Shown here: positions 1 through 64,000 of the stretch, one piece after another
How positions within the stretch are numbered: the stretch's first letter is position 1
How the letters are laid out: each line of letters begins with the position of its first letter
Origin: Alphaproteobacteria bacterium
Lineage (GTDB): Bacteria; Pseudomonadota; Alphaproteobacteria; Micropepsales; Micropepsaceae
Direction of reading: 5' to 3'
DNA length: 64,000 bases
NCBI GenBank assembly: GCA_947474565.1
Contig: CANJIS010000004.1
Location: 1-64,000 of the forward strand
Program-made: the position numbers and the translations under genes
Notes under the pieces: model-generated
What the model saw: only the letters and a program-made list of their open reading frames with translations
Told to the model about the DNA's origin: nothing
Database searches by the model: none

Positions 1-83
1 ATCGATTTACCCTGTGACGTCGCCACCTCTATTTGCCTCAGCAGTGTCACTATCTGCTCCGGCGTCGGTCTTTTCTTCGGCAT
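1..83 (-). mobile_element. IS3-family transposase OrfA, N-terminal part, runs off the left edge
   Basis: Reading leftwards from an ATG at 83-81, the minus strand encodes MPKKRPTPEQIVTLL and continues in frame to the window edge. This is the characteristic N-terminus of IS3-family OrfA, a helix-turn-helix protein that begins M-P-K/R-K-R-x-T/K-P-E-E/Q-I. A good ribosome-binding site (GGAAAGGAG) lies 7 bases upstream of the ATG. OrfA is normally joined to the DDE transposase OrfB by a -1 frameshift; OrfB would lie outside the window. The assignment rests on about 28 residues, so family is more certain than subgroup. Confidence 0.8.
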
Positions 84-122
84 GTCCAAGCTCCTTTCCA
101 AGCCAATTTCTATCAATTCGCT

Positions 123-148
123 TGGTACAAAAAGAGCCGGGCAGGTCA
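123..148 (-). repeat. Probable terminal inverted repeat (left end) of the IS3-type element
   Basis: About 65 bases upstream of OrfA the minus strand reads TGACCTGCCCGGCTC followed by TTTTTGTACCA. IS3-family ends start with TG and have a similar GC-rich then T-rich composition, and the distance to OrfA is typical. The other end is outside the window, so neither the inverted pairing nor the target duplication can be confirmed. A similar stretch, TGGTACAAAA followed by a CCGGCAGG-like core, recurs at 244-267 and may be chance or an older related end. Confidence 0.5.
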
Positions 149-329
149 CATCGCTGGAATATCGACCGCCAGCGCCGCAGGCTTTTATGCCCGTGCCACC
201 CCATCTGGATGGAACGCCAGCTATGCAGTAGTCTCACTCACCCTGGTACAAAATATCCGGCAGGCCATTCTGGGCGCCGTTTCTTTTGGCGCGGCGCGCC
301 AAAAGAAATTCTCCGATGGGGATATCTGA
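149..329 (+). pseudogene. 3' remnant of an unidentified gene interrupted by the IS element
   Basis: From the inferred IS end an open frame runs to TGA at 327-329, and that stop directly abuts the GTG start of the next gene (TGAGTG). This arrangement is typical of co-transcribed genes. About 59 residues remain, with a hydrophobic stretch (YAVVSLTLVQ) and a basic tail (AARQKKFSDGDI). I do not recognise the family. The reading is that the IS inserted into this gene and removed its 5' part from view. It could also be a chance open frame in non-coding DNA. Confidence 0.35.
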
Positions 330-1301
330 GTGAAAGACACCATCCTCGTCACGGGTGTGGACAGCAAGTTTTTCCTCATGGCTTGCTTGCTGTATCAATC
401 CATCAAGCCGACCTCCGCCGCGGAGAATTTCTTCGTTCTCGATTTCGGTCTGAAGGAAGAAGAAAAATCATTCTTCCGAAGCAAGGGCATCCTGGTGGAT
501 GCGCCAGGCGCCATTGGGGACCCGCATCCCTGGGCCTTGAAGGCAATGCTCCATGATTATGTCGCCAACCTTCAGCCTTCCTCGAACATCATCTGGATCG
601 ATAGCGACATTCTCGTAAACGGGAATTTCGGAACGGCGCTGCGGGGTTTACTGGACGAGATGGCAAACGGGCAGGTCGCCGTCGCGGCATCGCCCGAAAT
701 GAAAACCGGCGACTTTGTTTCCCGGTTTTCCAATCTCAATATTTGGCCCTTCATCCGGGCGCTGACGGAGCGCAAACTTCCGCTGGACGCTGATTACTAT
801 AATTCCGGCTTTGTCATTTTCCGGTCGGTGGCTTTTCTCAAGGCGTGGAGAGATCTGGCGAAAGCCACGCCCTTCCACGCGCTGTTCGACCAGAATATTT
901 TCAACCTCGTGGTCCAGGGCGGCGTTCGCATCCTGTCCTTGCCCCGGCGCGTCTGGAATTTTCACGCCAGCGATTTTGACGAGGAATTTTCCGGAGAGGA
1001 ACCGATGGTCCTGCATGTGACCTCGCACAGGCCCGAACATTACAAGGTTCATGCGTGCGGATTCACGGGCGCGCAAAATGACTGCTATGAACTGCGGCTG
1101 TTAAACGCCAGGCACTTTCTGGACTATCAATTCCAAGTTCTTGAGAAATTTGTCTCGTCCGAAAAGGCCGCACTTTGCGCGTCCGGTTTGCTTCCGCCCG
1201 ATCTGCCCGAGGGCAAATTCTTTGTGGAGTGGAACATCCCCGGCGATCAGTCTTGCCCCTGCCAGTCCGGCAAGCCTTATGCAGATTGCCATGCCGCTTA
1301 G
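330..1301 (+). CDS. GT-A (GT8-like) glycosyltransferase with C-terminal SEC-C zinc motif
   Basis: This 323-residue cytoplasmic protein looks like a nucleotide-sugar glycosyltransferase. Near residue 90 it has hydrophobic-WIDSDILVNG, a DxD metal-binding motif. Further on, YYNSGFVIFR matches the N-S-G segment common in GT8-like enzymes. The last residues, CPCQSGKPYADCH, form a SEC-C motif (CxCxSGKxxxxCH), a small zinc-binding module best known from the SecA tail. GTG start directly after the upstream stop with a GGGGAT Shine-Dalgarno; no alternative ATG precedes the conserved start of the fold. A second, distantly related glycosyltransferase at 19579-20382 ends in the same module. Donor and acceptor are unknown. 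Confidence 0.7.
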   Translation: MKDTILVTGVDSKFFLMACLLYQSIKPTSAAENFFVLDFGLKEEEKSFFRSKGILVDAPGAIGDPHPWALKAMLHDYVANLQPSSNIIWIDSDILVNGNFGTALRGLLDEMANGQVAVAASPEMKTGDFVSRFSNLNIWPFIRALTERKLPLDADYYNSGFVIFRSVAFLKAWRDLAKATPFHALFDQNIFNLVVQGGVRILSLPRRVWNFHASDFDEEFSGEEPMVLHVTSHRPEHYKVHACGFTGAQNDCYELRLLNARHFLDYQFQVLEKFVSSEKAALCASGLLPPDLPEGKFFVEWNIPGDQSCPCQSGKPYADCHAA

Positions 1302-1327
1302 CGCACAGGTTTTGTGACAGTTCTGTT

Positions 1328-1355
1328 TTGAATTGCCAATTTAATGCTGTAATCA
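1328..1355 (+). promoter_or_regulatory. Possible sigma-70-type promoter for the DUF2490 gene
   Basis: TTGAAT at 1328-1333 and TAATCA at 1350-1355 are separated by 16 bases, in the only sizeable AT-rich stretch of the 133-base gap after the glycosyltransferase. The -10 match is weak. Confidence 0.3.
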
Positions 1356-1440
1356 GAGGGTTATGTGCCAGGCAGGAGTCTTCTGGTCTCATCAATAATA
1401 ACAAGACGGCCCTGTTTTCCCTTAGCCAACGGAGTTGAGA

Positions 1441-2124
1441 GTGGTTCATAAGTTTCGCTTGGCGCTGACGGCTGCCGCCCTGCTCATCGCGAACATGTCC
1501 GCGGCGTCCGCCACCCAGAATGACGCGCAAGGCTGGCTGAACGTCACCTATCAGGGACATATTTCAGACCATTGGATGGGCTGGGCAGAAATCCAGGGCC
1601 GTTTTGGCGAAGATATTGGCCGACTGTCGCAACTCCTCATTCGTCCCGGGCTCGGCTATGAGATTCAGCCGGGCCTGACGGTGTGGGCCGGTTATGCCCG
1701 CGTTGAATCCATTACGGCCGCGTCCCAGATCGGTGAAAACCGTATCTGGCAGCAAGTGGTATGGTCACCGGGAAAAATATTCGACGGCACCTTCACCACC
1801 CGCATGCGGCTTGAGGAACGATTTCAATCCAACGGCAACAGCACGGGCTGGCGCGTTCGCCAATGGTTTAGGTATGAGCGGCCTTTCCAGCCGGGTGGAG
1901 ATATCTCTCTCGTGGCGACCAGTGAAACATTTTTCGCGATCAACAACACCGATTGGGGCGCGCGGGGCGGCTTCGATCAGACTCGAAACTTTATCGGTAT
2001 CGGCATGCCCGATTTTTTGAACGCGCGTTTGGAGGTTGGTTATTTAAATCAGTACATCAACCGGATTGGCCCGAATGACCGGTCCAATCACATCATATCC
2101 ATTTCGCTTCTCGGCAGGTTCTAG
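1441..2124 (+). CDS. DUF2490-family outer-membrane beta-barrel protein
   Basis: About 227 residues with a Sec signal peptide (LALTAAALLIANMSAASA, cleavage after ASA) followed by repeated amphipathic strands and a C-terminal aromatic residue (ISISLLGRF), as expected of an outer-membrane barrel. The order of motifs (GWLNVTYQG, WAEIQGRF, LLIRPGLGYEI, RMRLEERF, WRVRQWFRY, YLNQYIN) fits DUF2490, a family of unknown function. I chose GTG at 1441 over TTG at 1435 because GGAG at 1431-1434 is correctly spaced only for the GTG. It is followed after 15 bases by the cysteine-cluster gene. Confidence 0.8.
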   Translation: MVHKFRLALTAAALLIANMSAASATQNDAQGWLNVTYQGHISDHWMGWAEIQGRFGEDIGRLSQLLIRPGLGYEIQPGLTVWAGYARVESITAASQIGENRIWQQVVWSPGKIFDGTFTTRMRLEERFQSNGNSTGWRVRQWFRYERPFQPGGDISLVATSETFFAINNTDWGARGGFDQTRNFIGIGMPDFLNARLEVGYLNQYINRIGPNDRSNHIISISLLGRF

Positions 2125-2139
2125 TCTTTCGGGTGCGCC

Positions 2140-2706
2140 ATGCCTGAAAATGATCCCCGTCTGGTCCCAGACCGCACCTGCGGGGAATGCAGCGTCTGCT
2201 GCCAGGCGCTGTGGATTGATGAGCCGGAGCTGAAAAAGCAGCCGGGGATTCTCTGTTCCAATTGCCTGCCGGGCAAGGGCTGCCAGATCTACGCGACAAG
2301 GCCGCCCATCTGCCGCAACTGGCATTGCGAATGGCGCAAGATGGATGCGTTCGGTCCCGAATGGCTGCCCGACCAAAGCAAAATCCTGATCGGCGAAACC
2401 ACCACCAACATTCCGCCCCAGTTCCAGCAAAAGGGCCTGCGGTTTGATCTGAATGGCGATGCGCGCGATCAAATCGCGTGGTCACCGCTGGTCTTCACCC
2501 TGTTTGATTCAATCGAGGCGGGTGTACCGGTGTTTCTGTCCGTTCCCGCTGCGCCCGGTTACAAAGGCGGGCAGGTGTTCCTGAACAGCCATGTGGGAAT
2601 CGCTTCGGCTGTTGCGGCGCAGGATTTTGAAGGCTTTGGCCTGTTTCTTGTCGAAGCCGTTGAAGCCTGCATCCGTCACCCGCGCGAATGGGTTGAATCC
2701 CGCTAG
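2140..2706 (+). CDS. YkgJ-like cysteine-cluster protein
   Basis: 188 residues. The N-terminal half contains a cysteine cluster, CGECSVCC, then CSNC, GCQIYATRPPICR and HC. This is the pattern of the zinc- or iron-chelating YkgJ/UPF0153 family, whose exact function is unknown. The C-terminal half (about 100-188) has no recognisable motif. It probably shares a transcript with the preceding outer-membrane gene. Its 3' end overlaps the convergent glycerate kinase gene by 4 bases. Confidence 0.75.
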   Translation: MPENDPRLVPDRTCGECSVCCQALWIDEPELKKQPGILCSNCLPGKGCQIYATRPPICRNWHCEWRKMDAFGPEWLPDQSKILIGETTTNIPPQFQQKGLRFDLNGDARDQIAWSPLVFTLFDSIEAGVPVFLSVPAAPGYKGGQVFLNSHVGIASAVAAQDFEGFGLFLVEAVEACIRHPREWVESR

Positions 2707-3797
2707 ATGAGCGGAATTGTCGCCGCTGTCCGCTCCAGATTTTCCGCCGTTGCTGCCAGCATCTCTTTCAGGGATGGATTCCCGTCATTGATGACATAGG
2801 CGGCTTTCAGACCGATGGCTTTGATCTCGGCCTGGCTGGCATCCAGTTTTCCGCACAGCGCCACCACCGGCGTTTTGCCGGCGTGGCTGCAGACACCGGA
2901 AATCAATTTTCCCTGCGCGCTCTGACCGTCAATGCGGCCTTCCCCGGTGATGATCAGATCGGCTTTGGCCGCCGCGTCATCGAAGTCCACCATCTCCATC
3001 ACCATGTCCACGCCGCGCCGCAGGCGGCCATTCATGAACGCCAATGCGCCAAATCCCAGTCCGCCCGCCGCACCCGCGCCTGGGGTGTCGCCAAGGCCGC
3101 CTCCGTTCACCAGCTGCGCGATATGGCGCAGCGCGTCGTCCAGAAAGGTGAGGCTTTCATCGGTGCCGCCTTTTTGCCGGCCATAGGTCCAGGATGCGCC
3201 CTTGGGTCCGTAAAGCGGATTGGTGACGTCGCACAGCACGTCCACCTGGGCGAACGGTATCGCCGCCGGCGGCACGATGTGGATAATGTCTTTCAGCGTG
3301 CCACCCATCGGTTTGACGGCCAAGCCCGCTGCATCCAGGAATTGCCAGCCCAGCGCCGCCGCCGCGCCCGCACCGGCATCATTGGTGGCGCTGCCGCCAA
3401 TGGCGAGCAGCATCCGCCGCACGCCGCGTGCCGCCGCATCGGCCAGCAACTGTCCCGTGCCATAGGTCGAAGTCTTCAGCGGATCGCGCTCGGCCTCGGT
3501 CAGAAGCTCCAGCCCCGAGGCCTTGGCCATTTCCACCAGCGCGGTTTGACCGTCGCCGGAAATGCCATAGCGCGCCTCCACCGGCCGCCCCAGCGGGTCT
3601 TCCACCGTCACTGCAACCGGGCGCAACGCCAGCGCCCGGCGCAGAACCTCCAGCACGCCTTCGCCGCCATCCGACAGCGGCATCTCGGTAATGACCGCTT
3701 CAGGATGAGCGCGCGTGATGCCTCTGGCGATGGCGTGGCAAACCTCGGCCGCGGGCAATGCGTCCTTGAAAGAATCGCAGGCGATTAAAACCAGCAT
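2703..3797 (-). CDS. Glycerate kinase (GarK/GlxK family)
   Basis: 364 residues, the usual length of family 1 glycerate kinases, which phosphorylate D-glycerate with ATP in glycolate/glyoxylate and serine metabolism. Visible family motifs are the N-terminal IACDSFKDALPAAEV, MPLSDGGEGVLEVL, GLELLTEAERDPLKTSTYGTGQLL, IGGSATNDAGAG and GEGRIDGQSAQGKL. It lies 34 bases downstream of the response-regulator gene on the same strand, so it may be read from that transcript. The product (2- or 3-phosphoglycerate) cannot be told from the sequence. Confidence 0.9.
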   Translation of the reverse strand: MLVLIACDSFKDALPAAEVCHAIARGITRAHPEAVITEMPLSDGGEGVLEVLRRALALRPVAVTVEDPLGRPVEARYGISGDGQTALVEMAKASGLELLTEAERDPLKTSTYGTGQLLADAAARGVRRMLLAIGGSATNDAGAGAAAALGWQFLDAAGLAVKPMGGTLKDIIHIVPPAAIPFAQVDVLCDVTNPLYGPKGASWTYGRQKGGTDESLTFLDDALRHIAQLVNGGGLGDTPGAGAAGGLGFGALAFMNGRLRRGVDMVMEMVDFDDAAAKADLIITGEGRIDGQSAQGKLISGVCSHAGKTPVVALCGKLDASQAEIKAIGLKAAYVINDGNPSLKEMLAATAENLERTAATIPLI

Positions 3798-3831
3798 CTG
3801 TCCGCGAATGCCTTTACGTAATGCGGTTTAT

Positions 3832-4452
3832 TTAAGTAATGCCCTGGCCGATGGCGATGCGGATCAGATCGGCGGTCTGCGACACGCCCAGCTTGTCCTT
3901 GATACGCGAAAGCGTGTTCGCCACCGTCTTGTAGGCAACCCCTAAGGCTTCGGCGATCTGCGACAGACTTTTGCCGTCTGCCAGCAGCCGCAGAATTTCC
4001 ATGTCACGCTGGGTGAGGGGGCGCAGATAGGCGTCTTCCTCGCCGCCGCGATTGCCCAGTTCCTGCGCGATGTCGCGCTCAATGGCGGTGCCGCCCTTCA
4101 GCACACTATCAATCGCTTCCAGCAATTCCTCTGGCGCGGCGTTCTTGCTGATATAACCGCGTGCGCCTGCTTCCATGGCGCGGCTGGCATAAACGGCCTC
4201 GGTGTGCTGCGAGAACACCAACACCTTCAGGCCCGCATGGGCCGCCAGAACCCGGCGCAACAATTCCAGCCCGCCCAGGCCCGGCAGGTTCAAATCCAGA
4301 ATCAGAAGATCGAACGCCTGGCTTCGCAGCGTCGCCCGCGCGGCTTCTCCGGTGGCGGTCTCTTTCAGATTCAGGTTGGGCCTGTCCGCCAGCAATTTGC
4401 GAATGCCCGAACGAACAATGGCGTGGTCTTCAACCAAAAGAATGTCTGTCAT
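3832..4452 (-). CDS. NarL/FixJ-family response regulator
   Basis: 206 residues: an N-terminal receiver (ILLVEDH acidic pocket, phosphoacceptor Asp53 in LLILDLNLPG, conserved Lys in ISKNAAPEE) and a C-terminal LuxR-type helix-turn-helix (LTQRDMEILRLLADGKSLSQIAEAL). The start is the ATG at 4452, which overlaps the TGA of the upstream kinase (ATGA), so the two are translationally coupled. An upstream in-frame ATG would add 13 residues that do not belong to the receiver fold. The partner is the histidine kinase at 4449-5768; the signal and target genes are unknown. Confidence 0.9.
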   Translation of the reverse strand: MTDILLVEDHAIVRSGIRKLLADRPNLNLKETATGEAARATLRSQAFDLLILDLNLPGLGGLELLRRVLAAHAGLKVLVFSQHTEAVYASRAMEAGARGYISKNAAPEELLEAIDSVLKGGTAIERDIAQELGNRGGEEDAYLRPLTQRDMEILRLLADGKSLSQIAEALGVAYKTVANTLSRIKDKLGVSQTADLIRIAIGQGIT

Positions 4453-5768
4453 GCGTCTTCCATTTCCTTGACGTTGCGCGCCCCCGCGCACGGTAAAATT
4501 GCTCGTACCCGTACCCCGTGAACGCGATGCTCCACCGCAAATTCCCCGTTCAGGGCGCGTACCCGTTCTTCCATGCCCTTCAGCCCCATGCCATCGCGGT
4601 TCTGGCCGGCGGTAAAGCCCGCGCCGTCATCTTCGATGGTGAGGTGAATGTCGCTTCCATCCTCGCGCAACTGAATGCGGATGGCATGGGGGCGGCCATG
4701 CCGCACCGCATTGCTCATGCTTTCCTGTACGACACGATAGGCGACTTCTTCGCCCCGGCGATCAAGCTTCAGCCCCGATGCAATCTTGCGTTCGAAGCTG
4801 ATATCGGGATGGCGCTGTTTCCAGAACGCAATCAGGTCGTCAATCGCGGTCTCCAGTCCGAAATCCAGGCCGTTCACCGGCTTCAACTGGCGCAGGATGT
4901 TTTTAACGTGCCGCTGAATATGCAGTGTGGCTTCGCGAATGGCGCTGGCGCGCTCTTTGGTCCGGGGTTGGCCGGATTTGGCGATGGCGTCGGCATCCAC
5001 TTGAATGGCAAAAAGATACGGGCCCACTTCGTCATGCAGGTCGCGGGCAATTTCTGCCCGCTCTTCGTCCTGCAGACTGAGAATCTGCTCCTGCAACCGC
5101 TGGTTCTTTTTGGCGTAAGAGGAAAGCCGCTCCGCCATATGATTAAAACCTTCCACCAGCGGCACGAAGTCCGGCCCGCCGCCGGGCGCGATGCGGGTTT
5201 CGTAATCGCCGTCGGAAATGGTGCGCAGCCCGCTCTGGAAGCGGCGGAAGAAGCGCAACGAATGTTCCACCGCCAGCCACACGCAGACCAGAGTGATGGC
5301 GGAGAACAGCAGCATGGCGCCGAAAGCGTCGCGCAGGAACTGCCAGGTCAGGGCAGCCTGGTTGGCCGGATCGCTTTTCAGCAGCAAGGTGCAGGGATAG
5401 CCCGGCAGCGGCAGGTTCATGCGCACCGTCATCGGCGGCGGCGCGACCAGCTTGGTGAACCAGCCGGGCGCGTGCGTTGCTTCCTGCCCCAGGCTCGAGG
5501 CGGCCACCACTTTGTTTTTTTCATTGAACAGATAGGCGCGCAGGTTGCGGTGGCCATCGATGCTGGCGATGACCTGCCGCACGGTCACGTCATGCTCCAG
5601 GTCGCTTGCCAGGGTGACGCGGATAGCATGTTCGGTGACGCGGAACGACGACGCGATTTCGTTCTGCGCTTCGGTGCGGGCCTGCCAGAACAACACCGCC
5701 CCGCCCAAGACCAAAGTCAGAACTAGGGAGGCGGCGATGGAAAGAATGAGGCGCAGCTTGAGCGACAT
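4449..5768 (-). CDS. Membrane sensor histidine kinase, HisKA_3 (NarX-like) type
   Basis: 439 residues. One transmembrane helix at about 8-28, a periplasmic sensor region to about 145, a second helix at about 150-172, a HAMP linker, then a HisKA_3 dimerisation domain with phosphoacceptor His245 in ARDLHDEVGPYL, and a HATPase_c domain (VVQESMSNAVRHG, EDDGAGF, GMGLKGMEERV). This architecture pairs with NarL-type regulators, and the regulator gene overlaps its stop codon. The ligand of the short periplasmic domain is unknown. Confidence 0.9.
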   Translation of the reverse strand: MSLKLRLILSIAASLVLTLVLGGAVLFWQARTEAQNEIASSFRVTEHAIRVTLASDLEHDVTVRQVIASIDGHRNLRAYLFNEKNKVVAASSLGQEATHAPGWFTKLVAPPPMTVRMNLPLPGYPCTLLLKSDPANQAALTWQFLRDAFGAMLLFSAITLVCVWLAVEHSLRFFRRFQSGLRTISDGDYETRIAPGGGPDFVPLVEGFNHMAERLSSYAKKNQRLQEQILSLQDEERAEIARDLHDEVGPYLFAIQVDADAIAKSGQPRTKERASAIREATLHIQRHVKNILRQLKPVNGLDFGLETAIDDLIAFWKQRHPDISFERKIASGLKLDRRGEEVAYRVVQESMSNAVRHGRPHAIRIQLREDGSDIHLTIEDDGAGFTAGQNRDGMGLKGMEERVRALNGEFAVEHRVHGVRVRAILPCAGARNVKEMEDA

Positions 5769-5893
5769 GCGCCCAGCCTATCGCGAATAGCTCGGGAAAT
5801 CTTCCCCAACTCGGAATTTCAGAGCTTGATTTCCAAGCTGCAGACCACCCCTTCGGGGCGGAAATCGAAGCAGGAATGGCCTTGCTCCTGCTG

Positions 5894-7177
5894 CTAGGCT
5901 CTTTCGATCAGGCTTGAGCCAAAGCCCTTGCGCTGGGGCGCACCCACTTGCGGCCCGCCAATTTCGCGCCATGCCAAGGTGAGCACACGCCCGCTCTGGC
6001 CGCGGCGAACATGCCAGTTCAAGTCCACCGTGCCGTCGTCATTGGAAAGGGCGCCATACTTCACGGCATTGGTGGCCGGTTCGTGCAGCGCCATCGCCAG
6101 AAGCAGCGCCTGGTTAGCGGTCAGGATCAAATCGTCGCCATTCAAGGTGAAACGCGTGTGGCTGTTTTCCTGAAACGGCGCCAGCGCCTGCTCGAAAATG
6201 CCGCGGGCCGAGACCTGGTCCCAGTCATGCTGCGTGAGAAGATCATGCGCGCGGGACAAGGAGCGCAGCCGTCCGGCAAACGCATCGCGTTCCACCTTGG
6301 GCCCGTCGCGGAAGGTCTGCGCCGCGATGGCCTGGACTGTGCCCAGCGTGTTTTTCACCCGGTGTTTGATCTCGTGCAGCAGCAATTCGCGCCCTTCTTC
6401 GGCGCGCTTCCTGTCGGTGATGTCGCGGGCGATCTTGGACGCGCCCACAACCTGGCCGGCGGCATTCTTCACCGGTGAAACGGTGAGCGAAACATTCAGC
6501 GGCGTACCGTCCTTGCGCTGGCGGATGGTCTCATAGTGGTCGACGCGCTGGCCGCGGCGGATGCGCTCAATAATCCCCGGCTCTTCGTCCAGCCGGTCGC
6601 CCGGGATCAGCACCGAAACGTGACGGCCCACCACTTCTTCGGCGGTCCAGCCAAAGACGCGCACCGCGCCCTTGTTCCAGCTGCGGATCATGCCGTTCAA
6701 GTCTTTGGAGATGATGGCGTCGTCCGAAGATACCACGATGGCGGCGAAATGGCCGTTGATATGTTCGACCTGATTGCGATCGGTGACATCGAGCAGCACA
6801 TTCAAACCGCCGATGACATTGCCGTGGACGTCTTTCCACGCGGTAGGATGCGGCGTGAAAACGACACGGCTGCCGTCAGGACGCTCCAGCACAGCTTCCG
6901 CGCCGCGCACCGCCTCGCCGGTCTTCAGAGTTTGCGCCATTGGACATTCGTCATGGGCCATGGCGCGGCCGTCCGGCCAAAACAGCTTGTGGGAACCGCA
7001 CGAGAATTCTTCGCCCAGATGCGGGCGGCGTCCCCAAAGTTCCACGGCAGCTTCATTGAAGCCGGTGATGCGGCCTTCCGCGTCGGTGGTATAGGCCGCA
7101 AAAGGCAACGCCCGGAGCACATCCATAGCGTCGGGCATATAGTGTGGTGCCGCCTCGGATACTAGGTGCAGGGACAT
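5894..7177 (-). CDS. PAS-PAS HWE-family sensor histidine kinase, with premature amber stop
   Basis: About 427 soluble residues: a first PAS domain (about 20-125, AAYTTDAEGRITGFNEAA), a second PAS/PAC (about 140-260, IISKDLNGMIRSWNKGAVRVFGW), then the HWE/HisKA_2 phosphoacceptor region (LLHEIKHRVKNTLGTVQAIA) and an HWE ATPase domain (LHEPATNAVKYGALS, WREIGGP, GFGSSLIERA). TAG at 5896-5894 ends it right after IERA. The same frame then continues for 24 codons with typical family C-terminal residues (FDFRPEGVVCSLEI) to TGA at 5821-5819. Relatives usually have Leu at the TAG site, so a TTG to TAG change is the simplest explanation. I chose ATG at 7177 because GGAAGGGCGGC precedes it. Confidence 0.85.
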   Translation of the reverse strand: MSLHLVSEAAPHYMPDAMDVLRALPFAAYTTDAEGRITGFNEAAVELWGRRPHLGEEFSCGSHKLFWPDGRAMAHDECPMAQTLKTGEAVRGAEAVLERPDGSRVVFTPHPTAWKDVHGNVIGGLNVLLDVTDRNQVEHINGHFAAIVVSSDDAIISKDLNGMIRSWNKGAVRVFGWTAEEVVGRHVSVLIPGDRLDEEPGIIERIRRGQRVDHYETIRQRKDGTPLNVSLTVSPVKNAAGQVVGASKIARDITDRKRAEEGRELLLHEIKHRVKNTLGTVQAIAAQTFRDGPKVERDAFAGRLRSLSRAHDLLTQHDWDQVSARGIFEQALAPFQENSHTRFTLNGDDLILTANQALLLAMALHEPATNAVKYGALSNDDGTVDLNWHVRRGQSGRVLTLAWREIGGPQVGAPQRKGFGSSLIERA

Positions 7178-7328
7178 GCCGCCCTTCCACAAACATCCAT
7201 GCGCGAAACCGCATCTTTCGCTTGCCAGCCGGACATAGCGGCGGCAAGGTAGGAATTGTGCTGCGGCAAGGACTTATTGGAAATTCGGCTCATGGCCCCG
7301 TGATGCTCTTGGTCTGCCCCATGTTCGC

Positions 7329-7353
7329 AACGCCACACCTGAGAATAAGTTCC
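7329..7353 (-). promoter_or_regulatory. EcfG (general stress response sigma factor) promoter for the HWE kinase
   Basis: On the minus strand GGAAC is followed by exactly 16 bases and CGTT, a full match to the alphaproteobacterial EcfG consensus GGAAC-N16/17-CGTT. It points at the HWE kinase start at 7177, implying a leader of about 145 bases. Confidence 0.65.
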
Positions 7354-7380
7354 CGCATGTCGATTGGCCGATCAAAACAC

Positions 7381-7405
7381 GGAACAAACAGAGTCCGGGT
7401 CGGTT
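7381..7405 (+). promoter_or_regulatory. EcfG-like promoter for the single-domain response regulator
   Basis: GGAAC at 7381-7385, 16 bases, then GGTT at 7402-7405: one mismatch from the EcfG consensus. It points at the response regulator start at 7434, giving a leader of about 20 bases. It is divergent from the full-consensus site at 7329-7353. Confidence 0.55.
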
Positions 7406-7433
7406 CGGTTTATGTGGCTGATACAGTTGGAAA

Positions 7434-7811
7434 ATGTCGAAATTAATCGGGTTGGTCGTTGAGGATGAATGGCTGCTCCGGCTGGAGCTGGCCGAGGAGC
7501 TCTCGGGTGCGGGCTGGCAGGTCCGGGAAGCCGCTACAGGCGACGAGGCCCTGAAGGTTCTCAGTCAAATTCAAGCGGACGGCGCGGGCCTGGATTTTCT
7601 GGTAACCGATATTCGTCTGGGCGGACTGGTGGACGGTTGGGATGTGGCGGAAGCCTGCCGCAAAATCTGGCCCCAGCTTCCCGTGATTTACGTTTCCGCC
7701 AACCCCATCGTCGAGAAAAGACGAGTCGAGGGCAGCGCGTTTCTTTCCAAGCCAGTGGAAGTGGAACAGCTTCTTTCCGAATGTCGCCGGTTGACCGGAG
7801 ATGGCGCCTGA
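7434..7811 (+). CDS. Single-domain response regulator (CheY-like)
   Basis: 125 residues consisting only of a receiver domain: acidic pocket VVEDEWL, phosphoacceptor Asp59 in FLVTDIRLGG, the T/S position in VIYVSANP and the conserved Lys in FLSKPVE. There is no output domain, so it acts through protein contacts or as a phosphate sink. It is divergent from the HWE kinase at 5894-7177 across a 256-base region with EcfG-type promoters both ways, an arrangement common for HWE kinase partners. Its 3' end overlaps the next gene by 31 bases. Confidence 0.88.
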   Translation: MSKLIGLVVEDEWLLRLELAEELSGAGWQVREAATGDEALKVLSQIQADGAGLDFLVTDIRLGGLVDGWDVAEACRKIWPQLPVIYVSANPIVEKRRVEGSAFLSKPVEVEQLLSECRRLTGDGA

Positions 7812-8689
7812 CGCGCAAGCTGATCCGGGCCGTATTTTTTCTGTCGCTGCTCACCGGCAGCGCGTTGGCCGAAACTTTTCAGGAATGTCCGTCTTGCCCT
7901 GAGATGGTGGCCGTTTCCGCCGGGAAATTCCTGATGGGCAGTCCGGTGCGTGAACCCGGCCGCTTCGATTCAGAAGGGCCCCAGCATGCCGTGACCGTGA
8001 AAGCCTTCGCGCTCGGAAAATATGATGTCACCAGCGAACAGTTTCTCACTTTTCTGCGGGTCAGCCGCTACCAGCCTCAACCCTGCAATCCGATCCTCGG
8101 TCTTGGCTGGAAAGTGCCAGGCCGTGATCTGGCGTATGCGCCATCGCAGGATGAACCACCGCGCTGGCCTGCGGTGTGCCTCTCCTGGAAAGACGCCAAC
8201 GCGTATGTTGATTGGCTGAACGCAACGGTGAAAGTGGAACATCCGGTGTTGAACGGCCGCAGCGGGCCCTACCGTCTGCCCAGTGAATCGGAATGGGAAT
8301 ATGCTGCCCGCGCCGGCACCAACACGGCGCGCTGGTGGGGCGAAGAAATCGGCGGCAACAACGCCAACTGCAATGGCTGCGGCAGCCAATGGGACAATCG
8401 TGTTCTGGCGCCGGTGGACGCCTTCAAGCCCAACCCATTCGGACTCTTCGGCATGCTGGGCAATGCGTGGTCTTGGACGGCAGATTGCTGGCATCCCAGC
8501 TATCTGGGCAAGCCAACCGATGGCAGGGCCTGGTCAGAACCCAATTGCAAAAATCATGTGATGCGCGGCGGTGCCTGGAACAACGTCCCCATCTTCATCC
8601 GCTCGGCATCGCGCAATGGTGCGACGCTGGAATCCGAGTACGACTATTCCAGCATGACGGGCTTTCGTGTGGCCCGCGATCTTCCTTGA
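7781..8689 (+). CDS. Secreted SUMF1/FGE-fold protein
   Basis: 302 residues. The N-terminus has basic residues, then a hydrophobic helix and a signal-peptidase site (LIRAVFFLSLLTGSALA). The rest is a formylglycine-generating-enzyme fold: MVAVSAGKFLMGSPVREPG, ALGKYDVTSEQF, YRLPSESEWEYAARAG, GLFGMLGNAWSWTADCW, MRGGAWNN and GFRVARD. In true FGE the segment after RGGSW carries a catalytic cysteine (CRSA.R); here it reads NVPIFIRSASR, so sulfatase maturation is unlikely. The start is ATG 7781, inside the upstream response-regulator gene, which suggests coupling; its Shine-Dalgarno is weak. Role unknown. Confidence 0.85.
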   Translation: MSPVDRRWRLTRKLIRAVFFLSLLTGSALAETFQECPSCPEMVAVSAGKFLMGSPVREPGRFDSEGPQHAVTVKAFALGKYDVTSEQFLTFLRVSRYQPQPCNPILGLGWKVPGRDLAYAPSQDEPPRWPAVCLSWKDANAYVDWLNATVKVEHPVLNGRSGPYRLPSESEWEYAARAGTNTARWWGEEIGGNNANCNGCGSQWDNRVLAPVDAFKPNPFGLFGMLGNAWSWTADCWHPSYLGKPTDGRAWSEPNCKNHVMRGGAWNNVPIFIRSASRNGATLESEYDYSSMTGFRVARDLP

Positions 8690-8690
8690 A

Positions 8691-9371
8691 TTAGTGAAGC
8701 ACCGCTTTTGGGTCCAGGACGATGGAGATATCCATCACGGCATTGTAACGCCCGGGCGGCAACGGGATGGGTGACGCCAGCATCGCCGCATTGCGGGCGC
8801 TGATCGCCATCTCGCGAAACAGCTTGTCCGTGTTGAAGCGTTCCTGGTCGGTGATACGCACATCCGAAATCACGCCTGCCCGCGTCATCTGCAACCGCAA
8901 AGCCACCGGCATGCCGCGCGCGGAATCCGATGTCAGGTCGGGCCACCAACGGCGCAGAATTTGCGCCCGGACAAAATCGGCCAGGGCATATCCGCCGCCG
9001 CTGCCGGCGTCATACGCCGCGCCATCATTATCGGGTGCGGGCAGGGCGCTGGCGGGGGTCTGAAGCTGCGCCATTCTGGCGATGCGGGCTTCCAGTTCAT
9101 CGGGCACGGGTGATGTTGCCTGGGGCTTTACGCCAATCACACGGGGGGCAATGGCAGGCCGCGGCTTGTTTTGTTCGAGCGCTCCGCCCGCCGGACCCTT
9201 TGCTATCACCGGCATCTGGACAAGATCTACCAGCATGGCCTTCAGCGGCGGCGGCGTGGGCTTGGGGTGGACCAGCGACCAGTTCAGCCACAGCGCCAAG
9301 CCTAAGCCATGCAGCAGCAGCGAGCCGGTGAGACCCGCCCGGTTTTCCCGCCATGTTGCTGGACCCTGCAT
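8691..9371 (-). CDS. TonB/TolA-like periplasmic-spanning protein
   Basis: 226 residues: a short cytoplasmic N-terminus, one membrane anchor at about 14-32 (LTGSLLLHGLGLALWLNWSL), a proline-rich periplasmic stretch, and a C-terminal domain resembling TonB/TolA C-termini (LADFVRAQILRRWWPDL, VALRLQMTRAGVISDVRI). Such proteins transmit proton-motive force or link the envelope layers. No ExbB/ExbD/TolQR genes are next to it, so the energised partner is not visible. It converges on the SUMF1-fold gene. Confidence 0.7.
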   Translation of the reverse strand: MQGPATWRENRAGLTGSLLLHGLGLALWLNWSLVHPKPTPPPLKAMLVDLVQMPVIAKGPAGGALEQNKPRPAIAPRVIGVKPQATSPVPDELEARIARMAQLQTPASALPAPDNDGAAYDAGSGGGYALADFVRAQILRRWWPDLTSDSARGMPVALRLQMTRAGVISDVRITDQERFNTDKLFREMAISARNAAMLASPIPLPPGRYNAVMDISIVLDPKAVLH

Positions 9372-9404
9372 GACGCCAGCTTACAGGAGGATGGCGCGGC
9401 AGAC

Positions 9405-9977
9405 CTAGGGGATGGCGCGCTCAATGCGGCGGTCAGGAACCAGCCACATCGCCGCCGCCACGGCGTAAAATCCCACGGACAGCAGCGGCATGACCGGGGC
9501 CGATGCGATGCCCGCCACATACAGCGCCAGCGACGCCCAGCCTTTGGCGTCATTGCCGATCGCCCGCGCCAGCAGAGAGTCCGCTCCGTTATGGGCGATC
9601 AGCACGCGTACCAGGATGGTGTAGGAGAGGGCGCTCATCAGAAGCGCGCCGCCATAAGCGGCCACGGGCAGGGGTGCGAAATGGCTTTCCCCCATCCAGG
9701 CCGAGGTGAAAGGTATCAGTGACAACCAGAACAGCAAATGCAGGTTGCTCCACAAAACCGCGCCGTTGACGCTTTTCACCGCCTGGAACAGGTGATGGTG
9801 GTTGTTCCAGTAAATACCGGCGTAAACAAAACTCAGGACATAGATGCCGATATGCGGCGCCACCTGCGCCAGCGCGGACAGGCTGTCGCCTTCCGGCAAC
9901 TTCAGTTCCAGCACCATCACCGTGATGATGATGGCGATCACCCCATCACTGAAGGCTTCCAACCGACCCTTGCCCAT
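9405..9977 (-). CDS. TMEM175-family (DUF1211) potassium channel-like protein
   Basis: 190 residues with about six hydrophobic helices. The first helix carries the family signature RLEAFSDGVIAIIITVMVLEL; the FSD motif lines the pore in bacterial TMEM175 channels. The following helices contain YWNNHHHLF and LLFWLSLIPFTSAWM, also typical. It most likely forms a tetrameric potassium leak channel. It has no evident operon partners. Confidence 0.85.
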   Translation of the reverse strand: MGKGRLEAFSDGVIAIIITVMVLELKLPEGDSLSALAQVAPHIGIYVLSFVYAGIYWNNHHHLFQAVKSVNGAVLWSNLHLLFWLSLIPFTSAWMGESHFAPLPVAAYGGALLMSALSYTILVRVLIAHNGADSLLARAIGNDAKGWASLALYVAGIASAPVMPLLSVGFYAVAAAMWLVPDRRIERAIP

Positions 9978-10024
9978 ATGTCCCCCAACTTGCGATGCGA
10001 AGGGTAGCGGAGTAGGAGAGTTAT

Positions 10025-10636
10025 ATGAAGATTCACCTGCATAAAGGCGACCTGCCCGACGGCCTGAATCTGGGGTCTTTGGTGGCTATCGACACCGAAA
10101 CCCTGGGCCTCAACCCCAACCGGGACCGGCTATGCCTGGCGCAATTGTCGGCCGGTGACGGCGTCTGCCATGCGGTACAATTCGCCGCTGGTCAGTATGC
10201 GGCGCCCAATCTCAAAAGGCTGTTGACCGACGCGGCGGTGACCAAGCTGTTTCATTTCGCACGGTTCGACGTTGCCGTGTTCCGGCATTATCTGGGCGTG
10301 GACTGCAAGCCCATCTATTGCACCAAGATCGCGTCCAAGCTGGTGCGCACCTATACCGACCGGCATGGCCTGAAAGATCTGGTGCGCGAGCTTCTGGGCG
10401 TCGAACTGAGCAAGGAGCAACAAAGCTCCGACTGGGGCGCCTCCGATCTCAGCGAAAAACAGCTTGCCTATGCCGCCAATGACGTCGCCTATCTGCACCA
10501 GTTGAAGACCGTGCTGGACGGCATGCTGGCGCGTGAAAGCCGCACGCATCTGGCCAAGGCTTGTTTCGACTTCCTGCCCACCCGCGCTGAGCTGGATCTC
10601 AAGGGTTGGGAAGAGACCGACATTTTCGCTCACTAG
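10025..10636 (+). CDS. rnd: Ribonuclease D-type 3'-5' exonuclease
   Basis: 203 residues comprising only the DEDDy exonuclease domain: VAIDTETLGLNPNRDRL (Exo I, DxE), HFARFDVAVFRHYLG (Exo II) and YAANDVAYLHQL (Exo III, Y-x3-D). It lacks the C-terminal HRDC domains of E. coli RNase D, as in the short alphaproteobacterial form. A Shine-Dalgarno (AGGAGAG) precedes the ATG. It should trim tRNA or other RNA 3' ends. A 7-bp hairpin follows its stop codon. Confidence 0.85.
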   Translation: MKIHLHKGDLPDGLNLGSLVAIDTETLGLNPNRDRLCLAQLSAGDGVCHAVQFAAGQYAAPNLKRLLTDAAVTKLFHFARFDVAVFRHYLGVDCKPIYCTKIASKLVRTYTDRHGLKDLVRELLGVELSKEQQSSDWGASDLSEKQLAYAANDVAYLHQLKTVLDGMLARESRTHLAKACFDFLPTRAELDLKGWEETDIFAH

Positions 10637-10653
10637 AGCGGCGTTCGCCGCTC
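10636..10653 (+). terminator. Weak hairpin after RNase D gene
   Basis: A 7-bp stem GAGCGGC/GCCGCTC with a GTTC loop lies at the end of rnd. There is no T-run, so intrinsic termination is doubtful. Confidence 0.3.
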
Positions 10654-10722
10654 ACCCTGTACACATTACATTTAGGACGTTTCCACCCGCCGCCTTGCAC
10701 CTCAGGCTGGCTTGGGCCAAAA

Positions 10723-10738
10723 TTGGCACGAATTTCGC
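10723..10738 (+). promoter_or_regulatory. Sigma-54-like promoter upstream of the kdsD-lpt-rpoN operon
   Basis: TTGGCACGAATTTCGC has the -24/-12 layout: GG and GC separated by exactly 10 bases and TTGGCACG matching the -24 consensus fully; the -12 has TCGC instead of TTGC. It lies about 67 bases before kdsD. A second GG-N10-GC match overlaps 10750-10763 but is otherwise poorer. Confidence 0.4.
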
Positions 10739-10804
10739 GTGGATTGCCCGGCACGGGCCGGGCAGCTAGCGTCGGAAATAATTTTCTCGAACAGAATCAA
10801 GGCA

Positions 10805-11821
10805 ATGGCCCCAGGTAAAGCATTCCTCCAACCGGTAAAGCCGGGCGCGGCGCGCGACGGTGATTTGGGCGCGGCTGACCGGGTTCTCACATACGCGGCG
10901 GATGCCTTGGGCGCGCTGGCTTCGGCGCTGGACGGCGAATTCGTCCGCGCCATCGACGTGATGCTGGCTGCTGAAGGGCGTGTCATCGTCAGCGGCATGG
11001 GCAAGTCAGGCCATATCGGCAAGAAACTCGCCGCTACGCTTTCCTCCACCGGCACGCCGGCCTATTTCGTCCATCCCGCCGAAGCCAGCCATGGCGATCT
11101 GGGCGCCATCACCCGCCAGGATGTGGTGGTGATGCTGTCCTGGAACGGCGAGACCGCCGAACTGGCCAACCTGATCACCTATGCCAAGCGGTTCCGCATT
11201 CGGTTGATCGGCATCGCCAGCAATCCGCAATCCACCCTGATACAAGCGGCTGACGTCAAGCTGCTGCTGCCGCGTGCGCCGGAAGCCTGCCCCAACGGCC
11301 TGGCGCCTACCACCTCCACCACCATGATGCTTGCCCTGGGTGATGCACTGGCGGTGGCGCTGATGGAGCGCAGAGGCTTCTCTCCGGACCAATATCGTGA
11401 CCTGCACCCCGGCGGTTCACTGGGCCGCGCCCTGATCCGGGTGGCCGACCTGATGCACCGCGATGGAGAAATTCCGCTGGCGTCTGAAAACGCCACCATG
11501 CGCGAAGTGCTGATCGTGATGGCGGAACGGCGCTTTGGTTGTGTCGGCCTCACCGATGCAAAGGGCGGTCTTGCCGGCATCATCACCGATGGCGACTTGT
11601 CGCGTCACATCGATGGCGCTGATTTTCTCAATCACAAAGCGTCCGATGTGATGACCCGCAATCCCAAGATTGCCGCACCCGGCCAGTTGGCGGTCGAAGC
11701 GCTGGCCTTCATGAACGAAAACAAGATCACCCGGCTGTTCGTACTGGAAGCCGGCGACACTAGCGCCACGCCGGTGGGCATTCTGCATATCCATGACTGC
11801 CTGCGGGCCGGCTTGGGATGA
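10805..11821 (+). CDS. kdsD: D-arabinose 5-phosphate isomerase (KpsF/GutQ family)
   Basis: 338 residues: an N-terminal SIS sugar-isomerase domain (GRVIVSGMGKSGHIGKKLAATLSSTGTPA, HPAEASHGDLG, LSWNGETAEL, PTTSTTMMLALGDALA) and two C-terminal CBS domains (MTRNPKIAAPGQLAVEAL). It converts ribulose 5-phosphate to arabinose 5-phosphate, the first step of Kdo synthesis for LPS. The ATG at 10805 is preferred because an upstream in-frame ATG adds 31 residues outside the fold. It heads the lptC-lptA-lptB-rpoN operon and overlaps lptC by 4 bases. Confidence 0.92.
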   Translation: MAPGKAFLQPVKPGAARDGDLGAADRVLTYAADALGALASALDGEFVRAIDVMLAAEGRVIVSGMGKSGHIGKKLAATLSSTGTPAYFVHPAEASHGDLGAITRQDVVVMLSWNGETAELANLITYAKRFRIRLIGIASNPQSTLIQAADVKLLLPRAPEACPNGLAPTTSTTMMLALGDALAVALMERRGFSPDQYRDLHPGGSLGRALIRVADLMHRDGEIPLASENATMREVLIVMAERRFGCVGLTDAKGGLAGIITDGDLSRHIDGADFLNHKASDVMTRNPKIAAPGQLAVEALAFMNENKITRLFVLEAGDTSATPVGILHIHDCLRAGLG

Positions 11822-12477
11822 GTCCCAAAAACCCACACCTTCTGACTCCCGAGCGCCATGACTGGCCATCGCGCGCCCGCTCCACCGCCATGGATGCACT
11901 GCGCTATACCCAGTTCGTCGGCATCATGAAGCGCGCCTTGCCGGTTGCGGCCTTCGCGGTGATTTCAGCGGTGGTGGCTTACTTTTTCGTCGCCCGCCAG
12001 CCCAGCCGCGGCAATCTGGGTTATGAGCGGCTGGGGCATATCGAAAATGACCTCGCGATGGTCAAGCCTCGCCTCACTGGCCAGGACAGCAAGGGCAATC
12101 CCTTTGTCATCACTGCCGAAGCGGCGGTACAGGACGCAAAAAATCTCAAGCGCGCGCGCCTTACCAAGGTTGAGGCCGATATCACGCAGGGTGACGGCTG
12201 GATCAATGCCGACGCCGCCGCCGGGCTGGCCGACATGGATGCCGGCATGCTGCAACTGGATGGCGGCATCAATATCTTCTCCGACACCGGCTATGAGCTG
12301 CACACCAAAAGCGCCTTTGTCGATCTCAAGAAAGGCGTGATGCATGGCCATGACAGGGTCACCGGACAGGGTCCGATGGGCGAACTCCAGGCCGACCAGT
12401 TCCATTATGACCGCGACACCAAACTTCTCACCCTCAGCGGCAATGTCCACATGACAATTCTGGCAGGCAAGACATGA
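11818..12477 (+). CDS. lptC: LPS export protein LptC
   Basis: 219 residues: one inner-membrane helix at about 39-59 (ALPVAAFAVISAVVAYFFVA) and a periplasmic beta-jellyroll domain (LTGQDSKGNPFVITAEAA, ADQFHYDRDTKLLTLSGNVHMTI). It links the LptB2FG extractor to the LptA bridge. ATGA overlaps on both sides (kdsD stop, lptA start) show tight operon coupling. Length and context match alphaproteobacterial LptC. Confidence 0.9.
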   Translation: MSPKNPHLLTPERHDWPSRARSTAMDALRYTQFVGIMKRALPVAAFAVISAVVAYFFVARQPSRGNLGYERLGHIENDLAMVKPRLTGQDSKGNPFVITAEAAVQDAKNLKRARLTKVEADITQGDGWINADAAAGLADMDAGMLQLDGGINIFSDTGYELHTKSAFVDLKKGVMHGHDRVTGQGPMGELQADQFHYDRDTKLLTLSGNVHMTILAGKT

Positions 12478-12989
12478 GAAAGAGGCTCTTTCTCGCCGCG
12501 CTGATCGCCGCCGCGGCTTGGGCACCTGGTGCGGACGCGCAGACCAGATCGGCGCTGCTGGGTGAGCGCAACACCAGCCAGCCCATCAACATCGCCGCCG
12601 ACAAGGTGACGGCTGATCTGAACGCAAAATCCATCACCTACACCGGCAATGTGGTCGTCACCCAGGGCGAAATCCGCATGCATGCGAACGCCATGAAGGT
12701 GAACACCGACAACGGCAAGGCCAAAACCATCCAGGCCGATGGCAAGGTGGTGGTGGATTCACCCGCCACCGGCACCGTCACGGGTGACAATGGCGTTTAT
12801 GACGTCAATCAGAAGACGGTTTTGATGTCGGGCAAAGTTGTGCTCACGCGCGGCAAGGACGTGATGCGCGGCACCAAGCTCACGGTCAACCTGGTCAGCG
12901 GGCAGGCGGTTCTGGGTGCATCCGCCAGCACGAACGGCGCGGCGCCGGGCCGCGTTCAGGGCGTGTTTACGCCCAGCGGCGGCAATTAG
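12474..12989 (+). CDS. lptA: LPS periplasmic bridge protein LptA
   Basis: 171 residues with a Sec signal peptide (LFLAALIAAAAWAPGADA) and an OstA-like beta-jellyroll: PINIAADKVTADLNAKSITYTGNVVVTQGEIRMHA, then a second repeat (NGVYDVNQKTVLMSGKVVLTRG). It ferries LPS across the periplasm. It overlaps lptC by 4 bases and is followed after 34 bases by lptB. Confidence 0.92.
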   Translation: MRKRLFLAALIAAAAWAPGADAQTRSALLGERNTSQPINIAADKVTADLNAKSITYTGNVVVTQGEIRMHANAMKVNTDNGKAKTIQADGKVVVDSPATGTVTGDNGVYDVNQKTVLMSGKVVLTRGKDVMRGTKLTVNLVSGQAVLGASASTNGAAPGRVQGVFTPSGGN

Positions 12990-13023
12990 TGGTTCCTTAA
13001 GCACGAACAGGCATGATTTTCGC

Positions 13024-13809
13024 ATGAGCTTAGAGGGCGGTTCCAACAGGTCTGAAAATGCAGGCGACCTCCATGTTGTGGAGGGCGGCCGCGGTCTTGT
13101 GGTCACGCGCATCGGCAAAAGCTTCAAGCAGCGTCCGGTGGTGCGTTCCGTCAGCCTGTCGGTGAAGCGCGGTGAAGTGGTGGGCCTGCTCGGTCCCAAC
13201 GGCGCGGGCAAGACAACCTGCTTCTACATGATCTCCGGCCTCATCCCGACGGACACCGGCAGCATTGAAGTGGACGGCCACGATGTCACGTCTTTGCCCA
13301 TGTATCGCCGCGCCCGCATGGGCATCGGGTACCTGCCGCAGGAAGCCTCGATCTTTCGCGGCCTCACCGCCGAACAGAATATCCGCGCCACCGCCGAACT
13401 GATCGAACCCGATCCCAAACGGCTGGAAGCGGCGGTGGAAGCCCTGCTGGCGGAATTCGGCATCACCCATATCCGAAATACGCCTGCCATCGCCCTGTCG
13501 GGCGGCGAACGCCGCCGCGTGGAAATTGCCCGCGCCCTGGCGACGCATCCGTCTTACATCCTGCTCGATGAGCCGCTGGCCGGCATTGATCCCATCGCGG
13601 TGGGCGAAATCCGCGATCTCGTCAGACATCTCAAGGATCGCGGCATCGGTGTTCTGATCACCGATCATAATGTCCGCGACGCGCTGGACGTCATCGACCG
13701 CGCTTATATCCTGCATGATGGAAAAGTGCTGATGGAAGGCACGCCGTCCGAAATCGTTGCCGACCGCGATGTCCGCCGTGTTTATCTGGGCGAAAAGTTC
13801 TCGCTCTAG
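13024..13809 (+). CDS. lptB: LPS export ABC transporter ATPase LptB
   Basis: 261 residues of a single ABC ATPase domain: Walker A GLLGPNGAGKTT, Q-loop YLPQEASIFRG, signature ALSGGERRRVEIARAL, Walker B YILLDEPLAGIDP and switch His in TDHNV. The YLPQE and SGGERRR sequences are those of LptB. The first 20 residues before GLVVTRI are an extension often seen in alphaproteobacteria. It powers LPS extraction with LptF and LptG, which are not in the window. Confidence 0.93.
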   Translation: MSLEGGSNRSENAGDLHVVEGGRGLVVTRIGKSFKQRPVVRSVSLSVKRGEVVGLLGPNGAGKTTCFYMISGLIPTDTGSIEVDGHDVTSLPMYRRARMGIGYLPQEASIFRGLTAEQNIRATAELIEPDPKRLEAAVEALLAEFGITHIRNTPAIALSGGERRRVEIARALATHPSYILLDEPLAGIDPIAVGEIRDLVRHLKDRGIGVLITDHNVRDALDVIDRAYILHDGKVLMEGTPSEIVADRDVRRVYLGEKFSL

Positions 13810-13820
13810 GATGATCTGAC

Positions 13821-15347
13821 ATGGCAGGCGTGGGGCAAAGATTAGAAATTCGGCAGGGCCAGTCTCTGGTCATGACGCCGCAATTGCAGCAAGCTATCAA
13901 GCTGCTGCAGCTTTCGAACGTCGAACTTGCCGAATATTGCGAAACCGAGCTGGAAAAAAATCCGCTGCTGGAGCGCGACGACGCCGCTCCGCGCGATGGT
14001 GAGCGCGAAGCCCCCGCCGCGGAGGCCGCTTCCGAGCGCGCTGATGAATCGCTGTCTCGTGACGATTTTTCCAAAGTCTCCGACATGGACGAAGCCGCCC
14101 ATGACAATATGTATGACGGCAGCGCCGAAAACGGCCCCGCTGCCGCCGCCTCCATGTCGCCGTCTGGCGGCAGCCTGACCGACTGGACCACGGTCAAGTC
14201 GGGCGGAAGTTTCGACGGCGATGAGGATGGCTTTGAATCCTCACTGGCCGAAAGCACCAACCTCAAGGATCATCTGGAATCTCAGCTCACGATTGCGGCG
14301 CTGAACGGTGACGATCGCCTGATCTGCCTCAGCATCATCGATGCGATTGACGATGCCGGCTATTTCCGCGGCGACGTGAAAGACATTGCCGACCGCCTGG
14401 GCACCGAATGGGAAGACGTCGAAGCGGTTCTGGGCGTGGTTCAGGGCTTTGATCCCGTTGGCGTTGGCGCCCGCGACCTGGCGGAATGCCTTTCCTTCCA
14501 GCTCAAGGCCCGCGACCGGCTGGATCCGGCCATGCAGGCCTTGCTGACGCGGATTGATCTGCTTGCCCGCCGCGATATGGCGCAGCTGACCCAGCTTTGC
14601 GGCGTGGACGCCGAAGACATCGCCGACATGATCGCGGAAATCCGCACCCTCAATCCCAAGCCGGGCCTGGCCTTCGGCAGCGAGCCGGTGACGCCCGTGG
14701 TGCCCGATGTTTTTGTTCGCGTCGGCCCTGACGGGACATGGCTGATAGAATTGAACTCCGACACGCTGCCGCCTCTTTTGGTGAACAACCAGTACTACGC
14801 CAAAGTCAACAAGGGCGCGCGCGACAAGGATTCCAAAAATTACCTCGCCGATTGTCTCAACACCGCCAACTGGCTGTTGAAGAGCCTGGATCAGCGCGCT
14901 CGCACCATCCTGAAAGTGGCCAGCGAAATTGTACGCCAGCAGGACAACTTCCTGACCCACGGCGTGCGCCATCTGCGCCCGCTCAATCTGCGCACCATCG
15001 CCGATGCCATCCAGATGCATGAATCGACGGTGAGCCGGGTGACGTCCAACAAGTACATCGCCACCCCGCGCGGCATCTTCGAATTGAAATATTTCTTCAC
15101 CGCTTCGATTCAGGCGGTGAATGGCGCCGAATCGCACAGCGCCGAAGCGGTGCGTGATCGCATTCGCGAAATGATTGAGAAGGAAGAGGGCGTTGAAATC
15201 CTCTCCGACGACCGCATCGTCTCGCTGCTGACGGCAGACGGCGTGAACATCGCGCGCCGCACCGTGGCGAAATATCGGGAAGCCATGCGCATTCCGTCTT
15301 CGGTGGAACGCCGCAGACTCAAGGGCGGCGAAGCCGCGTACCGGTGA
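13821..15347 (+). CDS. rpoN: RNA polymerase sigma-54 factor
   Basis: 508 residues. Region I begins at the N-terminus with LVMTPQLQQAIKLLQLSN and a glutamine/leucine-rich activator-contact region. An acidic linker follows (about 50-140), then the core-binding region and the DNA-binding region ending in the RpoN box ARRTVAKYREAM. It starts 11 bases after lptB and is probably on the same transcript, the classical alphaproteobacterial arrangement. A sigma-54-like promoter lies at the head of this operon. Confidence 0.95.
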   Translation: MAGVGQRLEIRQGQSLVMTPQLQQAIKLLQLSNVELAEYCETELEKNPLLERDDAAPRDGEREAPAAEAASERADESLSRDDFSKVSDMDEAAHDNMYDGSAENGPAAAASMSPSGGSLTDWTTVKSGGSFDGDEDGFESSLAESTNLKDHLESQLTIAALNGDDRLICLSIIDAIDDAGYFRGDVKDIADRLGTEWEDVEAVLGVVQGFDPVGVGARDLAECLSFQLKARDRLDPAMQALLTRIDLLARRDMAQLTQLCGVDAEDIADMIAEIRTLNPKPGLAFGSEPVTPVVPDVFVRVGPDGTWLIELNSDTLPPLLVNNQYYAKVNKGARDKDSKNYLADCLNTANWLLKSLDQRARTILKVASEIVRQQDNFLTHGVRHLRPLNLRTIADAIQMHESTVSRVTSNKYIATPRGIFELKYFFTASIQAVNGAESHSAEAVRDRIREMIEKEEGVEILSDDRIVSLLTADGVNIARRTVAKYREAMRIPSSVERRRLKGGEAAYR

Positions 15348-15378
15348 AAAAGCAAGGTTGCCGCGAAATCTTCCTGCG

Positions 15379-15407
15379 TTGACTTTCAGGACCTGGGAGC
15401 CTATTGA
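15379..15407 (+). promoter_or_regulatory. Possible sigma-70 promoter for ptsN
   Basis: TTGACT at 15379-15384 and TATTGA at 15402-15407 are separated by 17 bases in the 146-base rpoN-ptsN gap. This gap holds no hpf/raiA gene, which often sits here. Confidence 0.4.
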
Positions 15408-15493
15408 ACCGGCCGCTTTGGACAGCCCCCGCGCTATCGGGGAACCAGGTGAACATTGTCGGGTGCGTTGGCCTGGCCTTCGATGGATACGCG

Positions 15494-15961
15494 ATGAATA
15501 TTTCCGATCTGCTCGCGCCCGAGGCCGTGATCCCGGCGCTGAAGGTCCAGAACAAGAAATTGTTGTTGCAGGAGCTCGCGGCGCGCGCGGCACTGCAGAC
15601 GGGCCTGCCGGAAAAGCGCATTTTCGAAACACTGATTGAGCGTGAACGTCTGGGCACCACCGGCGTGGGGCAGGGGCTTGCCATTCCGCATGGCCGGATG
15701 GCGGAAGTCCCCCGCATCACCGGCGTCTTCGCGCGCCTTGAGGGCGGCCTGGATTACGAAGCGGTAGACGGCCAGCCGATTGATCTGGTGTTCATGCTGC
15801 TGGCTCCGGAAAATGCCGGCGCCGATCATCTCAAAGCGCTGGCGCGGGTGTCGCGCCTGCTGCGCAATCAGCAAATTTGCGACAAGCTGCGCGCCGCATC
15901 CAGCGCGGAAGCGATCTACGCCATTCTCACCGACCGCGGCTCATCTTCCCAGGCCGCTTAG
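15494..15961 (+). CDS. ptsN: PTS IIA-like nitrogen regulatory protein (EIIA-Ntr)
   Basis: 155 residues. The phosphoacceptor is His66 in GQGLAIPHGRM; other family motifs are LLQELAARAALQTGLPE and DLVFMLLAPENAGADHLKALA. It is the end of the nitrogen PTS (EI-Ntr, NPr), controlling potassium transport and stress responses through protein contacts. The ATG at 15494 gives the standard length; an upstream ATG would add 30 unrelated residues. It follows rpoN as in most proteobacteria, but without the usual intervening hpf. Confidence 0.93.
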   Translation: MNISDLLAPEAVIPALKVQNKKLLLQELAARAALQTGLPEKRIFETLIERERLGTTGVGQGLAIPHGRMAEVPRITGVFARLEGGLDYEAVDGQPIDLVFMLLAPENAGADHLKALARVSRLLRNQQICDKLRAASSAEAIYAILTDRGSSSQAA

Positions 15962-15969
15962 ACCACGCC

Positions 15970-16878
15970 TCACTTCTTCTTGGGTACCGCCTTTGCAGCC
16001 GCCGCCGGCACTGGCTTCGCTGCCGGCTTGGCCGGAGCAGGCTGGGGCAGCATGCTGTCACTGCCCGGCACGATACTGATGCTGCGCAGCGCAATCGGCA
16101 TGATCGGGGTTTGCTCCGACGGCATCGGGCCGGCGCTGCCGCCGGTGGTGACCTTGTTGATCTTGTCCACCACATCCATGCCGGCGATCACCTTGCCGAA
16201 CACCGCATAGCCGGTGGTGTTGCCCGGCACATCTTTGGCGGCGTCGAGCGGAGATTCATCGCCGACATTGATGAAGAAGTCCGCGCCGCCGCTGTCGGGC
16301 GCTTCCTGGCGCGCCAGGCCGAGCGTGCCGCGCACGTTGGAAAGGCCGTTGCGCACTTCCAGTGGCAGTTTGGTGTCGAATTCGGGTCTTCCTTTGCCCT
16401 GCGCATCCCAGCTTCCCATCTGGATCAACGCATCATGCGCCACGCGATAGACCACGGTGCCATCATAATGGCGGGCGCGGACATAGCGTACGACCTGCAA
16501 GGTGGTCTGCGGCGCGCGGGTATAATCGAGCTGCACGGTGATATTGCCCATCGAGGTCTGGATCAGAAGCTGGGGCCCGGTCATGGACGGGATCGACGGA
16601 TCGATCGGCAGCGGGCCGCCGGGCGCGGCAGCGACGGCGTTGTCCGGTGCCGGCTGTGCGGCTTGATCGGCAGGCGCCGTCTGATCCGCTGGCGCGGCTT
16701 GCGCAGCATCGGCAGGAGCGTTCGGTACGCTGTCGCTAGCCGAACCCGCGGGTGCAGCTTGCGCAGTGGCATCAGCCGGTGGCGGTGCGCCCTGGTCTTG
16801 AGCGTAAGCGGCGCCCGTCAGGCAAAGTGTGGCGGCCAAAGAAAGTGTGGCGGCCAAGGCAAGCACTGTCGAACGCAT
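15970..16878 (-). CDS. Periplasmic cyclophilin-type peptidyl-prolyl isomerase
   Basis: 302 residues. A Sec signal peptide (LALAATLSLAATLCLTGAAYA) leads into an Ala/Pro/Asp-rich low-complexity linker (about 25-95). The cyclophilin domain follows (MGNITVQLDYTRAPQTTLQVVRYVRARHYDGTVVYR, GTLGLARQEAPDSGGADFFINV, YAVFGKVIAGMDVVDKI). The C-terminus is another Ala/Lys/Pro-rich tail. It catalyses proline isomerisation in envelope proteins. The conserved human-type FHR/active-site Arg segment is altered (VVYRVAHDALIQMG), as in many bacterial PpiA relatives. It is transcribed alone, downstream of a terminator. Confidence 0.88.
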   Translation of the reverse strand: MRSTVLALAATLSLAATLCLTGAAYAQDQGAPPPADATAQAAPAGSASDSVPNAPADAAQAAPADQTAPADQAAQPAPDNAVAAAPGGPLPIDPSIPSMTGPQLLIQTSMGNITVQLDYTRAPQTTLQVVRYVRARHYDGTVVYRVAHDALIQMGSWDAQGKGRPEFDTKLPLEVRNGLSNVRGTLGLARQEAPDSGGADFFINVGDESPLDAAKDVPGNTTGYAVFGKVIAGMDVVDKINKVTTGGSAGPMPSEQTPIMPIALRSISIVPGSDSMLPQPAPAKPAAKPVPAAAAKAVPKKK

Positions 16879-16913
16879 GGTGTCCTCCTGAAGGGCCGCA
16901 CTCTAGCGGAAAA

Positions 16914-16946
16914 CAAAAAAGCCGGAAGCGTTTGCTTCCGGCTTTT
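16914..16946 (-). terminator. Intrinsic terminator after the DUF1150 gene
   Basis: A 9-bp perfect stem, GCCGGAAGC/GCTTCCGGC with a 4-base loop, is flanked in the minus direction by a U-run (AAAAAA on the plus strand at about 16914-16920). It separates the hsp20-DUF1150 unit from the cyclophilin gene. Confidence 0.8.
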
Positions 16947-16968
16947 CCGTATTCGGTGGGATATTGGC

Positions 16969-17211
16969 CTAGTGGAGACTGACCGGGGTGAGTTCATTCT
17001 CCACCGCGGCGCCATAGGCCGAGGCATAGGCATCGGTGAAGCCCAGCACACTGCCATCCTCGGCATGCAGCACATAAAGCTTCACGCCCTTGGGCAGCTC
17101 AATATTGGCGGGAATGAGGCCAAGACGGTGGGCCTCTTCGCTGCCGGTGGGCTTGATATAGGCGATGCGGCCTGGGATGGCGTCGGTGCCTTCTTCAAAA
17201 ATATCCGTCAT
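16969..17211 (-). CDS. DUF1150-family protein
   Basis: 80 residues matching the alphaproteobacterial DUF1150 family: IAYIKPTGSEEAHRLGLIPANIELPKGVKLYVLHAEDGSVLGFTDA is broken here as IAYIKPTGSEEA, LPKGVKLYVLHAEDG and VLGFTDAYASAYGAA. The function is unknown; it is regularly found next to small heat-shock genes. It starts 13 bases after the Hsp20 stop on the same strand and ends before a strong terminator, so both are probably co-expressed. Confidence 0.85.
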   Translation of the reverse strand: MTDIFEEGTDAIPGRIAYIKPTGSEEAHRLGLIPANIELPKGVKLYVLHAEDGSVLGFTDAYASAYGAAVENELTPVSLH

Positions 17212-17224
17212 GACTTTATCTCCC

Positions 17225-17635
17225 TTAAGAGGGGCCTCCGTTAATCTCTATTGTCCGCACGCTGGGCTGGATATGCGGACGGACCAAATCAATCCTGAGC
17301 AATCCATTTTCCAACGCGGCAGATTTAACTTCGATGCCTTCCGCCAGCACGAAGGCCCGTAAAAATTGTCGGGCCGCGATGCCGCGGTGAAGGAACGTTT
17401 TGTCTTCGTGCTCCGCTTGGCGGCCCCGGATCACCAATTGGTTCTCCTCAACCGTCACCGCCAGCTCGTCTTTTGAGAAGCCGGCAACCGCCAGCGTGAT
17501 GGCGATTGCGCCATCCGGCACGGTCTCGATATTGTAGGGCGGATAGCCTTCGCCCGCGTGTTTGGCGGTGCGTTCCAGCAGCTTTTCCAGATTTTCAAAG
17601 CCCAGCAGGAAAGGGCTGTTGAAGAAACGTGTCAT
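17225..17635 (-). CDS. Small heat-shock protein, Hsp20/alpha-crystallin family (IbpA-like)
   Basis: 136 residues: N-terminal arm (FNSPFLLGFENLEKLLE), alpha-crystallin domain (YPPYNIETVPDGAIAITLAVAGF, LVIRGRQ, FLHRGIAARQFLRAFVLAEGIEV, ENGLLRIDL). It is an ATP-independent holdase that forms oligomers on unfolded proteins. The start ATG at 17635 has a strong AAGGAGGG Shine-Dalgarno, but the leader can fold so that this is paired (see 17636-17727). A sigma-32-type promoter lies upstream. Confidence 0.92.
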   Translation of the reverse strand: MTRFFNSPFLLGFENLEKLLERTAKHAGEGYPPYNIETVPDGAIAITLAVAGFSKDELAVTVEENQLVIRGRQAEHEDKTFLHRGIAARQFLRAFVLAEGIEVKSAALENGLLRIDLVRPHIQPSVRTIEINGGPS

Positions 17636-17727
17636 CGTTGGCCCTCCTTTTGAGCGGCCCCCTCTTTCGAGGGATCGCCCCACTTCCGAGGGGTAGAGAT
17701 CTGGCACCTCCAGGGCACCAAAACCTC
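17636..17727 (-). promoter_or_regulatory. ROSE-like RNA thermometer in the hsp20 leader
   Basis: Reading on the minus strand, the roughly 90-base leader can form three hairpins. 17720-17702: 7 bp around a CTGGA loop, including two G-U pairs that only work in the RNA sense. 17673-17660: CCCTC/GAGGG closed by a GAAA loop. 17659-17640: GGCC-G-CTC / GAG-GGCC around AAAAG, with a bulged G, pairing the Shine-Dalgarno. A last hairpin that sequesters the Shine-Dalgarno with a bulged G is the hallmark of ROSE elements, which control small heat-shock genes in rhizobia. No folding program was run. Confidence 0.55.
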
Positions 17728-17733
17728 TGCAGT

Positions 17734-17763
17734 AAATGTGGTGGCGTTTCGGCCTCATTCAAG
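17734..17763 (-). promoter_or_regulatory. Sigma-32 (RpoH) promoter for hsp20
   Basis: On the minus strand CTTGAA is followed by a 16-base spacer and CCACATTT, close to the RpoH consensus CTTGAA / CCCCATnT. It lies about 100 bases before the hsp20 ATG. Confidence 0.6.
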
Positions 17764-17825
17764 ACCGGCACTACAACCATGAGTTGCGTTTTTCCTTATG
17801 GCGGGAAGGCGGGCAGAAAGCCGCC

Positions 17826-19518
17826 ATGCTGGTGATCCTCGACGGCAAAGCCCCAAGCGGCGAACCAAGGCGCTTGGCCTTCCGGCAGCCCAAAGCGCTC
17901 ATTCGGGCCGGCCGGCTCAGCGAAGTCCCTGGGGCGCTTTTGGCGCTGGAGGCGGCGCGGGCCTCCGGCCATTGGCTGGCGGGGGCTTTTTTCTACGAGC
18001 TGGGATACGCCCTGGAAAAGCGGCTGGAGCCGGCGCTACCGCCTGGTGGCCCACTGCTTCTGTTCGGCGTCTATGACGGCCCCGGGCAAGCGCCGCCGGA
18101 AACGGGCCGGGCCTATGCCGGGCCGCTGATGCCGGAGTGGGACGCAGCCGCTTATGGGATGCGCTTCCGCGCCGTCAAGGAAGCGATCGCGGCCGGCGAC
18201 ATCTATCAGGCCAATCTCAGCTTTCGCGCATCCCTTGCCTTCGCCGGTGACGCGCGCGCGCTTTACGAGCAGTTACGCGCCACCGCTGAGGCGCCGCATT
18301 GCGCTTACCTGGATGATAACGGCCACCAGCTTCTCAGCCTGTCACCCGAACTTTTTTTTCGAGATTGCGGACGGCGCCATCACCAGCCGGCCGATGAAGG
18401 GCACCAGTCCACGCCAGGGGGACGACGATGCGGCACGCGCCGCCTTGGCGGCATCGCCCAAGGACCGCGCCGAGAATCTGATGATCGTGGATCTGATCCG
18501 CAATGACCTGGGCCGTGTCGCGCAAACCGGCAGCGTCACCGTCCGCGATCTGTTCCAGGTGGAAACCTATCCTTCGCTTCACACCATGGTCTCCACCGTG
18601 TCGGCCCGCCTGAAGCCCGACCTGGGCATCGCTGCAATCGTGCGGGCGCTGTTTCCCTGCGGCTCCGTCACCGGTGCGCCCAAAATTCGGACGATGGAAA
18701 TCCTGTGCCAGCTGGAATCTTCGCCGCGCGGCGCCTATTGCGGCGCGATAGGCTTTTTCGCCCCCGATGGCGCGGCGGGGTTCAATGTTGCCATTCGCAC
18801 ACTCACACTTGCGGACGGGCAGGGGGCGCTCGGCATCGGCGGCGGCGTGGTCCAGGATTCCGGGGAAGAATCCGAATATGCCGAATGTCTGCTCAAGGCG
18901 CGCTTCTTTGAAGCGGGCCGAACCAAGCTCGAGCTTATCGAAACCCTGAAATTCGACAGCGGCTTTCTGCGGCTTGACCGCCATCTGGCGCGCTTGGCTG
19001 CCTCCGCCGCCCGCTTTGGCTTCGCCTTCGACAAGGCCAAAGCCCGCAATGCATTGAATAGTGCCCTGAACGATAAGGCCGGAACCTTACGTGTAAGGCT
19101 GACGTTGGACGAGGAGGGCGTGCATCATGCCGTTTGCGCGCCGTTGCCGCCCAATCCATCGCATTGGACCTATGCCGTGTCGGGAGCCCGCATCGACAGC
19201 GGCGACGAACTGCTGCGCCACAAGACAAGTTGGCGCGATCTGTATGACGGCGAAGTGGCGCGGCTCAAGACCGATGAAGTGATTTTCTGCAATGAGCACG
19301 GCGAACTCACCGAAGGCGCGCGCAGCAATATCTTTGTCCGCTGCGACGGCGTGTTGCTGACGCCGCCGCTTTCGTCGGGCCTGTTGCCGGGCATTCTGCG
19401 GGCCGAACTTCTGGAAAGCGGCCAGGCCCGGGAAATGGTGCTGACCGACGAAGACCTCTCGGGCGAAGTCTATTTCGGCAATTCGCTTCGGGGTCTGATC
19501 CCGGCCATCCGCGCGTAA
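17826..19518 (+). CDS. pabB: PabB-PabC fusion (aminodeoxychorismate synthase component I / lyase), frameshifted
   Basis: The N-terminal part is chorismate-binding PabB (AGDIYQANLSFRASLAF, DRAENLMIVDLIRNDLGRVA, GSVTGAPKIRTMEI, GIGGGVVQDS) and the C-terminal part a class IV aminotransferase-fold lyase, PabC (VIFCNEHGELTEGARSNIFV, VYFGNSLRGLIPA). Together they make p-aminobenzoate for folate. The frame breaks at a run of eight T at 18352-18359: the first frame reads SLSPELFF and then nonsense ending at 18506, while removal of one T gives ELFFEIADGAITSRPMKG and a single open frame of 563 codons. It is a sequencing error, a real mutation or a slippage site. ATG 17826 is chosen; its Shine-Dalgarno is weak. 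Confidence 0.85.
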
Positions 19519-19578
19519 TCATTTGCGCTGACGCAAGAGGGTTTCTAGATTGGAGCCCATACAGGACAGGAAACGATC

Positions 19579-20382
19579 TTGCCGAACCGCATTCCAGTCA
19601 TCATGGGAATTACCACGCTGCCCAGCCGCATTGCGCATATGCGACCCTGCCTGGAGTCCTTGCTGGACGGATTGCAGGTCCCCGATAAAATTTACATTTC
19701 CGCGCCGCAGGTCTCACTCCGCGAAAAAACGGGCTACGACATCCCGGCGTTTTTTCTTGAGTCGCGTTTCGCCGAAAAGATCGAAATCCTGCACCCGGAG
19801 CAGGATTTCGGCCCTGGCACCAAGCTTCTGGGCATGCTGGGCAAGATCACCGAGCCATCCTATGTCGTGATCGCCGATGACGATGTCCTCTATCGCCGTT
19901 TTTTCCTGCGCCGCCTGATCGAATATCAACGCACCGACCATCATGCGTCCTTCAGTTGGCACGTCTATTCCTTGGCGGGCCTGCGCGTTGGCCAGGGCGT
20001 GGACGGCTTCAGCTTCTGGTCGCCCAATCTTGAAGGCGTGTGGGATTTCTACGAAACCTATGTCGCCGGCACGGACCTGATGTTCCATGACGATCTGTGG
20101 ATTTCCTTTTTCCTGATGTCACGCGCCATACCTGTCCAGACTCTGCGCTTCCTGCTGGAGGAAGCCGGGCTGATCAATGTGCGCAGCGGCGAGGTGCACG
20201 ACATCAACGCGCTCCTTAATGAAACCGGAAACCTCTCGCGCCAGAAGCTGCACAGTCTGGTCTGTCCGCTCTTCGCCCGTGTGAACGTGGCAAAGGAAAT
20301 TTACGGGCCATTGCTTATAGGTAAGCCCGACGATCTGTGCATATGCGGCAGCGGCAAGCTTTTTGCGGACTGTCACGCCTGA
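19579..20382 (+). CDS. GT-A-like glycosyltransferase with C-terminal SEC-C zinc motif
   Basis: 267 residues. IPVIMGITTLPSRIAHMRPCLESLL opens a Rossmann-like sugar-nucleotide fold (seen as IPVIMGITTLPSR then CLESLLDGL). YVVIADDDVLYRR supplies a DDD/DxD metal site, and FHDDLWISFFL resembles the acceptor-side D/E-D motif of GT2-type enzymes. The tail CICGSGKLFADCH is a SEC-C zinc motif as in the protein at 330-1301. TTG at 19579 is preferred because AGGAAA lies 8 bases upstream; ATG at 19603 is the alternative. It stands alone between pabBC and convergent genes. Substrates unknown. Confidence 0.65.
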   Translation: MPNRIPVIMGITTLPSRIAHMRPCLESLLDGLQVPDKIYISAPQVSLREKTGYDIPAFFLESRFAEKIEILHPEQDFGPGTKLLGMLGKITEPSYVVIADDDVLYRRFFLRRLIEYQRTDHHASFSWHVYSLAGLRVGQGVDGFSFWSPNLEGVWDFYETYVAGTDLMFHDDLWISFFLMSRAIPVQTLRFLLEEAGLINVRSGEVHDINALLNETGNLSRQKLHSLVCPLFARVNVAKEIYGPLLIGKPDDLCICGSGKLFADCHA

Positions 20383-20397
20383 GATGCTGGATTCATT

Positions 20398-20748
20398 TCA
20401 AGTGAACTGCGACGCCAGGGCGGAATAAAGCGCCACTGTCTCTGGCACCACCCAGCCGCTTACTTCGGTCAGCCGTCCCGCCGTCGCGTCATCCCGCGCC
20501 CGGCTCAGCGTGAAACCGGGCTGGCGCAATTGCACCGCCAGTTTGGGAACCTCAAATCCGGGCATGGTGCGGACCGCTTCCGTCCCCAGCTGCGCCGCAG
20601 GCCGGCGATCCGTGATCTGGTGCAGCAGGTCGTCATAGGGAGTAGGGGCGTACCAGCGCCCGAAGAAATGGCGATAACCCAGCCCTGCCGCGCCGACCAG
20701 GGCCAGTGCTGCCGCGCCCAGACCAAAATCGCGCCGGGACATGCTCAT
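20398..20748 (-). CDS. Small Tat-signal subunit of a GMC dehydrogenase
   Basis: 116 residues beginning with a twin-arginine signal (SRRDFGLGAAALALVGAAGLG), then a short helical domain (PYDDLLHQITDRRPAAQLG, VPETVALYSALASQ) resembling the small subunits that accompany membrane-bound GMC sugar and alcohol dehydrogenases. Its ATG overlaps the stop of the GMC gene (ATGA at 20748-20745). The likely role is export and assembly of the flavoprotein by hitch-hiking on the Tat signal. The family is inferred from size, signal and context. Confidence 0.7.
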   Translation of the reverse strand: MSMSRRDFGLGAAALALVGAAGLGYRHFFGRWYAPTPYDDLLHQITDRRPAAQLGTEAVRTMPGFEVPKLAVQLRQPGFTLSRARDDATAGRLTEVSGWVVPETVALYSALASQFT

Positions 20749-22262
20749 GCCATCACCTGCTTCAGATGATCGCCCAATCGCAAGGTCAAGGCCAACAGGT
20801 TCAGGGTCGGATTGTTGGCGCTGGTGGTGGGAAATACCGAACTGCCCGCGACAAACAGATTGGGTACGCCATGTACTTTGCAATCGGCATCCACCACGCC
20901 GGTCTTGGGATCATCGCTCATGCGGGTGGTGCCGAAATGATGATTGCCCCAGTCCATCGAGGCGACCCATTCCGCCCGTGTGTTGTAGTTCAGCTTGATC
21001 ATGCCGCTGCGCGCCGCCAGCAATTGCCGGCCCAGTTCCGTCAAGGTGCGGCGATAGCCTTCAAAGTCGCTGTCGGAGACCGTCATGTTCAGCTTCAGGC
21101 GCGGCATGCCCAAAGGATCGCGCTGGTCCGTCAGGGTAAGCCGCCGGTCGGGATCAGGCTGAAGCTCCATGCCGCAACCCAGCGAGTAGGCCTTGGCGTT
21201 TGAGGCATCCACGCCCAGCGCCTGGGCCGTGGCCACCACTGCGGCCGTCCCCAACGCGTCGAGCCGCACCGGATTTTCCACCGTGGTCAGCGAACCCAGC
21301 ACATGCTTGGCCCGGGCAAATTCCCGCGTCGGTGCAAAGGTGGCCCGCAGTACCGGACCATTCGTGAGGGTCAGGCTGTTGTTGTAAAAACTGGCGGGCG
21401 CGCCCCCGAACAGAACCATGGTGGCGGTGTCGCGCGGAATGGGATTGTCGGCGAAGAAGCGCCCCACCAGATCATTCTGATTGCCGATCCCCACTTTTAT
21501 CACGTCATTGGAGGCCAGCAGCAGCCGGGCATTTTCCATGCCGCCGGCAGCCAGCACGACAAAACGCGGTTTGATGGTCAGGCGCTTGTCGGCGCCGCCG
21601 GCCTCGGTGAGGGTGGCGAGCTCCAGTTGATTCACCGGGCCGCCGGCTTTGGCCAGCTTGATGCCGGTGACATTGGCGTGGAGCAGGAGCTTTATCTTCT
21701 CCGCACGGTTCAGATCATCCTGATAGCGAGTCCCGAAATGGGTGGGCAGCACATCGCCCCTGGTGCGGGAGAATTGAAACCAGCTGGTGTAAACCCCGCC
21801 GTTCGCCAGATCGATCAGCGGACCGGTGTCATTGACCTGCGCCTCGGCGCGGTCGTAGAGCCAGGGCCCGGCTTCCGCCAGTGTCTGTGCCTTGGGGTAA
21901 TAGGGATCCAGCGCGGCGCGGGTGATGGGCCAGCCGGAATGCGGCACCCAGTCCCGCTTTTCGAAATCCATCGCGTCCAGCGGACGGCACCAGCCGCCCC
22001 AATGGTTGGTGCTGCCACCCAGAAAGCGCAGCCGCCCCCCGTCCAGCGCGGTATAGGCAACGCCGCTCTGGGGGCCTTCGTAAAGCGACTGCGATTTGTC
22101 GTCGAACGAGGTGCCGCCGGATTCCAGCAACAGGATGTCGTGGCCGCTATCCGCCAGCGCCAGTGCCAGCGAAATGCCGGCAGGTCCGCCGCCGATAATG
22201 GCCAGGTCGGTGGTAAGAACCGTTCCGGACGGAAGGGTGCGGGCGTCTATGGCAGTGCTCAA
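20745..22262 (-). CDS. GMC-family FAD-dependent oxidoreductase
   Basis: About 505 residues. The N-terminal FAD-binding motif is DLAIIGGGPAGISLALALADSG with LLLESGG following (quoted as AIIGGGPAGISLAL). Middle motifs are GGRLRFLGGSTNHWGG and VVLAAGGMENARLLLAS. The C-terminus carries the GMC signature HHFGTTRMSDDPKTGVVD and LFVAGSSVFPTTSANNPTL. It likely oxidises a sugar or polyol, passing electrons to the respiratory chain. It has no signal peptide itself; the coupled Tat subunit downstream would export it. I chose TTG at 22262 with GGGA upstream; the ATG at 22355 adds unconvincing residues. Confidence 0.85.
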   Translation of the reverse strand: MSTAIDARTLPSGTVLTTDLAIIGGGPAGISLALALADSGHDILLLESGGTSFDDKSQSLYEGPQSGVAYTALDGGRLRFLGGSTNHWGGWCRPLDAMDFEKRDWVPHSGWPITRAALDPYYPKAQTLAEAGPWLYDRAEAQVNDTGPLIDLANGGVYTSWFQFSRTRGDVLPTHFGTRYQDDLNRAEKIKLLLHANVTGIKLAKAGGPVNQLELATLTEAGGADKRLTIKPRFVVLAAGGMENARLLLASNDVIKVGIGNQNDLVGRFFADNPIPRDTATMVLFGGAPASFYNNSLTLTNGPVLRATFAPTREFARAKHVLGSLTTVENPVRLDALGTAAVVATAQALGVDASNAKAYSLGCGMELQPDPDRRLTLTDQRDPLGMPRLKLNMTVSDSDFEGYRRTLTELGRQLLAARSGMIKLNYNTRAEWVASMDWGNHHFGTTRMSDDPKTGVVDADCKVHGVPNLFVAGSSVFPTTSANNPTLNLLALTLRLGDHLKQVMA

Positions 22263-22393
22263 AAGGAAAGTCCCAGAAACTTGGCCCGAGTTTAGGCATC
22301 GGCCCGGCGCTTGTCTTGCCGCAAATGTACCAGAGCGCCAAGTGCCAAATGGCAAAGGGACGGTGCACCGCCGGAATCAGTCCTGCCTGTTTG

Positions 22394-22420
22394 AAAATGG
22401 CCCGCCGCAAGGCGGGCCAT
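22394..22420 (-). terminator. Intrinsic terminator after the small secreted His-rich protein gene
   Basis: A 10-bp perfect stem ATGGCCCGCC/GGCGGGCCAT with a GCAA loop is followed in the minus direction by TTTT. Confidence 0.7.
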
Positions 22421-22430
22421 CTGTTTTCGC

Positions 22431-22625
22431 TTAACGCCAGAAACAATGGCGGTGGCCGAAGCGATCAAAATGACAGACGCGATGGTGCAAGGCCTGATGG
22501 CGGTGATGATTGCGATAGCTAGGGCCGATGGTGATCCCGATCCCGATACCGGCAGCGGAAGCACTGACGATGGTCAGTGCGATCATGGTGGCGGCCAACG
22601 CCGAGCTGAAAAGATTGGTTTTCAT
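22431..22625 (-). CDS. Small secreted histidine-rich protein
   Basis: 64 residues: a clear Sec signal peptide (LFSSALAATMIALTIVSASA) and a mature part of about 38 residues rich in His and Arg (NHHRHQALHH, DRFGHRHCFWR). A GAAAGG Shine-Dalgarno precedes the ATG and a good terminator follows. It may bind metal in the periplasm. Family not recognised. Confidence 0.7.
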   Translation of the reverse strand: MKTNLFSSALAATMIALTIVSASAAGIGIGITIGPSYRNHHRHQALHHRVCHFDRFGHRHCFWR

Positions 22626-22837
22626 TTTTTTATCTTTCCTTTCTCGACGCCGTCATTGGGAAAAACGCCCGTCCTTCCCTTTTCGTTTCGCCAAGTTCCC
22701 TTGCCCGAAAACCGCCGCGAATTCGGCGAAATTGAGCCATCGCATCGGGATTGATGGTTAACCGTTACCTAATGAAAACCGCCCCGCGCAGCTTTGCATC
22801 TGCTAGCATCGCTTATCGCGGAGCCTGAGGAGAAAAC

Positions 22838-23446
22838 ATGTTCACACCTACAAAAATCGCTGCTGCTGTGATTGCCATCGCTGCGTTCGCAATTGTGCCG
22901 TCCGTCAGCGCGCGTGTGAACTGCCGTCCGAATGATGCCGCGTGCCGCGCCCTGCATGGTCCTTCGACTGCGATGGAGCGAGAACGCACCCGTAAGCTCA
23001 ATCGCGAAGCGTTGGAGGCCGGAACATCGGCGCCGGCGGTTCAGACCCAGAACAATTATCAAGGCGGCAATGGTTACGCGCGTGACCAGGAGATGTATCG
23101 CCGCGACCTGCGCGAATATCGCCAGGCTCAGCGCCGCTATGACCGGGCGATGCGCCGGGGCAATCGCCGTGGCGGCCCGTGCTTCACCAGCGCTGACCGC
23201 GAAGCCTGCCAGGCCATGGCCGCCGCCCCGCAGCGGCAGTATGGCCAGTCCTGGTCGGAGCAGGCCTATGTGCAGGACCATGAAGCCTTCGCTCCCACGG
23301 GCGGCAAGACGGACCCCAGCATTTCCGCGCCTACGTCACCGGGTCTGGCCGGCGCCGTCACGGGCTTGCCGGCTTACAATGCCGGGTCCAGCGGGCTTGC
23401 CCGCAACTGCCAGTCGGCCCCGCGCCAAAGGCCCCGCCGCCGCTGA
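22838..23446 (+). CDS. Secreted hypothetical protein, Arg/Gln/Tyr-rich
   Basis: 202 residues. Signal peptide at about 1-25 (IAAAVIAIAAFAIVPSVSA). The mature protein has four cysteines, two early (NCRPNDAACRALHG) and others near GGPCFTSADREACQAM, a charged middle with repeated YRRDLREYRQAQRRYDRAMRR-like residues (quoted DLREYRQAQRRYDRAM), and a disordered basic C-terminus (QRPRRR). A strong GAGGAGA Shine-Dalgarno precedes the ATG. Function unknown. Confidence 0.8.
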   Translation: MFTPTKIAAAVIAIAAFAIVPSVSARVNCRPNDAACRALHGPSTAMERERTRKLNREALEAGTSAPAVQTQNNYQGGNGYARDQEMYRRDLREYRQAQRRYDRAMRRGNRRGGPCFTSADREACQAMAAAPQRQYGQSWSEQAYVQDHEAFAPTGGKTDPSISAPTSPGLAGAVTGLPAYNAGSSGLARNCQSAPRQRPRRR

Positions 23447-23508
23447 GTTTACGGGCGTTCTACTAGGCCGCTTTCCTTCTGTTCCCGGGCGCGCTATCCG
23501 AAGCGCCC

Positions 23509-23928
23509 ATGGACATGCTGGGACTGCGTTTTCACCATTTTGGGCTGGCGGCCCGCGAGCCTGAAGCCGCCTGTATGGTTCTCAGGGCGCTGGGCTATCG
23601 CTGCGGGGATGAAATCTTCGATCCCGAGCAGAATGTGCGCCTGGTGATGTGCGATCATGACGCCATGCCCAGCGTGGAAGTGATCGCGCCTGGCCCCGAC
23701 GGCAAGACGCCGGTGGACCGGCTGGTGACCAAGCATGGCGGCGGCATCGTTTATCACCTCTGCTACACCACCAAGGATCTGGCCGGTACGCTGGCGGCAA
23801 TGGAAAAAGAAGGTCTGCACGCCACCTGTGTGGCGCCGCCCACGCCTGCGGTGCTGTTCGGCGGCGAGCGTGTCTCGTTCTATATGCTCGACGGCCTTGG
23901 CCTGATTGAAATCATCGAGGCCGCATGA
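23509..23928 (+). CDS. VOC-family (glyoxalase fold) protein
   Basis: 139 residues of one vicinal-oxygen-chelate domain: RFHHFGLAAREPEAACMVL with a metal-ligand His, VRLVMCDH, VEVIAPG with Glu, GIVYHLCYTTKDL with His, and LIEIIEA with Glu. The four ligands fit a divalent metal site, as in methylmalonyl-CoA epimerase or glyoxalase. It overlaps the methyltransferase by 4 bases and heads the VOC-methyltransferase-ACP-FkbH operon, so it may act on an acyl-ACP or acyl-CoA intermediate. Another ATG two codons in is also possible. Confidence 0.85.
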   Translation: MDMLGLRFHHFGLAAREPEAACMVLRALGYRCGDEIFDPEQNVRLVMCDHDAMPSVEVIAPGPDGKTPVDRLVTKHGGGIVYHLCYTTKDLAGTLAAMEKEGLHATCVAPPTPAVLFGGERVSFYMLDGLGLIEIIEAA

Positions 23929-24845
23929 GCTTGGCGCCCGCACAGTTTGCGCAATTGAACCGGTTGATCGACCTGCAGCTCGAGGTTTTCCCTGAGCATC
24001 GCGGCTTTCTCACAAAGCGATTCGCCGATAGCGATGCCGCGCATCTGGATTTCTGCGAACAGCTTTCCGGCAATGTCTTCAAGATCGCGGGCAGTGATAT
24101 CCGCCGCATCGTGGAAGATTATCGCTGGCTGTCGGACATGGTGCTGGAAGAAGAGTTGTTCTTCCGCCGTGAAGGGCGCTATCGGCTGTCGAAATTCTCC
24201 GACGCCCTGGAACAGGTCTATGCCAACACCCCGTTCATGGCCAAATACATGAACGGCCTTCTGGCCTCCCAGCTCTGGTGGCGCAATCACACCGAAGTGC
24301 TGCGCTATTTCCGCGATGGTTTCCTGCCCGGTAACAGGCAAGGCTTCACCCATCTGGAAGTGGGGCCGGGGCATGGATTGTTTCTAGGCCTGGCCGCCGC
24401 TGCGCCCAATGGCGCCAGCGCCGAAGGTTGGGACATCAGCGCCGCCAGTCTGGAAAATACCCGCGCTGCGCTGTCCGCCATGGGCGCGTCTGCCGGCATC
24501 GCGCTCAAGGAAGTGAATATTTTCACCGCGCCGGAAGGCCAATTTGATTCCATCACATTTTCCGAAGTGCTGGAGCATCTGGAAGAGCCTTTGGCCGCGT
24601 TGAAAATTCTGCGCGGCCTGCTGAAGCCCGGTGGCCGCATCTTCGTCAATGCCCCCGTCAATTCGCCCGCGCCCGACCATCTTTATCTGTTCCGCACCCC
24701 GGAAGAGGTGCGCGACATGGTGGCGGCGGCGGGGTTCGAGATCGTTGATACGTTATACGCCCCGCCCTCGGGCGCCGGCCTGGACAAGGCGCGGCGGCAG
24801 GAGCTCAGCATTTCGGCGGCGGTTATCGCCAAAAAATCCAGCTAG
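23925..24845 (+). CDS. Class I SAM-dependent methyltransferase
   Basis: 306 residues. The first 135 are helical and unrecognised (FPEHRGFLTKRF, YRWLSDMVLEEE). The rest is a Rossmann methyltransferase: motif I HLEVGPGHGLFLGLA, motif II WDISAASLENTRAAL, motif IV FDSITFSEVLEHLEEP and post-motif LLKPGGRIFVNAPVN. Placed between the VOC and ACP genes with a 4-base overlap upstream, it may O-methylate an ACP-bound hydroxyacid as FkbG does, or a sugar. The substrate cannot be read from the sequence. Confidence 0.85.
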   Translation: MSLAPAQFAQLNRLIDLQLEVFPEHRGFLTKRFADSDAAHLDFCEQLSGNVFKIAGSDIRRIVEDYRWLSDMVLEEELFFRREGRYRLSKFSDALEQVYANTPFMAKYMNGLLASQLWWRNHTEVLRYFRDGFLPGNRQGFTHLEVGPGHGLFLGLAAAAPNGASAEGWDISAASLENTRAALSAMGASAGIALKEVNIFTAPEGQFDSITFSEVLEHLEEPLAALKILRGLLKPGGRIFVNAPVNSPAPDHLYLFRTPEEVRDMVAAAGFEIVDTLYAPPSGAGLDKARRQELSISAAVIAKKSS

Positions 24846-24853
24846 GAAGCAGC

Positions 24854-25096
24854 ATGTCCACAATCGATAAAGTCACTGACATCATGCGCGATCTGTTCGA
24901 GGATTATTCCGGCCCGATCACGCCCGCCATCGCTGCCAAAGACGTGCCCGACTGGGACAGCCTGGCGCATGTGAAATTGATGGTGCAGGTGGAGCGCGCT
25001 TTCGGCATTCGCTTTGAAGCGCGTGAAGTCAGCCAGCCGCAGAATGTCGGCGAGCTGGTGGCGTTGATCGACCAGAAGCTGGCTGCCAAGGGATAA
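24854..25096 (+). CDS. Acyl carrier protein (dedicated)
   Basis: 80 residues with the phosphopantetheine site at Ser36 in PDWDSLAHVKLM and the four-helix ACP pattern. It is not the fatty-acid AcpP (which has DSLDTVE) but the type that pairs with FkbH. Its stop TAA directly abuts the ATG of the FkbH gene (TAAATG). It presumably carries a glyceryl or related short acyl group loaded by FkbH. Confidence 0.92.
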   Translation: MSTIDKVTDIMRDLFEDYSGPITPAIAAKDVPDWDSLAHVKLMVQVERAFGIRFEAREVSQPQNVGELVALIDQKLAAKG

Positions 25097-26971
25097 ATGA
25101 CCCACTCGGTTCGCGATCTGCCCTGGCTGGCGCCCGCACCGGACGATATCCGCGAGCGCATTCGCGCTGTGGCGAACAATTCCAGGCCCGGCGCGGATAT
25201 TCAGTTTCTCGCCTCGCATCGGCTGGAGCCGCAACTGGCGGCGAATCTGGGCAAGCAGATCGCCAAGGCCCGCAACGATCAGCGCCCGCTTTCGCCTTTG
25301 TCGGATTTCCAATTGGGCGTACTGGCCGGCGCCACCTTCGATCTGCTGGCCGAACAGATTCCCGCTGCCGCCGCCCGTCATGGCGTGGCGGCGGAACTGA
25401 TCCTGGCGGATTACGCCCAGGTGATGCAGGCGGCGATCGATCCCAATTCCTCCATCGCTCGTGCCAGGCCGGATGTGGTGCTGGTGGCGGTGGATCATCA
25501 TTGGTTGGGTCTGGATCACGATCTGGGTGATCCCGCGTCGCGGCTGTCCGCTGCGTTGGCACAGCTGCGGACCATCGTCGAAGGCATCCGGCGGAATGCG
25601 GGCGCACCGGCGATCCTGCAGACGGTGGCAACGCCACCCGGGTCTTTGTTCGGCAGTTTCGACCGCGCCCATTCCGGCAGTCTCCGCGCGCTGATTGACG
25701 CGTTCAACACCGGGCTGGCCGAACTGGCGCGCGAGAGCGGCAGTTATATTCTGGATGCCGCCTCACTGGCCGAGCGCATCGGCACCGATGCCTGGTTCGA
25801 TCCGGTGCAGCATTTTGCCTACAAGCTGCCATTCGCCGCCGAATGCGCCCCTGCCTATGCCGATCTTCTGGGCCGCCTGCTGGGCGCCATCCGCGGCAAG
25901 GCCCGCAAGTGCCTGGTGCTGGATCTCGATAACACGCTGTGGGGCGGCGTCATCGGTGATGACGGCATGGAAGGCATTGTCGTGGGGCAGGGCAATGCAG
26001 TGGGCGAGGCGCATCTGGCGCTTCAGCGTTATGCCAAAACCTTGCGCGCGCGCGGTGTCATTCTGGCGGTGTCGTCCAAGAATGAAGATGCGGCGGCGCG
26101 CCAGCCGTTCCGCGATCATCCCGACATACTGCTGTCCGAAAGCGACATCGCTGTCTTTCAGGCCAACTGGCTGGACAAGGCGTCCAACCTCGAGGCCATC
26201 GCCAAAACACTGAATATCGGGCTCGACGCCCTGGTTCTGCTCGATGACAACCCGGCCGAGCGGGCGCAGCTTCGCGCCGCGCTTCCCATGGTGGCGGTGC
26301 CGGAACTGCCCGCCGATCCCAGCTGGTTTGCTTGGTACCTGTCATCCGCCGGTTATTTCGAGGCGGTGAGTTTTTCTTCCGAAGATGCCGCCCGCTCGGC
26401 TTCCTATGCTGCCGATGCTGCGCGCGCCGATGTAAAGTCGTCTTCGCGCGATCTCGGCGATTATCTGTCCTCACTCCAGATGCGGCTCGCCTGCACGGCT
26501 TTCGACGGCGTGGGCCGTGCCCGCATTGCCCAGCTGATCAACAAGTCCAATCAGTTCAATCTCACCACCCGCCGCTACACCGAAGCAGAAATGGCCGCTC
26601 TGCCGCCGGATGTCTTCACCGCCCAGGTGCGCCTCTCCGACCGCTTCGGCGATCTGGGCATGATCGGGGTGTTGATCGCCCGTCCCCTCAGCCACAAGGG
26701 CGAATCCGCCTGGGATATCGATAGCTGGCTGATGAGCTGCCGGGTGCTGGGACGCCGGGTGGAAGAAGCCATGCTGGCGCATATCGCCGGGGCCGCGAAA
26801 GACGCGGGCATTCGCACACTTATTGGCCGCTATCTGCCCACGGCCAAAAATCCGATGGTGGCGGATCATTACACCAAGCTGGGTTTCACCGAGATCGCCA
26901 AGGACAGCAATGGCGCGTCTTATGCGCTGGACCTCGCGGATTACGCGCCGCCGCCGCTACCGTTTCTCTGA
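25097..26971 (+). CDS. FkbH-like protein (HAD-IIIC phosphatase with GNAT domain)
   Basis: 624 residues in three parts: an N-terminal SGNH-like region (about 35-255, LGVLAGATFDLL, DVVLVAVDHHWLG), a HAD-IIIC domain with catalytic Asp276/Asp278 in LVLDLDNTLWGGVIGDDG, then VSSKNED and LVLLDDNPAERAQ, and a C-terminal GNAT-like domain (FGDLGMIGVLI, SCRVLGRRVEEAML, NPMVADHYTKLGF). FkbH enzymes take 1,3-bisphosphoglycerate, remove phosphate and load glyceryl onto an ACP. The ACP gene is immediately upstream. Its 3' end overlaps the convergent SGNH gene by 15 bases. Confidence 0.92.
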   Translation: MTHSVRDLPWLAPAPDDIRERIRAVANNSRPGADIQFLASHRLEPQLAANLGKQIAKARNDQRPLSPLSDFQLGVLAGATFDLLAEQIPAAAARHGVAAELILADYAQVMQAAIDPNSSIARARPDVVLVAVDHHWLGLDHDLGDPASRLSAALAQLRTIVEGIRRNAGAPAILQTVATPPGSLFGSFDRAHSGSLRALIDAFNTGLAELARESGSYILDAASLAERIGTDAWFDPVQHFAYKLPFAAECAPAYADLLGRLLGAIRGKARKCLVLDLDNTLWGGVIGDDGMEGIVVGQGNAVGEAHLALQRYAKTLRARGVILAVSSKNEDAAARQPFRDHPDILLSESDIAVFQANWLDKASNLEAIAKTLNIGLDALVLLDDNPAERAQLRAALPMVAVPELPADPSWFAWYLSSAGYFEAVSFSSEDAARSASYAADAARADVKSSSRDLGDYLSSLQMRLACTAFDGVGRARIAQLINKSNQFNLTTRRYTEAEMAALPPDVFTAQVRLSDRFGDLGMIGVLIARPLSHKGESAWDIDSWLMSCRVLGRRVEEAMLAHIAGAAKDAGIRTLIGRYLPTAKNPMVADHYTKLGFTEIAKDSNGASYALDLADYAPPPLPFL

Positions 26972-28060
26972 GCGCCAGACTTTGTCTTCCTGAATCATCT
27001 GCCCGATACGGCTTTCCGCGAAGGGGTCGCCGGTCAGGTCCGCGTCTGACGCCAGGCCGCTTGTTCCAAGCATGATGCCGGTCAGCACCGTGCCGATGCG
27101 GGGCGTGAAATGCACCAGATCGATATAGTCCGGATAGACACCGCTGCTGTCCGGTTTTTCGCCGGTGATATTGTCCAACGTCATGAAATCGAACAGCGAG
27201 GCCTTGCCCCGGCAGGTCTGGTTATGGGCGCGCACATCTGCCAGCACCGCCAGCTTGAAATTGATCAGGCCTTCCGCGTCATTAGCGAAGTAACGGTCCA
27301 CCACCGCGAAATGCTCAGGCGGAAAAAACAGGTAAAGATGGATCGGTTTGCTGCACACCGCATCCAGCGCGCCCCGCAGCTGTTCCCGCTGCCAATCGCT
27401 CAGGCTGTAAGAGCGCCCCGCCCGGCGCTCCATGTCGCGGGCAAAGCTGGCTTTGGTCATATGGGAATAAGCACTGAAGATATCCGGCCGGTCCTTCGCG
27501 GTTTCGTTCCGCTTCAACCGCGCCAACATATAGAGCCCCGTGGCATGCATGCCGGTGGCGCCGCCGGAAAGATAGCGCGTGGTGAAAAGCCATAGCGGCC
27601 GCCGCGGTGTCGGCGTGCCGTCCGGCGTCACCGACAGGCGCAACTCGTCAAAGCCGCCGGTCGTGGGCTGGGCAATGCTGCCGCCGGCGAAGCTGTTGGC
27701 GCTGACGAAGATATTGCGCACCTGCGGCTGCGCGGCGGCGTCCTGCACCATCCGGCGCGTCTCATACGCCGTGACACTGGAAAAGCCGTAATTGAAGGCG
27801 TGAACATTATAGGTGCGGTTGATCAGAACCGGATCAAAGCCCTGGCGGATATCGCTGGTGCCGATGAACACCGCGTCAGGCTTGATGCTGTCCAGCCAGG
27901 CCGGCTTTAGCACCCGCTCAAAGCCGGACACGGTCTGAAAGCTTGGCCCCGCCGGGTGGGTGAGAATGTAGCGATCCGCCCAGGCGTTGAACCCGGCGAT
28001 GGCGATCACTGCCCCCGTCACCGTTGCCAGAAACCAGATGAGGTAGGTTTTCGCGCCCAT
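26957..28060 (-). CDS. AlgJ/AlgX-like membrane-anchored SGNH protein, partner of MBOAT
   Basis: 367 residues: an N-terminal membrane anchor (TYLIWFLATVTGAVIAIAGF) and a periplasmic domain with SGNH/alginate O-acetylase-type features (PDAVFIGTSDIRQGFDP with Ser, NYGFSSVTAYETRRMV, VSANSFAGG, DLVHFTPRIG with the catalytic-type His). It starts 2 bases after the MBOAT stop, so the two are one operon. In alginate and related systems such proteins complete or direct transfer of acyl groups delivered by MBOAT to exported polysaccharide. The start is ATG 28060. Confidence 0.8.
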   Translation of the reverse strand: MGAKTYLIWFLATVTGAVIAIAGFNAWADRYILTHPAGPSFQTVSGFERVLKPAWLDSIKPDAVFIGTSDIRQGFDPVLINRTYNVHAFNYGFSSVTAYETRRMVQDAAAQPQVRNIFVSANSFAGGSIAQPTTGGFDELRLSVTPDGTPTPRRPLWLFTTRYLSGGATGMHATGLYMLARLKRNETAKDRPDIFSAYSHMTKASFARDMERRAGRSYSLSDWQREQLRGALDAVCSKPIHLYLFFPPEHFAVVDRYFANDAEGLINFKLAVLADVRAHNQTCRGKASLFDFMTLDNITGEKPDSSGVYPDYIDLVHFTPRIGTVLTGIMLGTSGLASDADLTGDPFAESRIGQMIQEDKVWRSEKR

Positions 28061-28062
28061 GG

Positions 28063-29574
28063 TCAGAACTGAAAATAGATGAAGGGACTGAGATTGGAGA
28101 GGGCAAGCAACGCGGCGATGCAGACCAGCCCGAACAGCACCGCGCTTTGGCGGCTGGGCACCCAGGCGCAGCGGCCGATGTCCCGCACGGGAATGGCATT
28201 GGCCGCAGGCTCCAGCGCGGGGCGCATGCGCCAGGTAATTTCCATGCTGTTGGGCGCGGCCCAGGTCAGCAGAGCCAGGGTGACAAGAGCGGCCACCGCC
28301 AGATACGAGAAGGTGATCAGATTGGCGGCATGGTTCAGGCCCAGCATGCCTGTATAGATGCTGAGCACGGCCGGCAGGGTGCCGGCGCGAAACACCACAT
28401 CTGAAATCACCACCGCGAAGAAAGTCAGCGCCACTGCGGCAGCATGGGTGATGGGGCTCGGCGCGCTCTTTTTCTTTTTGCGCCACAACCGCCAGGCTTC
28501 GTTGATGGTGATGTAGAAGCCATGCATCAGCCCGAACACGGCGAAATTCCAGCCCGCACCGTGCCACAGCCCGATCAGCATGAACACGAACAGCAGGGGC
28601 AGGGCGCCGGAAAACAGAAAGCCGCTCCAGCGGCCCAGATCGAGAGCGATGGATTTGCGCGCCAGCATGATCGCCATCGGCGTGTAGAGATAATCGAAAA
28701 TGAATTTCTGCAGCGTGACGTGCCAGCGCCGCCAGAATTCGACAATGCTGGCCGCCTTGTAAGGCGAGTTGAAATTCAGCGGCAAGCGGATGCCGAACAG
28801 CAGCGATGAGCCCAGTGCCATGTCGGAATAGGCGGAGAAATCGAAATAGACCTGGAACACGAAAAACAAAGCGCCCAGCCAGGCATCGCTGGTGCCCACT
28901 GCGCCATGGGCGGCTGCGGAAAAGACAATGTCGCTATAGGGCGCCAGATTGTCGGCGATCAGCGTCTTCTTCGCCAGGCCGATGGTGAACAGGGTCGATC
29001 CAGTGGCGATGTCGCTGGCGCGGGCCTCATTGTCGCGTTCGGCATGAAATTGCGGGATCAGATCGTTGTGGCGAATGATCGGGCCCGCGATCAAATGCGG
29101 GAAGTAGGCAACGAACAGGGCGTAATCCAGCGGGGTGTAGCGCGGCGCCATGCCGGATGCGGCATCCGCCAGGTAGCTGATCTGCTCAAAGGTGAAAAAG
29201 GAAATCGCCAGCGGCAGGAAGATGGCGGGAATGGGCAGGTGCGATCCGGCCAGCAGATCGAATGTGCCCACCAGCATGGCGGCGTATTTGAAGAAACACA
29301 GCAAGCCCAGATTGAACGTCAGCCCCAGCACCAGGGGCGCGCGCGTGGAGCGCTGCTGCTCGCGGCGCGCCGTCAGTGCGCTGCCGATCAGGTAATTGAC
29401 GGCGGTTGAACCCACCAGCAGCACGAGGAAATCGGTGCGCCACCAGGCGTAGAAAAAATAGGACAGCAGCAAAAGAAAAGGCCGCCGCGCCGCCGGAAAT
29501 TTCTTTTCCAGCACCACATAAAACAGAACCGATAAAACGATGAAGGGAATGTAAGGGTAGGAATTAAACAGCAT
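28063..29574 (-). CDS. MBOAT-family O-acyltransferase (AlgI-like)
   Basis: 503 residues with about 11 membrane helices. N-terminal MLFNSYPYIPFIVLSVLFYV is typical of AlgI-type proteins (quoted MLFNSYPYIPFIVL). Active-site region: LPLNFNSPYKAASIVEFWRRWHVTL and the invariant His in LIGLWHGAGWNFAVFG. It moves an acyl group across the inner membrane to a surface glycan. Together with its SGNH partner it converges on the ACP-FkbH operon. Confidence 0.92.
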   Translation of the reverse strand: MLFNSYPYIPFIVLSVLFYVVLEKKFPAARRPFLLLLSYFFYAWWRTDFLVLLVGSTAVNYLIGSALTARREQQRSTRAPLVLGLTFNLGLLCFFKYAAMLVGTFDLLAGSHLPIPAIFLPLAISFFTFEQISYLADAASGMAPRYTPLDYALFVAYFPHLIAGPIIRHNDLIPQFHAERDNEARASDIATGSTLFTIGLAKKTLIADNLAPYSDIVFSAAAHGAVGTSDAWLGALFFVFQVYFDFSAYSDMALGSSLLFGIRLPLNFNSPYKAASIVEFWRRWHVTLQKFIFDYLYTPMAIMLARKSIALDLGRWSGFLFSGALPLLFVFMLIGLWHGAGWNFAVFGLMHGFYITINEAWRLWRKKKKSAPSPITHAAAVALTFFAVVISDVVFRAGTLPAVLSIYTGMLGLNHAANLITFSYLAVAALVTLALLTWAAPNSMEITWRMRPALEPAANAIPVRDIGRCAWVPSRQSAVLFGLVCIAALLALSNLSPFIYFQF

Positions 29575-29619
29575 GGTTTCGAGGCTTAAAGCGCCTCATT
29601 CCCGCTGTCCAGCGGCGCC

Positions 29620-30213
29620 CTATTTCTCGTCCGCCGCCAGCGACAAGCTTTGCTGCATGCGGGTGACCAGAGGGCTCCATCGCGAGGCATAGGCCGTCAC
29701 CGCGCCATCCTGGTCGTCAAAGGCATTGATGCAGACCAGTTGATAGAAGTTCTTTTTGCCGGCCACCACATGCATGGTCAGCACCCGGCCCGCCGCTTCC
29801 TGGCCCTCTTCGGTATAGGCGGTCAGGCAGGTGGCGCTGGGCAAGCCGTCGGTCTGACCGGCGACCGGGGTGCCACGCTGTTGCTTGCTGACGCCGGGCC
29901 CGGTCATCTTGCAGAAATCGCCCATGTCGCCCTTGGCCAGGCTCGACGCCAGGGTCTCTCGGGGCAGGTCGGTGGAATAGGGTGCGCGCTGCAACTGGCA
30001 ATTCAGGGTGCCGGGAGCACCGGCGCTGAGGCCGAACCCCATCATGACATCCTTGGGCGCGTCCGGGCCGGGCATGACGCGGCCGGCCACCATGGCCGGT
30101 ACGTCCATCGCGAAGCCGCCGCCCAGATCGATCTGGACCCAGGAAATTTCATCCTGCGCCAGCGCTTCGCCGGCAAGCAGCAATCCTGTCACGGCTAACA
30201 CAGCGGTTCGCAT
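29620..30213 (-). CDS. Secreted hypothetical protein
   Basis: 197 residues with a Sec signal peptide (TAVLAVTGLLLAGEALA). The mature part has several cysteines (LNCQLQR, DFCKMTG, ATCLTAY, LVCINAF) likely forming disulfides, and a C-terminal amphipathic stretch (WSPLVTRMQQSLSL). ATG at 30213 is chosen since GGAGAG lies 7 bases upstream. Family and function not recognised. Confidence 0.75.
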   Translation of the reverse strand: MRTAVLAVTGLLLAGEALAQDEISWVQIDLGGGFAMDVPAMVAGRVMPGPDAPKDVMMGFGLSAGAPGTLNCQLQRAPYSTDLPRETLASSLAKGDMGDFCKMTGPGVSKQQRGTPVAGQTDGLPSATCLTAYTEEGQEAAGRVLTMHVVAGKKNFYQLVCINAFDDQDGAVTAYASRWSPLVTRMQQSLSLAADEK

Positions 30214-30295
30214 GGCACTCTCCACGGGCGATGGCTGGTTTATCGCCTGGCCCCGGACTTGTCACGAACGGGCCCGGGTCCGATAAAGGCGCGGC

Positions 30296-31018
30296 ATGAA
30301 GAAAATTATGCTCAATTACGCGGACCGCAGGTTTTTGCAGTCGCAAAAGCTGAACGCACAGACCGGGCTTGGGATTGGCGGGTTCGATACCGCGATCACG
30401 CTCGGGCGGCAAAACCTGGACGCGGAATTTTGTGACCGCAATCAGTTTCTCCTCAGCCAGCCCCGGGGCGCCGGCTACTGGGTTTGGAAGCCCTATATTA
30501 TTCTCCAGACGCTGCGCCACGCGATGCAGGATGACGACGTGCTGTTCTACAGCGACAGCGGCGCTCACTTTCTGCAAAATGCCGGGCCTTATCTGGATGT
30601 TTGCCGGAGCAATCGCGAAAAGCCGGTGCTGCTGTTTTCGCTGGCCGCCAACATGATCAACCGCAATTGGACCAAGCGCGATTGTTTTCACTATATGGAT
30701 TTGGACAGGCCGCCTTACCTTGATCAGCCGCAGATATTGAGCGGTTACATCGTTTGTGGAAAAAACAGCTATACGATGGACTTCTTTGCCCAATGGCTGC
30801 GTTACGCCCAGGATGAGCGCCTGGTGACCGATATGCGAAATCAATGCGGGCTTCCCAACTATCCCGGCTTTGTCGCGCATCGCCACGATCAAAGCATTCT
30901 CAGCCTGCTGGGTAGAAGAGAAGACGTGACGGTGGCGGGCGATCCTTCCCAGTGGGGAAATGACTATCGCTCGTCCGAGTTGCCGCAGATAATCGCTTGC
31001 ACCAGAAACCCCGCTTAA
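30296..31018 (+). CDS. Putative glycosyltransferase (GYWVWKP family)
   Basis: 240 residues with no signal or membrane segment. The motif QPRGAGYWVWKPYIILQTL followed by VLFYSDSGAHF is typical of a family of polysaccharide-related glycosyltransferases; YSDSGA may supply a D-x-D-like metal site. Further on, HRHDQSILSLL resembles the D-Q-S/A motif near the acceptor site. A Shine-Dalgarno AAAGGCG precedes the ATG. It lies 13 bases before a GT10 fucosyltransferase gene, so both likely act on the same glycan. Confidence 0.65.
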   Translation: MKKIMLNYADRRFLQSQKLNAQTGLGIGGFDTAITLGRQNLDAEFCDRNQFLLSQPRGAGYWVWKPYIILQTLRHAMQDDDVLFYSDSGAHFLQNAGPYLDVCRSNREKPVLLFSLAANMINRNWTKRDCFHYMDLDRPPYLDQPQILSGYIVCGKNSYTMDFFAQWLRYAQDERLVTDMRNQCGLPNYPGFVAHRHDQSILSLLGRREDVTVAGDPSQWGNDYRSSELPQIIACTRNPA

Positions 31019-31031
31019 CGCGAGCCGGCTT

Positions 31032-31940
31032 ATGATCGTGGTTCAGAAACCGAAGCTTGTCGTCGGATTTGCCGATTCCTGGGGCGGAATGGACAAGTTC
31101 TTCATCAGCATCCTGTCCGAGCGTTACGAGGTCATCCGCAATGATGCCCAGCCGGATTATCTGTTTTTTTCCGATGAAATGTTCGGAACGTCAAACCGGC
31201 TCTATGACGGCAAGAAGAACGTCAAGATATTTTATACCGGCGAAAATGTCCGCCCCGATTCCAACCGGTTCAAATTCCATCGCGCGATTAGCTTCGATTA
31301 CATCGACGAAGATTGGCACTTCCGGCTGCCGCTCTATGTCATCGATTACTGGATGATGGTCCATATGCACGGCATGAAAACCATCGCAGATGTACAGCAG
31401 CGCCGGACGGGCGCCGGGAAAGATAAATTCTGCTGTTTTATTTCCGGCAATCCCGCCAGCAAAAAGCGCAACGATCTTTTCGCCGCGCTGAATGCTTACA
31501 AGAAAGTGGATGCGGCCGGCCCCCTGTTCAACAATATCGGCCATGTTCTGCCACGGGGGCTGGATGCGGCAAAAACCAAGGACGATTTCATGCAGGGCTA
31601 TAAGTTCAATCTATGCCCGGAAAATTCGTCCTACCCCGGGTACGTCACAGAAAAACTGTTCCACGCTTTTTATTCTGGAACGGTGCCCATCTATTGGGGT
31701 GATCCTTCCGCCAATTCCATTTTCAATTCCCGGGCGATGGTAAGCTGGCACGATTATCTCAGCGATGAGGCGCTGGTGCGCCGTGTCATGGAATTGGATG
31801 CCGATCCGGCCAAATATGCCGAGGTCATTTCGCAGCCCATCTTCAACAACGGCAACACCGACAAGCATATGGACCCGTCCAGGTTTCTGGACTGGTTCCG
31901 CGACCATGTGCATGGCGTGTTTGCAGCACGGTTGGGGTGA
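31032..31940 (+). CDS. GT10-family fucosyltransferase-like glycosyltransferase
   Basis: 302 residues. The C-terminal half has the GT10 signature: YKFNLCPENSSYPGYVTEKL, FHAFYSGTVPIYWGDPS and AMVSWHDY. This is the GDP-fucose-binding core of alpha-1,3/4-fucosyltransferases. The N-terminal half has KIFYTGENVRPD, also conserved in the family. The natural donor may be GDP-fucose or another GDP-sugar; no GDP-fucose synthesis genes are in the window. It is probably co-transcribed with the preceding gene. Confidence 0.85.
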   Translation: MIVVQKPKLVVGFADSWGGMDKFFISILSERYEVIRNDAQPDYLFFSDEMFGTSNRLYDGKKNVKIFYTGENVRPDSNRFKFHRAISFDYIDEDWHFRLPLYVIDYWMMVHMHGMKTIADVQQRRTGAGKDKFCCFISGNPASKKRNDLFAALNAYKKVDAAGPLFNNIGHVLPRGLDAAKTKDDFMQGYKFNLCPENSSYPGYVTEKLFHAFYSGTVPIYWGDPSANSIFNSRAMVSWHDYLSDEALVRRVMELDADPAKYAEVISQPIFNNGNTDKHMDPSRFLDWFRDHVHGVFAARLG

Positions 31941-31949
31941 AGCCGCCGG

Positions 31950-32144
31950 CTATTTGCGCGCGCGGGTCGCGGCCTTTTGGGCAACTATAAGAGCCTTCGC
32001 GTGCGCCTCGCTGGCCAAGATGTGCTTCTTGACCGCCGCGTCGTGTGCGGATGTTCCCTGGGCCATCTTCATTTCCCTATGCGCGGTCGCTCGCTCTGCT
32101 GCGCGCTTGTCCACTTCGATGTCTTCCGGGCTTTTATCGGTCAT
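31950..32144 (-). CDS. Small hypothetical protein, Ala/Lys-rich
   Basis: 64 residues, helical and charged (VDKRAAERATAHREMKMA, AKALIVAQKAATRARK), with no cysteine, signal or membrane segment. A strong GGAGGAAA Shine-Dalgarno supports translation. It is convergent with the fucosyltransferase gene. No family recognised. Confidence 0.6.
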   Translation of the reverse strand: MTDKSPEDIEVDKRAAERATAHREMKMAQGTSAHDAAVKKHILASEAHAKALIVAQKAATRARK

Positions 32145-32338
32145 TTCAATTTCCTCCAGCTTGGACAGACCCTATCGCGTTCACGGGGCGCTGTCTGTCG
32201 GCGACTGCAGCGATGCGAAATGGCGGGATAAGACTCTGCGTATGCGAGAAATGTTTGCTGCCCGCCTGCGCCCCTGCGCGCGCCGCGGTCGGCCTACGCT
32301 GACGCTCAGGCCGCGGATTCCCGCGGCGCAGCTACGGG

Positions 32339-32419
32339 CGCTTGGCTCCACCATTTTCGCCCGCGCGGAGCGTGAGGATAGGGCTGTGTGGGTGAAGGCG
32401 AAAATGGTGGAGCCAAGCG
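32339..32419. repeat. 23-bp inverted repeat of the tRNA-Ala 3' end
   Basis: The last bases of tRNA-Ala including CCA plus 9 bases of trailer (32397-32419, minus sense) recur as a perfect 23-base inverted copy at 32339-32361, separated by 35 bases. Both copies contain GGCTCCACCATTTTCGCC. In a minus-strand transcript the trailer would pair with the tRNA acceptor and T-arm 3' strand. No integrase gene is near. Confidence 0.85.
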
Positions 32420-32480
32420 GGATCGAACCGCTGACCTCCTGCATGCCATGCAGGCGCTCTCCCAGCTGAGCTATGGCCCC
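32405..32480 (-). tRNA. tRNA-Ala (anticodon GGC)
   Basis: 76 bases with encoded CCA. Acceptor stem GGGGCCA/TGGCTCC, D-arm AGCTCAGCTGGGAGAGC, anticodon stem CCTGC/GCAGG around loop ATGGCAT (anticodon GGC) and T-arm GGTTCGATCC. It decodes GCC and GCU. No upstream rRNA genes are present. Confidence 0.97.
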
Positions 32481-32526
32481 GTACCATGATCGGGCCGTTC
32501 TGGTGACGGCCCGGCGTCTATAAGGA

Positions 32527-33048
32527 CTAGCCTTCGTCCTTGGCAATACCCGGATCGATGATCCCGGCGACATCGTCTTCTTCGTCCTCGACTTCGGCCA
32601 GAAGCCCGTCGTCGGCCTCTTCTTCGTCGTCGTCTTCGACTTCGATGTCCTCGATGGCGACGTCTTCATCACCTTCGACAACACTCATGCCGGACTCGGC
32701 TTCGGCTTCTTCTTCCTCGGCCGCTTCGTCTTCTTCATCTTCGCCCGTGGCGGCTACCACCAGCGGCGTTTCCTCGACGGTGGCTTCTTCCTCGTCATCT
32801 TCGGACTCGGTATCGCCGTCTTCATTCTCGTCTTCGTCCTCGTCGTCCTCCGCATCCTCGGCGGGGATCGGCCCGGCGGCGGCCACGGGTGTCGGCTCCG
32901 GCTGACGGCCGCGGCGCTGCTTGTACAGCGTCTCCGGCTCAAAGCTGAAACCGCATTTCGGGCATTCGATAGGACGCTTCGTCAGATCGTAAAAGCGCGC
33001 CGCGCAACTGGGGCACGCCCGTTTAGTTCCAAGATCCGCCTTGACCAA
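32527..33048 (-). CDS. TIGR02300-family (FYDLN acid) zinc-ribbon protein
   Basis: 173 residues. The N-terminus is a zinc ribbon, [19 protein letters not shown] then [12 protein letters not shown], carrying the FYDL motif that names the family. The remaining two-thirds are extremely acidic (runs of E and D). The function is unknown; it is confined to alphaproteobacteria. TTG at 33048 is the start because the family begins M-x-K-x-x-LGTKR. It is divergent from aroA and 46 bases upstream of tRNA-Ala on the same strand. Confidence 0.9.
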
Positions 33049-33134
33049 GGTCCGTGTTTCCCATGAGAAAGGTTATTAGAGGGGCGCGTTTGCCACGGGT
33101 GCCGCCCCTTGTCAAAGGTAATAAAAGGCTCCCC

Positions 33135-34478
33135 ATGCACCCCGATCATCCCCAACCGCTCCGCGCCCAAAAAGCGTTGCCTCTCAAAGGCTCCGCCGCC
33201 GTGCCCGGCGACAAATCTATTTCCCAGCGGGCGCTGATCCTGGGGGCGCTGGCCGAGGGGGAAACCCGCATCACCGGCCTGCTGGAGTCCGGCGATGTCC
33301 ATTCCACCGCCGGGGCCTTGCGCGGCTTCGGTGCCGAATTGACCCAGGCGGCGCCGGGGCAATGGCGGGTGAAGGGTACTGGCGTCGGCAACTGGCAAAA
33401 CCCGAAGGCTGCTCTCGATTTCGGCAATTCCGGCACCGGCTCCCGCCTGGTGATGGGGGCGATGGCGACCACGCCCATTACGGCGGTGTTCACCGGCGAT
33501 GCGTCTTTGCGCTCCCGTCCCATGGCGCGGGTGGTCGAGCCGCTCCTGGCGTTTGGTGTCCGCTATGAAGGGCAAGGCTCCAAGGCGCTGATGCCGCTCA
33601 CACTGCACGGCGCCAAAGACGCCGCCGCGATCCAGACCACCGTGGCGGTAGCCTCGGCCCAGGTGAAGTCGGCGCTGCTGCTGGCGGCGCTGAACGCCAA
33701 GGGCGCCAGCCGCATCAGCCAGGGCACGCTCACCCGCGACCATACCGAAAAGATGCTGTCGGCTTTTGGCGCGAAGATTTCGGTACAGCCCAGCGGCGCG
33801 GGAGAAGAAATCATCCTGGAAGGCCGCGTGCCGCTCCAAGGCACCGCAGTGGAAGTGCCGCGCGATCCATCTTCCGCTGCATTCCCCATGGTGGCGGCCT
33901 TGATTGTGCCCGGCTCGGAAATCAGCCTGCCGGCCATCCTGCTCAATCCGCGCCGCACCGGCCTGATCGATACGTTGCTGGAGATGGGCGCACGCATCGA
34001 CATCACCAACCGCCGCATCAGCGGCGGCGAAGAGATCGGCGACCTCACGGTGCGCCATTCCGAACTTCATGGCGTGGAGGTGCCGGCGGAACGCGCCCCT
34101 TCCATGATCGATGAATACCCCATTCTGTCCGTCGCGGCCGCCTTTGCCCGTGGCAAGACGGTCATGCGCGGGCTGGAAGAATTGCGGGTGAAGGAAAGTG
34201 ATCGGCTGGACGCTATCGCCCGCGGGCTGGAGCAGAACGGGGTTGCGTTCGAAATTGAGAATGATGATTTGATCGTCAACCGGACCGGTTCCAACGGCGT
34301 CCCGGGCGGCGGCAGGGTGTCCACCCATATGGACCACCGCATCGCCATGAGCTTTCTGACGATGGGTCTGGCCTCCCGCCAGCCCGTGACCGTGGATGAC
34401 GTGGCCATGATTGCCACCAGCTTTCCCGAATACCGGGATTTGATGGCCGGCCTCGGTGCGGTTATGGAAGCGCCATGA
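33135..34478 (+). CDS. aroA: 3-phosphoshikimate 1-carboxyvinyltransferase (EPSP synthase), class II-like
   Basis: 447 residues, shikimate pathway. Motifs: [23 protein letters not shown] (broken as [13 protein letters not shown] and [14 protein letters not shown]), [61 protein letters not shown] and [12 protein letters not shown]. Overall it follows the Agrobacterium CP4-type class, but at the inhibitor-contact position (NAATG in that enzyme) it has NSGTG, i.e. Gly. ATG at 33135 is used; the earlier ATG adds a non-conserved extension. It overlaps cmk by 4 bases. Confidence 0.95.
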
Positions 34479-35140
34479 GCATCGTGATCGCAGTTGATGG
34501 TACCGCCGCAAGCGGTAAGGGCACCCTGGCCAAGAAGCTGGCGGGGCATTTTGGTTTCGCGCATCTGGATTCCGGGGCGCTTTACCGCCTCTCGGCCTTT
34601 TCCGTGCTGGAAGCCAAGGGCGATCCCAAGAACGAAGCGGACGCCCTGCGCGGCGCGCAGACGATTGATTTCAATCTGGCGGGCGATCCGCGCATTCGCA
34701 CAGATATTGTGGGGCAGGCGGCCTCTTTCGTCGCGGCTATCCCGGCGGTGCGCGAAGCCCTGTTCGACTTTCAAAAAAACTTCTTGGACCATCCTCCCGG
34801 CGGCGCCGGCGCGGTGATGGACGGGCGTGATATCGGCACCGTGATCTGCCCCACCGCCACCGCCAAGCTGTTCGTGGACGCCAAGCCGGAAGTGCGCGCC
34901 CGCCGCCGCTGGGCGGAACTCAAGGCCATGGGCATCCGCCGGGGTGAGGAAGACCTGCTACGGGAACTCAATGCCCGGGATGCCGCCGACCGCTCCCGCC
35001 CGGTTTCCCCCCTGATCCAGGCTGAGGACGCCGCCTTGCTCGATACCTCCGATTTGGGTATAGACGCGGCGTTCGCGGCTGCGCTTGCCTTGGTTTCTGC
35101 CAAGATTGAGCGCGCGCTCAAGGACCGCCACAGGAGCTAA
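34475..35140 (+). CDS. cmk: Cytidylate kinase
   Basis: 221 residues. P-loop [17 protein letters not shown], then [29 protein letters not shown], and the lid region RARRRWAEL. It phosphorylates CMP and dCMP. The ATGA overlap with aroA and the downstream rpsA are the standard proteobacterial order. Confidence 0.95.
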
Positions 35141-35295
35141 GGAGGCTCAGGCGTCCTTTCGGGTATCCCGCTTACTTCTCTGAAAACCAACCGCCCGCGC
35201 GGCCCCATTTGGATGGGTCGCCGTGGGAAGTCCAGCGGCCATCTCCCATCGGGGGAAGCCTGCTCGGCATGATGTGACTTTAAGGATTTAACCGT

Positions 35296-37077
35296 ATGGC
35301 CCGCGTTGCCACCCATTCTCCCCGTACCACCCCCACCAATTCCATTGCCTCCCCCAGCCGCGACGACTTCGCTGCCATGCTGGAGCAGAGCTTCGTCACC
35401 CAGAGCCCCCAGGAGGGCCAGGTGATCAAGGGCACCATCATCGCCATCGAAAATGATTTCGCGATGGTCGATGTCGGCCTCAAGACCGAAGGCCGCATTT
35501 CTCTCAAGGAATTCGCCATGCCGGGCATTCCGGCCAACATCAATGTCGGCGACACGGTCGAAGTTTACCTGGAGCGCGTTGAAAATGCGCTCGGTGAAGC
35601 CGTTCTGAGCCGCGACAAGGCGCGCCGCGAAGAAAGCTGGATCAAGCTGGAAAAGGCCTTCAACGATCAGACCCGCGTTCAGGGCGTGATCTTCGGCCGC
35701 GTCAAGGGCGGCTTCACCGTCGATCTCGACGGTGCCGTGGCATTCCTGCCGGGCAGCCAGGTCGATGTGCGGCCGACCCGCGATGTCGGCCCGCTGATGA
35801 ACCAGGCCCTGCCCTTCCAGATCCTGAAAATGGATCGCCGCCGCGGCAACATCGTTGTCTCGCGCCGCGCCGTTCTGGAAGAACGCCGCGCTGAAGAGCG
35901 CACCAGCCTGGTAGCTTCCCTGCAGGAAAAGCAGATCGTCGAAGGTGTGGTCAAGAACATCACCGACTATGGCGCCTTTGTGGATCTGGGCGGCGTGGAC
36001 GGCCTGTTGCACGTCACCGATATCGCTTGGCGCCGCGTCTCCCACCCGACCGAAGTTCTGTCGGTGGGCCAGACCGTCACCGTGCAGATCATCAAGATCA
36101 ACCACGACACCCAGCGCATTTCGCTGGGCATGAAGCAGCTCCAGACCGATCCCTGGGAAGGCGTTGCCGCCAAGTATCCGGTGGGCGTGCAGTTCAAGGG
36201 CAAGGTCACCAATGTCACCGATTACGGCGCGTTTGTTGAACTGGAGCCGGGCGTCGAAGGCCTGGTCCATGTCAGCGAAATGTCCTGGGTCAAGAAGAAC
36301 CTGGCCCCGTCCAAGCTGGTTACCCCCAGCACGGAAGTCGATGTGCAGGTGCTGGAAGTCGATTCCAACAAGCGCCGCATTTCGCTCGGCCTGAAGCAGA
36401 CCCAGGAAAACCCCTGGAACAGCTTCACGTCGCGCCATCCGATCGGCAGCACCATCGAAGGCGAGGTCAAGTCGATCACCGAATTCGGCCTGTTCATCGG
36501 CCTGGATTCCGACATCGACGGCATGGTGCACCTCTCCGACCTCAGCTGGTCGCAAGCTGGCGAAGAAGCCATCAAGGCCTATGAGAAGGGTCAGATCGTC
36601 AAGGCCAAGGTGCTGGACATCGACATCGAGAAGGAACGTGTCTCGCTGGGCGTCAAGCAGCTGGAAGAAGGCGGCAAGGCTGAGAAGTCCAGCGCTGCTT
36701 CTTCCTCGTCCTCCTCTTCCTCCTCGGGCGGCGGCTTGCGCAAGAACCAGGTCGTCACCGGCACGGTTACCGAGGTCAACGATGGCGGCATCGAGGTGGA
36801 ACTGGAAGGCGGCGTCCGCGCCTTCATCCGCCGCGCCGACCTGGCCCGCGACCGCAACGATCAGCGCCCCGACCGCTTCGGCAAGGGCGACAAGGTTGAT
36901 GCCCTGGTCACCACGGTGGACAAGGCGAGCCGCAAGGTCAGCCTCTCCATCAAGGCCAAGGAAGTGGCCGAGGAAAAGGAAGCGGTTGAGCAGTATGGCT
37001 CGTCCGACTCCGGCGCCTCGCTGGGCGATATCCTGGGCGCCGCGCTCAAGAAGAAGACCAAGAAGGGCGACGAGTAA
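35296..37077 (+). CDS. rpsA: 30S ribosomal protein S1
   Basis: 593 residues with six S1 (OB-fold) repeats; typical strand motifs such as VKNITDYGAFVDLGGVDGLLH and VTNVTDYGAFVELEPGVEGL appear repeatedly (shown in part: NITDYGAFVDL, NVTDYGAFVEL, SITEFGLFIGL). It binds mRNA and helps initiation. Between repeats 5 and 6 lies a poly-serine linker (about residues 462-482). A TAAGGA Shine-Dalgarno precedes the ATG. The 155-base leader after cmk holds no further gene. A strong terminator follows. Confidence 0.97.
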   Translation: MARVATHSPRTTPTNSIASPSRDDFAAMLEQSFVTQSPQEGQVIKGTIIAIENDFAMVDVGLKTEGRISLKEFAMPGIPANINVGDTVEVYLERVENALGEAVLSRDKARREESWIKLEKAFNDQTRVQGVIFGRVKGGFTVDLDGAVAFLPGSQVDVRPTRDVGPLMNQALPFQILKMDRRRGNIVVSRRAVLEERRAEERTSLVASLQEKQIVEGVVKNITDYGAFVDLGGVDGLLHVTDIAWRRVSHPTEVLSVGQTVTVQIIKINHDTQRISLGMKQLQTDPWEGVAAKYPVGVQFKGKVTNVTDYGAFVELEPGVEGLVHVSEMSWVKKNLAPSKLVTPSTEVDVQVLEVDSNKRRISLGLKQTQENPWNSFTSRHPIGSTIEGEVKSITEFGLFIGLDSDIDGMVHLSDLSWSQAGEEAIKAYEKGQIVKAKVLDIDIEKERVSLGVKQLEEGGKAEKSSAASSSSSSSSSGGGLRKNQVVTGTVTEVNDGGIEVELEGGVRAFIRRADLARDRNDQRPDRFGKGDKVDALVTTVDKASRKVSLSIKAKEVAEEKEAVEQYGSSDSGASLGDILGAALKKKTKKGDE

Positions 37078-37106
37078 CCGTCCCCCACACTCTCTGCTGA
37101 AACGGC

Positions 37107-37143
37107 AAAGGCGCGGAACGAAAGTTCCGCGCCTTTGTTTTTT
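37107..37143 (+). terminator. Intrinsic terminator after rpsA
   Basis: A 13-bp perfect stem AAAGGCGCGGAAC/GTTCCGCGCCTTT with a GAAA loop, then GTTTTTT. Confidence 0.95.
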
Positions 37144-37214
37144 ATCCAGCGCTGATTTTGTTTCGAATGCAGAATCACCTAGCGTCCGCTCAAACCGAAA
37201 GAGGGGGTTGAATT

Positions 37215-37457
37215 ATGGCTGCGAAGAAGAAGAGTAAGATCGTGCAACGGGCAATCGAGCTGGAAGACGCTGTCGCGCGTCTGTTCACCGGCGTGGCGCC
37301 GGCCAAGAAGAAGGCCAAGAAGCGCAAGTCCAAAAAGGCCAAGGTCGTGAAGAAGGCGAAGACTGTTGTTGCCAAGGCCAAAAAGGCCGTGAAGGGCGCC
37401 GTCCGCAAGGCGAAGAAGGCCGTCAAGAAGGCCGCCAAGAAGGCTCGCAAGGGCTGA
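37215..37457 (+). CDS. Small lysine-rich histone H1-like protein
   Basis: 80 residues. A short non-repetitive N-terminus (IVQRAIELEDAVARLFTG) leads into a tail of Ala/Lys/Val repeats (AKKKAKKRKSKKAKVVKKAK, KKAVKKAAKKARKG). Such tails bind DNA non-specifically, as in bacterial histone H1-like proteins. A GAGGGGG Shine-Dalgarno precedes the ATG. It sits between rpsA and ihfB, another nucleoid gene. DNA binding is inferred from composition. Confidence 0.8.
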   Translation: MAAKKKSKIVQRAIELEDAVARLFTGVAPAKKKAKKRKSKKAKVVKKAKTVVAKAKKAVKGAVRKAKKAVKKAAKKARKG

Positions 37458-37487
37458 ACCTAGGCCCCGCCAGCGCGTTATTCAGAG

Positions 37488-37742
37488 ATGAAAGCGCATC
37501 CGGCGGTTCTCGTGTCTTTGATGTTGTCTGGGCTGGTGGCATCCGCCGCCGCCCAGACAGCCTCGGCCAATAGGGCCAATTCCGCGACAGGCGCGGTCAT
37601 TGCCAGTCCGTTTCAGGCTCTGGGCAATATCACGCGCAATCCCGATGCACCGCCGCCGCCGCCGCCGCGGCAGGTCACAGAGCCTCTCCGGCTTCCCACC
37701 GTCATCCCGCCGAACACCATCGGAACCACCAGCGGCCGCTAA
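37488..37742 (+). CDS. Small secreted proline-rich protein
   Basis: 84 residues: a signal peptide (VLVSLMLSGLVASAAA) and a mature region without cysteine, with the run PDAPPPPPPRQ and a PTVIPPNTIG tail. Likely periplasmic and disordered. Function unknown. Confidence 0.6.
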   Translation: MKAHPAVLVSLMLSGLVASAAAQTASANRANSATGAVIASPFQALGNITRNPDAPPPPPPRQVTEPLRLPTVIPPNTIGTTSGR

Positions 37743-37973
37743 CTGCTGAACCCCCCCCCGGTCCGGGCAGGGTTTTTGGCTGAAAGGGCCGTTTTGCCTG
37801 CTCAAGAAGCGGGCAAAAGCCGGTTTTTAGGCCCGCGAGCGGCCCAAAGCCGCCGCCGAGGCCAAAAAAGTGATATTTTTCAGCGGGTTCCCGTTGACGG
37901 GACTTGGGCCCTCTGACAACTTAGTCGGGCCGGGCGGCGTTACACGGCCGGTTAATGTCCCTCAGGGGCTGGG
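37743..37973. other. 231-base non-coding region with hairpins before ihfB
   Basis: No supported gene. It contains a C9 run near 37751-37759, a GGGTTTTT terminator-like end at about 37770, an 11-bp hairpin (TTTTGCCTGCT / AGCGGGCAAAA with G-U pairing) at about 37793-37818 followed by GGTTTTT, and a possible promoter with TTGACG at 37894-37899. It may hold terminators for the upstream small gene plus the ihfB promoter, or a short RNA. Confidence 0.35.
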
Positions 37974-38267
37974 ATGATCAAATCTGAACTGGTTGCGCGG
38001 CTGACCGCGAGATATCCGCATCTGTACCACCGGGACGTGGAACGTATCGTCACGACCGTGCTGGACAGCATCACCAAGGCGCTGGCCGACGGCCATCGCG
38101 TGGAACTGCGTGGCTTTGGCGCTTTCTCGGTCAAGGTACGCCCGTCGCGCATGGGCCGTAATCCCCGTACCGGCGAGCCGGTGGCGGTGGGTGAAAAGCG
38201 GGCGCCCTTCTTCCGCACCGGCAAGGAATTGCGCGAAAGGCTGAATGGTGGTTCGTCCGAATCCTGA
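37974..38267 (+). CDS. ihfB: Integration host factor subunit beta
   Basis: 97 residues of the HU/IHF fold: [16 protein letters not shown], the RGFGAFSVK strand, the DNA-intercalating arm [12 protein letters not shown] with its Pro, and [14 protein letters not shown]. It bends DNA as a heterodimer with IhfA. The rpsA-(small genes)-ihfB order is a widespread proteobacterial arrangement. Confidence 0.95.
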
Positions 38268-38282
38268 TAGGGAGTCGGGCTT

Positions 38283-38972
38283 ATGAACCCCGTTTACGTT
38301 GCTCTTGATACCACCGACCTGGATTGCGCCCGAGGCTTGGCCGAACGGCTGCGTGGCTCCGTCGGCGGCTTGAAGCTGGGCCTGGAATTCTTCTCCGCCC
38401 ACGGCCCCGAAGGCGTGCGCGCCTTTTCGCAGATGGATATTCCCATCTTCCTGGACCTGAAATTCCACGACATTCCCAACACGGTGGCGGGGGCCTGTCG
38501 CGCCGCGGCTTCGCTGGGCGTCTCTATTATCAACGTCCATGCCTGTGGCGGTCCCGCGATGCTGAAAGCGGCAGGGGAAGCCGCCCGCGGCGTCAATCCT
38601 GCCGTCAAAGTGATTGCGGTCACGGTTTTGACCAGCCTGAACCAGGCCGATCTCCAGGCGGCGGGCGTTTCCGGCACGCCGGGTGATCAGGTGCTGCGTC
38701 TGGCGCAACTGACCAAGGCCAACGGCCTCGACGGTGTCGTGTGTTCTGCCCATGAAATTGCGCCCCTGCGCGCGGCCCTGGGCAAGGACTTCATGCTGGT
38801 GGTGCCGGGCATCCGCCCCGCTGGCGCGGACCTCAACGATCAAAGCCGGGTGATGACCCCGCCCGAGGCCCATAAGGCCGGAGTGGACATTCTGGTGATA
38901 GGACGGCCCATCACGGCGGCCCCCGACCCCGTCCAGGCGGCTCGGGATATCGCTCAAAGCCTAGGGTTTTGA
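38283..38972 (+). CDS. pyrF: Orotidine 5'-phosphate decarboxylase
   Basis: 229 residues, TIM barrel. Catalytic segment FLDLKFHDIPNTV with the Lys and Asp residues, then VVPGIRPAGADLNDQSRVMTP and DILVIGRPIT. It makes UMP. It starts 15 bases after ihfB with GGGAG upstream and precedes trpF. Confidence 0.95.
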   Translation: MNPVYVALDTTDLDCARGLAERLRGSVGGLKLGLEFFSAHGPEGVRAFSQMDIPIFLDLKFHDIPNTVAGACRAAASLGVSIINVHACGGPAMLKAAGEAARGVNPAVKVIAVTVLTSLNQADLQAAGVSGTPGDQVLRLAQLTKANGLDGVVCSAHEIAPLRAALGKDFMLVVPGIRPAGADLNDQSRVMTPPEAHKAGVDILVIGRPITAAPDPVQAARDIAQSLGF

Positions 38973-39038
38973 ACGCATTAGCCACAGGTTCCGGGTTTGC
39001 TTGATTTCAAAGGTGCGGGGGACCATAAGCGCCATCCC

Positions 39039-39685
39039 ATGTCCGCCTCGGTGAAAATCTGCGGTATCAATTCGGCCACTGCCGCCGAGGCGGTGCTGCG
39101 CGCCGGGGCGGAATTCGCCGGGCTGAATTTCTTCCCTCGCACACCCCGCCATATACCGCTGGATCAGGCCGTCAGCCTGGCGGACCAGATGCGCGGTCGC
39201 TTGAAGCTGGTGGCGCTGGTGGTGGATGAGGATGACGCCATGCTGGCCCGCATCGCGGACAGCATCAGACCCGATTTCTTCCAGTTGCATGGCAAGGAAA
39301 ATGTGGTGCGCACGGCCGATATCCGGGCGCGCTTCGCTATTCCTGTCATCAAGGTTCTGGCCGTGGCGGACAAGGACGATTTGAAACAGATTGGTGATTA
39401 CGAACCAGTGGCCGACATACTGATGTTCGATGCCAAGGCGCCGCAAAGCGCCAGCCGTCCCGGCGGTCATGGTGCCGCCTTTGACTGGAAGATACTCGCG
39501 GGCGTTGATGTGAAACGTCCCTGGTTTCTGGCCGGGGGGCTTAATCCGGAAAATGTGGGGCGCGCCATTTCCATCAGCGGCGCGCCGATGGTGGATGTGG
39601 CGTCCGGTGTGGAAAGCGCCCCGGGCGTAAAAAACGAAAGCCTGATCGCCGATTTTGTGGCGGCAGCGCGTCAACAGGTGGCGGC

Positions 39686-39689
<4 letters not shown>
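39039..39689 (+). CDS. trpF: Phosphoribosylanthranilate isomerase
   Basis: 216 residues. [20 protein letters not shown] opens the barrel (VKICGI with catalytic Cys), then [17 protein letters not shown], and [14 protein letters not shown] with a phosphate-binding site. Tryptophan pathway. ATG at 39039 fits the family length. It overlaps trpB by 4 bases; the trpFBA order is standard in alphaproteobacteria. Confidence 0.95.
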
Positions 39690-40896
<1,207 letters not shown>

Positions 40897-40900
<4 letters not shown>

Positions 40901-41742
40901 GCCGGATCGCTGCACGTTTCGACGAACTGAAAGCGTCGGGCCGCAAGGCCTTCATTCCTTTCATCAGCGCCGGCGATCCCGATGCCGAGACCAGCCTTGC
41001 CATCATGGAAAAATTGCCTGGGGCGGGCGCCGACATCATTGAGCTGGGCATGCCGTTTTCCGATCCCATGGCGGACGGTCCGGCGGTGCAGGCTTCGTCG
41101 CTGCGGGCACTGGAATCCGGCGCCAACATGATCCGCACCCTGGAGCTGGTGAAGAAATTCCGCAAAAACGACAACAAGACACCCATCGTGCTGATGGGCT
41201 ATTTCAGTCCCATCCACGCCTATGGCGCGGCGCGATTCACCAAGGACGCAGCAGTGGCCGGTGCGGATGGCCTGATCGTGGTGGATCTGCCGCCGGAAGA
41301 AGACGAAGTGCTGCGGGTGCCGGCCAAGGTGCAGGGGCTCGATATTATCCGGTTGGCGACCCCGACCTCCGATGCCGAACGGCTAAAGACCATCCTGAAG
41401 GATGCCAGCGGTTTTATCTATTACGTTTCGATCACCGGCGTCACCGGCACCAAGGATTTCGACTCCACACAGGTGGAAGCGGCGGTGGCGCGCATTCGCG
41501 CCGCGACGTCGCTGCCTGTGGCGGTGGGCTTTGGCGTCAAGACGCCCGCCCATGCCGCCGAAATGGCCCGCATCGCCGATGCCGTGGTGGTGGGTTCGGC
41601 GATCGTCAGCCATATCGCTGATAAAATGTCCGCACCCCGGGCCGAACTGGCTGGGTCGGTGGTGGAACTGTGCCGGTCATTGGCCACTTCTACCCATAAT
41701 GCTTCAAGTGGCGCCGCCCAGAGTGATAAGGTGAAGGCATGA
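40897..41742 (+). CDS. trpA: Tryptophan synthase alpha chain
   Basis: 281 residues. [15 protein letters not shown], catalytic Glu in [19 protein letters not shown], the Asp in VVDLPPEE, and [12 protein letters not shown]. It splits indole-3-glycerol phosphate and channels indole to TrpB. It overlaps trpB and accD by 4 bases. Confidence 0.97.
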
Positions 41743-42656
41743 ACTGGATCACCAATATCGTCCGCCCCCGCATCAAGAAATTGATGAGCGGAAAAAGCGG
41801 CGGCGATACGCCGGAAAATCTTTGGAAGAAATGCTCGGCCTGCGGGGAGATGATCTTCCATCGCGACCTGACCGCCAACCTGATGGTTTGCCCCAAATGC
41901 GGCTATCACATGCGCATCGGGCCTGCGGAACGTTTCGCCCATATTTTCGACTCACATTCTTTCCAGGAATTGCCGCCGGTCGCGGTCAAACAGGACCCGC
42001 TGCAATTCAAAGCCGAAAAACGATACGCCGATGAAATGAAAGCAGCCCGGCGCAAAACCGCGCGGCCCGAAGCGTTCACGGCTGCGCGCGGCGCCATCGA
42101 TGGCTTGCCGGTTGTGGTCGCGGTACAGCCGTTCGATTTCCTGGCCGGTTCGCTGGGCATGGGCGTGGGCGAGGGCTTTGTCCGCGCCGTGAAAGTCGCG
42201 GTCTCGGAAAAACGTCCCTTCATTCTGTTCGTCGCCTCGGGCGGTGCGCGGATGCAGGAAAGCGTGCTGTCCCTGATGCAGATGCCTCGCACCACCATCG
42301 CGGTGGAGATGCTGCGCGAGGCAGGCTTGCCCTACATCGTGGTTCTTACCGATCCCACCTATGGCGGGGTCAGCGCCTCCTACGCCATGCTGGGCGATAT
42401 CCAGATCGCGGAGCCAAATGCCCAGATCGGCTTTGCCGGCGCGCGCGTCATCGCCCAGACCATCCGGGAGAAACTGCCGGAAGGTTTCCAGCGCGCGGAA
42501 TATCTGCTCGCCCATGGCATGCTGGACATGGTGGTGCCGCGCCATGACATGCGCGCCACCCTGTCGCGTCTGGCGCATCTGCTGATGAAGAAGCCGCGGC
42601 CTCGCAGCCAGAAGTCGCCGCCACCGGCCCGCAACGGCAACGCAGCGGTTGTTTAG
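41739..42656 (+). CDS. accD: Acetyl-CoA carboxylase carboxyltransferase subunit beta
   Basis: 305 residues: an N-terminal zinc ribbon (CSACGEMIFHRDL and CPKCGYHMRIG) and a crotonase-like carboxyltransferase domain (FILFVASGGARMQESVLSLMQM, VLTDPTYGGVSASYAMLGD, IGFAGARVIAQT). It pairs with AccA to make malonyl-CoA. The trpA-accD-folC context is classic. Confidence 0.96.
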   Translation: MNWITNIVRPRIKKLMSGKSGGDTPENLWKKCSACGEMIFHRDLTANLMVCPKCGYHMRIGPAERFAHIFDSHSFQELPPVAVKQDPLQFKAEKRYADEMKAARRKTARPEAFTAARGAIDGLPVVVAVQPFDFLAGSLGMGVGEGFVRAVKVAVSEKRPFILFVASGGARMQESVLSLMQMPRTTIAVEMLREAGLPYIVVLTDPTYGGVSASYAMLGDIQIAEPNAQIGFAGARVIAQTIREKLPEGFQRAEYLLAHGMLDMVVPRHDMRATLSRLAHLLMKKPRPRSQKSPPPARNGNAAVV

Positions 42657-42674
42657 TTTGAAAGTGAGGGCGGA

Positions 42675-44006
42675 ATGAATTCCACGCCCCGCAGCACAGC
42701 GATCCTCCATCGCATGCTCCAGCTTCATCCCAAGAAGATCGACCTGGTGCTGGACCGCATGCTGCGGCTGCTGGGCGCGCTGGGAAATCCGCAGTTGAAA
42801 TTGCCGCCGGTGATCCACGTCGCCGGCACCAATGGCAAGGGTTCGGCCTGTGCCTTTTCACGCGCCATGCTGGAGGCGCAGGGCTTGAAGGTGCATATGC
42901 ACACCTCGCCGCATCTGGTGCGCTTCCATGAACGCATTCGCCTCGCAGGCGAGCTTATCTCCGAAGAAGAACTGTGCGCGGTGCTGGAAGAGGTGGAGCT
43001 GGTCAATGACGGCGCCCCCATCACCTTCTTTGAGATCACCGGCGCCGCCATGTTCCTCGCCTTTTCCCGCCATCCTGCCGATGCCGTGGTGCTGGAAGTC
43101 GGCTTGGGCGGACGCTTCGATGCCACCAACGTCATACCAAATCCGGCCATGACCATCATTCAGCCCGTGGGTCTGGATCATCAGGAATTTCTGGGAAGCG
43201 ACATCGGCATCATTGCCGGTGAAAAAGCCGGCATCATCAAGCCGGGTGTGCCGGTGGTCATCGGGCCCCAGGATGAAATCGCCCGTGAGGCCATTTTGCG
43301 CCAGGCCGACCGGCTGTCCGCGCCGGTCCTGATGTTCGGGCAGGATTTTCAGTCGCGCCAGGAACATGGCCGCATGGTTTATGAAGACGAGATGGGGTTG
43401 CTCGATCTGCCGCTGCCAAAATTGATCGGGCGGCATCAGGTGGAAAATGCCGGCGTCGCCATCGCCGGCCTGCGTTATGCCGGGTTGGACGGAAAAAGCT
43501 TGGGCTGGGGCGAAGACAGCGCGATTGAAAAAGGCTTGCGCACGGTTGACTGGCCGGCGCGATTGCAGTGGCTAACCCACGGTCCCTTGGTTGCGGATGC
43601 GCCCGATGATGCCGAAATCTGGCTGGATGGCGGTCACAATCCCCATTGCGCGGCGGCGGTGTCGCGCGCCATTGCCGACCTGGAAGAAAAAATCGACCGG
43701 CCGCTTTATCTGATCTGTGGCATGCTCAAGACCAAGGACGCGGTCGGCTTTCTCAGCGCCTTTCGCGGTTTGGCGCGGCATGTGGTGACGGTGGCGATCG
43801 CCGGCGAAGAAGCCAGCATGGGCGCTGGCGCCTTGTATGACGCGGCGCGTGCAGCCGGGCTGGATTCCGCACCGGCGGAAGACCTGGAAGACGCCATGCT
43901 GCAGCTTCACGCCTGGGCCCGGGCGCATATGCGCGAAACCCCGCCACGGATTCTGATTTGTGGCTCGCTGTATTTGGCGGGGCAGGTCCTGCAGGAGAAT
44001 GGTTGA
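42675..44006 (+). CDS. folC: Folylpolyglutamate synthase / dihydrofolate synthase
   Basis: 443 residues, Mur-ligase fold. P-loop VAGTNGKGSACAFSRAML, HTSPHLVRFHERI, VLEVGLGGRFDATNV, GLDHQEFLGSDIG and the C-terminal WLDGGHNPHC. It adds glutamates to folates and makes dihydrofolate. It follows accD after 18 bases. Confidence 0.93.
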   Translation: MNSTPRSTAILHRMLQLHPKKIDLVLDRMLRLLGALGNPQLKLPPVIHVAGTNGKGSACAFSRAMLEAQGLKVHMHTSPHLVRFHERIRLAGELISEEELCAVLEEVELVNDGAPITFFEITGAAMFLAFSRHPADAVVLEVGLGGRFDATNVIPNPAMTIIQPVGLDHQEFLGSDIGIIAGEKAGIIKPGVPVVIGPQDEIAREAILRQADRLSAPVLMFGQDFQSRQEHGRMVYEDEMGLLDLPLPKLIGRHQVENAGVAIAGLRYAGLDGKSLGWGEDSAIEKGLRTVDWPARLQWLTHGPLVADAPDDAEIWLDGGHNPHCAAAVSRAIADLEEKIDRPLYLICGMLKTKDAVGFLSAFRGLARHVVTVAIAGEEASMGAGALYDAARAAGLDSAPAEDLEDAMLQLHAWARAHMRETPPRILICGSLYLAGQVLQENG

Positions 44007-44015
44007 ATTCTAGCC

Positions 44016-44118
44016 TGTCATGGCCCGGGAATCCGGGCCATCCAGGTGACGTCTGCGCCGACTCTTCCGGAAAGTGCTTGCTTCACCTGGATGGCCGACA
44101 CTCCGGTCGCCCATGACA
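44016..44118. repeat. Palindromic intergenic repeat between folC and the M28 peptidase gene
   Basis: Two nested inverted segments: TGTCATGG (44016-44023) with CCATGACA (44111-44118), and the 14-base GGCCATCCAGGTGA (44036-44049) with its perfect complement at 44083-44096. The GTCATGGCC...GGCCATCCA layout is typical of dispersed palindromic elements in alphaproteobacterial genomes. It lies between convergent genes and may end transcription from both sides. Confidence 0.75.
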
Positions 44119-44125
44119 ATCAAGT

Positions 44126-46372
44126 TTACGATGACTGCTGGAGAAGCGCCGTCGCCTGATCCAGCTTCGCCGCATAGGCTTTCAACGCCACCGCCGTCAG
44201 CACGACATATTTTGTGACATCCTCGAAGCTTTCTTCTTCAATCGCTTCGCGCACCCCCGGCATGGTCTTGGCGCCGTAACCGGTGAAGCGGCCAGGAGCA
44301 TAGATCAGGTTTTTGTACCAGCTGTGCCCGGGCAGGCCTTGCTCTGACAGCAAACTCTGATCGATGGACTGCATCAGGGTCAGCAGCTTGGCGCGATTGC
44401 CGGATGAGAGTTTGCCGCCATGGGCGGCAATGGCGCCATCATAGGCCGCAGCGCTTTTCTTCAAGACATCGACCGCTTGTTCCAGGGCGCCAAAATCGAA
44501 ATCTGGCACCGCCTTCAGCGGGGCGGGATCGGCATGCGGCTTGGTGGGGTCGGCGGCGCGTTCATAGGCTCGCGCGGTCAGCAGCGTCAGCCGGGCTTCG
44601 GCCATGCGGCGCTGTTCATCGGCCAGCCCTTTCAACTCGGTGACATACTGCGCCGAAGCATCCGCAAAATTTCCCGCGTGCTGGATGGGCAGGTCTGCAT
44701 CCGTGGCCAGAATTACGGCGCGGCCAACGGTCTTGGCCAGCATGGCGTCATAGACGAAACCGGGGTCCACGAATTTGCTGTGATGCTCGAACGTGTCGTA
44801 GCGGGAATGATAGACGCCATTGGAATTGCCTTCGCCGCCATAGCCGAAATCAATCGTCGCCACGCCCAGATGCTGCAGGAAGGGCGTGTAGTCCGAGCCG
44901 GAGCCCAGCGCATCAATCGGCATATCCTTGGCCGGGTCCGCCGCCTGCCGGGCCATGAAACGCGTATGGTCGCTGCCGCTGGCCAGCTGCAGCCGGGCGC
45001 GGCGGCGGTCGGCCACCGGCAATCCGGTTTCCGGATCGGTGAGGCCGGTCATCACCCGGCCGGCGAATTTCTGCAGATCCTCGCTGCCGCCGATACTCAG
45101 GACGCCGCGGGAATTGCCATCGCTGTTGATGTACAGCACCGCTTTGTTGCGCAGTTCCTCGGCATGGGTCTCGGCCCATTCGGTCGAGCTCAGCAGCATC
45201 GGTTCTTCGGCGTCCCAGCTGGCGTAAACAATGCTGCGCTTGGGCTTCCAGCCCGCTTTCTTCATCGCACCCAGCGCCTTGGCCTCTTCCAGCATGGCCG
45301 ATTGCCCCGCCAGGGGATCGCTGGAGCCGAACACCCAGCCATCATGATGATTGCCGCGCACCACCCATTGATCGGGCCAAATGGAGCCTTTCATCACTGC
45401 GATCACGTCATAGATGGGTTTCAGGCTCCATTCCGATTTCACCATCATGTGGACCGGCGCGTCGCCGCCGCCCACTCGATAGGTGATCGCCATATGGCCG
45501 CGCCAATTGGCGGGCGCCACTTGTCCGTCCATCGCCGCCATTATCACGGCGGCATCGCCATAGGAAATCGGCAGCACGGGAATCTTCAGAATGGTCGGTG
45601 CGTCTTCACGGGGCAGGCGCTGCGCCTTTTGCGTCGCGCCCACGCCCGGCGTCAACGGATCGCCGGGATAGATCATCATGTCCATCACCGAGCCGCGCTG
45701 GATACCTTGCGAAGGCCGCGCCGGCCCGTCGGGATAGGGCAAGTCTACGGAGTAGCCGTCATCGGCGGGGTCGGAATAGATGATGCAGCCGATGGCGCCA
45801 TGATCCTGCGCCAGCTGCGGCTTCAGCCCGCGCCAGCCCTGACCATAGCGGGCGATGACGATCTTGCCCTTGACCGAAATACCGAGTTGCTCGAGCCGCT
45901 CATAATCATCGAAGCCGCCGTAATTGACATAGACCAGCGGCGCGGTGACATCGCCATCGCCCTGATATTCGACATAAGCGGGCAGCGCCGGGTTCTTGGC
46001 GGTGGAACTGGAGTCGTCGGGGATGGGCGGCTCCTGCAAAGTGGCGGTGAAGGGTTTGGGCCCCAGCATCTCCAGTTTTTCATCCAGCGGCGTGGGATAG
46101 AGCACCTGGAACTCTTCAATACGCGCATCCCAGCCCCAGCTTTTGAATTGGGCCAGCATGAAATCGGCATTGGCCTTGTCGTGCGGCGAACCGACATGAT
46201 TGGGTTCGGCCGACAGAAGCTTGTTGAAGTCACGGATTTCGCCCGGACGGATGTTGCCGTCGAATTGCGCGATGAGCGCGGCCTGATCAGATGCCGGTTG
46301 GGGCGGCTGGGCAAGGGCGACGCAGGCGGGCAGCGCAAAGCCTGCCAAGGCCAACAATGCCGAACGACGCAT
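44126..46372 (-). CDS. Secreted M28-family metallopeptidase (PSMA/glutamate carboxypeptidase II-like)
   Basis: 748 residues. Signal peptide (SALLALAGFALPACVALA), PA-type domain inserted near 150-300 (VYVNYGGFDDYERLEQLG, KIVIARYGQGWRGLK), M28 zinc-peptidase core (VVRGNHHDGWVFGSSDPLAGQ with His and Asp, ASWDAEEPMLLSSTEWAE with the Glu pair, ALGSGSDYTPFLQHLG, VYHSRYDTFEHHSKF) and a C-terminal helical dimerisation domain. It is a dinuclear-zinc exo- or dipeptidase in the periplasm. Substrate unknown. Confidence 0.92.
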   Translation of the reverse strand: MRRSALLALAGFALPACVALAQPPQPASDQAALIAQFDGNIRPGEIRDFNKLLSAEPNHVGSPHDKANADFMLAQFKSWGWDARIEEFQVLYPTPLDEKLEMLGPKPFTATLQEPPIPDDSSSTAKNPALPAYVEYQGDGDVTAPLVYVNYGGFDDYERLEQLGISVKGKIVIARYGQGWRGLKPQLAQDHGAIGCIIYSDPADDGYSVDLPYPDGPARPSQGIQRGSVMDMMIYPGDPLTPGVGATQKAQRLPREDAPTILKIPVLPISYGDAAVIMAAMDGQVAPANWRGHMAITYRVGGGDAPVHMMVKSEWSLKPIYDVIAVMKGSIWPDQWVVRGNHHDGWVFGSSDPLAGQSAMLEEAKALGAMKKAGWKPKRSIVYASWDAEEPMLLSSTEWAETHAEELRNKAVLYINSDGNSRGVLSIGGSEDLQKFAGRVMTGLTDPETGLPVADRRRARLQLASGSDHTRFMARQAADPAKDMPIDALGSGSDYTPFLQHLGVATIDFGYGGEGNSNGVYHSRYDTFEHHSKFVDPGFVYDAMLAKTVGRAVILATDADLPIQHAGNFADASAQYVTELKGLADEQRRMAEARLTLLTARAYERAADPTKPHADPAPLKAVPDFDFGALEQAVDVLKKSAAAYDGAIAAHGGKLSSGNRAKLLTLMQSIDQSLLSEQGLPGHSWYKNLIYAPGRFTGYGAKTMPGVREAIEEESFEDVTKYVVLTAVALKAYAAKLDQATALLQQSS

Positions 46373-46461
46373 GCAATTCCCCGTCCCGTTAGGGATGCAT
46401 CGTAGGAGCAGATGGAAAAGCCGTCACGCCCTAAGAGTGAGCGAGGCGTGTGAAATCCGCG

Positions 46462-46779
46462 TTAGATCGAGGCCTCGATCCACTCTTTGATCTTCGACTT
46501 CGGCAGCGCGCCCACCTTGGTGGCGGAGACCTGGCCCTGGCTGAAGATCATCATGGTCGGAATGCCGCGCACGCCATACTTGGTGGGAACATGCGGGTTT
46601 TCGTCGATATTGATCTTGGCGATGGTCAGCTTGTCGCCCAGCTCGGCAGACAATTCGTCCAGCGCTGGCGCGATCATGCGGCAGGGGCCGCACCATTCCG
46701 CCCAGAAATCCACCAAAACCGGCTTTTTGGAATCCAGAACATCGGCCTGGAAGGAAGCGTCGGAAACTTTGATGGGCAT
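46462..46779 (-). CDS. trxA: Thioredoxin
   Basis: 105 residues with the active site WAEWCGPCRM (Cys30 and Cys33), the cis-Pro segment GIPTMMIF and KINIDENPHV. It is a general disulfide reductant. It lies 36 bases downstream of addA on the same strand, as in many alphaproteobacteria. Confidence 0.96.
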   Translation of the reverse strand: MPIKVSDASFQADVLDSKKPVLVDFWAEWCGPCRMIAPALDELSAELGDKLTIAKINIDENPHVPTKYGVRGIPTMMIFSQGQVSATKVGALPKSKIKEWIEASI

Positions 46780-46815
46780 GGGTTCTGTCCTGGTTATTAA
46801 GCGCTGGCACTATAT

Positions 46816-49800
46816 CTAGGAATGGACCCTCTCCGGGTCAAGGCGAGCCGAAAGCGCCGCAATCTGGCGGTCCAGAAGGCCATCCGACAGGCGCAGCAGC
46901 CGGGGTCCGTCGGTCCAGACCAACCCGCAGACGATTCGCCGTCCCGGGAAAATCCGCGCCGCGCCGTCGCGGTACAGCGCCATCTGGGCCAGATAGACCG
47001 GGTCAACATCCTCTTCCCGGCCGGGCGGCGGGCGGTTGGTCTTGTAGTCGAGGATCAGCACCTGGTCCGGCGTTACCGCCAAGCGGTCGATCCGTCCGGT
47101 GACCTGGGCCTTTTCACCAAAAGCGGGCAGGGCGGCCTGGAACGCCACTTCCGCCTGGCTGCCCCCACCTTCGGAATCCGATGCGAAGATGGCGGCGAAA
47201 TCGGGATGCTCCAGCACCGCCATTACTTCATCCGCCAGTTCCGCCGTGAAACCGTTTTTCTCGCAATAGGCGAGGGCGGCAGCGCGCCGGCTTGAAGCGG
47301 GCAGTTCGGGCAGGCGGGCGAGCAGAATATGCGCGACCTGCCCCCGGCGGAACCGCACCGCGCCATCCAGAGGCGACAGCACCGGGCCTTCTTCGGCTTC
47401 CGCCGCATCGGACGGGCGGATCAAGTGTGGCGCGGCATGTTCCGGCGGTGCGGGGCGCGTCGCCCAGGCGGGCAAGGAAGCCTCGGATATCTGTGCTGCT
47501 GTGGCGTTGCGTGTCTCATGACCGGAATGGCCGAATGCGCGCAAGGCGGTTTCACCGCGCATCAGCGGCGTGCCCAATTCTGTCGCGGCAGCTTGCGCCA
47601 GCCGGTACCAGGTCTGGTCGCGGGGCGCGATCTTGTTTTGGAAGCCGCAAACATAAAGCCTGTCGCGGGCGCGTGTGAGCGCGACATAGAGAAGCCGGCG
47701 ATGCTCTTCCAGAATTTTCGCTTCCACGTCCCGCTTGGCGTTCTTCACCACCTGCGGCGCTTCCGCGTCGGCCAGGGGAAACAGAACGCCCGCTTCGGTG
47801 TAAAGCAGATGGCCTTTCTTCCACGGCATCTCGGGCAGGCCGGTGGTGTCGGGCAGGATGACAATGTCGGCTTCCAAGCCCTTGGCGCCATGCACCGTCA
47901 TCACCCGCACTTCATCGCGGCCACGTTCCATATCGCGCTTGATTTCGTTGCCGCCCCTTGCGATCCAATACAGAAAACCTTCCAGAGACGGCGTGCGGCT
48001 TTGTTCATAAGTGAGCGACAGAGAGAGGAATTCCTCAATCGCATCGCTGGCTTCCGGGCCCAGCCGCGCAATCAGGCTGGACCGTTTGCCCAAAGCGGTC
48101 AGCGCATGGCTGTAAAATTCGAACGGCGGGGCGTAATCGGCCCGTTGCAGCATGGTGGAAAGAAAAAGGTGCGCCGTCTCAAAGGATTTGCCCTTGGCGT
48201 CCGACAGGCGCGCCCACAAACCCTCAGGGCGCTCATGGCAAAGTGCGAACAACTCGTCTTCCGAAAGGCCGCATAACGGTGAGCGCAACAGCGCCGCCAG
48301 ATTCAGTTCATCATCCCGCTGTAGCACAAACCGGCCCAGCGCCATCAGGTCCATCACGGCGATCTGTTCGGTCAGCACGATGCGGTCCGCGCCCGCCACC
48401 GGAATATCCCGCAGCTTGAGCTGGCGGATGATCTCGCCGCCGAACGGTTCGCGCCGCGGCAACAGGATCATGATGTCGCCGGGCCGGATGGGAGCGTCGT
48501 GGCCGGGCAGGGCAAGCTTCTGGCTGATCCAGGTCTTGATCTCATCCGCCAGCCGCGCCGCCAGTTGCACGATGGGGCTGGATTTCTGTTCCACATCCAC
48601 CGGCCGGTAATAGTCGATTTCGGTGGCGGGCGGCGGCAGCATCACGTCCCAGAATTCCACTGCGCCTTGGGCGTGCGCGCGATGTGCGGCATGGGTGATG
48701 ATGTCGCCGCGCGATGTCAGCCCCGTTCGGGCTTCTTCCGGTGCGAAGACCTGATCCACATACCGCAGAATTTCCGGCGCCGAGCGGCGGGAGGTCGTCA
48801 GCGGCTGTTCGATAAAGGGCAACTGGGCACGCCCAAGCTGTTCCTCGAAATGGCGGCGATTGATGTCGAACTGGGCGGGATCGGCGCCCTGGAAGCTGAA
48901 GATGGATTGTTTTTCGTCACCCACCACGAACAGTGTGCGCGGCAGCTTGGAGCCGCGCACTTCGCGGGAAAAGAATTCACCGGCCAGCGCCCGGATGATG
49001 GCCCATTGTTCCGGGCTGGTGTCCTGGGCCTCGTCGATCAGAATGTGATCCAGGCCTTCATCCAGCTTGAACAGAACCCAGGGCGCAGCCTGGCGCGTTT
49101 CCAATAGCTCCAGGCTTTTCACCACCAGATCGTCGTAATCCAACACGCCGCGCCACTTTTTTGTCTCGGTATAGGCATGGCGCACCTTGGCCACCACGGT
49201 CAGCGCGGCTTGCGCCATGGCAGCGGCGCGGGCGGCGCGGCGTTGTTCCTCGGCCTCACAGAAGCGTTGCTGCAGCTGCAGCAGGAAGTTTAAAAGCTCC
49301 GGCTGTTTGTCACTCAGCCTTTTGGTCGCCAGCTTGGCGCGGGGCTCGCCGTCTTTTTTCAGCATATAGCTGCGCAGCACGGCAAAGCTGTCGGCGGAAA
49401 AGTTCTGGGTGAGGAAATCGGAGATGATGGCGCCGTTTTCCGCATCGGTATCGGTGCCGGTGGCCAGCCAGTCGCGGATGGCCTGCAGGGTTTTGATTTC
49501 TTGGCGGAGCCCGGCGCAGAAGTCTCCCGCGACAACCAAACCGCGCGTCGCGCCATGCGCCCGCCACACCGCGTCTTCAAAAGCGGCGTTGCCGGCAAAG
49601 AAACGATCCATCTTGCGCCGGTCATTGCCCAGCGCCGCCGCCAGAATGCGGTTCAGATTTTCCTCGCCGCCTTCGGCCACCAGAAGGCTGATCGCCGCTT
49701 CCAGATTTGCGTCGTCTTCAGCCCGGGCCAGCACGCCCTGACGCGCCTCCGCCACCAAGGCGCGCGCCGAACTGTCATCCAGCACATCAAAAGATGGCGG

Positions 49801-50190
49801 CACGCCTGCCTCGATGGGAAAGCGCGACAGCAGGATCTGGCAGAAGGCATGGATGGTAAGGATTTTCAGCCCGCCCGGCGTTTCCAGCGCCTGGGCAAAC
49901 AGCCGCCGCGCCAGGGGCAGGTCGCCGCTTGCGCCGCCAATATCTTCAATGGCGTCGCGCAACTGGCGGTCGGGCAGCATCGACCACAGGCCGAGCTGGG
50001 AGAGTAAGCGCCCCTGCATTTCTGCAGCGGCCGCCTTGGTGAAGGTCAGACACAGAATGCGTTCCGGCTTGGCGCCACTCAGCAACAGGCGCGCGACCCG
50101 ATTGGCCAGGGTGAAGGTTTTGCCCGATCCGGCATTGGCGGCCACCCAGGCAGAGGTGGCGGGATCAGAGGCGCGGGCGGAATCGCTCAT
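46816..50190 (-). CDS. addA: Double-strand break repair helicase AddA
   Basis: 1124 residues, UvrD-like SF1 helicase fused to a RecB-type nuclease. Walker A AANAGSGKTFTLANRVARLL, motif Ia LCLTFTKAAAAEM, Walker B region LDHILIDEAQDTSPEQW, VGDEKQSIFSFQGADP, VMTVHGAKGLEADIVIL and LLYVALTRARDRLYV. C-terminal nuclease motif GRIDRLA...VLILDYKTNRPP. It processes double-strand ends for RecA. The start ATG overlaps the addB stop (ATGA), so an upstream start in the same frame is rejected. Confidence 0.96.
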   Translation of the reverse strand: MSDSARASDPATSAWVAANAGSGKTFTLANRVARLLLSGAKPERILCLTFTKAAAAEMQGRLLSQLGLWSMLPDRQLRDAIEDIGGASGDLPLARRLFAQALETPGGLKILTIHAFCQILLSRFPIEAGVPPSFDVLDDSSARALVAEARQGVLARAEDDANLEAAISLLVAEGGEENLNRILAAALGNDRRKMDRFFAGNAAFEDAVWRAHGATRGLVVAGDFCAGLRQEIKTLQAIRDWLATGTDTDAENGAIISDFLTQNFSADSFAVLRSYMLKKDGEPRAKLATKRLSDKQPELLNFLLQLQQRFCEAEEQRRAARAAAMAQAALTVVAKVRHAYTETKKWRGVLDYDDLVVKSLELLETRQAAPWVLFKLDEGLDHILIDEAQDTSPEQWAIIRALAGEFFSREVRGSKLPRTLFVVGDEKQSIFSFQGADPAQFDINRRHFEEQLGRAQLPFIEQPLTTSRRSAPEILRYVDQVFAPEEARTGLTSRGDIITHAAHRAHAQGAVEFWDVMLPPPATEIDYYRPVDVEQKSSPIVQLAARLADEIKTWISQKLALPGHDAPIRPGDIMILLPRREPFGGEIIRQLKLRDIPVAGADRIVLTEQIAVMDLMALGRFVLQRDDELNLAALLRSPLCGLSEDELFALCHERPEGLWARLSDAKGKSFETAHLFLSTMLQRADYAPPFEFYSHALTALGKRSSLIARLGPEASDAIEEFLSLSLTYEQSRTPSLEGFLYWIARGGNEIKRDMERGRDEVRVMTVHGAKGLEADIVILPDTTGLPEMPWKKGHLLYTEAGVLFPLADAEAPQVVKNAKRDVEAKILEEHRRLLYVALTRARDRLYVCGFQNKIAPRDQTWYRLAQAAATELGTPLMRGETALRAFGHSGHETRNATAAQISEASLPAWATRPAPPEHAAPHLIRPSDAAEAEEGPVLSPLDGAVRFRRGQVAHILLARLPELPASSRRAAALAYCEKNGFTAELADEVMAVLEHPDFAAIFASDSEGGGSQAEVAFQAALPAFGEKAQVTGRIDRLAVTPDQVLILDYKTNRPPPGREEDVDPVYLAQMALYRDGAARIFPGRRIVCGLVWTDGPRLLRLSDGLLDRQIAALSARLDPERVHS

Positions 50191-53096
50191 GTCTCCTCCG
50201 TCCAGCCGGAAGGCGCCCATTCCCGCACTCGCGCCAGGTGATCGTAATCGCCTTCGCTCTTGGCGCTCTGCGGCGCGATGCGGGAATGATAAGGCGTCTG
50301 CTGTTCGTCAAACCAGGCGATGCGCGCCGCCAGCCGTGCCACCGCTTCCGCCGCCATCTCGCCGGGGAATCTTTTTTCTTCGCCGCCCCGCAGCCCGCCG
50401 CTGAGCCGCAGATAGATCAATTCCTGCGCATCAAGCTTGGGCAGGCCAGCGAAGCCGCCAGCCCCCAGCATTGCGCCTTCCAGCGGCAATTGCGGCGTAA
50501 GGTAATCAAGCATCCATTTCTTGTCCGGCAAGCCGCCGGTCTTGTAATCCAGGATCGCCGCTCCGCCGCTGGTGAGGATGTCGATGCGGTCAGCCTTGCC
50601 GGTGAGCAGGAAGGCGCCGCCCGGCGCGTTGAAACTCATCCGCCCGGCCACTTCGGTGTGCGAGCTGACGATGCCGCCGCGCCGCGCCTGCTCATTCTCC
50701 AGGAACCATTGTGCCGCACTAAAGAAGCGCGGACGCCAGATGGCGCGCTGGGCGGCGGGAATGTCGGCAAAGACTTCGTTGCCAATCGCGATCAGCCGCG
50801 CCAAGGCGTCATCGGGCAAAGCGCCGGGATTGCGGTTCACGAACAATTCCAGCGCGCGGTGAAAGGCCGTGCCGCGCTCCAGCGGTCCGACATCTTCGTC
50901 CAGCTCGTGCAACGCTCGAAGCTTCAGCACATGCTTGGCATAGATGGCATAGGGATCGCGCAGCCAGGTTTCGATTTCGGTCACCGACAGGCGGCGGGGC
51001 CGCGCCGCCACTGGTGGCCGTGGCGCAGGGCGGCGGATGCGCGGTTCCGGCACCACGTCCGACAGCGCGCGCGCCCAGTCCAGATAGGGGGTGCTGCCCA
51101 TTTGCCCCGACAACTTCAAGCCGCCGGTCAATTGCAACAGCCGTTGCAGCCAACGCGAGGCGATGGTGGGCGCGCCATCTTTCTTGCGGGCGCGGGTGAA
51201 CAGCACTTCGGGGCCCGACGCCAAAACCGCGAAATCATGCGCCGCCAGTCCATTGCGCCGCTCCGGCTGTTCCAGGCCCAGCGATTTGCGCATGGGACGG
51301 GAGAACCAGGGATCCGCCGGCGTGGCATCGGGCCAGCTATTTTCATTCAAGCCGCCCAGAATGGTGAGATCGAAACGCTGCAGCCGCGCTTCCAGCGGAC
51401 CCAGAATGGCGATGGTGCGGCGGCGGCCGAATTCAGGCCGCACCGGGGTCTGCATCATCAACCGATGCAGCAAGCCGGAATAAGAGTAAGGCTCAACCGG
51501 CTGCAAATCGGTGGCGGCTTCTCCGAAAGCAGCGAACAGGTTGGAAGCGGCTTCGCCATCCGATCCGCGCCATAATCTTTTTCCTGCCAGCTGCTCTGCC
51601 ACGTGAAGATGGCAATGAATCAAATCGGACAGCAGCGCTTCGGGTTTGGCGAAGACCTGCTCAAGCGGCAGCAACAGGTCCGAAACGCCGTTCCACCATT
51701 CTGCGAGTCCCGGAGGTGGCGGCTGAACGGCCGCGATGGCTTTGCCAACGCCGGCACGGCCGGCATCGGGGCGTGGGCCGCGCAAAACATATTTGTCCAA
51801 CTGCCGCGCCATGGCGCGGAACGCCACTGGATATTCGCCCGCGAGCGGATGCTTGAGCAGCGCAAGCAGCGGTACCGGCGCGAATACTGCCTCCGCGGCT
51901 TCCGTCAGCAGCAGCAAAAATGCGCCGGCGCTGGTATGGGCCAGGGGACGCCCGGCGGAATCGTCAATCGCCACGTCCCAGCGCGCCAGTTCGGCCGCGA
52001 CGCGCCGCGCCAGATTGCGGTCCGGCGTCACCAGCGCGGCGGTGCGATTGTCTGCTTCCAAGGAATGGCGCAGGGCCAGTGCAATCGCCAAGGCCTCTTC
52101 GGCGGGATCATCCGCTTCGATCAGCGACAGTCCATCCAAGCCCTCCGCGATATTTTCCGATCCGCTTTCCGCAATGGCCCGCCAGGCGTCGGTGGTGGGC
52201 GCGGGACGCAAGCTTTCGCGCAACAGGTGAGCCCGCGCGGGGCGCGGCTCGCTGCCATCCCAATCGGCCACATCGGCGCGCGCCGTATTCATGCGCTCCA
52301 GCAATTGCTTCAAGCCGAACTGAGGATGGCCCGGATCAAGGTCGGTCCAGCTTTTCTCGTCGAGCTCCCGGTCCAGTCCGGGCAGCACCACAGCGCCATT
52401 CGGCAGCTTGGCGATGGCGGCGATCAGCCCGGCGGTGGCGGGAATGGAACCGGTCGAGCCTGCCGCGATCACCATGCCATCGCCGGTTTGCCGCGCCAGC
52501 CTGTCCGCCGTCAGCTTGATCGCCGCGTTCATTCGCGCCGACGGATTCATCCGCTTTTCTTCGGCCAGGATTTTCGGCCATTCCTTGTGGATGAGGGCAA
52601 GAAAGCCCGTCACATCTTGCCAATGTTCCGCCAGCGCCGCCGGCGCCATCGCTTCCAGCTTCTCGAGTGTCGCGTCCTGGCGTTCCAGTTCATCCATCAC
52701 TCCGGCCAGGCTTTCGGCCAACGCCATGCTCTGGGCGGCATTCAGCGTGCCGCCGCGCGCGTGCCGGTCCCAGCGCCGCACCAGCGGCGCCAGCAGCAAT
52801 TGCCGCCGGATGGGATCAATCGCCTGCGGCAGATCCAGGCCTTCGAGCATGGTGTCGAAGGCAAAATCATCATCCTCGGCATCGCCCAGGGCGCGGAATT
52901 GCGGCAGCAGCGCCGAGCCACCCAACAATTTCGCGAAGGCGTCGCCGAAGCTGCGCGCCGCTCTGCGCGTGGGCAGATAGATCACGCTGCGCGACAACGC
53001 CAAGGGATCGCCGCTGCTGCGTGCAATGACGCCTTTGGCCAGGCATTCGGCGAAATCCGCGCCTGCTGCGATGGTGAAAAGATGGGGGCCGCTCAC
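50187..53096 (-). CDS. addB: Double-strand break repair protein AddB
   Basis: 969 residues. The N-terminus VIYLPTRRAARSFGDAF is the alphaproteobacterial form of a degenerate helicase start; a middle helicase-like region (LVTPDRNLARRVAAELARW, FDLTILGGLNENSWPD) recognises Chi-like sites in the family. The C-terminal nuclease domain has GKADRIDILTSGGAAILDYKTGG. No cysteines occur in the last 260 residues, so the Fe-S cluster of Bacillus AddB appears absent. It overlaps addA and murU by 4 bases each. Confidence 0.93.
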   Translation of the reverse strand: MSGPHLFTIAAGADFAECLAKGVIARSSGDPLALSRSVIYLPTRRAARSFGDAFAKLLGGSALLPQFRALGDAEDDDFAFDTMLEGLDLPQAIDPIRRQLLLAPLVRRWDRHARGGTLNAAQSMALAESLAGVMDELERQDATLEKLEAMAPAALAEHWQDVTGFLALIHKEWPKILAEEKRMNPSARMNAAIKLTADRLARQTGDGMVIAAGSTGSIPATAGLIAAIAKLPNGAVVLPGLDRELDEKSWTDLDPGHPQFGLKQLLERMNTARADVADWDGSEPRPARAHLLRESLRPAPTTDAWRAIAESGSENIAEGLDGLSLIEADDPAEEALAIALALRHSLEADNRTAALVTPDRNLARRVAAELARWDVAIDDSAGRPLAHTSAGAFLLLLTEAAEAVFAPVPLLALLKHPLAGEYPVAFRAMARQLDKYVLRGPRPDAGRAGVGKAIAAVQPPPPGLAEWWNGVSDLLLPLEQVFAKPEALLSDLIHCHLHVAEQLAGKRLWRGSDGEAASNLFAAFGEAATDLQPVEPYSYSGLLHRLMMQTPVRPEFGRRRTIAILGPLEARLQRFDLTILGGLNENSWPDATPADPWFSRPMRKSLGLEQPERRNGLAAHDFAVLASGPEVLFTRARKKDGAPTIASRWLQRLLQLTGGLKLSGQMGSTPYLDWARALSDVVPEPRIRRPAPRPPVAARPRRLSVTEIETWLRDPYAIYAKHVLKLRALHELDEDVGPLERGTAFHRALELFVNRNPGALPDDALARLIAIGNEVFADIPAAQRAIWRPRFFSAAQWFLENEQARRGGIVSSHTEVAGRMSFNAPGGAFLLTGKADRIDILTSGGAAILDYKTGGLPDKKWMLDYLTPQLPLEGAMLGAGGFAGLPKLDAQELIYLRLSGGLRGGEEKRFPGEMAAEAVARLAARIAWFDEQQTPYHSRIAPQSAKSEGDYDHLARVREWAPSGWTEET

Positions 53097-53812
53097 GCGA
53101 GCGTAAGCCGGGCGAGATAGGCCTCGGCTTCAGCATGGGCCAGCGGATCACCGACATGAATCCACACGCCTTCCAGCCGGATGCCATGCAGCCGGTTTTT
53201 GGCGATGGCGCGGTCCCACATCACATTGGTGGAGAAAGCGCCGTCCGGCGCATCGGCGAACAGGCGGGGATGAACGATCTGCACGCCGGGATAGGCATAA
53301 GGCGAAGAAGTGCGTTCGGGCACCCGCGCGATATAGCCATTGGTGTCGAGCAGGAAATCGCCGCGGCCTTCATAGCCCATCGCCGTGGTCATGGAGGCCA
53401 GCAGCAGCAAGCCATCCATCGTGTTCGGGTCCCAGCGCGCCTGCATGGCGGCCAGCGGCGGGACATATCCTTCCACCCACACCGAATCCGAATTCAGCAC
53501 GAAAAAGGGATTATCCCCGAAATGCGGCAGCGCCTTCACCACGCCGCCGCCGGTACCCAGGATTTCGTCTTCCATGGAATAGAGGATTTCGAGGTCCTTG
53601 CGCCCCGCCAGGTGATCCTTCACCTGCTGGGCGCGGTAATGCAGATTGATCACCACCATGCTGACACCGGCCGTCACCAGCCGGTTCAGGGCATGATCCA
53701 GCAGGGTGCGGCCGCGCAACACCACCAGCGGCTTGGGCCGGTCATTGGTCAGGGGCCGCATCCTGGTGCCGAACCCGGCAGCCATGATCATTGCGCGGCT
53801 TACTTTGCTCAC
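53093..53812 (-). CDS. murU: N-acetylmuramate alpha-1-phosphate uridylyltransferase
   Basis: 239 residues of a nucleotidyltransferase fold: MIMAAGFGTRMRPLTNDRPKPLV, MVVINLHY, GTGGGVVKAL and FFVLNSDSVW. Family members next to an AmgK kinase make UDP-MurNAc from MurNAc-1-P in the peptidoglycan recycling shunt that bypasses de novo synthesis. A mannose-1-P guanylyltransferase role is the alternative; the amgK neighbour favours MurU. It overlaps both neighbours by 4 bases. Confidence 0.85.
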   Translation of the reverse strand: MSKVSRAMIMAAGFGTRMRPLTNDRPKPLVVLRGRTLLDHALNRLVTAGVSMVVINLHYRAQQVKDHLAGRKDLEILYSMEDEILGTGGGVVKALPHFGDNPFFVLNSDSVWVEGYVPPLAAMQARWDPNTMDGLLLLASMTTAMGYEGRGDFLLDTNGYIARVPERTSSPYAYPGVQIVHPRLFADAPDGAFSTNVMWDRAIAKNRLHGIRLEGVWIHVGDPLAHAEAEAYLARLTLA

Positions 53813-54915
53813 CCGTTTTCCTTTTCCGGAACCGGCATACGGCGGTTTTTTGGAATCGCCTGATCATACCATGTCCGCAAAGCCGCCAAGGACGGATGGG
53901 CCAGGTCCCGCTCCAGATGGCCCCACACCCGGGGCAAAAGCGCCAGGTAACGAGGCTTGCCGTCGCGCTTACAAAGCCGGGCAAAAATGCCCACGATCTT
54001 GGCGTTGCGCTGGGCCGCCATCAGGGCCATTTCGGCACGGAAGCGGGCTTCGTCCAGTTTGGTGCCCTGCGCTCGGGCGGCGTCCAGGTAATGGGCGGTG
54101 GTCTTTTCCGCCAGGTCCGGGGAAACATCGCGGCGGGCATCTTCTGTCAGCGAAATCAGGTCATAGGCGCGTGATCCCGCCACCGCATCCTGAAAGTCGA
54201 TCAGCCCGACACGCCCCAGCGCTTCGCGCTCCGGCATCCACATCAGGTTCTGGGCGTGAAAATCGCGATGCACCAATACGCGCTCCCCATCCGCCGCATT
54301 CTTCAGCACCGCCCGCCACAAGGCGCGGTGTTCTTCCTGCTCTTCTTTCGTCGCCGGACGCCCAAACGCCAGCGGCAGAAACCATTCGGTGAGAAGATCA
54401 GTCTCTGCCAGCAATGCGGTATCGTCATAAGCATAGAGCGGTGTGCCTGGCGCCAGCCGGGCGGGCGCTGCCTGGGCGTGCAGCCTGGTCAGCACTTCGG
54501 CTGCTGCTTGATAAAGCGTGTTTTCGGATGCGCCCTGGTTCAGCACATCGGCATAAAGCGTGTCGCCAAAATCCTCCAGGATCACATAACCCTTGGCGTG
54601 GTCGGCGGCATGAATCTCCGGCGCCGCCAAACCACGGCCGCGCAGATACTCCGCCACCGCGACAAAGCGATTTGTGTCGGCGCCGGCCAGCCGCGCCACG
54701 GCGTTGTAACCCAGCGCCCGACGCTCGGCGGCGCTGGCCTGTTCCGAGGCGGGCGGTGTTTCAGCATCCTGCGGCTGATCCATCAGCAAGGCGTGCCGTC
54801 CGGCCTCCGCCAGCCGCGCATAGCGGCGGGTTGAAGCATCACCGGGCAACGCCGTGACGCTGGCTTTGCCCCAACCGGCGCGGGCCAGAAATTCTTCGGG
54901 CGAACGATCAGTCAT
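53809..54915 (-). CDS. amgK: N-acetylmuramate/N-acetylglucosamine kinase (APH-like)
   Basis: 368 residues, aminoglycoside-phosphotransferase fold: LPGDASTRRYARL, VILEDFGDTLYADVL, catalytic loop VLVHRDFHAQNLMW and metal-binding VGLIDFQDAVAGSRAYDL. It phosphorylates the anomeric carbon of MurNAc and GlcNAc. It sits between tsaE (8-base overlap) and murU (4-base overlap), the usual alphaproteobacterial cell-wall recycling arrangement. Confidence 0.88.
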   Translation of the reverse strand: MTDRSPEEFLARAGWGKASVTALPGDASTRRYARLAEAGRHALLMDQPQDAETPPASEQASAAERRALGYNAVARLAGADTNRFVAVAEYLRGRGLAAPEIHAADHAKGYVILEDFGDTLYADVLNQGASENTLYQAAAEVLTRLHAQAAPARLAPGTPLYAYDDTALLAETDLLTEWFLPLAFGRPATKEEQEEHRALWRAVLKNAADGERVLVHRDFHAQNLMWMPEREALGRVGLIDFQDAVAGSRAYDLISLTEDARRDVSPDLAEKTTAHYLDAARAQGTKLDEARFRAEMALMAAQRNAKIVGIFARLCKRDGKPRYLALLPRVWGHLERDLAHPSLAALRTWYDQAIPKNRRMPVPEKENG

Positions 54916-55369
54916 TCAACAACTCCCGCCAGCGCGCCGGTCCCGACAACGCCGCACGCCGCCCATCACCCTCAGCCGACAATTCCACCATCAGCCGGTC
55001 TTGCGGCAAGCGTGTCTCTGCCCGCTCCGGCCATTCGATCAGGGCCGCACCCGTATCCAGCGCTTCCTCCAGTCCCAACTCTTCCATCTCGCGTGCACTT
55101 TTCAGACGATAAAGATCGTAATGGCTGACACTCAGTTTGGACGTCTCGTAACTCTGCACCAGGGTGAAGGTGGGGCTGGGAACATTCTCCGCCACGCCCA
55201 GACTGGTCAGGATGGCGCGCGCCAGGGTTGTCTTGCCCGCGCCCAGATCGCCGCTCAGTGCCACCGTGTCGCCCGGCCGCAAATGGCTGGCGATCCGCGC
55301 GCCCAGGCGGGTCGTTGCGCCCATATCGGGCAGCGGAAAAACCGCTTGGAAAATGTGGCCATCGCTCAT
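54908..55369 (-). CDS. tsaE: tRNA threonylcarbamoyladenosine biosynthesis ATPase TsaE
   Basis: 153 residues. P-loop LSGDLGAGKTTLARAILTSL, then VPSPTFTLVQSYE, VSHYDLYRL and ALIEWPERAE. It drives TsaBCD turnover for the t6A modification at tRNA position 37. It is the first gene of the tsaE-amgK-murU-addB-addA run. Confidence 0.95.
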   Translation of the reverse strand: MSDGHIFQAVFPLPDMGATTRLGARIASHLRPGDTVALSGDLGAGKTTLARAILTSLGVAENVPSPTFTLVQSYETSKLSVSHYDLYRLKSAREMEELGLEEALDTGAALIEWPERAETRLPQDRLMVELSAEGDGRRAALSGPARWRELLND

Positions 55370-55451
55370 CGCCAGTCTCTTCTAGCCCGGGCGAAAGACC
55401 CTTGGAAGTACTTGATTGATTGCCTTTTCCAAGCATGTTAGCCCCTAAGCC

Positions 55452-56660
55452 ATGTCGCAGAAGCTCATTATCGTCGGGGCCGGACAGGCAGCTGCGCAGG
55501 CGGTCCAGAGTTTGCGCGCCGACGGCTTTACCGGCCCTATCACCCTGATCGGCGACGAACCCTATGGCCCGTATCAGCGCCCGCCTTTATCCAAGGCCTA
55601 TCTGCTGGGGACGCTGGAGCGCGAGCGCCTGTTCCTGAAATCCGATGCGTTTTATCAAGAGACAAATTGCGAGCTGGTGCTGAACGCAAGCGTCACCGCT
55701 ATTCACCGGTCTGACAAGACCGTGCAACTGGGCGATGGCCGCAAGCTTTCCTACGACCTCCTGCTTCTGGCCACTGGCGCGCGGGTGCGGCGGCTGAAGT
55801 GCCCGGGTGCGGACCTGCCCGGGGTTTACTATCTGCGCGACATCGCCGATGCGAATGCGCTGCAGGCAGTGTTTTCTTCCGGCAAGCGCATCGCCATTGT
55901 CGGTGGCGGCTATATCGGGCTGGAAGTCGCGGCCGTTGCCGCCAAGCGCGGTCTGACCGTGACCCTGTTCGAGGCGATGGACCGCCTTCTGGCACGTTCG
56001 TCATCCGTGACGGTTTCAGATTTTTATGCCGCCGAGCATGAAAGAGCCGGCGTGACGCTCAAACTGCGCACTGGGCTGGAGGCCATCGAAGGCAATGGCA
56101 AGGTCGAGCGCATCCGCGCCGGCGGCCAGACCTATGATGCGGATATTGTATTGGTCGGTATCGGTGTGCTGCCCAATGATGAACTCGCCACCCATGCCGG
56201 TTTGGCGGCGCAGGACGGCATTGTGGTCGATCAGAATGGCATGACGGGCGATCCCTCTATTTTCGCTGCCGGGGACTGTACCCGCCATATCGGCCGCGAC
56301 GGCACGGCCCTTCGGTTGGAATGTGTGCAGAACGCCATCGACCAGGCCAAGCACGTCGCGCTCGCCATCACCGGCAAACCCAAACCCTACAGCGAAGTCC
56401 CGTGGTTCTGGTCGGATCAGTATGATCTCAAGCTTCAGATTGCGGGCATGATCCGTCCCGGCGACCATGCGGTGCTGCGAGGCGATCCGGCGGCCCGCAA
56501 ATTTTCCGTTTTCCATTTGCGCGACGGCGTGCTGGCAGCGGTGGAAGCGGTCAACGCCGCACCCGACTATATGCTGGGCAAGAAATGGATCGCGGACCGC
56601 TTGCGGGTTGATCCCGTCAGGTTGGCTGACACCACCATCCCCATCAAGGAAGCCGTGTGA
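55452..56660 (+). CDS. Ferredoxin reductase (FAD/NADH-dependent)
   Basis: 402 residues: FAD-binding [41 protein letters not shown]-binding [21 protein letters not shown], and [11 protein letters not shown]. It is of the putidaredoxin/rhodocoxin reductase type. It overlaps the ferredoxin gene by one base (TGATG), so they form an electron-transfer pair. No P450 or dioxygenase gene is adjacent, so the acceptor is unknown. Confidence 0.92.
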
Positions 56661-56983
56661 TGGCCAAGGTCACCTTCATTACCCATGACGGCCAGGAATT
56701 TGCCGTGGAGATCGCGCTGGGCTGGTCGCTGATGGAAGGCGCTGTGAAGAACCGGGTGCCGGGGATTGATGCGGATTGTGGCGGGGCATGCTCCTGCGCC
56801 ACCTGCCATGTCTATGTCGATCCGGCCTGGCTCGCCATGCTGCCGCCCAAGAATGACATGGAAGAGGCGATGCTGGATTTCGCCGCCATGGCGGCGGCAC
56901 CCAACAGCCGCCTGTCGTGCCAGATCCGTGTCACATCGGATATGGACGGATTGGTCGTGCGAATTCCCGTGACACAGCATTGA
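56660..56983 (+). CDS. [2Fe-2S] ferredoxin, adrenodoxin type
   Basis: 107 residues. Cysteine ligands are in [15 protein letters not shown] (C-x5-C-x2-C) and the fourth in SRLSCQIRV, matching vertebrate-type/putidaredoxin ferredoxins. It would take electrons from the reductase immediately upstream. ATG 56660 is used rather than the GTG one codon earlier. Confidence 0.95.
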
Positions 56984-56998
56984 GCGTCGCGCTCAAGG

Positions 56999-57844
56999 CT
57001 ACGGCCAAATCTGCTTCTCCAGCGCAGCTGCGATGGCTGTCATGCCCGCCAGCCTGGGATGATAGAAGGTCGGCTCCACCGGGACGCCGGGACTGGGATA
57101 GCCGTTGATCCAGGCGTCCTGGGCGCAAGCATCATGGCCCTCGGTGATTTTTGAGGCCGCAAGCAATTCGGTATTGGTTTCCTTGGCAACCCGCACGGTG
57201 ATTTCGTTCAAGCGCCGGGCGATGGCGCGGCTGGAATCCGCCTGGGCCGGTGTCAGCGGCACCACGGTGCAAACGCCGCTGGGCGGCAGGATGGTTTCAT
57301 AATCCACGATGATCAGCCGCGCCTTGGGCGCGCGGCGATGCACCTCGGCCACAATCTGGCGCATGCGCGCTTCGTCTCCGGCATAGGTTTCCTCCGTGGG
57401 CAAAGGCACCACATTGCAGGGACGTTCCGGCTTCACGCCGGTCTTGGCGGCAATATTGACGCAGGAATTGGCGCTGAGACCACCCAGATAACCCAGATCA
57501 TTGCCGCCGGTCGTCATGGTCACCAGCATGGTATTGGCGTCCACCGCATCCAGTTGCGGCGGCAGCTCATTCCATGGCCCCAGAAGATGGGCGGTGGTGG
57601 AGCCGCCGCAACTGACATCCACCAGATTGAGACTGTGCTTCCTGGCTATCTGATGGGCGTAATTGTTCGCCGAGCGCCCGCAGCGCGTGGTGGAATTGTC
57701 GGCGGCGGGCAGAATGCTGGGCCCGGCCGCAAAGGAGCTTCCCATGTTCACGTATTTCGCGCCTGCGGGTGGCGGCGCGGGCTGGGCTTGCGCGATGGAT
57801 GCCGCGCCGATGGCGCAAAGCAGTGTCACTATGATCTTGCGCAT
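56999..57844 (-). CDS. Secreted SGNH/GDSL-family esterase
   Basis: 281 residues. Signal peptide (IIVTLLCAIGAASIAQA), block I YVNMGSSFAAGPSI (Ser nucleophile in GSSF), the Gly in DVSCGGSTT, Asn in MTTGGNDLGYL, and FYHPRLAGM with the catalytic His. It resembles the rhizobial/mycobacterial secreted SGNH esterases with disulfide cysteines. AGGTGAGG precedes the ATG at 57844. It converges on the ferredoxin gene. Confidence 0.88.
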   Translation of the reverse strand: MRKIIVTLLCAIGAASIAQAQPAPPPAGAKYVNMGSSFAAGPSILPAADNSTTRCGRSANNYAHQIARKHSLNLVDVSCGGSTTAHLLGPWNELPPQLDAVDANTMLVTMTTGGNDLGYLGGLSANSCVNIAAKTGVKPERPCNVVPLPTEETYAGDEARMRQIVAEVHRRAPKARLIIVDYETILPPSGVCTVVPLTPAQADSSRAIARRLNEITVRVAKETNTELLAASKITEGHDACAQDAWINGYPSPGVPVEPTFYHPRLAGMTAIAAALEKQIWP

Positions 57845-57949
57845 GCGGGCCTCACCTGTTTTCCCGCATCCTAGTTTGTGCCCAGCGTTTGTGCCAAGCT
57901 TGGGGTAACGCCTTCGCACGCGCGAAGAAAAAACAGCCGGGGGGCCGTG

Positions 57950-59218
57950 ATGACCGTGCCGACAAAGCTGAACCGCCAGCAGATTTTGGGCTTTTGGGCC
58001 TCCTGGGCCGGCTGGACCTTGGACGGCATGGATTCGGTGATCTACGCCCTGGTCCTCACGCCCGCCTTGAGAGAATTGCTGCCGCAATCGGGCATGGCCA
58101 ATAGCCCCGCCGACATCGCCTTTGCCGGTTCGATCCTGTTCGCGCTGTTTCTGATGGGCTGGGGGCTGTCCTTTGTGTGGGGCCTCATCGCCGACCGTTT
58201 CGGCCGCACCAAATGCCTGGCCGCATCCATCCTGATTTTTTCCGTGTTCACTGGCGCAGCCGCGCTGTCGCAGAATGTCTGGGAGCTGGGGCTGTTCCGT
58301 TTTCTTGCCGGTATCGGCATCGGCGGGGAATGGGCGATGGCGGGCACCTATGTTGCCGAGGCCTGGCCGGAAGACCGGCGCAAGCAAGGGGCAGGGTATC
58401 TGCAGACCGGTTATTACGCCGGCTTCTTCCTGGCGGCGGCGCTGAACTTCACCGTCGGCGCAACCTATGGCTGGCGCGCCATGTTCCTGTGCGGCGCCGC
58501 CCCGGTTGTGGTGGCGCTGTTCACGCTGATGCGCGTGAAAGAACCCAAGCGCTGGGAAAATGCGGCGCATGCCAAAAGTGCCACCGCGCCGCTGGCGATG
58601 ATTTTCGCGCCGGAATATCTGCGCCGCACCATCGTCAATTCGCTGCTGGTCTCCATCGCCATTGTCGGGCTGTGGGCCGGCACGGTCTATGAGCCGACCG
58701 CGCTTCTGGGTTTGGCGAAGGCGGCAGGCTTCTCTCCCGCCGATGGCACCAAGCTGGTGTCGCTGGGCACTGCCATTCTTTCCATCGGCACCATCATCGG
58801 TTGCCTGCTGGCGCCGGTGCTGGCGGAACGCTTTGGCCGCAAGAAAACCCTGGCGCTGTATTTCACCGGCATGGCGATCAGCATCGCGCTGGCGTTCGGT
58901 TGGGCGCTGGCTTTGCCCAACGGGTTGAAACCATTCCTGATCGTTCTTTTCTTTCTGGGATTGTCGGGCGGCAATTTCGCCATCTACAGCCTGTGGCTGC
59001 CGGAGCAATACACCACCCAGATGCGCGCCACGGCGTTCGCCTTCTGCACCAGCTTTGGCCGTTTCCTGGGCGCGGCGGCGAATTTCGCCATCGCCGCTGC
59101 GATTGCCGCCACCGGAACGCTGGGGCCGGTGATCGCGCTCACCGCGATACCCTTCCTGCTGGGGCTTTTTGTTATTCCCTTTGCGCTGGAAACGCGCGGC
59201 CAGAAACTTCCGTCCTAG
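57950..59218 (+). CDS. MFS transporter, metabolite:H+ symporter type
   Basis: 422 residues with 12 predicted helices. The signature GLIADRFGRTKCL follows helix 2 (the MFS loop), and LAPVLAERFGRKKTLAL is its second-half counterpart. GFWASWAGWTLDGMDSVIYALVL at helix 1 is typical of the sugar/aromatic acid and shikimate symporter group. Substrate unknown. ATG at 57950 is chosen over GTG 57878, which adds a non-conserved extension. It overlaps the convergent matB gene by 4 bases. Confidence 0.85.
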   Translation: MTVPTKLNRQQILGFWASWAGWTLDGMDSVIYALVLTPALRELLPQSGMANSPADIAFAGSILFALFLMGWGLSFVWGLIADRFGRTKCLAASILIFSVFTGAAALSQNVWELGLFRFLAGIGIGGEWAMAGTYVAEAWPEDRRKQGAGYLQTGYYAGFFLAAALNFTVGATYGWRAMFLCGAAPVVVALFTLMRVKEPKRWENAAHAKSATAPLAMIFAPEYLRRTIVNSLLVSIAIVGLWAGTVYEPTALLGLAKAAGFSPADGTKLVSLGTAILSIGTIIGCLLAPVLAERFGRKKTLALYFTGMAISIALAFGWALALPNGLKPFLIVLFFLGLSGGNFAIYSLWLPEQYTTQMRATAFAFCTSFGRFLGAAANFAIAAAIAATGTLGPVIALTAIPFLLGLFVIPFALETRGQKLPS

Positions 59219-60720
59219 GAATAAAGCGCCTTATATTCGGTGCGCATCAGGCTTTTCTGCACCTTGCCCATGGTGTTGCGCGGTAACTCCTTGAGCACGA
59301 TCACCCGCTTGGGCAATTTGAATTTCGCCAGTTGACCCGCCAGGGCCGCGACAATGCCGGCTTCGCTGACTGTTGCGCCCGGCTTCGCCACGACAAAAGC
59401 GGTGACGCCTTCGCCGAAATCCTTGTGCGGCAGGCCGACCACGGCGGATTCCCCCACCCCCGGCAGGGCGTCAATCAGGCCTTCAATTTCCTTGGGATAG
59501 ATGTTGAAGCCGCCGCTGATGATCATGTCATTGCCGCGCCCGACAATGCTGACATAGCCCTCGCTGTCGGTGGTGCCCAGATCGCCGGTGATGAAAAAGC
59601 CATCAGGGCGAAAGGCGGCGGCGCTTTTGTCGGGCATGCGCCAGTAGCCGGAAAACACATTTGGCCCACGCACTTCGATCATGCCGATCTCGCCCTGCGC
59701 CACTTCTTTGCCCTCCGCATCCGCGATGCGCACTTCAACCCCCGGCAAGGCCAGGCCCACCGAACCGGGCTTGCGCGCGCCATCATAAGGATTGGAGGTG
59801 TTCATGTTGGTTTCGGTCATGCCATAGCGTTCGAGAATGGCGTGACCGGTACGCGCGTTCCATTCGCGGTGGGTTTCCGCCAATAGCGGCGCGGAGCCGG
59901 AAATGAACAGCCGGATATTGCGCGTCGTTTCCTTGTTCAGCCGCGCATCGACCAGCAGCCGGGTATAGAAAGTCGGCACCCCCATCATCACCGTCGCTTC
60001 GGGCAAGCCTGCGATCATGGCGTCCAGGTTGAATTTGGGCAGGAAGATCATTCGCGCCGATGACAACATGGTGCAGTTGCCGGCGACGAACAGGCCATGG
60101 GTGTGAAAAATCGGCAGCGCATGCAGCAGCACATCGCTGGCGGAGTAACGCCAGGTGTGGATCAGGCTTTGCGCATTGGAAAACAGATTGCCATGGCTGA
60201 GCATGGCGCCCTTGGAGCGACCAGTGGTGCCGGAGGTATAAAGAATGGCGGCTAGGTCCTTCATGCCCAGCTTCGCATCATCGAATTGCACGGGCTGCTC
60301 CCGCGCTTCCTCGACTAGTGTGCCGGACTGGCCATCATCGCCCAGCGTCACAATGCGTTCGGCGGGAAAGAAACCGGCGATCTTCTCCCGCGATTTGGGC
60401 GAACAGACAAACACCGCCGGCTCAGCATCGCCGGCGAAATAGCTCAGCTCATGGGGCGTATAGTCGGTGTTCAGCGGCAGGTAGATCGCGCCCAGCCGCA
60501 GACAGGCCAGATACAGCACCAGCGCCTCAGGCGATTTTTCCGCCTGCACCGCCACCCGGTCGCCCGGCTTCACGTCATGGCGCGCCAGAATATGGGCATA
60601 ACGGGCCGACGCGGCGAAGGCATCGCCATAGGACAGCGGCGCCCGTCCCGGCGACACAAGAAAAACACGATCTGGATCGGAATTGGCTTGAAGGATGCGG
60701 GTGAAGAGATTGTCCGTCAT
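59215..60720 (-). CDS. matB: Malonyl-CoA synthetase
   Basis: 501 residues, ANL superfamily. AMP-binding ILYTSGTTGRSKGAMLSHGNL, LPIFHTHGLFVAGN, ERYGMTETNMNTSNPYDG (MatB-specific), FFITGDLGTTD and the catalytic Lys in ELPRNTMGKVQKS. It activates malonate (or methylmalonate) with CoA. The RYGMTETNMNTSNPY and HTHGLF segments distinguish it from long-chain acyl-CoA ligases. No malonate decarboxylase genes are adjacent. Confidence 0.88.
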   Translation of the reverse strand: MTDNLFTRILQANSDPDRVFLVSPGRAPLSYGDAFAASARYAHILARHDVKPGDRVAVQAEKSPEALVLYLACLRLGAIYLPLNTDYTPHELSYFAGDAEPAVFVCSPKSREKIAGFFPAERIVTLGDDGQSGTLVEEAREQPVQFDDAKLGMKDLAAILYTSGTTGRSKGAMLSHGNLFSNAQSLIHTWRYSASDVLLHALPIFHTHGLFVAGNCTMLSSARMIFLPKFNLDAMIAGLPEATVMMGVPTFYTRLLVDARLNKETTRNIRLFISGSAPLLAETHREWNARTGHAILERYGMTETNMNTSNPYDGARKPGSVGLALPGVEVRIADAEGKEVAQGEIGMIEVRGPNVFSGYWRMPDKSAAAFRPDGFFITGDLGTTDSEGYVSIVGRGNDMIISGGFNIYPKEIEGLIDALPGVGESAVVGLPHKDFGEGVTAFVVAKPGATVSEAGIVAALAGQLAKFKLPKRVIVLKELPRNTMGKVQKSLMRTEYKALYS

Positions 60721-60723
60721 GCC

Positions 60724-63156
60724 TTAAAGATACGCGACTCTTTGCCCGCCTTCATCCCGTTCGTCGGGGCGCGGCGCATCATGGATGCGGCGGGGAACAT
60801 GGCAGCGCACCAGGGTGCCGCCCTTGTCGTTGCTTTCGATTTCCACCCAGCCGTCATGCAATTCCATGAAGCGATTGACCAGCGCCAGCCCCAGGCCTGC
60901 GCCGGCCCGCTTGCCGCCCTGGCCCCGGGCGGAGAAGCGCTCGAACACATTCGCCTTGACGTCGGAGGGCAGGCCCGGGCCGTTGTCGCGCACCGATATC
61001 TGCACGTCTTCGCCGACGATCCGGCCCGACAAGGTGATATGGCCGCCGCGCGGCGTATACTTGAAGGCGTTGGACAGAAGATTGAAGGCGATCTGGCGCA
61101 TGCGGCGCTGATCGGCCAGGAACACGCCGGCGCCCGGCTTGCAGTCCAGCTCCAGGGTCAGTTCCATCTTGTTGGCCCATTCCCCGGCATGGGCGGCGAC
61201 ATCGGCCAGCAGGCCATAAAGATCAATCCGTTCCAGCTCCAGCCTGAGCGCGCCGGATTCCACCAGCGCCAGGTCCAGAATGTCGTTGACCAGATCCTTC
61301 AGCGTGCTGGCGCCGGAAACGATGGCTTCGACATATTCCCCCTGGCGGGTGTTCAATTCGCCCGGCACGCCGCTGTGCAGATGTTCGGCAAAGCCCAGGA
61401 TGGTGTTGAGCGGCGTGCGCAGCTCATACGAAACATGCTTGATGAAATCGGATTTCAGCTTGTCCGCCGCTTCCAGGGCATCGCCGCGGTCGCGCAAGGC
61501 GCTTTCGATGCGGAAACGGTCGCTGACATCGATGAAGGTCACCAGCGTCGCGCCATCGGGCAGCGGCGATAGCGCCAGGGACAGGATGGTGCGATCGCTG
61601 CGCTCGAAATCGCCCATGTCGCGCTGCTGGGCGCTGCCAGACACGATCTGTTGAATCAGCCGCTCCCACATCGCGGCGTCGCCGAATTTGCGGGTGGCGT
61701 TCTCGGCGATGCTGCGGATATGCGGCTCCCTCGTGAGTTCGCTTTCATTCATGTCCCAGATGCGGGCGAAAGCGGCATTGTGCAGCTTCATGCGGCCGTC
61801 AGGCCCGAACACCGCCACGCCTTCCATCAGCGTATCGAGCGTGGCGGACTGCACCTTGGCCAGGATGTTGTAATTGGATTCCAGCGCCAGCTTTTCGGTG
61901 ACGTCTTCGTAGAGGAAGCTCAAACCGCCCAGCGGATGCGGCTGCGCCACCACCCGAATGGTCTGGCCGCCGGGGATATGCCACAGCTCTTCCTGCGAAG
62001 CGCCGTCGTTGTAGATCGCCAGCCGCTGGCGCTTCCAGGCCTGGTAGTCGCGCTGCTCCGGCAAGCGGCGCGCTTCGCGTAAGCGATCCAGGATTTCGCC
62101 GTCGCTGGGGTGACGATCCAGCCATGCTTCGGGAAAGCCCCACAGCTTCACAAAGGCGCGGTTGTAGAAGGTGAGCTTCTGGTCCTTGCCGAAGATCGCC
62201 ACCGCCGTGTGAAGCTTGTCGAGCGTATCGGCATGAGCATCGGCATGCTGCTGCAGCCGGGCTTCGGCCGCCACCACATCGGTAGCGTCGGTGGCGGTGC
62301 CGATGATGCCGGCATCGCCCAAGGGAATTTGGGTGAAGGTCAGCGAGCGGCGCTGCCCCGCGACCACCGCGAAACGCTTGGCTTCCAGCATCACATTCTG
62401 GCTGCGGGCGCTGGCGGCCAGATCGCGCTCGCCCTTTTCCAGCGCCACTTGCTCGCGGCGGGCCTGATCCAGGTCGGCGGCGCCGGTGGCTTTCAGGAAG
62501 GCGTGATTGGCCCAGGTCAATGCCAGCGCCTTGTCGCGCAGCCACACGGGCACGGGCAGGGCGTCCAGCATGGCGCGGAAATCGGTGGTGGCTTCGGCGA
62601 TGGCAGGTTCTTCCAGCCACACCGCCGCCATCGAGCCGACGGCGCGGCCCCGCGCCACCAGCTTGCGGCCGTGGCGGTCCTGCACATTCAACTGAAAGGT
62701 GATGCCCTTGTCGGACAGATCGTCGAGCGCCTGGGACAGAACCAGCGCATCCGGTCCCTTGAGGCAGGATTCCAGCGTCGCGTCGGCGCCGCCATACGAG
62801 AATGGCCCGCTGCCGTCACGGCCCCACACCACCAGCGCTTCGCGGCCTGCGCCCAGCAGCGCATCACGTTCGCCCACGGCTGCCTTGGCGCGGGCGCCAG
62901 CGCCTCGGAGGGCGCGGCGCAGGCGCTGGGCGTTGCGCTGCTCCGCCAGGGCCCAGAGTGAAGACGCCACCGCCAGCGCCACCGCGCCGGCTGCCAGCGC
63001 GGAAAGGACCAGCATGCGGCCCTGGTCAAAATTGGTTGTGCTGAGGGGCGCGGCCAGGGCGGGAAGCGGAACCGTCGCACCAAAAGCGACAGATCCAAGA
63101 AGGCGCCGGAATCCGGCACCCCTCCCATACTGGTGTTTGTCCCCCGTGGGACCCAT
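60724..63156 (-). CDS. divL: DivL-type pseudokinase (cell-cycle regulator with Tyr in place of His)
   Basis: 810 residues. N-terminal membrane helix at about 47-69 (MLVLSALAAGAVALAVASSL), several PAS domains (about 85-555, e.g. FRAMLDALPVPVWLRDKALAL, TLDTLMEGVAVFGPDGRM), then a HisKA domain and HATPase_c (ISVRDNGPGLPSD, GAGLGLALVN). The HisKA motif reads HVSYELRTPLNTI, so the phosphoacceptor position is Tyr577, not His, as in Caulobacter DivL. DivL does not need kinase activity; it senses DivK and controls CckA and thereby CtrA. It is followed by matB and preceded by ahcY across a GANTC-rich region. Confidence 0.88.
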   Translation of the reverse strand: MGPTGDKHQYGRGAGFRRLLGSVAFGATVPLPALAAPLSTTNFDQGRMLVLSALAAGAVALAVASSLWALAEQRNAQRLRRALRGAGARAKAAVGERDALLGAGREALVVWGRDGSGPFSYGGADATLESCLKGPDALVLSQALDDLSDKGITFQLNVQDRHGRKLVARGRAVGSMAAVWLEEPAIAEATTDFRAMLDALPVPVWLRDKALALTWANHAFLKATGAADLDQARREQVALEKGERDLAASARSQNVMLEAKRFAVVAGQRRSLTFTQIPLGDAGIIGTATDATDVVAAEARLQQHADAHADTLDKLHTAVAIFGKDQKLTFYNRAFVKLWGFPEAWLDRHPSDGEILDRLREARRLPEQRDYQAWKRQRLAIYNDGASQEELWHIPGGQTIRVVAQPHPLGGLSFLYEDVTEKLALESNYNILAKVQSATLDTLMEGVAVFGPDGRMKLHNAAFARIWDMNESELTREPHIRSIAENATRKFGDAAMWERLIQQIVSGSAQQRDMGDFERSDRTILSLALSPLPDGATLVTFIDVSDRFRIESALRDRGDALEAADKLKSDFIKHVSYELRTPLNTILGFAEHLHSGVPGELNTRQGEYVEAIVSGASTLKDLVNDILDLALVESGALRLELERIDLYGLLADVAAHAGEWANKMELTLELDCKPGAGVFLADQRRMRQIAFNLLSNAFKYTPRGGHITLSGRIVGEDVQISVRDNGPGLPSDVKANVFERFSARGQGGKRAGAGLGLALVNRFMELHDGWVEIESNDKGGTLVRCHVPRRIHDAPRPDERDEGGQRVAYL

Positions 63157-63192
63157 CCCAAGCCAGCCCCTGTTAACCCCCGCCCGAACGGC

Positions 63193-63321
63193 GAATCACT
63201 GTTGAATCAACAAGATAGCTTCAGGACTCGAGTCCGCATAGCTATTGTGGTTAAGAAATTATGAAAATCTAAATGCGGCCCACAACCCCAGATTTAGCGG
63301 CCTGTGGATAATTAACGAGTC
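63193..63321. promoter_or_regulatory. GANTC (CcrM methylation) cluster upstream of divL
   Basis: Five GANTC sites lie within 129 bases: 63193, 63204, 63225, 63230 and 63317 (each 5 bases). By chance one is expected per about 256 bases, and they are usually rarer in such genomes. GANTC is the CcrM methylation site read by GcrA. The whole 379-base gap 63157-63535 holds this cluster, a DnaA box, the ahcY terminator and a duplicated ahcY end, but no gene. Confidence 0.6.
63303..63311 (-). promoter_or_regulatory. DnaA box upstream of divL
   Basis: A perfect TTATCCACA on the minus strand, within the divL upstream region and 6 bases from a GANTC site. A single 9-mer could be chance. Confidence 0.5.
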
Positions 63322-63379
63322 AAATCAGCGCGTTAATAATTCCGCGTACGGACAAGGACTTGGCTTGGGCCCCCTTAAC

Positions 63380-63418
63380 GAAAAACGCCCGGCAGGAGGT
63401 TTTCCGGCCGGGCGTTTC
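63380..63418 (-). terminator. Intrinsic terminator after ahcY
   Basis: An 11-bp stem AAACGCCCGGC/GCCGGGCGTTT around a 13-base loop, with T-rich sequence following in the minus direction. Confidence 0.85.
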
Positions 63419-63456
63419 GAAATGAAGACGGGGGTGACCCCGGGAAGGCTTAGTAA

Positions 63457-63572
63457 CGATAGGTGTCCGGCTTGTAGGGACCGGCCCCCCGGCGGCGGAG
63501 CCGCCCATCAAATGCCGAAGGCCGGTCTGCTCCCCTCAATAGCGATAGGTGTCCGGCTTGTAGGGACCGGCC
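63457..63572. repeat. 30-bp direct repeat duplicating the ahcY C-terminal codons
   Basis: 63457-63486 and 63543-63572 are identical over 30 bases, offset by 86. The right copy is the real ahcY end ([10 protein letters not shown] then TGA). The left copy again encodes [10 protein letters not shown] but with CGT TAC TAA instead of CGC TAT TGA. Confidence 0.9.
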
Positions 63573-64000
63573 TGCGGGATGGTGATGTAGTCCGACTGGC
63601 TCTTGGACAATTCGGTCAGCTGGGCGCCGACCTTGGCCAGGTGGAGGCGGGCGACCTTCTCGTCCAGCACCTTGGGAAGGACATAGACCTTCTTCTCGTA
63701 CTTGCCGGTGTTCTGCCACAGCTCGATCTGCGCCAGGGTCTGGTTGGTGAAGGAGGCGCTCATCACGAAGCTGGGGTGGCCCATGGCGTTGCCCAGATTC
63801 ACCAGGCGGCCTTCCGACAGCATGATGATGCGCTTGCCGTCAGCGAATTCAATCTCGTCCACCTGCGGCTTGATGTTGTGCCATTTGAGATTGCGGGTGG
63901 CGGCGATCTGGATCTCGCTGTCAAAGTGGCCGATGTTGCAGACGATGGCGCGGTCCTTCATGGCCCGCATATGCTCGATGGTGATAACGTCCACGTTGCC
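63536..64000 (-). CDS. ahcY: Adenosylhomocysteinase, C-terminal part, runs off the right edge
   Basis: 155 codons visible, in frame to the window end. [30 protein letters not shown] (seen as [14 protein letters not shown]), [22 protein letters not shown] and the C-terminal KPDTYRY are the NAD-binding and C-terminal signatures of S-adenosylhomocysteine hydrolase. It recycles S-adenosylhomocysteine to adenosine and homocysteine. Its last codons are duplicated 86 bases downstream. Confidence 0.97.

Follow-up and report, generated by a model that had tools for sequence, protein, structure and literature searches.

Organization of the locus

The locus at positions 23,509 to 29,574 of the window, a 64,000-nucleotide stretch of contig CANJIS010000004.1 from an alphaproteobacterium of the family Micropepsaceae, raises the question of what an FkbH operon with its own acyl carrier protein (ACP) is doing beside a membrane acyltransferase pair. 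Our preferred answer is that the locus encodes a cell-envelope acylation system of the Dlt type with FkbH in the place of DltA, a reading to which we assign a probability of roughly 0.7.

The six genes proposed by the first-pass annotation were confirmed by open reading frames, checked with an independent gene caller, and by domain matches, the SGNH protein lacking a family match. On the forward strand, a VOC protein (23509..23928), a class I SAM methyltransferase (MT) with a helical N-terminal domain (23925..24845), a dedicated ACP (24854..25096) and FkbH (25097..26971) form one operon, in which the VOC stop and the MT start overlap as ATGA and the ACP stop abuts the FkbH start in TAAATG. The MT start may be either 23925 or 23964, the gene caller having chosen the later one. 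On the reverse strand, an MBOAT protein of the DltB/AlgI superfamily (28063..29574) is followed after 2 nt by the start of an SGNH-like partner with an N-terminal membrane helix (26957..28060). This pair lies tail to tail with the operon, and the 3' ends of FkbH and SGNH overlap by 15 bp (26957-26971); the ACP-FkbH abutment and the head-on arrangement described in the first-pass annotation are therefore both correct.

Donor-side enzymes

The window FkbH matched TIGR01686 at 276 bits (cut-off 146.65) and FkbH_N at 45.9 bits (cut-off 27), with 3slr as its PDB relative (E 3.8e-93, A2 profile). Residues D276, D278 and C548, the last of which we take to be the catalytic cysteine, were invariant in seven aligned sequences, and the protein is predicted to be a 1,3-bisphosphoglycerate-dependent glyceryl-ACP synthase. 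A Pfam search found no AMP-binding domain of the DltA type in the six genes, FkbH being there instead. The ACP matched PF00550 at 23.3 bits (cut-off 20.8) and carries Ser36 within DWDSL, and W34, D35 and S36 were invariant in 17 aligned sequences.

The MT (PF13489, 61.7 bits) gave a model with a pLDDT of 96.6, and Foldseek with this model returned general methyltransferases only, at a TM of about 0.5. It is a candidate O-methyltransferase of glyceryl-ACP, and we infer the O-methylation from the presence of the MT only. The VOC protein is methylmalonyl-CoA-epimerase-like (PF13669, 54.5 bits), scored 34 bits against TIGR03081, under the equivalog cut-off of 114.95, and had 3hdp and 2qh0 as its nearest PDB sequences, with 1jc4 as a weak match. 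Its four metal-type residues, H10, E57, H83 and E134, were invariant in 15 aligned sequences, and we regard the protein as a candidate for epimerising, at C2, the acyl group bound to the carrier. No pathway dehydrogenases were found in the FkbH operon.

A polyketide or non-ribosomal peptide client of the ACP was searched for in the same genome and none was found, in agreement with the first-pass annotation: there is no condensation domain and no PKS-like ketoacyl synthase set, the ketoacyl synthases, counted by match only, amounting to two strong matches (frames of 442 and 406 aa) and one weak partial match. A second FkbH of the genome (L003, 8110-10161) was also considered and set aside, as it has no adjoining ACP and shares 27% identity with the window FkbH.

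Co-occurrence of the gene set across genomes

A scan baited with the MT yielded 57 genome loci, with FkbH near the MT in 49, ACP in 51, MBOAT in 40 and all three in 36. Since the MT served as the bait, its constancy in these loci carries no independent weight, and the counts lean to FkbH-linked MTs because two of the three bait MTs were originally found beside FkbH. After near-copies were collapsed and bait-derived loci removed, the values were 41/48 for FkbH, 43/48 for ACP and 32/48 for MBOAT. FkbH was missing from 8/57 loci and MBOAT from 17/57, and some stretches end at contig ends; the full-length stretches included one without FkbH (L113), seven without MBOAT (L091, L093, L097, L102, L105, L124 and L126) and one with neither (L141). 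The MT profile weakly matched 316 of 385 additional genomes of the class (E 0.001), so that new loci were accepted only above 200 bits, and three of the five new MT loci obtained in this way contain FkbH, ACP and MBOAT; G141, G103 and the weaker G305 have neither FkbH nor MBOAT. A tblastn search of plasmids with the MT returned two records. Altogether, the association of these genes is more than chance, and related sets occur in many, distant bacteria. Conservation of the six genes as a set, the check suggested in the first-pass annotation, holds for MT, ACP, FkbH and MBOAT and does not hold for the VOC, which is optional, or for the SGNH partners, which fall into several families.

These loci also bear on the identity of the acyl group. 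The VOC was present in 27/57 MT loci and a MaoC-like dehydratase in 15/57, never both, an alternation suggesting that the products may differ. Moreover, FkbH-ACP-MBOAT sets without MT exist (L054-L056 and L186-L189), two of them with VOC (L186 and L187). Another three-carbon acyl group, such as plain D- or L-glyceryl, pyruvyl or methoxyacryloyl, could thus be transferred, or the MT could methylate the acceptor instead. We consider this comparatively unlikely, given that published proposals for suomilide and methoxymalonyl-ACP, in the parts consulted, place FkbH together with an O-methyltransferase acting on the carrier-bound glycerate or its oxidised form (PMC13122637, PMC7489565).

A variable genomic spot

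All six genes lie within one variable spot (22263-32404) bordered by a tRNA-Ala(GGC) gene on the reverse strand (32405..32480). The same tRNA-Ala(GGC) was present in the stretches of all seven relatives scanned, and none of the six genes was found at the corresponding spot in the eight relatives compared. The genome, whose assembly is 99.84% complete, gave one MBOAT match and contains three AT3 acyltransferases, which, like its second FkbH, weigh against the favored reading. The glycosyltransferases at 30296-31940 share only the variable spot with the six genes, and the GYWVWKP and GT10 genes have a lower GC content (0.549 and 0.523).

The MBOAT donor segment

The window MBOAT (PF03062, 96.2 bits) had DltB as its best PDB match (E 2.1e-28), scored 166 bits against the DltB equivalog TIGR04091, under the cut-off of 375, and carries the histidine motifs WRRWH and GLWHG. 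Its C-terminus, FIYFQF (28066..28083, reverse strand, with Tyr500), fits the acyl-shuttle motif FXYXXF described in PMC12148441, as far as the excerpt consulted goes. This motif was found at 36 of the 40 MBOAT loci of the MT-baited scan; in nine of these 36 it sits in a separate, DltX-like short ORF adjoining a motif-less MBOAT. It had no match elsewhere in the 1.04 Mb screened.

A second motif, GG[NS], is located between the catalytic histidines. When the 55 MBOAT loci retrieved by searching with the window MBOAT were cross-tabulated, FkbH or ACP being counted as a neighbour within 1.5 kb, the motif was absent from all eight MBOATs near FkbH or ACP and present in 45 of the 47 others (Fisher 3.7e-8). 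It was likewise absent from all 40 MBOATs of the MT loci and from DltB, a carrier-protein user. MBOATs with the motif presumably use acyl-CoA, judging from their missing carrier genes, and GG[NS] is presumably a feature of PatA and AlgI themselves. The window MBOAT lacks the motif, whereas all 16 genus orthologs have it. The difference extends over a donor-side segment (residues 281-345; 28540..28734, reverse strand) delimited by sliding identity, the motif cross-table and a segment tree: mean identity to the genus orthologs was 25-32% over residues 281-340 versus 65-80% over residues 101-300, and residues 281-340 are nearer to MBOATs of MT/FkbH loci. The segment tree (85 columns, 5/48 inner branches starred) was incompatible with the scaffold tree, in which the window MBOAT groups with carrier-less MBOATs. 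From its sequence, therefore, the window MBOAT looks like a mosaic of a genus-type scaffold and an FkbH-linked-type donor segment. The contacts of DltB to DltC map to this segment, according to the part of PMC11035591 consulted. The earlier description of the protein as AlgI-like fits the scaffold, but the donor side resembles DltB more than it resembles the carrier-less relatives.

The pair could instead be an ordinary O-acetyltransferase fed by acyl-CoA (PatA/PatB- or AlgI/AlgJ-like), with the neighbouring FkbH operon making something unrelated. In favor of this, the pair is convergent with the operon and outside it, and all 16 close orthologs of the pair within the genus have no FkbH nearby or elsewhere in their assemblies, which indicates that the ancestral donor of the pair was probably something else. 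Nonetheless, we regard it as quite improbable, since the window donor segment departs from these very orthologs toward the MBOATs of MT/FkbH loci, GG[NS] is missing as in every FkbH- or ACP-adjacent MBOAT, FkbH, ACP and MBOAT are neighbours in most MT loci, and the six genes share one variable spot that is without them in the relatives. The expected co-occurrence of the operon and the pair was thus observed in many distant bacteria but not in the genus, although the genus orthologs carry a different donor segment.

SGNH partner and acceptor

The SGNH-like protein had no match in Pfam, NCBIfam or PDB sequences, and its predicted role is that of DltD, AlgJ or PatB. Its AlphaFold model was poor (pLDDT 55.6); the top matches of a fold search with this model were nearly all SGNH hydrolases, the best at E 4.8e-3 and none at E 0.001. 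Among eight SGNH partners from other loci, seven were without a Pfam match and one had a sub-cut-off GDSL match. In HHalign comparisons, a single further family of partners could be linked to that of the window (95%), the remaining families tried giving 0.2-48%, and S69, D314, H317 and two cysteines were invariant between the window protein and eight partners of that one family.

Regarding the acceptor, a lipid, peptidoglycan, a protein or a small exported metabolite might be modified rather than a surface polysaccharide, an option that we find doubtful. Orthologous pairs adjoin mlaE/F/D-like genes in four loci (L038, L039, L041 and L042, with Pfam run on L042), and suomilide clusters apply an MBOAT to a small molecule (PMC13122637, in the part consulted). 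On the other hand, the flanks of MT loci lean weakly to sugar-nucleotide and glycosyltransferase families, including Epimerase (6), GT2 (6), GDP_Man_Dehyd (5) and RmlD (4) among 145 scanned, with overlapping counts, and known MBOAT-SGNH pairs acylate envelope polymers according to the excerpt of PMC12148441.

Proposed pathway and implications

In the Dlt-like system that we favor, FkbH would load the phosphopantetheine of the ACP with a glyceryl group taken from 1,3-bisphosphoglycerate, as expected from its family, after which the MT may O-methylate the carrier-bound acyl group and the VOC would probably epimerise it at C2. The donor-segment evidence suggests that the ACP would then dock on the MBOAT as DltC does on DltB, and the acyl group would be passed to Tyr500 of the MBOAT itself on the periplasmic side. 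By analogy with PatB and DltD, the SGNH protein would take it from the tyrosine and esterify an acceptor outside the cytoplasm, for which a surface glycan is the likeliest candidate. In the glyceryl-type decoration first proposed for this locus, it is the donor half that gains support, from gene co-occurrence and from the carrier-linked type of the MBOAT donor segment.

More broadly, we would give even odds to MBOAT-SGNH systems fed by a carrier protein forming a second, widespread class, one that runs on a glycolytic acyl phosphate by way of FkbH instead of on ATP-dependent adenylation, and in which the part of the MBOAT that docks the donor is an exchangeable module and a carrier-less, presumably acyl-CoA-type MBOAT can be switched to a carrier-protein donor by segment replacement, as in the window. 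In the part consulted of a 2025 paper, MBOAT-SGNH pathways other than Dlt are without a similar carrier protein (PMC12148441); a widespread FkbH-fed class, if true, would change this view and tie glycolysis directly to envelope decoration. The presence or absence of GG[NS] would then be a sequence rule predicting CoA versus carrier-protein donors, which the mosaic MBOAT makes directly testable. Such a class would also point to genes that may place glycerate-type groups on the glycans of bacteria, for example the rare glyceroyl groups on Bacteroidota O-glycans, for which the timing of addition is unknown according to the excerpt of PMC12871550.

Comparison with known systems

Among the matches listed in the open-licence PMC literature, no FkbH-MBOAT decoration system was found, and FkbH and MBOAT appear together in aeruginosin/suomilide papers. 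The FkbH pathways to polyketides and peptides (methoxymalonyl-ACP, tetronates, suomilide) share with the window an FkbH with a stand-alone ACP or PCP and the O-methylation of a carrier-bound unit, but the window genome has no NRPS or PKS-like set, its operon has no dehydrogenases, and a membrane acyltransferase pair is present instead.

Gellan carries glyceryl groups, a case for which the literature search gave unrelated papers only. The dimethylglycerate of Campylobacter jejuni pseudaminic acid resembles, by description, the predicted product, being a methylated glycerate on a surface glycan, and it is missing from one strain in which cj1302 (fkbH domain) is a pseudogene and from another that has no cj1301 (annotated epimerase), a two-strain correlation; the excerpt consulted describes no MBOAT-SGNH step (PMC7099621).

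With PatA/PatB and AlgI/AlgJ, the window shares a two-protein transfer machinery, a fused C-terminal motif and a scaffold that clusters with carrier-less MBOATs, whereas those systems use acyl-CoA without a carrier protein (PMC12148441, in the part consulted) and the window has an ACP in the operon adjoining the pair and another donor segment in its MBOAT. The likeness to Dlt comprises a dedicated carrier protein, an MBOAT with a donor segment without GG[NS], an SGNH-like partner and the FXYXXF shuttle, which in some relatives of the window set is a separate DltX-like short ORF. Unlike Dlt, the window has FkbH rather than the adenylating DltA, so that glycerate rather than D-alanine is probably transferred, adds tailoring by an MT and a VOC (or MaoC) enzyme, and has its shuttle fused to the MBOAT.

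Conservation and composition of the gene set

The set comprises a four-gene VOC-MT-ACP-FkbH operon on the forward strand (23509-26971) and a two-gene MBOAT-SGNH operon on the reverse strand (29574-26957), and the overlap of their 3' ends, already read in the first-pass annotation, was measured at 15 bp. Among seven aligned relatives, FkbH retains the HAD-motif (DxDNTxWGG) residues D276 and D278 together with the cysteine C548; WDS36 of the ACP is kept among 17 aligned sequences and the four metal-type residues of VOC among 15, while MBOAT contains both histidine motifs and terminates in FIYFQF. Judged from sequence, the identities of the genes other than SGNH appear secure, and that of the SGNH partner is tentative.

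Scanning of genome contigs with an alignment of three methyltransferases (the window MT and those of two previously recovered FkbH-bearing loci) returned 57 loci, which belong to Alphaproteobacteria and other Proteobacteria (Magnetococcales among them) and to Acidobacteriota, Myxococcota, Nitrospinota, Bdellovibrionota and Planctomycetota. Using profiles built in this analysis and a reach of at most 10 kb, FkbH was detected in 49/57 loci, ACP in 51/57 and MBOAT in 40/57, with FkbH and ACP together in 49/57. Since L090 is one bait locus over again and the Tistrella locus L114 is close to another bait, the loci were collapsed by single linkage where MTs shared 75% identity, and L090, the L081/L114 pair and the window itself were removed; the 48 remaining loci included 41 with FkbH, 43 with ACP, 32 with MBOAT and 29 with all three. 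For comparison of scale, the window FkbH as query had matches in just 16 of 147 relatives' genomes, its own included. In a further draw of 385 genomes of the class, eight had MT matches above 200 bits, three of them already represented (G000, the window's own genome, G121 and G346). Among the five new loci, whose contigs differ in length from all of the 57, FkbH, ACP and MBOAT were all nearby in G226, G455 and G224, only ACP and MaoC in G141, and none of the three genes was found nearby in G103; a weaker match, in G305, had ACP only. The sequences thus point to a conserved association, and the earlier reading of the six genes as one set stands in part: FkbH, ACP and MBOAT accompany MT in 36/57 loci, but 16 MBOAT-SGNH orthologs of the source organism's genus occur without FkbH.

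A VOC gene of one of two kinds lies near MT in 27/57 loci and a MaoC-like dehydratase gene in 15/57 (PF01575 confirmed MaoC in the single member scanned), never both at the thresholds used and neither in 15/57. The hypergeometric chance of this exclusion, ignoring kinship, is 7e-6 for the 57 loci and 6e-5 for the 48 collapsed loci (25 VOC, 11 MaoC-like, none with both). The MT tree requires 16 changes of the VOC/MaoC label against a shuffled mean of 25.3, and places the VOC-bearing window as sister to the MaoC-bearing Brevundimonas locus L088 (support 99/96). VOC and MaoC-like proteins are alternatives for one slot, although their product need not be identical. Two loci carry tandem MT genes (L116, 8991-10912; L137, 9938-11862), which could fit a doubly methylated acyl group.

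Four FkbH-ACP-MBOAT sets lacking MT (L054, L055, L056 and L057; ACP detected by profile in three and by tblastn in the fourth) are another tailoring variant. All four have genes for an FMN-dependent dehydrogenase and a PIG-L deacetylase, and three have a long gene, the L054 copy being an AMP-binding/ACP/acyltransferase-3 fusion.

The donor side of MBOAT

The MBOATs nearest to that of the window come from 16 genus members, each also with an SGNH partner. FkbH, ACP, MT and VOC were not found near these MBOATs in stretches of 6.5-19 kb, and FkbH had no match in the 16 whole genomes. The pairs are located elsewhere than in the window: ten lie between ssb-gyrA and either uvrA or an FkbM methyltransferase gene, four next to genes resembling mlaEFD, and two in other or cut contexts. 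In the four (L038, L039, L041 and L042), the neighbours encode MlaE, an ABC ATPase, MlaD and an auxiliary lipoprotein (Pfam, L042 copies), which suggests a lipid link.

Mean identity of the window MBOAT to the 16 orthologs is 65-80% over residues 101-300 (40-residue windows) and 25-32% at residues 281-340. Over the latter stretch the top-scoring MBOATs from MT/FkbH loci are 47-50% identical to it, and 57% slightly downstream. This donor segment (residues 281-345) lies between the catalytic histidines, and its counterpart in DltB, by our alignment, holds residues that the available text of PMC11035591 describes as contacting DltC. GGNR occurs here in 16/16 genus orthologs and is absent from the window MBOAT and from all 38 MBOATs of MT or FkbH loci, a set from which five near-duplicates and MBOATs below 200 bits were dropped and in which L107 and L125 have neither FkbH nor ACP in reach. 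Among the 55 best-matching loci of two window-MBOAT searches, GG[NS] was missing in 8/8 MBOATs with FkbH or ACP within 1.5 kb and present in 45/47 without (exceptions: L149, unscorable, and L163, with GGG); the Fisher value of 3.7e-8 overstates independence because the 16 genus orthologs are counted within the 45. The motif was also missing in 40/40 scored MBOATs of MT loci. By sequence, the donor segment is correlated with FkbH/ACP.

Two trees built from one selection of 51 MBOATs indicate a mosaic. With the segment excluded (378 aa), the window MBOAT groups inside the genus clade that lacks FkbH (SH-aLRT 99), and MBOATs from MT/FkbH/ACP loci are spread over the tree, with 8 changes. In the donor-segment tree (85 aa), all 22 rows from MT/FkbH/ACP loci and the window are split from all 28 GG rows (support 99), and the window groups with L116, L137, L125 and L135 (support 87); L125, one of the 22, has MT and VOC, and its 20.9 kb contain neither FkbH nor ACP. 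Recombination is the likely origin of this pattern but is not proven, because the 85-aa tree rests on few columns, with branches that are long (5/48 inner branches starred); strong selection on the donor segment is the alternative. Under recombination or selection alike, the MBOAT donor side differs where FkbH is present.

In PatA and DltX, the available text of PMC12148441 describes the acyl group as relayed via the tyrosine of a C-terminal FXYXXF motif. All six frames of the 57 MT loci (1.04 Mb) were screened for ORFs in which a hydrophobic stretch is followed by a terminal [FIVLY]xYxx[FY]; each of the 36 that resulted lies in the frame of an MBOAT or no more than 120 bp from an MBOAT match. 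The motif is fused to MBOAT in 27/36 and on a separate ORF in 9/36; the latter are DltX-like short ORFs with predicted starts beside motif-less MBOATs (L100, L107, L109, L119-L123 and L140), such as those ending FXYXXF at L121 12148-12276 and L122 12150-12296. L134 has a near-match, and the screen found no motif in L104, L112 (split MBOAT) and L113.

Genomic context

The order ptsN, DUF1150, hsp20, pabB, TAT, GMC, tRNA-Ala, acidic protein, aroA, cmk is largely kept in the genus (names assigned by eye, GMC by Pfam). The window has about 10 kb, all six genes included, between the GMC oxidoreductase gene and tRNA-Ala(GGC) (22263-32404). None of the six was found at this spot in the stretches of eight relatives, seven of which span both sides and have there SDR- or ArsR-like genes, small ORFs of other kinds, or nothing at all; the set therefore occupies a variable spot adjoining a tRNA gene. 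Genes for a GYWVWKP protein and GT10 (30296-31940; GC 0.549 and 0.523) have GC and GC3 below their neighbours, and thus may be a later arrival at this variable spot. Separately, an ORF at 19579-20382 carries a C-terminal SEC-C motif, with no further Pfam match at E 0.01, and its remainder looked glycosyltransferase-like by eye.

The genome's own assembly (2.18 Mb, 99.84% complete) encodes one MBOAT and two FkbH proteins. No NRPS condensation domain was found in it, and its ketoacyl synthases comprise two strong matches, with 442- and 406-aa frames whose size suits stand-alone fatty-acid enzymes, and one weak partial match. A polyketide FkbH pathway was rejected as the identity of the window set. 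The second FkbH (L003 8110-10161, contig C3 of G000) has no adjoining ACP, is flanked by urate-oxidase-N-like and phytoene-synthase-like genes, and has relatives in G004 and G008 at 52% and 64% identity.

Comparison with known systems

Of the 158 proteins of 90-650 aa encoded in the flanks of the MT loci, 145 were scanned, and they lean weakly to families of sugar-nucleotide enzymes and glycosyltransferases; this range leaves out proteins >650 aa and is uninformative on PKS or NRPS there. Glyceryl groups occur on native gellan. In the window set, a glyceryl group would be loaded, methylated and epimerised, and the carrier would dock. Compared by chemistry and gene annotation, the nearest chemical parallel is the dimethylglycerate on Campylobacter jejuni flagellin sugars. 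The available text of PMC7099621 reports this modification as not seen in strain 12664, where cj1302 (fkbH domain) is a pseudogene, nor in strain 12661, without cj1301 (annotated epimerase), and that of PMC3068675 reports that it requires cj1295. FkbH with an O-methyltransferase acting on a carrier-bound unit is proposed, in the portions available, for suomilide (PMC13122637) and, after two oxidations, for methoxymalonyl-ACP (PMC7489565).

A Dlt system was rejected as the identity of the window set because DltA is absent and the DltB model cut-off was unreached. By anatomy the set nevertheless resembles Dlt, with a predicted carrier-bound acyl group, an MBOAT, a predicted acyl-tyrosine and an SGNH partner, and the loci with a separate shuttle ORF match the Dlt parts list of carrier, MBOAT, microprotein and SGNH-like partner.
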